In this document: positions 1-37,704 of the stretch, in pieces
Layout: every line of letters starts with the position of its first letter
Numbering within the stretch: the first letter of the stretch is position 1
From: an uncultured Chloroflexota bacterium
GTDB taxonomy: Bacteria; Chloroflexota; Dehalococcoidia; Lucifugimonadales; GCA-002694895
Assembly: GCA_950054395.1 (NCBI GenBank)
Contig: CATLOZ010000007.1
Location: 1 to 37,704, forward strand
Direction: 5' to 3'
Length of the DNA stretch: 37,704 nt
Position numbers and translations under genes: made by a program
The notes under the pieces: model-generated
Told to the model about the DNA's origin: nothing
What the model saw: the letters and a program-made list of their open reading frames with translations, nothing else
Databases searched by the model: none

Positions 1-1512
1 GTGGATCCTGGCACAATGTCTCCTTATCAGCATGGAGAAGTATTTGTTACTGATGATGGGGCAGAAACAGATTTGGATTTAGGTCATTACGAAAGATTTA
101 CAGAAACAAGATTAAATGGTTTATCTAGTCTTACAGCAGGTCAGATCTATAAAAAAGTTATAGATAAAGAAAGGAGAGGAGATTTTTTAGGCAGAACTAT
201 ACAAGTAGTTCCGCATGTTACTAATGAAATCAAAGATAGAATCATTCAACTTGCTGAAAGTTCAAAATCGGATATTATAGTTGCTGAAGTTGGAGGAACT
301 GTAGGGGATATTGAAGGACTTCCTTTTTTAGAATCTATTAGACAATTTCCAAACCTTGTAGGCAAAGAAAATTGTTTTTATATACATGTAACATATTTGC
401 CATTTATAAATACAACTGGAGAATTAAAAACAAAACCTACTCAACATAGTGTTCGCGAACTTAGAAGTATTGGAATTAATCCGGATTCTATTATCTGTAG
501 AAGTGAATTTGATGTATCTGAAAAAATTAAAGAAAAAATTTCAATGTTTTGTGATGTTTCATTAGAAGCAGTGGTTTCTCTACCCACTTTAGATTCTGTA
601 TATAAAGTCCCTGTTAAATTAGAAGAAGAAAATTTGGGGAAATTATTATCTCATAATTTAAATTTAAATGCTAAAGAAGGTTATTTAGGTGAATGGATTT
701 CAGTGATATCTAAATCAAATAATACAAAAAATACAATCAAACTTGCTATAGTTGGGAAATATGTACAATTACAAGATTCATATTTATCTGTTAAAGAATC
801 ATTAATTCATGCTGGAATCAGCAATAATGTAGAAATTCAAATTGATTGGATTAATTCAGAAGAAATTAACATAAATAATACAAATGATATTTTCAAAGAT
901 ATAAAAGGGATAATTGTTCCGGGTGGATTTGATAAAAGAGGTACACAAGGAATGATTTATGCAAGCAGATATGCTCGTGAAAATAAAATTCCTTATTTGG
1001 GTTTATGTTTGGGACTGCAAATTATGGTTATTGAAGCTGCTAGAAATTTATTGGGATATGAGGATTCAAATTCTACTGAATTTGATGAAGCCACACCATT
1101 TCCTGTCATAGATTTAATGCCAGAGCAATTAAAAAACTTACATAAAGGTGGTTCAATGAGACTTGGATTATATGAATGCAAAATTGTAGACTCTACGTAT
1201 ACAAAAAAAATATATAAATCGAATAAGATAAAAGAAAGACATAGACATAGATATGAAATAAATAATAAGTATGTTAAGGAATTGAAAAATGTAGGATTAA
1301 TATCATCAGGAGTTCACCCGGAAGGAGATTTAGTAGAAATTATGGAATATAATGATCATCCTTTTATGATTGGAGTGCAATTTCATCCAGAATTTTTATC
1401 AACCCCTTTAAGCCCTCATCCATTGTTTGTTGAATTTGTTAAATCAGCATTAAATAATAAAGACATAAGATCTAATAAAATAAATAATGAAAAAGAAAGC
1501 CAGATTTCTTAA
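1..1512 (+). CDS. pyrG: CTP synthase, 5'-truncated by window edge
   Basis: CTP synthase makes CTP from UTP, ATP and glutamine, the last step of de novo pyrimidine nucleotide synthesis, in the cytoplasm. The reading frame is open from base 1. It begins inside the synthetase domain at the conserved VDPGTMSP segment, about residue 45 of a normal enzyme, so the GTG at base 1 is an internal Val codon and the P-loop lies outside the window. The HGEVFVTDDGAETDLDLGHYERF region and EVGGTVGDIE follow. The C-terminal class I glutamine amidotransferase domain has the nucleophile elbow GLCLGLQ (Cys336 in this frame) and HPEF (His462, Glu464). About 500 of the usual 535-550 residues are present. gyrA starts 12 bases downstream. 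Identity is certain; only the N-terminus is missing. Confidence 0.97.
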   Translation: MDPGTMSPYQHGEVFVTDDGAETDLDLGHYERFTETRLNGLSSLTAGQIYKKVIDKERRGDFLGRTIQVVPHVTNEIKDRIIQLAESSKSDIIVAEVGGTVGDIEGLPFLESIRQFPNLVGKENCFYIHVTYLPFINTTGELKTKPTQHSVRELRSIGINPDSIICRSEFDVSEKIKEKISMFCDVSLEAVVSLPTLDSVYKVPVKLEEENLGKLLSHNLNLNAKEGYLGEWISVISKSNNTKNTIKLAIVGKYVQLQDSYLSVKESLIHAGISNNVEIQIDWINSEEININNTNDIFKDIKGIIVPGGFDKRGTQGMIYASRYARENKIPYLGLCLGLQIMVIEAARNLLGYEDSNSTEFDEATPFPVIDLMPEQLKNLHKGGSMRLGLYECKIVDSTYTKKIYKSNKIKERHRHRYEINNKYVKELKNVGLISSGVHPEGDLVEIMEYNDHPFMIGVQFHPEFLSTPLSPHPLFVEFVKSALNNKDIRSNKINNEKESQIS

Positions 1513-1524
1513 TAGGAGATAGTT

Positions 1525-3999
1525 TTGGAGAAAAAATCTAAATTAACAATAATTGATGCAGAAATTAAAAATGAAATGGAGAAATCATATTTAGATTATG
1601 CTATGAGTGTGATTGTTTCTAGAGCATTACCAGATTTAAGAGATGGTTTAAAACCAGTTCATAGAAGAATTTTATATGCTATGCAAGATATAGGGGCAAG
1701 ACCGACAGCTTCATATTATAAAAGTGCAAGAATTGTAGGAGAAGTTTTAGGAAAGTATCATCCTCATAGTGATACTGCTGTTTATGATTCTATGGTGAGA
1801 ATGGCACAGGATTTTTCAATGAGATCAATATTAATTGATGGGCAGGGAAATTATGGCAGTATTGATAATGATCCTCCAGCTGCAATGAGGTATACAGAAG
1901 CTAGATTAAGTCCTATAGCTGAAGAAATGTTGGTAAATTTGCATGAAGAAACTGTAGATTTTGAAGAAAATTTTGATGGCTCATTAAAAGAGCCTATTGT
2001 TCTTCCAACTCGTTTACCTAATTTATTAATAAATGGAGGTTCAGGGATTGCAGTTGGTATGGCGACGAATATACCACCGCATAATCCTGCAGAAATATGC
2101 GAAGCTGTTAATTATTTAATTGATAATCCTTTATGTGATGATAGCGAGATTTTACGAATTGTAAAAGGACCTGATTTTCCAACAGGAGCTTTAATATTGG
2201 GTAAGGAAGGCATTCAATCTGCATATCTGACAGGACGAGGGAGTGTGATGATGCGTGCTGTTGCACAAATTGAAGAAAATAACAGTAGGTATAGGATTTT
2301 AATCAGCGAATTACCATATCAAGTAAATAAAGCAGCTTTAGTAGAAAAAATTGCTGATTTATCTAGAGATAAAAAAATTGAAGGTATTTCAGAAATAAGA
2401 GATGAATCAGATAGAGACGGGATTAGAGTTGTAATTGAATTGAAAAGAGGATCGCAGCCTATGGTTGTTTTAAACAATTTATATAAATTTACTTCAATGC
2501 AAACTAGTTTTGCTGTAAATATGGTTGCTCTTGATAAAGGTTTGCCTAAAATTTTAACTCTGAGGCATGCACTTACCGGATTTATTGAATTTCGAGAAGA
2601 AGTTGTAAATAGAAGGTCTAAGTTTGAATTAAAAAATTCAAAAAACAGAATTCATATTTTAGATGGTTTGTTAATTGCATTAAGTGATATAGATAAAATT
2701 ATTAGTACAATAAGAAATTCTAATGATGCTGAAGCTGCATCTAATAATTTGATGAAAGAATTTGATTTAACTGTAATACAAGTAAAGGCAATTTTAGAAA
2801 TGCAGTTAAGAAGATTAGCTGCATTAGAAACAGAAAAAATAAAAAATGAACATAAAGAAATAGAGATTAGAATCAAAGAATTAGATGTTTTGATAAATGA
2901 TAAGGAAAAAAGGCTTGAAATTGTTAAATCAGAAACTAATGAAGTTGCAAGTAAATTTGTTAAAAAACGATTAACAAAAATAATTAAAGAAGAAGGGTCT
3001 TTTGATAGAGCTGCTTTAGAACCTCATGAGAGTGTGGTTGTAACTTTGAGCTCCGGGCAATATATTAAAAGAATTCCAACTAAAACCTATCAATCTCAGC
3101 ATGCCGCTGGAAGAGGTAGAAGCGCTCAAGATTTAAAAGACGATGATCCTATGAAACAACTTTTAGTTGTAGATACTCATGATATATTATTGTTTTTTAC
3201 TAATAAAGGCAGAGTGTTTTCTTTGAATACTTATGAACTAAGGCCGGATGTTAATAGAAATACTAGAGGTGTACCAATATTAAACCTTGTACAAATAGAT
3301 GGCGTAAATGAAAAAATAACTTCTATGATTTCTGTAGGAAATTTAAAAGATCATTTAGATTCATCGCTAATATTTGTTACCAGGAAAGGAATAGTAAAAA
3401 AATTAAAAATTAATCATTTGTCTAATATTAGAAAATCTGGATTAAAAGTTATTAATATGTCAGTTGAAGATGAATTAATTAATGTAAGAATATTAAATTC
3501 AGAAGAAGACATAATGATTATTACTTCAAATGGAATGTCTATAAGATTTCCCAATTCTGATTTAAGAGAACTTGGTAGAAATGCTGCCGGTGTTAGAGGT
3601 ATAAGATTAAAAGGAGATGATCAAGTAGTTGGTATGGATGTAGGTTTACCTGAAGATAAACTTTTTGTTCTAAGTAGGCAAGGAAAAGGAAAGATGACCA
3701 GGCTTAACAAAGCTGAAGGCAGTGAGCCAATATATAGAATACAAAAAAGAGCTGGTGGAGGAGTGAAAACATTTAAATTAAAAAATACTGACAAAGTTTC
3801 TCATGCCGAGATTATTCCTGATAATACTGATTATATTTATATAATTTCAGATAAAGGATTAATTATGGTTAATCCGATGTCAGAAATGAAAGAAACAGCT
3901 GGACGTAACACTGGAGGAAATAAAATAATGAATGTATCTGCCGGAGATTATGTGTCTTGTTTTGTTTGCGTTAAATCTTTATTTGAAGATGATAAATAA
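1525..3999 (+). CDS. gyrA: DNA gyrase subunit A
   Basis: Breaks and rejoins DNA as the A subunit of type IIA topoisomerase, working with GyrB (encoded at 11741-13843) to add negative supercoils. The start is TTG, preceded by AGGAG about seven bases upstream. The 824-residue length is normal for the family. The winged-helix/tower part contains the MRYTEARL motif with catalytic Tyr123. The quinolone-binding region reads [10 protein letters not shown], with Ser where most GyrA proteins have Gly (E. coli position 81) and Thr at the E. coli Ser83 position. The C-terminal beta-pinwheel starts near residue 510. Its GyrA box, normally QRRGGKG, reads QHAAGRG. A ParC identity is possible because of this box, but the neighbouring pyrG and a single gyrB in the window favour gyrA. 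The next gene starts 9 bases after the stop. Confidence 0.93.
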
Positions 4000-4008
4000 A
4001 TTTTTTTT

Positions 4009-4884
4009 ATGGACTTAAATTATAGTGAAATACATATAAAATATAATGATTATAATCTTGTTTGCTATGATTCAGGTATAAATAAAAATGAAAACACAAT
4101 ATTTTTATTAAATGGGGGGCCTGGATTACCATGTAATTATTTAAGAGATCCTCATCTTAAACTAATAAAAAATGGATTCAGAATTTTTACATATGATCAA
4201 TTAGGTTGTGGCAATTCTAGTAAACCCAAAGATTTAAATCTTTGGGATATAACCAGATATGTAGAAGAAGTTGAATTTGTAAGAAAAGAATTTGATTTAG
4301 GAAAAGTTATTTTATTAGGGCATTCATGGGGTGGGTGGCTTAGTATAGAATATGCTATTAAATATCAAAACAATATAAATAAATTAATATTAGAAAATAC
4401 TTGTGGTGATATGCCTCATATGATAGGTGAACTGAATAGACTGCGGAATGGATTGGGTAACGAAACTGTTAAAATGATGATGAAACATGAAGCTGAAGGG
4501 ACTTTAGATCATGAAGAATACCAAGCTGCGATCACTATTTTAAATTATCGTCATGTTTGCAGACTGGATGTTTGGCCTCAATCAATTTACGATTCGTTAG
4601 ATGACTGGAATATGGATGTTTATGGTACTATGCAAGGTCCAAATGAGTTTTTGTATACAGGGAATTTAAAAGATTGGAATAGAATTGAAGAAATGAAAAC
4701 AATTAATATTCCTACTCTTATAACAGTTGGAATGCATGATGAATTAACCCCATCTTGTGCTATGAGAATGGATAATTCTTTACCGAATTCAAAGGTAAAG
4801 GTGTTTAAAAATAGTTCTCACATGCCATTTTATGAAGAACCTGAAAATTATTTTAAAGTATTGGAAGGTTTTCTATCCCAATAA
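4009..4884 (+). CDS. pip: proline iminopeptidase-like alpha/beta hydrolase (S33)
   Basis: Probable cytoplasmic aminopeptidase that removes N-terminal proline (or similar residues) from peptides. It is a 291-residue alpha/beta hydrolase without a signal peptide. The S33 hallmark GGPG (LLNGGPGLP) forms the oxyanion hole near residue 36. DQLGCGNSSKP matches the conserved segment before the nucleophile. The nucleophile elbow is GHSWGGW with Ser106, and the remaining triad residues are Asp244 (GMHDELTP) and His271 (NSSHMPFYEEP). It starts with ATG 9 bases after gyrA in the same direction and has no clear Shine-Dalgarno sequence, so it may depend on readthrough from gyrA. Substrate preference is inferred from the family; S33 also includes other aminopeptidases and hydrolases. 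Confidence 0.8.
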   Translation: MDLNYSEIHIKYNDYNLVCYDSGINKNENTIFLLNGGPGLPCNYLRDPHLKLIKNGFRIFTYDQLGCGNSSKPKDLNLWDITRYVEEVEFVRKEFDLGKVILLGHSWGGWLSIEYAIKYQNNINKLILENTCGDMPHMIGELNRLRNGLGNETVKMMMKHEAEGTLDHEEYQAAITILNYRHVCRLDVWPQSIYDSLDDWNMDVYGTMQGPNEFLYTGNLKDWNRIEEMKTINIPTLITVGMHDELTPSCAMRMDNSLPNSKVKVFKNSSHMPFYEEPENYFKVLEGFLSQ

Positions 4885-5462
4885 TCTAAGGGATTCTTAT
4901 AATTAACGTTAGAAGCATTAATTACTAATTTTTAATATATCTTGGTGGAAGATACAAGTTAGATACTCATTCCCACATGATCCCAATGCGAGTGAGTGCC
5001 GACTATCGAACCTATAATTCCATATAGCTACTAATTAATTCAAATCTAATTGCAAAACATTTAAATGTAACTTATTATTTTAATGATATTTATAATAATA
5101 ATGGTAAATTTACTTTTTGCCTCTTGATTGTTAAAAAAAACTTTCCCCATTGACTTTTTAATATTGTTGGAATTGTAAGAAAAGTTATTTCAAAATTAAA
5201 TTGTCACTTGTATGTAAAGCCTACAACAACAAACTCTAAGTCATGCATCCCTATCAACTAATAATTACAGCAACTAAAGTAACCTCCCAATACCACGCAA
5301 TACCGTTACAAGAAAAGCTCGTCCGAGAATTTGAATATCCATGCATTAATAAATAATGGATCAGAAAGCCAATCGGCATGGGAAATCGGGGAGGGTTTGG
5401 GTACATTTATGGGTACAATGGATTATTATTCTAGATTGATACTCCGGGTTTCCCCTTTAGTA
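4885..5462. other. 578-base stretch without a convincing gene
   Basis: The largest non-coding gap in the window, between the S33 hydrolase and the 3' end of tRNA-Pro. Most is AT-rich with stops in all frames. Two patches look different. Bases about 4940-5035 are richer in G and C and contain an imperfect inverted repeat (ACTCATTC at about 4965, GAGTGAGT at about 4990). They read as short open stretches on both strands: DTHSHMIP on plus, THSHWDH on minus, each ending within about 25 codons. Bases about 5320-5460 are also GC-richer and hold a short direct repeat, GGGTACA at 5399 and 5411. I recognise no RNA family or protein. It could be the decayed end of an element once inserted at the tRNA, or ordinary degraded sequence. 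Confidence 0.4.
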
Positions 5463-5534
5463 TCGGGGTGGTCGGGGTCGAACCGACGACCTCCTGTTCC
5501 CAAAACAGGCGCGCTACCACTGCGCCACACCCCG
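5463..5534 (-). tRNA. tRNA-Pro, anticodon UGG
   Basis: Reading the minus strand, a full cloverleaf folds. The acceptor stem CGGGGTG pairs with CACCCCG. The D arm is GCGC-AGTGGTA-GCGC, the anticodon stem CCTGT/ACAGG holds a TTTGGGA loop (anticodon TGG, G37), the variable loop has five bases, and the T arm is GTCGG-TTCGACC-CCGAC. The discriminator base is A and CCA is not encoded. The C at position 1 is as usual for tRNA-Pro. The gene starts 8 bases after the stop codon of the PAC2-like gene, in the same direction, so it is probably transcribed as the last member of that operon and cut out by RNase P and 3' nucleases. No terminator hairpin with a T-run is seen just after it. Confidence 0.96.
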
Positions 5535-5542
5535 TTTATAAA

Positions 5543-6430
5543 TTATTCTTCAAATTTTGATGACATACTATCTAAAAAGTCTTCCAAATCATCAGACATA
5601 GGTGAGTTTTGGTCAATGTTTTCATCAAATAAGTTTTTGTCTGGTTTTGAGAAATTAGAATCGTAATATTTTTCTAATGCAGAAACTAATTTATTTAATT
5701 CAGGGTTAAATTTTAAAGATTCTGTAAAATCTTTATATTGAGTTTCTCCAAATGAATTATCAGCTATAGAAGAATCTAAATCGTAAATTTCTGATAAGCA
5801 TTCTAATATTTTTGCTGAAGCAAAATAGTCATTGTCAAGCTGTATATATTGAGGGATATGAACCATTAAATTTGAGGTTTCAATATTAATTTTTGATAAT
5901 TTTTCAGATAATAAATTTATAATACTAGTTGGTCCCTGATATTTGTTATTTGAAGTTCTGATTAATTTAGATTTTCTCAAGTTAGAACCACTGACTACTA
6001 ATGGTCTGGTATGAGGTACAGAGTCATACATGCTTCCAATTCTGCAATATTCTTTTATATTTAAGTCTTTAAACACTTTAAATAGATTTTGTATTAATAA
6101 TTCAGCATTGTAATGAGGTTCTCTTATATCAATGAATAGAAATGAAATGTCTTTATTTTTATGATTACCTAAACTAATTTCTATATTTGGAATTAATAAT
6201 TTTCTTTTATCTTTAATATATTTGAATCTTGGCCTATATCTAGTAAAATCAAAAAAGGAGCCCGGATTTTTCAATGATCCCACAAGTTTTGCATCTGTAA
6301 TATTTTTTAATTTATTTAATGCAATAGATCCAACTCTCCCTGCATTTATCCAGGGTCTTAATGTTGATATTGCAATCAAATCACCTTTTATATCAAGGTT
6401 TTTATTTGTAAATTTAATTATTTCTTCCAT
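5543..6430 (-). CDS. PAC2 family protein (proteasome-assembly-chaperone-like fold)
   Basis: A 295-residue soluble protein that resembles the PAC2 family, named after a eukaryotic/archaeal proteasome assembly chaperone and present in many Actinobacteria and Chloroflexota with no settled function. Family-like features are the early segment with strand, RVGSIALNKL helix and AKLVGSL strand, followed by FFDFTRYRP. Later come SFLFIDIREPHY (strand and loop), the helical stretch around residues 110-125, a GSMYDSVPHTRP segment, and the predicted helical C-terminal third. The tail (about 265-295) is rich in Asp, Ser and Glu and looks disordered. It starts with ATG 18 bases after the stop of the 148-aa gene and is followed at once by tRNA-Pro. 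No proteasome gene is seen in this window. Family assignment is by pattern only. Confidence 0.62.
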   Translation of the reverse strand: MEEIIKFTNKNLDIKGDLIAISTLRPWINAGRVGSIALNKLKNITDAKLVGSLKNPGSFFDFTRYRPRFKYIKDKRKLLIPNIEISLGNHKNKDISFLFIDIREPHYNAELLIQNLFKVFKDLNIKEYCRIGSMYDSVPHTRPLVVSGSNLRKSKLIRTSNNKYQGPTSIINLLSEKLSKINIETSNLMVHIPQYIQLDNDYFASAKILECLSEIYDLDSSIADNSFGETQYKDFTESLKFNPELNKLVSALEKYYDSNFSKPDKNLFDENIDQNSPMSDDLEDFLDSMSSKFEE

Positions 6431-6448
6431 AAAATATGTCTATTAGAA

Positions 6449-6895
6449 CTAATATTTTTTTATATAAAATTTTCTTCCATATGGTTGTATATAATAATCT
6501 GAAACATTTTTTAACAAAGTAGAAAGTTTTTCTTCCCCTATATCTCTTGGGAATTGAGACATTTCCCATAACTCAGATAATTGTTTGCTTATTTGTTTAG
6601 CAGTTAATGGTTTATTATTATTGTAAACAAATAATCTGAACAAGGCTTCTTTTACAGGAGTTTTTGGTTCCAAAAATGATTTTGAATTTTTATATATTGT
6701 TCCAAGTTCTTCCATATGTTTTTCTGGTTCATTAATATTTGAGATAGAAGTAGCATTATTCTTAGTTTCTTTTTTATTATTTTGATTTTTCATATCTTCT
6801 ATTCTGGTATGTAGTAGTAATGATAAAGATTTTCTTTGATCATCAGTTAGATTGTTAAACCTTATTGAATATTTAATTTTATCTTGAGTTTTCAT
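6449..6895 (-). CDS. hypothetical protein, possible winged-helix C-terminus
   Basis: I do not recognise this 148-residue protein. It starts with ATG behind AGGAG. Residues 1-35 are charged and probably helical, 36-60 are Asn/Lys/Glu-rich and likely a flexible linker, and 75-148 look folded. That last part holds two or three helices (PVKEALFRLFVYNNN, LTAKQISKQLSELW, EKLSTLLKNV) followed by two strands ending YIQPYGRKFYIKKY. This layout is consistent with a winged helix-turn-helix domain, but I see no diagnostic motif. There is no signal peptide or membrane segment. It lies 11 bases after moeA and 18 bases before the PAC2-like gene in the pheST-moeA operon. Its reading frame is real, judged by codon use, Shine-Dalgarno and tight packing. 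Confidence 0.7.
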   Translation of the reverse strand: MKTQDKIKYSIRFNNLTDDQRKSLSLLLHTRIEDMKNQNNKKETKNNATSISNINEPEKHMEELGTIYKNSKSFLEPKTPVKEALFRLFVYNNNKPLTAKQISKQLSELWEMSQFPRDIGEEKLSTLLKNVSDYYIQPYGRKFYIKKY

Positions 6896-6906
6896 TTTTC
6901 TCCTTT

Positions 6907-8145
6907 TTATAAAAGATTTGCATTATCAAATATTTCAATTTCAACATGTGCACCCTTTTTAAGAATTTTACAATTTTCTGGAACATTAGCCAATCCATTG
7001 GAATTATCAAATGATGAAAGTATATGTGAACTATTGTTTTGAAATGGAGTAGCAATTAGTTGACCTTCTATTCTTTCAACCTTAACTCTTGCAAACATAT
7101 TTCTCCGTGAATGATTTTTAATTTGATCATTTAGTATAGCTGAAGTAATATTTGGTTGATAATTAATTAATCCTTGCATATTTAATAATGAAGGAAAAAC
7201 AAATTTAATCATAAGAACTATTGTGCTGACAGGATTTCCGGGGAGTCCAAAAAAAGGAATATTTTTCCCCCTTCCTTGTACATAACCATATAAAAATGGT
7301 TTGCCAGGTTGAATATTTACTGACCAGAAGGAAATTTTTCCATGCTCTTTAATAACTTCTTTTATATAATCTCTATCTCCAACTGACACCCCAGCAGTAC
7401 ATATAATTGCATCACTATTAATTGATTCTCTTAATATTGATTCTATTGATCTTATTGCATCTTTGGCTATTCCAACTATTTTTGGTATTCCACCTACACT
7501 TTTAACTAGAGATGCAATTGTTAATGCATTAGAATCATAAATTGTAAATGGTTTTAATTTGTCACCAGGAGTAATTAATTCGTTCCCTGTTGAAATTATG
7601 CTGATTATAGGTTTTTTGTAAACTTTTATATTACTTATTCCATTTGCAGCTAATTTGGCTACATCAAATGATCTAATTTTTTCACCTTTGGATATTATTT
7701 TTTCACCAATATTAAAATCACTACCTTTTTTACGTATGTTATCTCCGATATTTATATTTTTATCATATGAAATATAATTTAGTGATTTATTATTAGATTT
7801 AATTAAGGTTATATCTTCTTTAGGAATAACACAGTTTGCTTCAAGGGGTATTGGAGCACCTGTCATAATTTTAATGGCAGAGTTTTTTTTAATTTTAGGG
7901 ACGAAATCATCTCCTGGATACACTTCCCCTATAATTTTCAGTTTTTTTACAGAACTTTCATTTGACTCATCTAATATTAAAGCATAACCATCCATTGAGG
8001 AATTATCCCATCTAGGGAGGTTGATATTAGTTAAAATATCTTCAAATGATATTCTGTCTAAAGAATCTATAAGGTCTACATTTTCTGATTTTAATTTATT
8101 TGTAGATTCAAGGATTATATTTTTTGCATCTTCAACTGATATCAT
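6907..8145 (-). CDS. moeA: molybdopterin molybdenumtransferase MoeA
   Basis: Inserts molybdate into adenylylated molybdopterin, the last common step of molybdenum cofactor synthesis, in the cytoplasm. The 412-residue length is typical. Family motifs appear in order: LPRWDNSSMDGYAL near residue 45, KIMTGAPIP near 90, the MoaB/Mog-like domain with ISIISTGNELITPGD near 180, TAGVSVGDRDY near 250, PGKPFLYG, and FGLPGNPVSTIV near 300. The C-terminal beta-barrel domain IV follows. The ATG lies 2 bases past the stop codon of pheT, so translation is probably coupled. It sits in a pheS-pheT-moeA operon. The molybdenum hydroxylase subunit at 33277-35526 is a likely user of the cofactor. No other cofactor-synthesis gene is in the window. 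Confidence 0.95.
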   Translation of the reverse strand: MISVEDAKNIILESTNKLKSENVDLIDSLDRISFEDILTNINLPRWDNSSMDGYALILDESNESSVKKLKIIGEVYPGDDFVPKIKKNSAIKIMTGAPIPLEANCVIPKEDITLIKSNNKSLNYISYDKNINIGDNIRKKGSDFNIGEKIISKGEKIRSFDVAKLAANGISNIKVYKKPIISIISTGNELITPGDKLKPFTIYDSNALTIASLVKSVGGIPKIVGIAKDAIRSIESILRESINSDAIICTAGVSVGDRDYIKEVIKEHGKISFWSVNIQPGKPFLYGYVQGRGKNIPFFGLPGNPVSTIVLMIKFVFPSLLNMQGLINYQPNITSAILNDQIKNHSRRNMFARVKVERIEGQLIATPFQNNSSHILSSFDNSNGLANVPENCKILKKGAHVEIEIFDNANLL

Positions 8146-8147
8146 AA

Positions 8148-10613
8148 TTATGTTTTTCTTAATTCTATATTTAAATGTTTTTTTAATTTTCTTAATATTT
8201 TATTTTGAGATTCGTCAATTTTTAAATTATTAAGAGTTTCATTAAAACTTTGATAAGTAATTCTAATTGTAATTGATTTTTTCTCAGGTTTCAGATCACT
8301 ATAAACATCAATTACATTTAAATCAGTTACTAATGGATTTTGTTTAATTATATCTGATATTTGATTAGATAATACGTTTTTATCTACTGTTAAAGACAAA
8401 TCCCTGATGGCTAATGGATAAGGGCTAGTTTTTGTAAATTCATTATTATAATTAATTGAATTTTCTAATTTATCTAAATTTAATTCACAATATAAAACTT
8501 CTTTTAATTTCACATTAAATTTTGCAAGGGTTTGTTCGTTAATATTTCCGATTGAACCTATCTCCACATTTTCAGAAAAAAGTAAAGCTGATTTTTCTGA
8601 ATAAAAATAATAATTATTATTTTTCTTAAATTCAATTTTTATTCCCATGGATTTTATTATTCTGTCCAAATCACCTTTAAAAGTATAAAAATTTATTTGA
8701 TCAGGAATAGAATTCCAGTTTGTTTTACTAATTAACCCAGATGATATTATTCCTAGTGAATAAGATTGGTCAGGTAATTGATATTTATTATCCATATTAC
8801 CTAAATTGAATATTCTTCCTAATTCGTAAAATTTCCAAGAATCTATTTCAGGGTATTTTTTTGAATTAATTGAAATATTATTAATTAACCCGGTTTTCAA
8901 ATTAGGACGTAGTATATTATTTTTTTTATTAATAGGATTTTGAAGTTTAATGGGGGAATTAACATTTAAATTTGTTAAGTTGTATTCGGTATTATTTATT
9001 GTTGGATAATTTATTGTTTCAATGTAACCCATGGATTTCATTTCATTCCTAATATTGTTTCTGTACATAATGTTATTATCAACAGGAATGTTATTTTTTG
9101 GATATTGTAAAGGTTCAGAACTTAAATTGTCATAACCTTTTATTCTGACAATTTCTTCTATTAGATCATCTTCGATAGTTATATCTGATCTCCAGTATGG
9201 TATTTTTACCTCTTGTGTAAAGTTTGTTTCATTTGTTTTTGATGCTGAAGCATTGAACCCCAGGCTATTTAATATATTTGCAGTTTCTTTTCTTGTAATG
9301 CTTTCGCCAATTATCTTTTTATATCTTTGGCCAGTTAAATTTTGTTTTTTATTTGGATTTATCTTTATATTTTTTGAGTATAAATCCCAATTTCCATTAA
9401 TGATAATTTCTTTTTTATTGATATCATCAATTAATGCAATTGCTCTGTTTAATGCAATTATTGATAATTCAATTGGGACACCTCTTTCAAATCTGTGAGA
9501 AGCATCTGTATTTAACCCAAGTTCCTTAGATGATTGTCTGATGTTAGACATTTCAAAACATGCCGATTCCAAAAATATATTTTTTGTTTTTGAATCTATT
9601 TCTGAATTAAAGCCTCCAATTATCCCAGCTAACCCGATAGATTGAGCGCCATCAGTTATACTTAGTATATTAGAATTTAATTCTCTATTTTCACCATCTA
9701 AAGATTTGAATTTTTCTTTGTTTTTACTAGATTTTACTTCTATTTTTTTTGTTTTGATTTTAGATAAGTCGAATGCATGTAGAGGTTGTCCAAGTTCCAT
9801 CATTACATAATTTGTGACATCAACAATATTATTTATTGGTCTCAAACCAGATTTTATAAGTCTATCTTTAATCCAAAAAGGTGAATTTTCTACTACAATA
9901 GAAGAAATTTCTGAACCACTATATCTTAAACATTTTTCGAAATTTAAATTTTGTACGTCAATATTTTTTGATTTTTTTGATTGAAAATTATTAAGTGTAT
10001 TAAGATATAAATATTTTTCATTGATTTTGTAATCAAATTTATGAGTATTGAGGATAGCTATTATTTCTCTTGTAATACCAATTACAGATAAGCAGTCCGG
10101 TCTATTAGGAGTTATGTCAAAGTGTAAAATCTCATCTCCAATAACAGAATATAAAGAAGAACCTATTTTTTCATTTTTATCTAAAACTAAAATTCCTTCA
10201 TGATCCTCAGAATATTTTAATTCAAGTGGAGAGCAAATCATTCCATTTGATTCTATTCCTCTAATATTACTTTTTTTTAAAACAATGGTTTTTTTATCTC
10301 TTGGACTATATAATTCTGATCCAGATTCAGCAAATGCTATTTTTTGCCCAACTTCAATATTATTAGCACCGCAAACCACATTGATTTTTTTACTGTTTGA
10401 AATTAATACCTCAACAAGGGATAATCTGGCAGCATTTGGATGTTTTTCAATATTTAATATTTGTCCTACTTTTAATTTGTTTTTATCCCAATCTGTACCA
10501 ATTTTTTGGATATTAGAGACTTCTGTCCCTGCCATAGTTAAAAGATCTGCTATATCATTGGCAGGAACGTCAAATTTTATATAATCTTTAATCCAAGATA
10601 TTGGAATTTTCAT
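8148..10613 (-). CDS. pheT: phenylalanyl-tRNA synthetase beta subunit
   Basis: Beta chain of the (alpha-beta)2 enzyme that charges tRNA-Phe; it carries tRNA binding and editing functions. At 821-822 residues it is within the usual 780-830. Domains in order: the N-terminal PISWIKDYIKF start and EMAP-II-like tRNA-binding fold (about 40-150, VGQILNIEKHPNAARLSL), FDITPNRPDCLSVIGITREI, the B3/4 editing domain (about 210-390, with DVTNYVMMELGQPLHAFD), B5 (about 410-490, SHRFERGVP before it), the catalytic-like core, and the FDX-ACB anticodon-binding domain (about 725-822, SPYPLAIRDLSLTVDKNV). I chose ATG at 10613. A TTG directly upstream (10616) is also possible, with AAAGG 6 or 9 bases before. It follows pheS by about 10 bases and abuts moeA. 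Confidence 0.96.
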   Translation of the reverse strand: MKIPISWIKDYIKFDVPANDIADLLTMAGTEVSNIQKIGTDWDKNKLKVGQILNIEKHPNAARLSLVEVLISNSKKINVVCGANNIEVGQKIAFAESGSELYSPRDKKTIVLKKSNIRGIESNGMICSPLELKYSEDHEGILVLDKNEKIGSSLYSVIGDEILHFDITPNRPDCLSVIGITREIIAILNTHKFDYKINEKYLYLNTLNNFQSKKSKNIDVQNLNFEKCLRYSGSEISSIVVENSPFWIKDRLIKSGLRPINNIVDVTNYVMMELGQPLHAFDLSKIKTKKIEVKSSKNKEKFKSLDGENRELNSNILSITDGAQSIGLAGIIGGFNSEIDSKTKNIFLESACFEMSNIRQSSKELGLNTDASHRFERGVPIELSIIALNRAIALIDDINKKEIIINGNWDLYSKNIKINPNKKQNLTGQRYKKIIGESITRKETANILNSLGFNASASKTNETNFTQEVKIPYWRSDITIEDDLIEEIVRIKGYDNLSSEPLQYPKNNIPVDNNIMYRNNIRNEMKSMGYIETINYPTINNTEYNLTNLNVNSPIKLQNPINKKNNILRPNLKTGLINNISINSKKYPEIDSWKFYELGRIFNLGNMDNKYQLPDQSYSLGIISSGLISKTNWNSIPDQINFYTFKGDLDRIIKSMGIKIEFKKNNNYYFYSEKSALLFSENVEIGSIGNINEQTLAKFNVKLKEVLYCELNLDKLENSINYNNEFTKTSPYPLAIRDLSLTVDKNVLSNQISDIIKQNPLVTDLNVIDVYSDLKPEKKSITIRITYQSFNETLNNLKIDESQNKILRKLKKHLNIELRKT

Positions 10614-10625
10614 CAATAAATACCT

Positions 10626-11630
10626 TTAGTTAAATTGTCTTAAAAACTGGAAATCATTTGAGTAAAAATCTCTAATATTATTAATGCCAAACCTGATCAT
10701 CGCAACTCTTTCTATTCCTAAACCAAATGCAAATCCTGAATAGATTTCAGGATCAAGATTAACATTTTGTAATACTTTTGGATGAACCATTCCTGCTCCC
10801 ATCAATTCAAGCCATTCATCATCTTTAATATTTACTGACATTTCAGCTCCAGGTTCAACAAAAGGAAAAAAATCACACCTGAATCTTGCTTTTGTTTGTT
10901 CCCCGAAAATTAATCTTGCAAATTCGAAAAGAGTTGATTTCATATTTGCAAAATTAATATTTGTATCAACAACTAACCCTTCAATTTGATGAAAGTGCCA
11001 TTCATGAGTGTTATCTGTAGCTTCATATCTATAACATTTACCTGGGACAACGACTCTAATTGGGGGTGGATATTTTTCCATTATTCGAATTTGCATAGGG
11101 GATGTATGAGGTCTTAGTAAAAGAGATTCTAATTCTTGAGTATTTTCTACCCAAATTGTATCCCATATATCTCTTGCAGGATGATTGCTTGGGATATTAA
11201 GTTTATCAAAAGCATATTCCTCTGATTCTATTTCAGGGCCTTCATATATGTTAAATCCTAAACTAGAAAAAGCATTACAAATTTCATTCATCATTTGTAT
11301 TGTTGGGTGTATTGAACCTGAGATATTGGGTTTTCCTGGTAAACTGTAATCAAAAATTTCATTTATTTTCAATTTAGAGGATTGTATAGAATTAATTTTT
11401 TTTTTGTAATATTGTTCTAAAGATATTTTAAGATCATTGGCGATTGTGCCAAGTTCGTTTTTATTTTCATTTTTTATATCTTTAAATGATTGGAAAAATT
11501 GAGATAGTTTTCCTTTCCTACCCAAATATTCAATTCGCCAATTTTCAATTTCTTCAAGGGTTTGAAGTGTTTCTAAAGATTTTATGGCATTAGATTCTAA
11601 AGTTTTTAAGTATGATTTATGATTATCCAC
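10626..11630 (-). CDS. pheS: phenylalanyl-tRNA synthetase alpha subunit
   Basis: Catalytic alpha chain of phenylalanyl-tRNA synthetase. The 334 residues fit the family. The N-terminal coiled coil (about 1-85) is followed by the class II catalytic core. Motifs are HPTIQMMNEI, GPEIESEEYAFDKLNIPSNHPARD, HTSPMQIRIM near 175, YRYEATDNTHEWHFHQIEGLVVD (motif 2), GAGMVHPKVLQNV, and motif 3 FAFGLGIERVAMIRFGINNIRDF near 305. The start codon is GTG; an AGG lies about 16 bases upstream. It is the first gene of the minus-strand operon, and a clear promoter sits at 11666-11695. pheT follows after about 10 bases. No leader peptide or T-box is visible in the short leader. Confidence 0.97.
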   Translation of the reverse strand: MDNHKSYLKTLESNAIKSLETLQTLEEIENWRIEYLGRKGKLSQFFQSFKDIKNENKNELGTIANDLKISLEQYYKKKINSIQSSKLKINEIFDYSLPGKPNISGSIHPTIQMMNEICNAFSSLGFNIYEGPEIESEEYAFDKLNIPSNHPARDIWDTIWVENTQELESLLLRPHTSPMQIRIMEKYPPPIRVVVPGKCYRYEATDNTHEWHFHQIEGLVVDTNINFANMKSTLFEFARLIFGEQTKARFRCDFFPFVEPGAEMSVNIKDDEWLELMGAGMVHPKVLQNVNLDPEIYSGFAFGLGIERVAMIRFGINNIRDFYSNDFQFLRQFN

Positions 11631-11665
11631 AAATATTTTTTGATCCTAATTAATATCAGTAGTAA

Positions 11666-11695
11666 ATTATAAAGATATATTTTTTAAAAGGTCAA
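11666..11695 (-). promoter_or_regulatory. sigma70-type promoter for pheS operon
   Basis: On the minus strand, TTGACC (11690-11695), an 18-base AT-rich spacer, and a perfect TATAAT (11666-11671). This puts a start site near 11660 and gives a leader of about 30 bases before the GTG of pheS. It fits the lone 110-base gap between gyrB and pheS. It is predicted from consensus match only. Confidence 0.6.
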
Positions 11696-11740
11696 TTAAA
11701 TTAGATGTTTAGATTATAAAAATATTCAATGTAAAGATTT

Positions 11741-14063
<2,323 letters not shown>

Positions 14064-15092
14064 TTGGAAAATAAAAGAATTATCAACCCGGAAACTTCTG
14101 TTCAGGATATTAATTCCGAGATTTCTTTAAGACCTAGAAAATTTACAGATTATGTTGGTCAGAAAAGAATTAAAGAAACATTGTCTATAGCTATAAAAGC
14201 TGCAAAACAACGCTCAGAATCATTAGATCATACTTTGCTTTATGGACCTCCAGGTTTGGGAAAAACAACTTTGGCTCACGTCATTTCACATGAAATGAAA
14301 TCTTTAATTAAAGTTACTTCTGGACCGGCAATTGAAAAGGCTGGTGATTTAGTAGCAATTTTAACGCGTCTTCAAAAAGGAGATATTTTATTTATTGATG
14401 AAATACATAGGCTTAATAAAATTTCAGAGGAAGTTTTATATTCAGCTATGGAAGAATATAGAGTTTCATGGGTAATTGAAGAAGGATTAAAAGCAAGAAG
14501 TGTAAACTTAGGGATACAACCGTTTACCCTTATTGGAGCAACAACTAAATTTGGTATGCTAAGCGCCCCCTTAAGAGATAGGTTTGGCTCTGTTTATCGA
14601 TTAGATTTTTATTCTGATACAGAAATATCAGATATACTATTCCGATCAGCAAAAATATTAAAAATAACTGCGGATAATAAAGGTTTAAAAGAAATTGCTA
14701 TAAGATCAAGAAAAACCCCAAGAATAGCTAACAGATTACTTCGAAGAGTTAGGGATTTTTCAGAAGTACAATCAAATGGAAAAATTAATGCTGAAATAAC
14801 TAAAAAAGCTTTAGATCAGTTAGAGGTAGATAATTTAGGATTAGATAAAATTGATGTTGAATTCTTACTTTCATTAGTAACAAAATTTAATGGAGGTCCA
14901 GTAGGGCTTCAAACATTGGCGGCTTCAATAAGTGAAGACAGTAACACTGTAGAGGATGTAATTGAACCATTTTTATTAAATTTAGGATTTATATCTAGGA
15001 CAAACAGAGGGCGAATCGCTACACAATTAGCCTATAAACATTTAGGTATTAATATTGAAGATAAACCTACTCAAGGTAATTTGCTGAATTAA
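14064..15092 (+). CDS. ruvB: Holliday junction branch-migration helicase RuvB
   Basis: Motor of the RuvAB complex, driving branch migration of Holliday junctions in recombination and repair. The 342-residue length is standard. It has LRPRKFTDYVGQ at residues about 22-33, Walker A GPPGLGKTTLAH near 62, Walker B LFIDEIHRL near 110, sensor 1 IGATT, and the arginine finger in APLRDRFG near 167. The C-terminal winged helix has FNGGPVGLQTLAASISED and ends in PFLLNLGFISRTNRGR. The start is TTG (14064), preceded by an AGG about ten bases upstream; no ATG lies close enough to give a full N-terminus. Its stop overlaps the stop of the convergent ABC exporter gene by four bases. ruvA and ruvC are not in the window. 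Confidence 0.96.
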   Translation: MENKRIINPETSVQDINSEISLRPRKFTDYVGQKRIKETLSIAIKAAKQRSESLDHTLLYGPPGLGKTTLAHVISHEMKSLIKVTSGPAIEKAGDLVAILTRLQKGDILFIDEIHRLNKISEEVLYSAMEEYRVSWVIEEGLKARSVNLGIQPFTLIGATTKFGMLSAPLRDRFGSVYRLDFYSDTEISDILFRSAKILKITADNKGLKEIAIRSRKTPRIANRLLRRVRDFSEVQSNGKINAEITKKALDQLEVDNLGLDKIDVEFLLSLVTKFNGGPVGLQTLAASISEDSNTVEDVIEPFLLNLGFISRTNRGRIATQLAYKHLGINIEDKPTQGNLLN

Positions 15093-16903
15093 TTTTGAAA
15101 AGATGATTCTGTAAATTTGTAATATTCTTTTTTCAGGCTCATTAGTTTTGAATGATTACCTTGTTCAGCAATTCTCCCCCCTCTGATAACAAATATATTG
15201 TCTGATAATTTGATTGTAGACAATCTATGAGCAATAATTATTGATGTTCTGTTTTTGAAAAGGACTTTTAATGCGTTTTGTATTTTTTGCTCGCTTATGC
15301 TATCAATATTAGAGGTAGCTTCATCAAGAATTAAAATTTTGGGATTTTTAATTAGAGCTCTTGCAAAACCCATAAGTTGTCTTTGCCCCTGACTCATATT
15401 TACACCTCTTTCAGATACAGAGGTATCATATCCATTTTCAAGTGAGATAATATAATCATGAATTCCTATTGATTTACAAGCGTTTATGATTTCTTCATCT
15501 GTTGCAGATTGATGATTAAATTTTAAATTGTCTTTTAAACTTCCCTGGAATAAAAAAGGATCTTGTAAAACCATTGCAATTTGTGACCCTAAATCTGATC
15601 TTGAGTATTTTTCTATTGGAATTTTATCTATACTTAATTTCCCCTTATCTTTATTAGGTGGGTAAAGCCCGGTAATAAGAGATGCTAATGTAGTTTTCCC
15701 AGCACCTGTGTCTCCAATAAATGCTACAGTCGAACCTTTTTGAATATTCATATTAATATCTGTTAGAACTTCGATATTGTTATCGTATGCAAAGTGAAAA
15801 TTTTTAAATTCAACCTCACCTTTGATAATATTTTCTGGCATATTGATTTCTAATTTATTTATTGATTTTTTTATATCTAAAAATTCAAATAACCTGGAGC
15901 CAGAAGCCATAGATCTTTGTATTTGTGTGTATTGCATCATCAGATTTCTAATTGGGTCAAAAAGTCTTTGAATATATAAAACTGAAGCAATTATTACTCC
16001 AATTGCAGCAGCATCATTTAAGATTAATTTACTGGCTACAAAAGCTGCAATAATAAGTGCAGTACTAGTAAGAATGTCTACTGGCGGCAATAAAGCTGAG
16101 GATAATTTTTGGGCTTTTAAAGCTGAATTCAGATGATCTTTGGTTTTAATATTGAAATTTTTATTGTTGTTATCTTCTCTATTAAAATTTTGTACTTCTT
16201 TTATACCGTTTAGATTTTCACTGAATGATGAAAGAACTTGTGAAATTGCTATCCTTACAGCTATAAATGCTCTTTTTGCTACAGGTTGCCAGAGCACGAC
16301 GGCAATAAAGAGGAGCGGTACGACCGATAAAGATGATATTCCAATTTTAAAATTCATTATTAAAAGTGTTGCGCAAATGCCCACTAAGGTAAGAATATCT
16401 GCCAGTGTCATAACAACAATTGAAAATGATTCTTGCAATTGTGAAGTATCTCCCATCAATCTTGACATTATGCTTCCAGATTTTGTTTTCTGAAAATAGT
16501 TTAAGTTTAGTTTTAGAAGATGGGAAAACATATCAATACGAATATCTCTGAGAGTATACTGCCCAACTCTAGCTAGATATATTTGTCCAATATAATTTGT
16601 TACCCACGCAGCGAACATGGTTAATCCAAATATTAATGATATTTTGATTAATCCAGATTTTTGACTAGCAATACCTATATTTGGATTATTAATATAATCG
16701 TCAATTCCAATTTTAATAAAATATGGAATTAATACTGCTAAACTTGCGGATAGAAGTGTGCATATAGCTCCTATTGCAGAATATTTTTTATATCTCCATA
16801 TATAAGGAGATATTCTTTTTATAACATTGATGTCATATAATTTCCCGAACATTTCATCATCGCTGTCTCCCCTAGACATTGGTCCAAAGGTATGTCCTAT
16901 CAT
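15089..16903 (-). CDS. ABC exporter half-transporter with canonical catalytic Glu (heterodimer partner 2)
   Basis: Type IV ABC exporter half-transporter of the MdlB/TM288/LmrD kind, 604 residues. The membrane domain (about 30-330) has six predicted helices. The nucleotide-binding domain has Walker A GDTGAGKTT (397-405, Lys403), a Q-loop MVLQDPF, the signature MSQGQRQ (503-509) in place of LSGGQ, Walker B ILILDEATSNID with Asp527 and catalytic Glu528, and H-loop IAHRLSTI. A degenerate signature combined with a normal Walker B is what this half of a heterodimeric exporter shows. Translation starts 15 bases after the stop of its partner, in the same direction, with no obvious Shine-Dalgarno. The N-terminus (about 1-25) is acidic and contains MSRGDSDDEM. 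Substrate (drug, lipid or peptide) cannot be told. Confidence 0.88.
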   Translation of the reverse strand: MIGHTFGPMSRGDSDDEMFGKLYDINVIKRISPYIWRYKKYSAIGAICTLLSASLAVLIPYFIKIGIDDYINNPNIGIASQKSGLIKISLIFGLTMFAAWVTNYIGQIYLARVGQYTLRDIRIDMFSHLLKLNLNYFQKTKSGSIMSRLMGDTSQLQESFSIVVMTLADILTLVGICATLLIMNFKIGISSLSVVPLLFIAVVLWQPVAKRAFIAVRIAISQVLSSFSENLNGIKEVQNFNREDNNNKNFNIKTKDHLNSALKAQKLSSALLPPVDILTSTALIIAAFVASKLILNDAAAIGVIIASVLYIQRLFDPIRNLMMQYTQIQRSMASGSRLFEFLDIKKSINKLEINMPENIIKGEVEFKNFHFAYDNNIEVLTDINMNIQKGSTVAFIGDTGAGKTTLASLITGLYPPNKDKGKLSIDKIPIEKYSRSDLGSQIAMVLQDPFLFQGSLKDNLKFNHQSATDEEIINACKSIGIHDYIISLENGYDTSVSERGVNMSQGQRQLMGFARALIKNPKILILDEATSNIDSISEQKIQNALKVLFKNRTSIIIAHRLSTIKLSDNIFVIRGGRIAEQGNHSKLMSLKKEYYKFTESSFQN

Positions 16904-16918
16904 GAAAATTTCACAGTT

Positions 16919-18664
16919 TTAATTTGTAGTTTGTAATTCATATATATTTTTATATATTCCGTTTAAATTTATTAAATGATCGTGGGAACCGTATTCAGTA
17001 ATTTCTCCTTTATTCATTACTGCAATATTGCTTGATTGTTGAAAATTGTTTAATTTATGAGCAATAGTTATAACTGTTCGCCCTGAAATTAATTTGTTAA
17101 TAGCTTTTTGAATATCCTTTTCTGTTGATGCATCAACGCTTGATGTAGAATCATCAAGTATAAGGATTGGAGGATCTAAAAGTAATGTGCGTGCTATGCT
17201 TAATCTTTGTTTTTGACCTCCAGATAAATTTGCACCATTTTCAGATATTAAGGAATTATATTTATCCGGTAAAGAGTTAATATATTCATGTATTTGAGCT
17301 ATCTGAGCTGCTTCAATTATTTTGTCCATTGAAGCAGCGGGGTTTCCATAACAAATGTTATTTTTGAATGTTTCATTAAAAATAAATACATCTTGATGCA
17401 CATAACCTATATTTTTTCTAAGTATGCCAAGGTCGATATCTTTTATATTTTTTCCATCTATATAAATTGCCCCATTACTTGGATCATAAAAACGTAGCAA
17501 TAATTGAACCAAAGTACTTTTGCCGCTACCAGCCTCTCCTGTAATTGAAATGCTTTGATTCTTTTTAATTGATAAATTTACGTCTTTTACACTTTCAGAT
17601 TTTGCATCAGGAAATTGATGAGAAACATTTTTAAAAATGATTTCACCTTTCATTTTGTAGAAGTTTGTATTTGCATTTGAGGGATTTGTTATTTGAGGCT
17701 TTGTATCTAATACCTCAAAGATTCTTTTACCACAAGTTGATCCTCTGGTACTTGCATTCAATAGCCAGCCTATCATTCTTACCGGCATAGCCAGGAGTTG
17801 CATATAAAACATAAAACTTATTAAGTCTCCAATACTCATTTCTCCATTTATTACTTTTAACCCACCGATGGCAAGTATTAAAGCTAATGTAGCCCAATAA
17901 GCAAACAGGACCGTAGTCATTGTAATGGCTCTAAAATTTTCTACATTAATATTTAATTCTTTAAATTCTTCATTTGTATTACTAAATTTGTTAATTTGAT
18001 GACTTTCAGCATAAAATGCTTTAACAACTTTGATACCGTTTAAATTTTCTTGTAACAAAGCATTTAATTCGGCATTTTTTTCTTGAACTTTCAACCATAT
18101 TTGTCTTAATTTTAAACGCATTCTAGCTGCAAGAAATCCAGATAAAACTAAAAATGAACATGCATATATAGCCAGTTCAAAATTTTTAATTAAAAGTAAG
18201 GTTATGCTACCAAAAAACATTAAGAAGACATAAGGAGATCTTACTATGCCCATTGGAATAAACATCCTTATTCCTTCTATATCTACTATTACTCTGGACA
18301 TCATTTCTCCGGTATGTGTTTTATCATGAAAATAAAAATCCAGTTTTTGTGTCTTGTCATATAGTTGATCTCTTAGTACTTTAGAAACTTTAAATGATAA
18401 AGCTTCACCATAATAGTTTTGCCCATAGGAAAATGCACCTCTTGTGCAACCTAATGAAAATAAGATAATTAAAAGGAAAGTGAGGTTAAGAGATTTGTAA
18501 ATTGATTCATTGGTTGAATTGGGATCAATTCTATCCACAATACCGCCAAGTAATTCAGGAATGAGAAGATAACTAATTACAGCACCTACGGTACAAATGT
18601 AACCAAGTATTAAATAGAGTTTGAATTTTAAAGTATAAGAAGTTATTCTTAGTAAAATATTCAT
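16919..18664 (-). CDS. ABC exporter half-transporter with degenerate catalytic site (heterodimer partner 1)
   Basis: The other half of the exporter, 581 residues, of the MdlA/TM287/LmrC kind. Six predicted membrane helices occupy residues about 15-300. The nucleotide-binding domain has Walker A GEAGSGKST (376-384, Lys382), Q-loop YVHQDVF, an intact LSGGQ (480-484), Walker B ILILDDSTSSVD with Asp504, and Asp505 where the catalytic Glu should be. The switch histidine is kept (IAHKL). In known heterodimers this Glu-to-Asp change marks the non-hydrolysing site, which pairs with the odd signature of the partner, exactly as found at 15089-16903. It is the first gene of the pair; the 117-base gap upstream is shared with the divergent S9 peptidase. 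Its substrate is unknown. Confidence 0.88.
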   Translation of the reverse strand: MNILLRITSYTLKFKLYLILGYICTVGAVISYLLIPELLGGIVDRIDPNSTNESIYKSLNLTFLLIILFSLGCTRGAFSYGQNYYGEALSFKVSKVLRDQLYDKTQKLDFYFHDKTHTGEMMSRVIVDIEGIRMFIPMGIVRSPYVFLMFFGSITLLLIKNFELAIYACSFLVLSGFLAARMRLKLRQIWLKVQEKNAELNALLQENLNGIKVVKAFYAESHQINKFSNTNEEFKELNINVENFRAITMTTVLFAYWATLALILAIGGLKVINGEMSIGDLISFMFYMQLLAMPVRMIGWLLNASTRGSTCGKRIFEVLDTKPQITNPSNANTNFYKMKGEIIFKNVSHQFPDAKSESVKDVNLSIKKNQSISITGEAGSGKSTLVQLLLRFYDPSNGAIYIDGKNIKDIDLGILRKNIGYVHQDVFIFNETFKNNICYGNPAASMDKIIEAAQIAQIHEYINSLPDKYNSLISENGANLSGGQKQRLSIARTLLLDPPILILDDSTSSVDASTEKDIQKAINKLISGRTVITIAHKLNNFQQSSNIAVMNKGEITEYGSHDHLINLNGIYKNIYELQTTN

Positions 18665-18690
18665 GTTGAAGCAGTTAATTTTTTTAACTT

Positions 18691-18719
18691 TTGATCTTAG
18701 AATATCTTAAGCTTATAAA
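18691..18719 (+). promoter_or_regulatory. sigma70-type promoter for S9 peptidase operon
   Basis: TTGATC (18691-18696), a 17-base spacer, TATAAA (18714-18719). The predicted start near 18726 gives a leader of about 55 bases before the ATG at 18782, which has AGGAG six bases upstream. It would drive the peptidase, GNAT and MFS genes together. It is predicted from consensus match only. Confidence 0.5.
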
Positions 18720-18781
18720 TATTTTTTTCAATACGCAAACGCATAAATTAAAGACAAAATTATAAAAATTAGGAGTAAATA

Positions 18782-20596
18782 ATGATAAAACTTGATATTA
18801 AAGAATTAATTAAAATACCTTATTCTTGTTCTCCGACATCATCAAAAGATAATAAAAGAATTGCTTATTTAAATAATAAATCAGGAACTCCCCAAGTTTG
18901 GCTTTGTGATGAAAATAATGTTCACAAACCACTCACTAATTATAAAGAAAGAGTTGCGCTGGTTTCATGGTCTCCAGATGATAAATGGATCCTTTTTAGT
19001 ATAGATAAAGGTGGAGATGAAAATTTTCAAATAAAGCTTATAGATACTTCAGATTATATTAATATAATTTCTTTATCAGATGATATGTCTGTACGAAATG
19101 ATTTTGGAGGATGGAGTACTGATGGAAGTACTATTGTATATTCATCTAACAAAAGAAATGCAGCTTATTTTGATTTATATACACAGGAAATTAATGGGGA
19201 ATCTAAATTGGTTTATCAAACATCAGAAGATGTTCATAGCGTTGCATTTAAAGCCTATTCTAATGATTTGAAAAAGATATTATTTACTGAAGAAAGAACG
19301 AATAGATATCAGTATTTGAAAATTCTGGATACAGAATCAGGTAATATATCTCAGCTTTCAGATAACAATTTGAACGGCGGCTTTAAGCAAGCAATTTTTT
19401 CTGATGAAGATGATGAAATTATTATAATCACTAATGAAGGCAAGGATTTTTCTGGTATTGTCAAATTAAATTTAAAATCTAATAATCTGAGGTATATTTA
19501 TTTAGAAGATCATGAAGTGGAATATTTTAAAATGGATTCTGAAAATAATCGATTAATATTTTATATTAATGATCGAGGATATTCAAAATTGGGAATATTA
19601 AATTTATTAAATGATGATTCTGAAATTTTAGATAATCCGTATGAAGTTACTTTTATGGAGCCAGGATGGGCTTGGGGATTATGTATATTGGATGAATCAA
19701 ATTTGTTATTTACTATTAATTCAACAAACCAAAATGCAGAAATTATCAAGTTTAATTTAGATACTCAAAAATACGAGTTTTTTAATAGATCCTATGAAGG
19801 GGGTATTGAATTAGGAAAATTACCAAAACCTACATTGTATTCTTATAAAACTTTTGACAACAGAGATATCCCATTCTTTTTTCTTAAGCCAGATAATTTT
19901 AAGCAGGGAGAAGGGAATCCTATTTTGATACTTATACATGGCGGGCCAGAGGGACAGGAAAGACCAACATTTAAACCCGAATTACAGTATTTGGTAAATC
20001 AGGGGATAGGTATTTTATTACCTAACGTTAGAGGAAGCGGAGGATATGGTGAATCATATGGCCACCTGGATGACACATACAAAAGAATGGATTCAGTTAA
20101 AGATATTGAATATTTATGGAAGTGGGTTGTAGAATCAGGATGGGCATCCAAGGATAAAATTGCAGTGATGGGAGGAAGTTATGGTGGATTCATGACTCTT
20201 TCATGTATAACTGTTTACCCTGATTTATGGGCTGCAGCAGTAGAATTATACGGAATGGTCAATATGGTGACATTTTTTGAACATACAGCGTCTTATAGAG
20301 CTCAACATCGAGCATATGAATATGGAGATCCAATTAAGGATCGTAAATTGTTAGAAGATATTTCGGCAATACATAAAATTGATCAAATTGTTACTCCGTT
20401 ATTAGTTTTACATGGGGATGAAGATCCTAGAGTTCCGATGTATGAAACCGAACAGCTTGTTAGTGAAATGAAAGAAGCAGGAAAACCGGTTGAATTTGTG
20501 AGATTTTTAGATGAAGGGCATGGTTTTGTAAAAGAGCCGAACAGAATAAAAGCTTACACTTCAATAGCAGAATTTTTAACTAAATATCTACTTTAA
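18782..20596 (+). CDS. S9 family (prolyl oligopeptidase-type) serine peptidase
   Basis: Serine peptidase that cleaves oligopeptides or removes blocked N-terminal residues. The N-terminal part (about 15-330) is a seven-bladed beta-propeller in the style of TolB/WD40-like repeats (WSPDDKWILFSID, GGWSTDGSTIVYSSN). The C-terminal alpha/beta hydrolase domain has ILIHGGPEGQ, NVRGSGGYGESY, nucleophile GGSYGGF with Ser466, Asp548 in HGDEDPRVP, and His580 in DEGHGF. At 604 residues and with this HGDEDPRVP pattern it is closest to the S9C acylaminoacyl-peptidase-like group. There is no signal peptide, so it is probably cytoplasmic, acting on imported peptides. AGGAG precedes the ATG. The GNAT gene starts 8 bases after its stop. 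Confidence 0.9.
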   Translation: MIKLDIKELIKIPYSCSPTSSKDNKRIAYLNNKSGTPQVWLCDENNVHKPLTNYKERVALVSWSPDDKWILFSIDKGGDENFQIKLIDTSDYINIISLSDDMSVRNDFGGWSTDGSTIVYSSNKRNAAYFDLYTQEINGESKLVYQTSEDVHSVAFKAYSNDLKKILFTEERTNRYQYLKILDTESGNISQLSDNNLNGGFKQAIFSDEDDEIIIITNEGKDFSGIVKLNLKSNNLRYIYLEDHEVEYFKMDSENNRLIFYINDRGYSKLGILNLLNDDSEILDNPYEVTFMEPGWAWGLCILDESNLLFTINSTNQNAEIIKFNLDTQKYEFFNRSYEGGIELGKLPKPTLYSYKTFDNRDIPFFFLKPDNFKQGEGNPILILIHGGPEGQERPTFKPELQYLVNQGIGILLPNVRGSGGYGESYGHLDDTYKRMDSVKDIEYLWKWVVESGWASKDKIAVMGGSYGGFMTLSCITVYPDLWAAAVELYGMVNMVTFFEHTASYRAQHRAYEYGDPIKDRKLLEDISAIHKIDQIVTPLLVLHGDEDPRVPMYETEQLVSEMKEAGKPVEFVRFLDEGHGFVKEPNRIKAYTSIAEFLTKYLL

Positions 20597-20604
20597 TAAA
20601 TATT

Positions 20605-20952
20605 TTGAAATCTTACAAGAATAATGATTATTTTATTTTCATAGGATTTTTAAATGATTCAAAAGTTGGATACATAGTTTGTCATACTATTCATGATGAA
20701 TTCAATATATATAATTTGGCTATACTAGAGAAATATAGAAATAAAGGATTTGCCAGCAAATTATTGCGATATGCTTTTGAACATTTGAGTAGGGATATAA
20801 AATCTATTTATGCAGAGGTAAGAGCAACAAATTTTCAAGTTTTGAGCTTATTTCGAAAATTTGGATTTAATGAATATAATATAAGAGAAAATTACTATTC
20901 ATTCCCTACTGAAAATGCTATTTTAATGCAATATAAATTTCAGAGTGATTAA
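20605..20952 (+). CDS. small GNAT-family N-acetyltransferase (RimI-like, short)
   Basis: A 115-residue acetyl-CoA-dependent acetyltransferase fold. Seen are the strand VGYIVCHTIHDEFNIYNLAI (beta 3-4), the acetyl-CoA-binding motif A EKYRNKGFASKLL near residues 50-62, a strand YAEVRATN, and the helix FRKFGF typical of RimI-like proteins. RimI and relatives are about 145-160 residues; this one lacks roughly the first 40, which normally form helices alpha 1-2, so it is either a minimal form or decaying. The start is TTG, 8 bases after the peptidase stop, with no Shine-Dalgarno, suggesting coupled translation. The substrate is unknown; a peptide or amino-acid amine would suit the neighbours but that is inference. 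Confidence 0.75.
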   Translation: MKSYKNNDYFIFIGFLNDSKVGYIVCHTIHDEFNIYNLAILEKYRNKGFASKLLRYAFEHLSRDIKSIYAEVRATNFQVLSLFRKFGFNEYNIRENYYSFPTENAILMQYKFQSD

Positions 20953-20958
20953 ATAATC

Positions 20959-22197
20959 TTGAAATTCATTTCAAATAGAATCAAAGAAAAATCCAATGTA
21001 TATTTTGGATGGTATGCTTTAGCTGGAGTAGGCTTAGTGCAACTGGTGTCTACTGCGGCAGGTAGTTTGAATTTATCTATGTTTGTAGTTCCGATGTCTG
21101 ATGAATTAGGATTTTCGAGAACTTTATTTTCCGGCGCAGTTGCTTTAGGTAGTATATTTGCAGCTATTTTTTCAATTCCTTTTGGATTGTTATTCGATTT
21201 AAAAAAGACAAGACAGGTATTGATATTGAGTGTTGTATCTATGGGGATTGCTACTTTTGCAATGTCTTATGTAAGTGAATGGATATTGTTATATGTTTTG
21301 GTAACTATTACTCGAATGTTTTTTTCTACACCTATGATGGTTGGAGGCTCGATTATCATTGCAAAATGGTTTATAACTAATCGTGGTAGGGCAAATGGTA
21401 TTTTATACGCTTTTCATTCAATTGGAATGGTGGTTTTCCCAGTATTAGCAGGTATATTTATTGTTCATTATGGTTGGAGGTCTGCTTGGGCATACTTAGG
21501 ATTTGTAGTTATTATAATTGCATTGATACCTTCATTGATATTTATATATGAAGAACCAGGATCTTTAGGTATTAAATTAAAAAATGATGAAAAAATAAAA
21601 AATAATTTAGTCAATTTTTCATTAGGGGAAGCTGCAAGAACTAAATCTCTTTGGATTATCGCTATTGGAACTGGTGTTTTGTACTTTTTCCATTCGGGTA
21701 TTAATACACATCAGGCAGCATTTTTACAAGATAGAGATATTAGTTTAGGGCTTTCATCTTTGGTAATATCCTTTAATGCAATTTCAACAGGATTGGGCAG
21801 TATTATATGGGGGCTGATTTGCGACAGAGTTAAAATTAAATACGCATTTTCCGGGGTATTTGCCTCTTCAATGTTAGCTTTATTAATTTTGATCTATACA
21901 TTTGATGTTTATATGGCTATTTTAGCTTCCATATTTTTTGGCTTTGCTATGGGTGGAATGCTTGCGGTACCTGCAGTTGCTTATGCTAATTACTATGGAA
22001 CAGATTCATTGGGGAAGATACGCGGTATTACTCATCCAGTTACTACAGCAGGAGCGGCTTCTGGTGTTATGGTTTCAGGTATTATATTTGATATTTACTC
22101 TAGTTATACATCAGCTTTCTGGATTTATTTTTTAATGTCAATTTTTATGGTGTTTTTTAGCTTGTTTTTAGATAAACCTAGAAATGAAATGAATTAG
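20959..22197 (+). CDS. MFS transporter (monocarboxylate/OFA-like)
   Basis: Twelve-helix major facilitator, 412 residues, in the cytoplasmic membrane. The first helix region YFGWYALAGVGLVQLVSTAAG, the segment FVVPMSDELGFSRTLFSGA and the loop GLLFDLKKTRQVL (the MFS motif A position) resemble monocarboxylate porter and oxalate:formate antiporter families. A second half begins near residue 220 after a charged loop, with the repeat GLICDRVKIKYAF. The start is TTG, 6 bases after the GNAT stop, with no clear Shine-Dalgarno. An organic anion or small carboxylate substrate is likely from the family but not shown here. It is the last gene of the peptidase-GNAT-MFS group. Confidence 0.85.
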   Translation: MKFISNRIKEKSNVYFGWYALAGVGLVQLVSTAAGSLNLSMFVVPMSDELGFSRTLFSGAVALGSIFAAIFSIPFGLLFDLKKTRQVLILSVVSMGIATFAMSYVSEWILLYVLVTITRMFFSTPMMVGGSIIIAKWFITNRGRANGILYAFHSIGMVVFPVLAGIFIVHYGWRSAWAYLGFVVIIIALIPSLIFIYEEPGSLGIKLKNDEKIKNNLVNFSLGEAARTKSLWIIAIGTGVLYFFHSGINTHQAAFLQDRDISLGLSSLVISFNAISTGLGSIIWGLICDRVKIKYAFSGVFASSMLALLILIYTFDVYMAILASIFFGFAMGGMLAVPAVAYANYYGTDSLGKIRGITHPVTTAGAASGVMVSGIIFDIYSSYTSAFWIYFLMSIFMVFFSLFLDKPRNEMN

Positions 22198-22283
22198 GAA
22201 TATAATTAATAATAATAATTACTAAAAATTGTTGTAAAAGAGTTTTTTTATTCCTATTTAAACATTTACCAAGAAAAATGAAG

Positions 22284-22312
22284 TTGATATATATATGTAT
22301 ATACATTAGTAT
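22284..22312 (+). promoter_or_regulatory. importer-1 promoter with palindromic operator in the spacer
   Basis: TTGATA (22284-22289), a 17-base spacer, TAGTAT (22307-22312). The last 12 spacer bases are the perfect palindrome ATGTATATACAT (22295-22306), directly touching the -10 box. This is where a dimeric repressor would block RNA polymerase. The predicted start near 22319 gives a leader of about 50 bases to the ATG, which has a strong AAAGGAGG. Confidence 0.5.
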
Positions 22313-22368
22313 TACGACCTAATTTGTTTTTAACATATTAAGGTTTATAAGCCTAAAGGAGGCATAAT

Positions 22369-24201
22369 ATGAAAAATTTGAGGCGTTTCGCCCCTATATT
22401 TCTTGTTTCTGCTGTTTTGTTGTTTGCGTTAGCTTGTTCTTCAGAAGAAGAAACCACGACAACTGCACCTGCAGCCGCACCAGCGGCAGCACCAGCGGCA
22501 GCACCAGCGGCAGCACCAGACACAATAAAAGGTCCTGGTGCTAGTAAGCAAGAAAAAGGAACAATTGTTTTTGCTCAATCCACTCTACAATGCCCACATG
22601 GAGTCAACACTGTTTATTGCGGTGCTTATGATTCTGTTGCTTGGGGAATTGGTGAAGACTTATTCACATGGAGATGGAAAGATGGCGGAGGAATTAATTA
22701 TGAGGCAATGCAATTAGCTGAAAGCTACACACTGTCTGATGATCTCTCTACTTTGAGCATAAAAATCAGAAGCGGAGTTCAATTCCATAAAGGTTATGGA
22801 ACAATGACTGCTGCTGATGTTGTTCACAGTTATAATAAGACAAACCCAATGATTACCCCGCACAGTATTGCTCCAAGTGCTGCAAACTTTGCATCACTTT
22901 TTGGTAAAAATCCAGCTGTAGCAGATGGTTCAAATGTAAATTTTGTATTTGAAAATTTTGATGTTGCATGGGTAAATAACCTGATGAATACAGGTGGTTT
23001 CGTTGGTGTTGTGATTCATTCTAAGAAAGCTTTTGATGAGCATGATGAAACTTGGGCAAAAGTAAATGTTATTGCCACAGGTCCATACGAAGTTGAAAGC
23101 TGGGTTAGAGATGACACAGCAGTATTTACTGCTTGGGATGGGCATTGGGAATTCCCTGCTCCTCAGGCAAGAAAAGTTATTGTAAAAGCTGTACCTCAGA
23201 ACGAGGTAAGAATTGCTGGAATGCAAACTGGTGAAATTGATGCTACAGAGTTAGCTCTTAAAAGTGTACCAGAAATGAAAGCAGCTGGTTTTGCAACCAC
23301 AACTGCTGGTAATGCAAACCAATTCAGTTTTTACTTTTCTGGAAATATGTGGGAATCTGTTCATGCAGGAACTGGTGCTAAGTTAGATATAGCTGGCAGT
23401 GGTGTTTATGCAAGAGAAATTCCTTGGATTGGGAACCCTTTCAGTCCTGATGATAGTAATAACCCTGATGGAATGGATGACATGGAACAAGCAAGATTGG
23501 TTAGATGGGCTGTTGCTACATCTATAGACCGAGATATGATTAACTCAGAGTTACTTGGCGGTCTTGGTACTCCAAACTATGTTGCATTTATTGATCCTGA
23601 AAATGAACATAATAAACCAGAATGGAATATAGCTTATGATCCACAGGGATCAGTGGCTAACATTGAAAAAGCTGGTTATACAAAGAAAGGTGACTATTTC
23701 TTTGAAATGCCTATTTTCGTACCTAGCGGAAGCAATGGTGGATTAGGTGAAGAAATAGCTGATGCTGTTGGTGGATATATGGAAGCAATTGGACTTAAAA
23801 CTGCCGTGCTAAAATATCCTTATGCAGTTCACAGACCTGGTTTGGTAGGAAGAACAAGTACTATCCCAATTCTATATTCAGATGATGACGGACAGTCAGT
23901 ATATCCTCATGATAAACCAAAAGGATTGGTTAACAGTAGTTTAACTAGAGGTGGTTATTGTGTATGTTTTGAAACACCTACAATAGCTGATCTTTACAAA
24001 AGAGCTGCTAAAGAACCAGATCTAGCTAAAAGATTAGATTTAGCTGATCAATTTATAGAACATGTACATTACTGGGCATTACAGCCTGGCGTTGTTGCTC
24101 TTCCTCAGTTAACAACTTATAACCCTAATGTTATAAGTGAATGGACAATGGAGCCTACTCCATTTGGAACTGCTACATTCGCAAACATAAAATTAAAATA
24201 A
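22369..24201 (+). CDS. ABC peptide-type substrate-binding lipoprotein (SBP family 5), importer 1
   Basis: Captures a peptide, nickel, sugar-derivative or similar ligand outside the membrane and delivers it to the permeases encoded just downstream. It has an N-terminal signal ending FALAC with lipid-modified Cys23, an acidic/Thr stretch, then an Ala/Pro linker (residues about 33-50) built from a 12-base DNA repeat. The mature part (about 65-610) is family 5 in layout: DDLSTLSIKIRSGVQFHKG, AADVVHSY, NVIATGPYEVESW. At 610 residues it is slightly long for the family. The ATG follows AAAGGAGG. A strong terminator follows before the permease genes. More C-ending codons than in its neighbours suggest high expression. 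The ligand cannot be named from sequence; family 5 is broad. Confidence 0.92.
   Translation: MKNLRRFAPIFLVSAVLLFALACSSEEETTTTAPAAAPAAAPAAAPAAAPDTIKGPGASKQEKGTIVFAQSTLQCPHGVNTVYCGAYDSVAWGIGEDLFTWRWKDGGGINYEAMQLAESYTLSDDLSTLSIKIRSGVQFHKGYGTMTAADVVHSYNKTNPMITPHSIAPSAANFASLFGKNPAVADGSNVNFVFENFDVAWVNNLMNTGGFVGVVIHSKKAFDEHDETWAKVNVIATGPYEVESWVRDDTAVFTAWDGHWEFPAPQARKVIVKAVPQNEVRIAGMQTGEIDATELALKSVPEMKAAGFATTTAGNANQFSFYFSGNMWESVHAGTGAKLDIAGSGVYAREIPWIGNPFSPDDSNNPDGMDDMEQARLVRWAVATSIDRDMINSELLGGLGTPNYVAFIDPENEHNKPEWNIAYDPQGSVANIEKAGYTKKGDYFFEMPIFVPSGSNGGLGEEIADAVGGYMEAIGLKTAVLKYPYAVHRPGLVGRTSTIPILYSDDDGQSVYPHDKPKGLVNSSLTRGGYCVCFETPTIADLYKRAAKEPDLAKRLDLADQFIEHVHYWALQPGVVALPQLTTYNPNVISEWTMEPTPFGTATFANIKLK
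22477..22518 (+). repeat. 12-base tandem repeat in lipoprotein linker
   Basis: GCACCAGCGGCA occurs three times exactly (22477-22512), followed by half a copy (GCACCA). It is in frame and encodes repeated Ala-Pro-Ala-Ala. Such a repeat can gain or lose units by slippage without a frameshift, changing only the length of the tether between lipid anchor and binding domain. Confidence 0.9.
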
Positions 24202-24230
24202 AACTATAAACCTTAGTAGTTAGAATAAAG

Positions 24231-24263
24231 AAAGGGAATCTAATAATCAGATTCCCTTTTTTT
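24231..24263 (+). terminator. intrinsic terminator after importer-1 binding protein
   Basis: AAAGGGAATCT (24231-24241) pairs perfectly with AGATTCCCTTT (24249-24259) around a 7-base loop, and the T-run extends to 24263. It lies 30 bases after the lipoprotein stop and about 80 before the permease GTG, so permease genes need readthrough or a second promoter. Confidence 0.85.
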
Positions 24264-24343
24264 ATTTGTAAAAATATCTTGACTCTTAAAATATTTTCTA
24301 TAAACTATCAATTTATATATTAATTCTTAAACAGTAATACCTA

Positions 24344-25294
24344 GTGGCAAATTTTTTATTTAGAAGACTGTATTTTGCAATATTTTCAATGTTTGCAGCA
24401 ACAATTATAGTTTTTTGTATGTCTAGATTAATTGGAGATCCTTTACTACTTTATGCTCAAGCTGGTGGTTATGGTATGCCTCCTGAACAAAAAGAATACC
24501 TAAGACAGTATTTAGGATTAGATAAACCACTTATTGTGCAATATTTTGTTTGGATGTGGAATGCTATGCAAGGAGATCTAGGGAAGAGCTTGCTGGACAG
24601 AACACCTGTAACTACAATGATATGGGAAAAACTGCCTGCGACTGCATATCTGGCTGGAACTGCATGGTTATTTGCAATTATTACAGGAATTCCTTTAGGA
24701 ATTATTTCATCTATTAAACGTGGCGGATTAGTTGATTATATTGCCAGAGGATTTGCTCTTTTTGGTCAAGCCTTACCTCAGTTTTGGATTGCTATAGTTG
24801 CAATATTAATTTTTGCTGTCCAACTTGGCTGGCTTCCGGCTTTTGGAATGGCTTCATCTGATGATCCTTTTTTAGATAAAGTCAAACATTTTATATTGCC
24901 TACTATAACACTTGGATGGGGAGGTTCGGCAATTTATACTAGATTGACTAGGTCTGCCATGTTAGAGATTATGGATTCTGAATTTATTAAACTGGCAAGA
25001 GCTAAAGGTGTTAGTACGACAAAAGTTATATGGAAACATGCTTTTAGAAATGCTTTAATTCCCCCAATTACTTATTCAAGTTTGTTTTTGGCAGGATTCA
25101 TTACTGGAGCCACAGTAGTGGAATTAGTATTTTCATGGCCAGGGATTGGTAGATTGGCAATACAGGCAGTCATCAATAACGACTTTGCATTATTAACAGG
25201 GACTGTATTATTTTTCGCAGCAGCTTATTTGTTTTTTGCATTTTTGGCTGATGTTATGTATGGATTTGCTGATCCAAGGATAAGGTATGATTAA
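24344..25294 (+). CDS. peptide-type ABC importer permease, DppB-like (importer 1)
   Basis: First of two membrane subunits of importer 1, 316 residues with six predicted helices. It has the DppB-type N-terminus (RRLYFAIFSMFAATIIVFCMSRLIGDPL), a periplasmic loop with LGLDKPLIVQYFVW, and the cytoplasmic EAA loop EFIKLARAKGVSTTKVIWKHAFRNAL, which docks onto the ATPase. The end FADPRIRYD is typical of the family. The start is GTG at 24344 without a clear Shine-Dalgarno. The stop TAA is followed directly by the ATG of the next permease. Sequence also fits other family members (oligopeptide, nickel, glutathione). Confidence 0.92.
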   Translation: MANFLFRRLYFAIFSMFAATIIVFCMSRLIGDPLLLYAQAGGYGMPPEQKEYLRQYLGLDKPLIVQYFVWMWNAMQGDLGKSLLDRTPVTTMIWEKLPATAYLAGTAWLFAIITGIPLGIISSIKRGGLVDYIARGFALFGQALPQFWIAIVAILIFAVQLGWLPAFGMASSDDPFLDKVKHFILPTITLGWGGSAIYTRLTRSAMLEIMDSEFIKLARAKGVSTTKVIWKHAFRNALIPPITYSSLFLAGFITGATVVELVFSWPGIGRLAIQAVINNDFALLTGTVLFFAAAYLFFAFLADVMYGFADPRIRYD

Positions 25295-26176
25295 ATGAAT
25301 AATGCAATATCAGTATTAAATAAATTTAACCCTAGCAAAGTATGGAACGCTTTTAGAAGATGGCCAATTATTCCAGTAGCAATATTAGCTATTTTACTTT
25401 TTACTGGAATCTTTGCTCCACTTCTTGCTCCTCAGTCACCTACTGCACAAACATTAAAGTTAAGAAATGCCCCGCCTTCATGGATGGAAAATGGAACCCC
25501 AGGTAAATTTTTGGGAGCTGATCATGTTGGGCGTGATGTTTTTAGTAGAATTATTCATGGAGCAAGGATTTCACTTTTTGTGGTTATTATTTCTTTGACT
25601 AGCGGATTATTGGTAGGTTCAACTTTAGGTTTAATTGCAGGTTATGCCGGTGGATTTATTGATGAAATGATTATGAGACTTGTTGATGTTTGGCTGGCAT
25701 TACCTTTTGTGTTATTGGCTTTAATTGCAGCAATTGTATTAGGGCCAAGTGTTAAAACTGTTATGATTTTGTTGGCATTATTTACATGGGCAACTTTTGT
25801 AAGATATGTAAGAGGAGAAGTATTATCACTTAAAACAAGAGATTATGTTGCACTGGCAAAAGTTGCGGGGGCATCAACAACAAGAATTATAATTAAACAT
25901 ATATTGCCAAACGTTCTTAACACAATTATTGTTGTGGCTACTTTAAGAGTTGGGCAATTAATATTAACTGAAGCAACTTTAAGTTTTGTGGGGGCTGGAA
26001 TTCCTGCACCTACTCCGGCTTGGGGATTAATGGTTTCAGAAGAAAAAGAATATTTAAATTCATCATGGTGGGGATCATTTTTCCCAGGACTTGCTATTTT
26101 CTTGGTTGTGATGTCACTGAACTTTTTGGGTGACTGGTTAAGAGATAAATTAGATCCAAGATTAAGACAGTTATAA
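25295..26176 (+). CDS. peptide-type ABC importer permease, DppC-like (importer 1)
   Basis: Second membrane subunit, 293 residues. It has an N-terminal helix (IPVAILAILLFTGIFAPLLAP), the family segment GKFLGADHVGRDVFSRIIHGARISL near 70-95, the EAA loop DYVALAKVAGASTTRIIIKHILPNVL, LTEATLSFVGAGIP, and the closing LNFLGDWLRDKLDPRLRQL. The ATG comes right after the previous stop codon, so translation is coupled. No ATPase gene (DppD/DppF type) follows. Instead its last six bases overlap the end of a convergent membrane-protein gene. The ATPases must come from elsewhere in the genome. Confidence 0.92.
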   Translation: MNNAISVLNKFNPSKVWNAFRRWPIIPVAILAILLFTGIFAPLLAPQSPTAQTLKLRNAPPSWMENGTPGKFLGADHVGRDVFSRIIHGARISLFVVIISLTSGLLVGSTLGLIAGYAGGFIDEMIMRLVDVWLALPFVLLALIAAIVLGPSVKTVMILLALFTWATFVRYVRGEVLSLKTRDYVALAKVAGASTTRIIIKHILPNVLNTIIVVATLRVGQLILTEATLSFVGAGIPAPTPAWGLMVSEEKEYLNSSWWGSFFPGLAIFLVVMSLNFLGDWLRDKLDPRLRQL

Positions 26177-26614
26177 TCTGACTGTTTTATTAAGTATTTT
26201 CATTACGGTCCAATAAAGAGCACTCCATAGACTTGTTGATAATGTGCACCAAATAAATGTATCTCTTAATTCAGGAACACCAAAAGGCAGAATAGATCTT
26301 TCTGCATTCATTCCTTTTACACTCCCAATATAAGCAGATAATATAGCTACGATTATTAATCCTGTTAACCATTTGTAATTTATAAGCTTGTAATCACTTT
26401 TCAACCATGAAAAGAAATTTCCAAAAAAAGCACAGGATCCTATTAATAATGGTGTTATATATTCAAAATTTATTGTATTTAAACCATAAATTCCTATTAA
26501 AGCTATAAAACTAATAGGAAAAATAATAAAACTAAGTATTCCAGATAATAACAATGATAATGTAGTTCTTGCTAGAATATTTGTTGTATCTACTATATTT
26601 AATAATTTAGCCAT
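26171..26614 (-). CDS. hypothetical four-helix membrane protein
   Basis: I do not recognise this 147-residue protein. Hydrophobic segments near residues 15-45, 52-68, 84-102 and 122-142 predict four membrane helices. A loop at about 103-120 holds GMNAERSILPFGVPELRD, the only strongly polar stretch. It has no clear Shine-Dalgarno at its ATG (26614), and it lies alone between two plus-strand genes. Its end overlaps the DppC-like gene by six bases, tail to tail. Codon use is like that of its neighbours, so I take it as real. No function is proposed. Confidence 0.65.
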   Translation of the reverse strand: MAKLLNIVDTTNILARTTLSLLLSGILSFIIFPISFIALIGIYGLNTINFEYITPLLIGSCAFFGNFFSWLKSDYKLINYKWLTGLIIVAILSAYIGSVKGMNAERSILPFGVPELRDTFIWCTLSTSLWSALYWTVMKILNKTVRL

Positions 26615-26665
26615 AAGTTTATTTTAAATATGATTTTCTAATAATGATTGTAACAAGAGATTTAA

Positions 26666-27961
26666 ATGATAAAAACTGTTATAGGGATAATTCTAATATT
26701 TTCAACTTGTTTTGGTTGTCAGCTAATATTAGAAGATAATAAAACTTTCGATTATGATTTGTATAATTTAAGTTTTGGAATATTTGATTTTGGATTTTAC
26801 GAAGTACCTCAGTCTTTAGATGTGAATCAAAATTGTGATATATATGTTAGTGGCACTACTAGTAAAATGCATGATCCCACAGATTATTTATTATTAAAAT
26901 TTAAATCTGATGGAAAATTAGATAATGCATTTGGTAATAATGGCCATATGATGTTCGATATTGATGCAGGTATAGATGAAGGTAATCAAATACTTTTGTC
27001 TAATGATAATAAAATCATAATAGGCGGCAGATCGAATCACGGAGCAGATCTAGGGACAGTATTATTTGATTATTCACTTGCAAAATTTAATGATAGCGGG
27101 GTTTTGGACAAGTCATTTGGAGGAGAAGGGAAAGTGATTACAGATTTTGGTTATAGGGATGATGCTATAAATAAATTAATTCAAAATGATGAAAAAACTT
27201 TTTATGCTATTGGCAGGGCTAGTAATGGCAAAGATGATGATTTTGCTGTTGCGAGGTATGATTATGATGGTAATTTAGATTATTCTTTTAATAGTATTGG
27301 GAGAATATGGATTGATTTTGGAATGAGTGACGATGTTGCTTACACAGCAGAAAAAACTGACGAAGGAGATATAATTATCGGAGGTTCCAGTAATTCTGGG
27401 GCCACTCCTAAAGTTGCTTTCGCAAAAATAAAATCAAATGGGGAATTAGACACTTCATTTGGAGATAACGGATTAAAAGTCTGGAAATTTAGTCCTCCCG
27501 GACTTATATATGATTTAGATATTAATGGTAATGATGTTTATGCAGCTGGTTTTATTGATAATTTAGAAACTTTTAATATATTGGTTACCAAATTTGATCT
27601 TGATGGGGAAATTGATAAGAATTTTGGTAAAAATGGTACGAAAATTTTTTCAGAATTTAATGCAGATTCAATAGCAACCAGTATTAATATCATTAATGAT
27701 AAACAGATACTTTTAGCAGGAACAATTAAAAATACAAAAAATGAGGATGCCGCTTTAATAATGATAGATAATAAGGCAAATTTAGATCTATCCTTTGGAA
27801 ATCAAGGAGTGTATAAATTTGATGCAGGTAAAAACGAAATATTTACTGATATGAAAATGGTGAATGATAATTTGTATGTAATTGGACTGCATTGGGATGA
27901 AGATGAAGGGGACGTTATATTATTTAGAATGTATAAACAGAATGCAAATTCATGTAATTAA
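26666..27961 (+). CDS. secreted delta-60 repeat protein
   Basis: A 431-residue exported protein. The N-terminus has a hydrophobic signal (about 3-18) ending STCFGC, a possible but not ideal lipobox with Cys18. The mature part carries six copies of the delta-60 motif (LDxSFGxxG), with the motif Asp at residues 86, 148, 205, 262, 317 and 374, a period of 55-62. Each unit also contains a strand pattern such as IIIGGRSN or IYVSGTTS, as expected for a beta-propeller-like fold. Delta-60 proteins are usually extracellular and of unknown role. It stands alone, 51 bases from the start of the divergent membrane gene, with a weak AAGAGA before ATG. Nothing suggests an enzyme active site. Confidence 0.85.
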   Translation: MIKTVIGIILIFSTCFGCQLILEDNKTFDYDLYNLSFGIFDFGFYEVPQSLDVNQNCDIYVSGTTSKMHDPTDYLLLKFKSDGKLDNAFGNNGHMMFDIDAGIDEGNQILLSNDNKIIIGGRSNHGADLGTVLFDYSLAKFNDSGVLDKSFGGEGKVITDFGYRDDAINKLIQNDEKTFYAIGRASNGKDDDFAVARYDYDGNLDYSFNSIGRIWIDFGMSDDVAYTAEKTDEGDIIIGGSSNSGATPKVAFAKIKSNGELDTSFGDNGLKVWKFSPPGLIYDLDINGNDVYAAGFIDNLETFNILVTKFDLDGEIDKNFGKNGTKIFSEFNADSIATSINIINDKQILLAGTIKNTKNEDAALIMIDNKANLDLSFGNQGVYKFDAGKNEIFTDMKMVNDNLYVIGLHWDEDEGDVILFRMYKQNANSCN

Positions 27962-28044
27962 GTGTTTGAAAAATAAAAAAAATACTTTATTTGTACACTA
28001 TTGTCCAAAATAACTTATTAAAGCCTAAAGAAATAGAATATAAG

Positions 28045-28073
28045 TTGACAATATAACCTAACACTTGTAAATT
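28045..28073 (+). promoter_or_regulatory. importer-2 promoter and long leader
   Basis: A perfect TTGACA (28045-28050), a 17-base spacer, TAAATT (28068-28073). The leader to the ATG at 28206 would be about 125 bases, unusually long for this window. It includes a possible hairpin GGTCT (28162-28166)/AGACC (28182-28186) shortly before AGGAGG. I recognise no riboswitch class. A promoter nearer the gene is also possible. Confidence 0.5.
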
Positions 28074-28205
28074 AATAACTACAAATTTTTTGAAGTGTGG
28101 GAGTCTGACAGGATTTTCTGCTATTCTTTTTATTTGAATATTAATAATAATTTAGAAACAAGGTCTAGGAAGTCTATTCTGAGACCAATTAGTTAGGAGG
28201 TTCGA

Positions 28206-29978
28206 ATGAAATATTTCAAACTTTTACCTTTAGCTCTTGTTTTTGCTTTTGTTTTTGCATGTTCTAGTGAAACTGCAACTTCTACAGCAGCGGCACCTGC
28301 GGCGCCTCAAGCGCCTGAGGCACCAAAAGCTGCAGCAGCTACAACATACGCAGCTAAAGCACAAGTACAACCTGTTAAACCAACAGGTGGTTCTCCATTG
28401 CCTTCTGTAAGCCCAATACAGCCAATTGCCCCTACACCTGGTTCTGTTGTTAAAGCTAAGGCACAGACCGGCGTAAAGAAAGGTGGTATTTTAATCTGGG
28501 CATTAGAAGCACCAGTAAAAGCTATTGATCCAGTATGGACAACTGCGACTGTTACTTGGAGAAGTTCACAGATGGTATATGATAGCCTGCAAAGGTTAGA
28601 TACTAAGTATCAATACCAGAACAATGGTTTTACATCATGGGAGCAATCAACAGATGGCCTGACATGGACTTTTAAACTTCGTGATAACATGAAGTTCCAT
28701 GATGGATCACCGGTTACTGCTACAGATATACAGCAATCAACATTTAGATGGGCTGATAGAATTACAGCTGGTATACAGATGTTTAAGAGATCTGTAGAAG
28801 GCAACTTCTCTGAAAAGAGTTTAACCGTAGTAGATGCTACAACATTTACATTAAATCTTAAAGAACCGTATCCTGCATTATCAATGGGATTCTCTGAAGC
28901 TCCATTTATAATGAAAGCAGCTGTAGCGAAAGGTACAGATGCACACTCCCGTGTATCACAGGATGGATATGAAGGAAGTACTTATTTTGCATCTGGTCCT
29001 TATGTACTTAAGAAATGGGTACCTGGATACAGATTTGAATATGAGGCACACCAGGGTTGGGTAGGTAAGGTTCCTGAAGGTGAAGCCCCATGGGTTGACG
29101 GAGTTAACGTAGTTGAGGTTCCTGATAAAACCACATTACTTGCTGGTTTGAAAACAGGTAAAATCGACTATGCTACATCAGGAGCATCCGAACAGTATCC
29201 AGATTTAGCAGCAGATCCTAACATGAGAATGTTAGTTGCAGCTCCTGGTACTCCGATTCTTTTGTTAAATCACACTAAATCCCCTTTCAAATATCTTAAC
29301 GCTAGAAGATCCATACAGGCAGCACAAGATGCTGAAAAATTAATGGCTGTGCACGGACCAAAAGAATTATGGTCTGTATGTGCCGCTATTTTCCTTTGTG
29401 GAACACCTGGTGAAAGTGACGCTAATGCAGCTCTGTATAACCAGAAAAATTTAACTCTTGCTCAAGAGTATAGAGATAAATTTGTAGCGGAATCCGGATG
29501 GGATTTAGCTTCAGATACAATTGAAATGGTAAGTAACACTTCCTATCAGTCACACAGAGACAGATCTTTGATTAATATAGCAAGGATCAAGGAAATTGGT
29601 TTTAAAATCAATATGACAATGACTGACTGGGCAACTGCTGTTACAATCAGACAGAATAAAGATGCTTGGGATATATTCCACACTGGTTGTTGTGGTGTTC
29701 CAACTAACAACCCAGTTATGAACTGGTACTTAAGCCCTAAGACATATGGATGGCATACAAACCAGACTATTATTGACTTACAGGCTCAGTATACTAAAGA
29801 AACAACCGATGCCGGCAGAAAGAAAGTTCTTGATGCTGTGCAGGAATCTTACTATGATCAGGTAACTCATATTTCACCAGGTCAGAGTAATGTATACCAT
29901 GTATGGAGAGCTACAACTAAAGGCCCTCATGATTATGCGATTTCAACTCGTTTAACAAATACATGGATGGACAAATAA
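28206..29978 (+). CDS. ABC peptide-type substrate-binding lipoprotein (SBP family 5), importer 2
   Basis: Second family-5 binding lipoprotein, 590 residues. The signal ends FVFAC with lipidated Cys19, followed by a long low-complexity Ala/Pro/Lys linker (about 25-90). The folded part starts KKGGILIWALEAPVKAIDPVW, then GLTWTFKLRDNMKFHDGSPVTATDI, YFASGPYVLKKW, and LLAGLKTGKIDYA, all normal for the family. The ATG is preceded by AGGAGG. Codon use is visibly richer in G and C than that of the flanking genes, as in importer 1, suggesting strong expression. It shares general layout with the importer-1 protein but the two diverge widely, so they should bind different ligands. A terminator follows the gene. 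The ligand is unknown. Confidence 0.92.
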   Translation: MKYFKLLPLALVFAFVFACSSETATSTAAAPAAPQAPEAPKAAAATTYAAKAQVQPVKPTGGSPLPSVSPIQPIAPTPGSVVKAKAQTGVKKGGILIWALEAPVKAIDPVWTTATVTWRSSQMVYDSLQRLDTKYQYQNNGFTSWEQSTDGLTWTFKLRDNMKFHDGSPVTATDIQQSTFRWADRITAGIQMFKRSVEGNFSEKSLTVVDATTFTLNLKEPYPALSMGFSEAPFIMKAAVAKGTDAHSRVSQDGYEGSTYFASGPYVLKKWVPGYRFEYEAHQGWVGKVPEGEAPWVDGVNVVEVPDKTTLLAGLKTGKIDYATSGASEQYPDLAADPNMRMLVAAPGTPILLLNHTKSPFKYLNARRSIQAAQDAEKLMAVHGPKELWSVCAAIFLCGTPGESDANAALYNQKNLTLAQEYRDKFVAESGWDLASDTIEMVSNTSYQSHRDRSLINIARIKEIGFKINMTMTDWATAVTIRQNKDAWDIFHTGCCGVPTNNPVMNWYLSPKTYGWHTNQTIIDLQAQYTKETTDAGRKKVLDAVQESYYDQVTHISPGQSNVYHVWRATTKGPHDYAISTRLTNTWMDK

Positions 29979-30015
29979 AAAATATCGAATAGATATTTAA
30001 TATAGGTCAAAATTT

Positions 30016-30052
30016 AAAAGCCGCCGATGAGTTAAAAATCGGCGGCTTTTTT
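30016..30052 (+). terminator. intrinsic terminator after importer-2 binding protein
   Basis: AAAAGCCGCCGAT (30016-30028) pairs perfectly with ATCGGCGGCTTTT (30038-30050) around a 9-base loop, followed by Ts to 30052. The GC-rich core is striking in this AT-rich DNA. It sits 38 bases past the lipoprotein stop and about 70 before the permease ATG. Confidence 0.9.
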
Positions 30053-30120
30053 ACATAAAAAATGTTGATTATTTATGTCATACATATATAATATTTACAC
30101 TACTAATTTTCAAATATAAA

Positions 30121-31068
30121 ATGCAAAGATATATATTAAAAAGATTACTTGCAGCTTTACCCACAATGGCAATCGTTGGTGTAGTAGTATTCTCAATTAT
30201 TCACCTCGCTCCTGGTGACCCTGCAGCTATTATGGCTGGAGAAGATGCAGATTATGAACAGGTTGAGGCAATGCGTGAAGCTATGGGTCTTTTGGATCCT
30301 ATCCCAGTGCAGTTTTGGAATTTTGTTTCTGGTGTTGCTGTAGGCGATTTTGGTGAATCTATTTTTTCTGGACATAAAGTTTCAAAACTGATGTTGGACA
30401 GAGTAGAACCAACTTTGTCATTAGCATTAATAAGCCTGACAATATCTATTCTAATATCTATACCGGCAGGAGTATTAGCTGCGTGGAAAATGAATTCAAT
30501 ATTTGATCGAATTGTTATGATTTTGGCTTTGACTGGTTATGCTGTTCCTTATTTTGCATTAGGGTATGTTATGATCATCCTTTTTGCTGTTAAATTACCA
30601 TTGTTCCCCGCGGGTGGCTATGTGTATATGAGTGAAGATTTTGGGCAATATATTTATCATTTGCTCCTTCCTTCTTTTGTTTTAGGATTCGCAGGTTCAG
30701 CTTTAATAACAAGAATGACCCGAGCTACAATGCTTGAGGTTCTTAAAGAAGATTATGTTAGAACTGCCAGAGCAAAAGGATTAGGGGAAACAGTAGTATT
30801 GTTAAGACATGCTTTTAAAAATGCTGCAAATCCAGTAATTACAGTTATTGGTTTCAGTATAGCCGGATTTATAAGTGGTGTTGTTATAACTGAAACTGTA
30901 TTTGCGATACCTGGTATGGGAAGATTAATTGTAGAAGCAATTTCGCAAAGAGATTTTCAGATTATTCAAAGTACTATTCTAATTGTGGCTATGATTTACG
31001 TGATGGTTAATTTAATTATTGATATTTGCTATGTATTTGTAGATCCAAGGATAAGGTACGATAGTTAA
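30121..31068 (+). CDS. peptide-type ABC importer permease, DppB-like (importer 2)
   Basis: First membrane subunit of importer 2, 315 residues with six predicted helices. The N-terminus MQRYILKRLLAALPTMAIVG and IIHLAPGDPAAIMAG are classic for the DppB/OppB group. The EAA loop reads EDYVRTARAKGLGETVVLLRHAFKNA, and the end is FVDPRIRYDS. It starts with ATG at 30121 in an AT-rich spot without a clear Shine-Dalgarno. Its stop overlaps the start of the next gene as TAATG, so the two permeases are translationally coupled. Expression depends on readthrough of the terminator at 30016-30052 or on a promoter in the 70-base gap. Confidence 0.93.
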   Translation: MQRYILKRLLAALPTMAIVGVVVFSIIHLAPGDPAAIMAGEDADYEQVEAMREAMGLLDPIPVQFWNFVSGVAVGDFGESIFSGHKVSKLMLDRVEPTLSLALISLTISILISIPAGVLAAWKMNSIFDRIVMILALTGYAVPYFALGYVMIILFAVKLPLFPAGGYVYMSEDFGQYIYHLLLPSFVLGFAGSALITRMTRATMLEVLKEDYVRTARAKGLGETVVLLRHAFKNAANPVITVIGFSIAGFISGVVITETVFAIPGMGRLIVEAISQRDFQIIQSTILIVAMIYVMVNLIIDICYVFVDPRIRYDS

Positions 31069-31991
31069 TGAGCACAAAATCAGAATCACAGGATATTCAA
31101 TTTCAGGGGTTACGACCTAAAATTCCTACATATATAGCTATGGCAAATGCTCTATGGAGAAATCCAAATATGCTTATAGGTTTAATTATAATTTTGTTAG
31201 TTGCAATTGTGGCTCTTCTTGCACCTTTGTTAATAGCACTTGATATATTAGAAGATCCATTTATTTATGATCCATTAAATCGATTATTACCCCCTGGTAG
31301 ATCTGAAGAAGGTAAATTTTACCTTTTCGGGACTGGCCCTCTTGGCAGAGATATATTCTCTATTGTGATTTATGGTTCCAGAGTTTCACTTTTTGTTGGA
31401 TTATCTGTAGCGATAATTTCAGCAATAACAGGATCATTTATAGGAATTGTTGCAGGATACTTCTCAAGAGTCGATGATATTATAATGCGATTTATGGATG
31501 GTATTATGGCTATACCAGGAATTTTGTTAGCGATTGTTTTAATGGCTATACTAGGACCAAGAATAGAAAATGTAATTTTTGCTTTGACTGTAGTTGATTC
31601 ACCAAGAACATCTAGAATAGTTAGATCTGTCGTATTAACAATCAAAGAATCGCAGTATGTTGATGCAGCTCGTGCTTTTGGAGCAACTAATTCAAGAATT
31701 TTAATGAGGCATATAGCACCAAATACCTTTGCACCTGTAATTGTCCAGGCAACATTTTTGTTTGCATCTGCTATTTTGGCTGAAGCAAGCTTGAGTTTCT
31801 TAGGCGCAGGTGTTCCGCCAGATATTCCCACATGGGGCAATATTATTGGTGAGGGGAGAATTTACTTTATAAGTAATTCTAATATTGTCATACTGCCTTC
31901 AATTGGCTTGTTCCTCTTAGCATTGGCTATTAATATGTTTGGAGACGGATTACGTGATAGTCTTGATCCAAAATTAAGAGGTAAAATTTAA
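31068..31991 (+). CDS. peptide-type ABC importer permease, DppC-like (importer 2)
   Basis: Second membrane subunit, 307 residues. A hydrophilic N-terminus (about 1-30) precedes the first helix. Family segments are YLFGTGPLGRDIFSIVIYGSRVSLFVG near 83-108, the EAA loop SQYVDAARAFGATNSRILMRHIAPNTF, LAEASLSFLGAGVP, and the ending FGDGLRDSLDPKLRG. Start and previous stop share one base. No ATPase gene follows; the next gene, an M19 dipeptidase, is convergent, and only 13 bases separate the two stop codons. Together with importer 1 this makes two importers in the window without their motors. Confidence 0.93.
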   Translation: MSTKSESQDIQFQGLRPKIPTYIAMANALWRNPNMLIGLIIILLVAIVALLAPLLIALDILEDPFIYDPLNRLLPPGRSEEGKFYLFGTGPLGRDIFSIVIYGSRVSLFVGLSVAIISAITGSFIGIVAGYFSRVDDIIMRFMDGIMAIPGILLAIVLMAILGPRIENVIFALTVVDSPRTSRIVRSVVLTIKESQYVDAARAFGATNSRILMRHIAPNTFAPVIVQATFLFASAILAEASLSFLGAGVPPDIPTWGNIIGEGRIYFISNSNIVILPSIGLFLLALAINMFGDGLRDSLDPKLRGKI

Positions 31992-32004
31992 TACTAATAT
32001 ATAG

Positions 32005-33249
32005 TTATTTACCTATATTAGCTTCCATTACTCTCATGGTATTTAAGCCGAGTATTTTTTGTATATCTCCATCAGCATAACCTCTTTGCATTAATTCTTC
32101 AGTAATGCTAGGAAATTTGGTACAATCCTCAAGGCCTACAGGCCCATTTGCAATTCCATCAAAATCTGAACCCAGTCCAACATGATCAATACCTGCAACT
32201 TTAACCATATGATCTATATGATCTACAGTATCTGAAAGTGTAGCTTGTTCTAAATCACTGATAATCACCCTGAATCTTTTTTGAATCTTTATTGATTCTA
32301 TTTGTATATATTCCTGGGATTTATCAAAATGTCCGCTTGGTGATCTTCTTCCCATTCTTTCAAGATCTTCTATTTCTTCCCACATCTGATTCCTGAGGTT
32401 TTCGGATTCCACACGTAATCTTTCACTTACAAATGGAGGGCAGAAATTAACACATACTACGCCACCATTTGTAGCAACAGCTTTAAGCATGTTATCTTTC
32501 ATATTACGAGGATGTTTACATATCTCCCAGGAAGATGAATGTGATGCCATCAATGGCTTATTAACCACTTCTATAGTATCCCAGAATGTTTTATCTGACA
32601 CATGGGATACATCTACCACCATTCCAAGTTTATTCATCTCTTTTACAACCTCAACACCAAAAAGACTTAATCCATTATTTTTAGCAGCATCAGTTGAGCT
32701 GTCAGCCCAGTTATTTGTATTGAAGTGAGTTAAAGTAATATATCTTACTCCAAGATCCCAGTATTGTCTTAATATCGCTAAATTATCATTTATTGCATGA
32801 CCACCTTCAATGCAGGGAACTACTGCATGTTTCCCTTGTTTAACCATATTTCTGCAGTCTTCAGCTGTCAGAGCAAGACCAAGCTGCTCAGGATGCATTT
32901 TTTCAAATCTTTTAAGTGCATCAATTAATACAAGTGATCTGTCAACAGTTTCCTTTTTAGCAATATATCCTGAAAAAACAAAACATGACCACCACTGTAC
33001 TCCAAGACCTCCTTCAAATATTCTTGGCAAATCAAGATGCCCGTCTTCTAATCGTTTAGATATATCAACTCCCTGATCTTCAATGGGATAATGTTCTCTA
33101 GCTTTATCGGGGTCATCATGTATTCCATGAGTATTATTAGGAGGATCTATCATTCTGCTGATTGTATCCGCATGAGTATCAACTACTATTGAATTAAAGT
33201 GTAATTTTCTTGCTTTATCCTTAATGTCTTGTTCTTGTTTGTTAGCCAT
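32005..33249 (-). CDS. M19 family (renal-type) dipeptidase
   Basis: Zinc dipeptidase of the amidohydrolase fold that splits dipeptides, including ones with D-residues at the C-terminal side in some members. The 414 residues fit the family. Metal-site motifs are HAD (His26, Asp28) in VVDTHADT, the bridging Glu in PCIEGGHAI, a His in VDVSHVSDKTFWD, a His in ASHSSSWEICKHPRN, and the late Asp in VGLGSDFDGI. No signal peptide is seen, so it probably acts in the cytoplasm on imported peptides. The ATG follows AAGGA. It lies 27 bases after the molybdenum hydroxylase gene in the same direction and ends tail to tail with importer 2. M19 enzymes also act on other amides, so a cyclic or modified substrate is possible. 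Confidence 0.92.
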   Translation of the reverse strand: MANKQEQDIKDKARKLHFNSIVVDTHADTISRMIDPPNNTHGIHDDPDKAREHYPIEDQGVDISKRLEDGHLDLPRIFEGGLGVQWWSCFVFSGYIAKKETVDRSLVLIDALKRFEKMHPEQLGLALTAEDCRNMVKQGKHAVVPCIEGGHAINDNLAILRQYWDLGVRYITLTHFNTNNWADSSTDAAKNNGLSLFGVEVVKEMNKLGMVVDVSHVSDKTFWDTIEVVNKPLMASHSSSWEICKHPRNMKDNMLKAVATNGGVVCVNFCPPFVSERLRVESENLRNQMWEEIEDLERMGRRSPSGHFDKSQEYIQIESIKIQKRFRVIISDLEQATLSDTVDHIDHMVKVAGIDHVGLGSDFDGIANGPVGLEDCTKFPSITEELMQRGYADGDIQKILGLNTMRVMEANIGK

Positions 33250-33276
33250 CTCAATTCCTTTAATATAATTTAATAA

Positions 33277-35526
33277 TTATAACTTTCCATTAATAGTTCT
33301 TATTATAGCCTCAGGATTAATTGGTAAATCATATATCCTTTTACCTATTGCATTATATACAGCATGTGAAATTGCTCCTAAAGGTGGAACAATATTTGAT
33401 TCACCAACACCTTTTACACCAAAAGGATGATTTGGATTAAAAACTTCAATAATCACAGGATCAATCATCGGTAAATCTAATGAAGTAGGCATTCTATAAT
33501 CTAAAAAAGTGTTATTCTTCATCTGGCCATCTAACATAAAATATTCTTCATTAATTGCCCATCCTATCCCCTGAGTTGTTCCACCCTGAATTTGTCCTTC
33601 CACATAAGCTCTGTGAATAGCTTTTCCAACATCTTGAAACGCTGTAACTTTCAAAATTTCTACTTTACCTGTTTCAGGATCAACTTTAACATCTACTATA
33701 TTTGCAGCATATGATCCTTCTTGTCCTCCTGGATTAATATGTGATTTGCCAGTTATCGGACCTCCAGTATCTCCCAATAATGCTGCAATTTCATTTAAAG
33801 TCATTTTTAATTCCGGGTCATTTTTATGGTATAAAACTCCTTCTTTATAATCTACATTTTCATCTTCAGTATCCCATATTATCGCAGCTCTTTTTATTAA
33901 TTGTGTTTTTATATCTTTAGCAGTATGATAAGCTGCCATTCCAGTTTTAAATGCTACTCCACTACCTCCTGTGTTAGAAGTGTATCCTATAGTATCAGTA
34001 TCTCCTATTTGAGGTAAAACATTTTCTACATCCACTTCTAAAACTTCTGCAAATTGTTGAGCAATAGCTGTTCTACTACCTCCAATATCAACAGAACCCT
34101 CAGTCAAAGAAAATTTACCATCAGGCAAAATATTAGCTATTACACTTGAAATACCTGAATTATTTCTACAAAAACCCATAGAAATACCTCTTCCTACATA
34201 ATCCCCTTTAGGTAGGGGCATAGAGTAATGAGGGTGATTTCTAATATTTTCCATAACATCTATAGCACCTATGTTTCCATTTATCACACCATCTGATCTT
34301 CGTGCACCCTTCTTTGCCACATTTCTAATTCTCAATTCTACTGGATCAATTCCCAAACTATCGGCTATTTCATTTATTAAGGTTTCCGTTGCAAACATAG
34401 CTATTGGAGCACCAGGGGCTCTATATGCAGTAGTCTTAGGTTTATTAGTCACAATATCATAGCCATCTATCTGTACATGTTGAATATCATAAGATGCAAA
34501 TACAGCTGAAGCTGCTCCACTAACTGGTGATCCTGGAAATGCACCTGCTTCTAACAAAATTTGTGCTTTTGCAGCAGTAATAATACCTTGTGAATTATAT
34601 CCAATTGTTATTTTTTGATAGCTTCCTGATGTTGGGCCTGTTGCCTCTAAAACTTCAGATCTAGACATAGTCATTTTAACTGGATTTCCAGATTTTTTTG
34701 ATAATATAGCAGCCAAAGGTTCCAAATAAGCTGACAATTTTCCACCAAATCCACCGCCTATTTCCATTGGTATAACAGTAATATTAGAAGCTGAAATACC
34801 CAGAACCTGTGCAACTGAATCTCTAATTCCAAAATGCCCTTGACTACTACACCATATTGTCAATCTATCATTTGGTCTCCACCAAGCTGTTCCATTAGTC
34901 GGTTCAATATACCCCTGATGTACAGTTTTTGTTCTAAATTCTCGCTCAATGATTAATTCTGATTTTTTTAATTCATCATCAGCATTACCTAATTTGTAAA
35001 CTTCAATAGTTCCAATATTTGTACCTTTATTATTTCTATCTAAGATATCATCTGATTTCTTCCAATTTTCATGCAAAACATCTGCTCCATCTTTTATAGC
35101 ATCTTCAACATTTGTTACAGAATTAAGAATTTCATACTCAATATCAACTAAATCTAACAATTCTTCAGCATCATCTACAGATTTTGCAGCAACAGCTAAT
35201 ATAGGATGACCTTTATATAAAACTTTATCTGAGGCTAGCACATTAGAGATCCTAACTTGCCCATACATAGGTTCCTTAGTTGTCTCAGGAGATTTAGCAA
35301 GATCTTTTGATGTCACAACAGATTTACAATTCGGATGTTTCGAAACTTTATCAATATTGATAGATTTAATTCTGGCATGTGCATGGGGACTTCTTAAAAC
35401 TTTACCATATAACATCCCTGGTAAATTCATATCAGCTCCATATAAAGCACGTCCTGTAACTTTATCATTGCCATCATGGCGTATTGGTGATTTGCCTATC
35501 ACTTTAAACTTTTTATCTTTAAACAT
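33277..35526 (-). CDS. xanthine dehydrogenase family molybdenum-binding large subunit
   Basis: Large catalytic subunit (749 residues) of a molybdenum hydroxylase, which hydroxylates aldehydes, purines or other heterocycles with water as oxygen source. It opens with GKSPIRHDGNDKVTGRALYGADM and LRSPHAHARI (the a/b hammerhead domain, about 1-130). The cofactor-binding part has IGGGFGGK near 240-247, the active-site loop AYRAPGAP (367-374), and the base-acting Glu709 in KGVGESNIVPP. The loop differs from AYxCSFR of true CO dehydrogenase and from AYRGAGR of the form II group, so CO oxidation is not expected. The small iron-sulfur and the FAD subunits, normally adjacent, are missing from the window. 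AAGGAG precedes the ATG. The dipeptidase follows. The substrate is unknown. Confidence 0.92.
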   Translation of the reverse strand: MFKDKKFKVIGKSPIRHDGNDKVTGRALYGADMNLPGMLYGKVLRSPHAHARIKSINIDKVSKHPNCKSVVTSKDLAKSPETTKEPMYGQVRISNVLASDKVLYKGHPILAVAAKSVDDAEELLDLVDIEYEILNSVTNVEDAIKDGADVLHENWKKSDDILDRNNKGTNIGTIEVYKLGNADDELKKSELIIEREFRTKTVHQGYIEPTNGTAWWRPNDRLTIWCSSQGHFGIRDSVAQVLGISASNITVIPMEIGGGFGGKLSAYLEPLAAILSKKSGNPVKMTMSRSEVLEATGPTSGSYQKITIGYNSQGIITAAKAQILLEAGAFPGSPVSGAASAVFASYDIQHVQIDGYDIVTNKPKTTAYRAPGAPIAMFATETLINEIADSLGIDPVELRIRNVAKKGARRSDGVINGNIGAIDVMENIRNHPHYSMPLPKGDYVGRGISMGFCRNNSGISSVIANILPDGKFSLTEGSVDIGGSRTAIAQQFAEVLEVDVENVLPQIGDTDTIGYTSNTGGSGVAFKTGMAAYHTAKDIKTQLIKRAAIIWDTEDENVDYKEGVLYHKNDPELKMTLNEIAALLGDTGGPITGKSHINPGGQEGSYAANIVDVKVDPETGKVEILKVTAFQDVGKAIHRAYVEGQIQGGTTQGIGWAINEEYFMLDGQMKNNTFLDYRMPTSLDLPMIDPVIIEVFNPNHPFGVKGVGESNIVPPLGAISHAVYNAIGKRIYDLPINPEAIIRTINGKL

Positions 35527-35622
35527 TAAAAGGTCTCCTTATTCTAAATACATATTATAATTCTATTGGATAAGAAAATAATCATTCAAGACAATATTCC
35601 TCAATTTATTGAAATGTATAAG

Positions 35623-36513
35623 TTAATTATATTCATCTAACAATTTAAACATTTTTTTTGATTGAGATACTGTTTCACCAACCTTCTCATCTCCATATTT
35701 TAAACTAATTCTTGCAAGCTCCACATACATTGGCAATATAGCTGGATACGATTTTCGAAGGGTATCTAAATGCATTTTAACTGTATCATAATCACCTCTT
35801 ACATAAGGTCCAGCCATTGACTGTGGAATACCTAATTCAATAATATTTTTACAGCTTTGAATCATCATTGGAATCAAAGCTTTAGCTCCCTCCTCTCTAC
35901 TTAAGCCAATTTTTTGCCATATATCCGCAATTGAAGATGCCATACCAAGTAATAAATTACCTGCCATAACTCCTGACAAATGATAAAGTGCTCTATATTT
36001 AGGATCTATCTTGATAGATATAGCATCTAAATTATTAACCAATTTACTAATGATATTCAAAGCAAATTCATCACCATCAATACCAAAAGTAATATTATCT
36101 AAATTATTACTGCCTGAATCCATATCAGAAAAAGGTTGCAAAGGATGCATGCTACCCACAGATGCCCCGTCATTTTTCGCTCTACTTAAAACGCCTAACC
36201 CTAAAACCCCAGAGCAATGAATAACTATTTGTCCTTTTTTCCATGATGCAGATTCAACAGATGATTTGATAGCGTTATCAGTTGTAGTAATAAAAATAAT
36301 ATCTGCATTATCAGAAACTTCTTGAACAGATGTCGATAAGCTTGCATCATCTAACCTAGAGCACAATTTTATTATTGAAGCTTTGCTTCTACTAAATATT
36401 TTTGTAATACAAAAATATTTTTTATTTAATGCTATAGCCAAAGCTCCACCTAAAGCTCCTGCCCCAACAATGCCTATTCTATAAGATTTAAACTCTTGCA
36501 ATAAAAATACCAA
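35623..36513 (-). CDS. Rossmann-like / DUF2520 domain protein
   Basis: A 296-residue protein with an N-terminal NAD(P)-binding Rossmann fold (GIVGAGALGGALA, residues 14-26; ADIIFITTTDNAI near 70) and a helical C-terminal half typical of DUF2520 proteins (GSMHPLQPFSD, YRALYHLSGVMAGN, AGPYVRGDYDTVKMHLDTL). The family resembles F420/NADP-dependent and ProC-like reductases, but its reaction is not established. No ATG gives a full N-terminus. TTG at 36513 is one choice; a second TTG four codons on would also keep the Rossmann domain. No Shine-Dalgarno is seen. The start codon touches a perfect 37-base palindrome. It is separated from the molybdenum hydroxylase gene by 96 bases. Confidence 0.82.
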   Translation of the reverse strand: MVFLLQEFKSYRIGIVGAGALGGALAIALNKKYFCITKIFSRSKASIIKLCSRLDDASLSTSVQEVSDNADIIFITTTDNAIKSSVESASWKKGQIVIHCSGVLGLGVLSRAKNDGASVGSMHPLQPFSDMDSGSNNLDNITFGIDGDEFALNIISKLVNNLDAISIKIDPKYRALYHLSGVMAGNLLLGMASSIADIWQKIGLSREEGAKALIPMMIQSCKNIIELGIPQSMAGPYVRGDYDTVKMHLDTLRKSYPAILPMYVELARISLKYGDEKVGETVSQSKKMFKLLDEYN

Positions 36514-36549
36514 TATTTATAATTTAAATTATATTTAAATTATAAATAT
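36513..36549. repeat. perfect 17-base inverted repeat, AT-only, in divergent gap
   Basis: Bases 36513-36529 are the exact reverse complement of 36533-36549, with a 3-base spacer TAT. All 37 bases are A or T. It begins at the first base of the TTG start of the DUF2520 gene and ends 38 bases before the ATG of the C45 gene, so it lies in the shared promoter region. It could be an operator for a symmetric regulator, a cruciform-prone site, or a hairpin at the 5' end of the DUF2520 message that covers its start. Confidence 0.9.
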
Positions 36550-36587
36550 ATATGTAATAAAAAATAAACCTATATCTTGCAACATAA

Positions 36588-37631
36588 ATGTCTTTAGTCG
36601 ATACATACAAATTCCCATATATAGAAATTACTGGTGATCATTATGAAATGGGATTTAGTCATGGAAAACAAATTTCAGAACAAATTCGAGAATATATCAA
36701 ATGGATAAGATTCAAAAGTAAGGAAACAATCAAACAATCTCAAAAAAGATCTATGTCTTTTTATAATCTAATAAATAATTATTCAAATAGCTATATAAAT
36801 GAAATCCATGGTATAGCTGAAGGTGCAAACATCATATTTGAAGATGCAATGTTATGCCAAGTCAGATTTGGAAAATTAGATAATACAAATGATGAAGGAT
36901 GTACAGCATTTTCATTTAAAGAAAAAAGTACTTTAAATTCCAATTTATATATTGGACAAAATCAGGATATGGATCCTGAATTCTTAAATTTTGGTTTTGT
37001 TTTAAAATTAATCCCTAGTATAGATATACCTCAAATCATTATGTTCACATTTCCAGGGCAAATAGGTTATGCAGGAATGAATGAACATGGAATATCTAAT
37101 TTTGCAAATGCTTTATATAATTTCCAAACACAAAAAGGAGTTCCTCATTATATTTTGAAAAGAAAATTACTAGAACAAAGATCATTAGAAACCTGTAAAA
37201 AAATTTTAAATACAATTAATGTTTCAGAAGCAGCCAATGTATTAATATCTGATAAAAAAAATATTATTGATTTTGAATTTCATAATAAATCAAGATATGA
37301 ATTTACTTCTCATGATCAAAACTCCGTCATTCATACCAATCACTATTTAACTGATGAATTAATTAAATTTGAAAATAATACATTGATAGATTCGCCAATA
37401 AGACTTCAAAGAATGCATAATTTAATAAAAAATATTTACGGAAATATAAATCTTGATAACATAAAAAATATTCTAGCTGATCATTATAACTTCCCTTCTT
37501 CGATATGCAGACATGGTGCTAATAATATGGATACTGTTTCAGGATATATTGCTGACCCAAGTAATAAAACTTTCCACATAAGAAAAGGCTTTGGGTGTGA
37601 AATGAATTGGCAAAGTTATAACTTTGATTAA
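36588..37631 (+). CDS. C45 family autoproteolytic acyltransferase/hydrolase
   Basis: Ntn-hydrolase of the isopenicillin N acyltransferase (C45) family, 347 residues. Such proteins cut themselves in front of a Cys, which then becomes the N-terminal nucleophile for amide hydrolysis or acyl transfer. Seen are the family start ITGDHYEMGFSHGKQISEQI, HGIAEGANIIFEDAM near 75-90, EGCTAF with Cys105 (close to Cys103 of the fungal enzyme), IGQNQDMDP (the conserved Asn/Asp after the nucleophile), and a GMNEHGISNF segment near 165. Auto-cleavage between Gly104 and Cys105 is inferred. There is no signal peptide. It is divergent from the DUF2520 gene. The family in bacteria works on varied amides, not only penicillins; no antibiotic cluster is present. 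Confidence 0.87.
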   Translation: MSLVDTYKFPYIEITGDHYEMGFSHGKQISEQIREYIKWIRFKSKETIKQSQKRSMSFYNLINNYSNSYINEIHGIAEGANIIFEDAMLCQVRFGKLDNTNDEGCTAFSFKEKSTLNSNLYIGQNQDMDPEFLNFGFVLKLIPSIDIPQIIMFTFPGQIGYAGMNEHGISNFANALYNFQTQKGVPHYILKRKLLEQRSLETCKKILNTINVSEAANVLISDKKNIIDFEFHNKSRYEFTSHDQNSVIHTNHYLTDELIKFENNTLIDSPIRLQRMHNLIKNIYGNINLDNIKNILADHYNFPSSICRHGANNMDTVSGYIADPSNKTFHIRKGFGCEMNWQSYNFD

Positions 37632-37704
37632 AATTATTATTAATGTTCATAGGTTTAACTTATGCTTACTATATGTTAAAGTTTATTAAATTTTTTAAAC
37701 TATT
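37632..37704. other. 73-base AT-rich end of window
   Basis: After the C45 stop only AT-rich DNA remains. TTTAAC (37654-37659) and GTTAAA (37675-37680) could form a weak hairpin, not followed by a clean T-run. I see no gene start. Confidence 0.4.

Follow-up and report, generated by a model that had tools for sequence, protein, structure and literature searches.

A perfect palindrome lies between two divergent genes

We analysed a stretch of 37,704 nucleotides from an uncultured Chloroflexota bacterium (contig CATLOZ010000007.1), hereafter the window. Close to its right-hand end, a DUF2520 gene and an acyltransferase-like gene are transcribed away from each other, and the spacer between them contains a long palindrome. 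The features of this region are as follows.

35623-36501, minus strand: DUF2520 / Rossmann-fold protein gene with its favoured start, based on Pfam and on alignment with the relative G001 (the longest frame starts at 36513)
36394-36420, no strand: second perfect palindrome, with 13-base arms and a 1-base spacer, within the DUF2520 coding sequence (inverted-repeat search)
36513-36529, no strand: left arm of the main palindrome, 17 bases, DUF2520 side (inverted-repeat search)
36530-36532, no strand: spacer TAT, 3 bases (inverted-repeat search)
36533-36549, no strand: right arm, 17 bases, acyltransferase side (inverted-repeat search)
36518-36571, minus strand: DUF2520 upstream stretch homologous to G001, 54 columns (score 28; 5 of 2000 shuffles as good, 2 of 1000 on repeat)
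36588-37631, plus strand: C45 / AAT family acyltransferase-like gene (Pfam), placed inside what is the DUF2520-plsY spacer of two relatives

We observed that the palindrome at 36513-36549 spans 37 bases, ATATTTATAATTTAAAT-TAT-ATTTAAATTATAAATAT, pairs at 17 of 17 positions and contains no G or C. All other perfect inverted repeats in the window (spacer ≤20) are shorter. The 86-base spacer between the genes had a symmetry score of 17, which none of 1000 dinucleotide shuffles reached (mean 7.6), and the right end of the palindrome lies 38 bases from the ATG of the acyltransferase-like gene. A preliminary description of this DNA had reported a perfect AT-only palindrome with 17-base arms and a 3-base spacer between divergent genes, 38 bases from that ATG, and had judged 17 matched positions unlikely by chance; all of this held. 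The scan for further copies that it had proposed returned this one place in the genome's own assembly at up to 3 mismatches (1,259,081 bases, completeness 75.91), so we rejected a repeated element, and 100 shuffles of the window gave no chance match. Elsewhere in the window, a GC-rich stem-loop bounded by A and T runs lies between tandem genes at 30016-30050 and resembles an ordinary terminator.

The same description had placed the edge of the palindrome at the DUF2520 start codon, which our comparison did not bear out. TTG 36513 is simply the in-frame start that lies furthest upstream. Among relatives with a full DUF2520 gene the nearest is G001, which belongs to the same genus (59% protein identity). 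Its gene begins GTGCAAGAT, with no start codon further upstream in frame, and the counterpart in the window is TTGCAAGAG at 36501. DUF2520 alignments begin at residue 8-12 in most relatives and at residue 4 in G001 and another relative, G003. The start is most likely TTG 36501, and because the G001 start corresponds to this position, the palindrome would end 11 bases ahead of the gene. Within the gene, one arm of the palindrome at 36394-36420 encodes orthologue-like residues (K-I-F for K-I-Y), and the other arm (KYFC) departs.

The acyltransferase-like gene has a different neighbourhood in a relative

The product of the plus-strand gene belongs to AAT (PF03417), the family named C45 in the preliminary description. 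We observed C45 matches (E ≤ 0.001) in 4 of 60 genomes, with the genome under study counted. The G001 gene (71% identity) is on a different contig, where it follows another gene of the same strand at a distance of 9 bases. C45 was not found in G003, and the C45 protein gave no relative in a scan of the genome contigs. In both G001 and G003, the divergent partner of DUF2520 is a plsY-type glycerol-3-phosphate acyltransferase gene (identified by Pfam in G003 and in the genome under study, and by match in G001), which is followed by a family 2 glycosyltransferase gene in G003 and a like gene in G001. Because the partner is plsY in two relatives, C45 appears to have entered the DUF2520-plsY spacer. 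Across the searchable genomes, DUF2520 and C45 are not conserved as a divergent pair; the genus is represented by five genomes, of which G002 (65% complete) and G004 (79% complete) gave no DUF2520 match.

The genome's own plsY gene opens another contig (C26). The window ends in the 77 bases with which this contig begins. Assemblers leave such overlaps between neighbouring contigs. On the strength of this overlap, the gene order is likely DUF2520, palindrome, C45, plsY. The overlap is exact (window 37628-37704, L058:1-77), and the contig break falls inside a short tandem repeat, TTTTTTAAACTA. The C45-plsY spacer showed no significant likeness to the DUF2520-plsY spacers of the relatives (equalled by 184 and 88 of 1000 shuffles) and therefore does not place the right-hand C45 junction. 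A molybdopterin-binding dehydrogenase gene near the locus had its best match, among 13 loci, in a Dehalococcoidia bacterium (81%), which puts the genome close to Dehalococcoidia MAGs within the Chloroflexota.

The homologous upstream region of a relative is not symmetrical

The alignment with relatives suggested in the preliminary description recovered homologous sequence upstream of DUF2520 in G001, but the symmetry was absent there. The aligned stretch takes in 32 of the 37 palindrome bases; the 5 that it leaves out are the outermost of the left arm. TATAAT and ATAATTTAAA are common to both upstream regions. The best arm in the G001 region was 5 bases, and 999 of 1000 shuffles were as good. 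The alignment of the G003 upstream region to the window was not significant (769 of 2000 shuffles as good), so the comparison rests on one relative.

When read in the register of the palindrome, G001 formed 10 of 17 pairs (shuffle P ~0.10), which is not clearly above chance. At all 7 mispaired positions the window retains one of the two G001 bases, although retention was forced at 3 of these positions, which are A-A or T-T, and another 3 (pairs 1, 4 and 5) involve bases past the significant alignment. The retained bases alternate between the arms, and therefore more than one template-switch event would be needed. At pairs 2 and 3, which are partly beyond the alignment, the window differs from G001 on both sides; this is the pattern that selection for symmetry would be expected to leave. 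The G001 pairing fits, but does not prove, a quasi-palindrome that was made perfect, and the change may have fallen in either lineage.

Promoter-like hexamers occur on both strands of the palindrome

We identified candidate -10 boxes for both genes.

36539-36544, minus strand: TATAAT, candidate DUF2520 -10 box, 37 nt from TTG 36501; also TATAAT at the aligned position of G001
36528-36533, minus strand: TATAAT, second candidate DUF2520 -10 box, 26 nt from TTG 36501; CATAAT in G001
36518-36523, plus strand: TATAAT with TTGCAA (36496-36501) 16 nt upstream, candidate C45 promoter
36541-36546, plus strand: TATAAA, alternative candidate C45 -10 box, 41 nt from the ATG, overlapping a minus-strand TATAAT

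The plus-strand TATAAT at 36518-36523 lies further from the C45 ATG than is usual, at 64 nt. Other plus-strand hexamers before this ATG are TGTAAT at 29 nt, just outside the palindrome, and TATATT at 52 nt. Given the two full minus-strand TATAAT boxes, the predicted start of the DUF2520 message falls inside the palindrome. Bidirectional promoters are marked by mapped start sites 7-25 bp apart on the two strands, and the predicted pairs here include 9 and 21 bp. They are also marked by -10 hexamers that overlap or adjoin on the two strands, as the plus-strand TATAAA (36541-36546) and the minus-strand TATAAT (36544-36539) do.

Hexamers of this kind are expected here anyway given the AT-richness (3 promoter-like sites vs 3.8 in shuffles, consensus scan). 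In 248 divergent upstream regions of three genomes, exact TATAAT at 25-39 nt before starts occurred 44 times in sense and 21 times in antisense orientation, over a range that was picked after the table was seen. The strand bias was weaker for a wider set of TATAAT-like hexamers (105 sense vs 89 antisense).

Perfect palindromes are in excess across the genome

We counted perfect inverted repeats with arms of at least 13 and spacers up to 12 in 443,704 of the 1,259,081 bases of the genome, about a third. The samples were contig starts and not random draws, with whole small contigs also included for G001, and genes were called by a simple longest-frame method and not from an annotation. We observed 27 such repeats, with 18 centred in genes and 4 in tandem, 3 in divergent and 2 in convergent spacers. 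Arms of at least 17 were found in 7, the palindrome at 36513-36549 among them. Markov models of order 1, 3 and 5 (three runs each) gave no arms of at least 15, and 100 shuffles of each of 59 sampled divergent spacers gave none of at least 17. Longer perfect palindromes in the same genome are at L063:7372-7423 (arms 26, spacer 0), L064:9836-9891 (arms 23, spacer 10) and L067:18097-18143 (arms 19, spacer 9).

The excess extended to coding sequence. We observed 16 palindromes wholly in genes, compared to a mean of 1.40 in 20 synonymous shuffles and 1.25 in a further 20 (largest 3), and a coding density of ~38 per million bases. Because this excess lies in genes, a large share of the palindromes cannot be promoter operators or terminators. 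The spacer counts also exceeded their shuffle means (divergent 3 vs 0.06, tandem 4 vs 0.07, convergent 2 vs 0.01); per base, spacers are therefore richer than genes.

The comparison genomes were of the same order, plus E. coli. G001 and G003 also showed a coding excess, which was smaller (4 vs 0.30 and 7 vs 0.75). Four more genomes of the order had 1, 1, 2 and 0 coding palindromes vs 0.25, 0.15, 0.25 and 0.05 (140, 80, 140 and 40 kb), too few to be read singly. No such palindrome was found in 180,759 coding bases of E. coli, a contrast made unclean by the G+C content of that species (51% vs 30% here); the synonymous-shuffle comparison is the clean one. Perfect palindromes of this class, to which that at 36513-36549 belongs, are thus common in the genome under study and are not limited to promoters. 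The preliminary description had named palindromes elsewhere in the genome as evidence against its regulatory reading, and this is largely what the 27 repeats in the sampled third provide.

Arms of coding palindromes are less conserved than their genes

We compared coding palindromes with their orthologues, using 26 of the 27 wholly coding palindromes (arms of at least 13) in the samples of three genomes; the remaining one, L037:4727 of G001, was examined separately. Usable comparisons numbered 15, from 11 palindromes, and for the other 15 palindromes the fetched stretches contained no usable orthologue. Mean identity was 0.34 for the worse arm, compared to 0.52 in random windows, and 0.61 for the better arm, compared to 0.74. 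The palindrome arms are less conserved than their genes. In only 1 of 15 comparisons was the difference between arms unusual, which does not establish one-arm replacement; L068 and L095 speak against it. For the G001 coding palindrome with 21-base arms at L099:7641-7687, arm identity to the G003 orthologue was 0.29 vs 0.62, which was not unusual (P = 0.23).

The palindrome that was examined separately lies at the 3' end of a gene that we take to be recA-like. It pairs at 12 of 12 positions in the genome under study (L058:2887-2914) and at 13 of 13 in G001 (L037:4727-4754), and is absent from the G003 gene. Between the first two genomes, each arm carries a synonymous change, and the two changes together preserve the pairing. 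Such paired changes could reflect template switching or selection.

A proposed AT-rich promoter made symmetrical by mutation

We hold with moderate confidence that the palindrome is the AT-rich core promoter of DUF2520, made symmetrical by a lineage-specific mutational process. A shared operator and a regulatory hairpin are both less well supported by the evidence.

The strongest competing reading is an operator on which a dimeric regulator would occupy both arms and control DUF2520 and C45 jointly, and we consider it unlikely. Long and perfect symmetry with a short spacer, lying over likely -10 boxes and not reproduced by spacer shuffling, is what an operator would look like. Two other sampled divergent spacers of the genome carry perfect palindromes with arms of 13 and 14, and the two outer pairs that differ from G001 on both sides also point this way. 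However, we found neither conservation at orthologous promoters nor repetition across a regulon. The palindrome is single-copy in the assembly. Its 16-base core occurs at 4 places with at most 1 mismatch, compared to 3 for a backwards-read control, so it is not enriched and was rejected as a regulon motif. An operator conserved with the gene pair was rejected because the pair was not seen in relatives and the homologous G001 region is without symmetry. In addition, neither the DUF2520 nor the C45 protein contains a DNA-binding domain in Pfam. With a unique site, a core that is not enriched and an unsymmetrical G001 promoter, the earlier proposal that one bound regulator could affect both genes is unsupported.

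We regard it as improbable that the palindrome acts as an RNA hairpin in the DUF2520 or C45 leader, affecting translation or message stability. A 17-pair stem is predicted on both strands (plus, -13.3 kcal/mol, z -2.8; minus, -14.6 kcal/mol, z -2.1), but it is entirely A-U, the palindrome has no Rfam match and G001 lacks the symmetry. With its predicted start inside the palindrome, the DUF2520 message would hold one arm at most, and the plus-strand boxes at the usual distance would place the C45 start beyond the palindrome. The earlier idea that the DUF2520 message folds over its own start is doubtful for the same reason, and because the start codon is probably 36501. We also rejected a known RNA family (the sole Rfam gathering-score match in the window is one tRNA) and an intrinsic terminator (none was found in 36300-36800, the stem has no G or C, and the genes diverge).

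It is highly unlikely that the palindrome is a scar left when C45 came to lie between DUF2520 and plsY, such as the end of a small mobile element, even though C45 is elsewhere in G001 and was not found in G003 while both have DUF2520 beside plsY. An 8-base string, TCTTGCAA, flanks the palindrome at 36494-36501 and 36575-36582, and may be chance. The 32 palindrome bases within the G001-aligned stretch match a place that is without C45, and therefore the palindrome is not new junction DNA. There is also no second copy in the assembly and no direct repeat of at least 12 in 36300-36700. Chance in very AT-rich DNA is extremely unlikely, because shuffling of this spacer and of the 59 sampled divergent spacers never gave such arms, despite 37 bases without G or C in which AT-only positions pair half the time.

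For a mutational origin of the symmetry, we propose the following. The palindrome would be the AT-rich core of the DUF2520 promoter. C45 has come to lie on its other side, and the core is now probably shared; with TATAAT-type boxes in both arms, RNA polymerase could open the DNA either way. Judging from one relative, a mutational process such as template switching at quasi-palindromes most likely turned an imperfect symmetry into a perfect one. An AT-rich -10 region would still function when symmetrical, which would explain why exact symmetry was tolerated. We infer that the symmetry was gained in the window's lineage rather than lost in G001.

A broader reading, which we offer tentatively, is that an unusually active process in this low-G+C Dehalococcoidia lineage generates perfect palindromes in genes and promoters and retains some of them. 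This promoter would be one product, now bidirectional after a new gene moved in. The single site is a modest case of perfect promoter symmetry arising without a dedicated regulator. The genome-wide palindrome excess is the better lead, and the coding excess would open template switching in uncultured AT-rich bacteria to study from genomes only.

Comparison with known systems

We found no literature on SAR202 or Dehalococcoidia promoters that treats palindromes. Regions upstream of genes are enriched in perfect inverted repeats according to surveys (PMC13155455, PMC10434271), and the palindrome shares with these repeats its perfect arms, short spacer and upstream position. As drawn on here, the surveys do not assign a function or an origin to an individual site of this kind.

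Bidirectional promoters arising from -10 symmetry are documented in other bacteria (PMC10268837, PMC12825309). As in those promoters, TATAAT-type hexamers lie on both strands between divergent genes, and two of them overlap. Here the symmetry reaches far past the -10 element, to 17 pairs, and the bidirectional promoter itself is a predicted one.

Template switching renders quasi-palindromes perfect, according to work with E. coli quasi-palindrome reporters (PMC7202029). Our comparison is between species and not of an observed mutation, and more than one event would be needed. As in the reporters, the repeat is perfect and has a short spacer; the relative pairs imperfectly in the same register, at a level not clearly above chance. 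The excess of perfect palindromes across the genome, coding sequence included, is a further likeness to template-switched quasi-palindromes.
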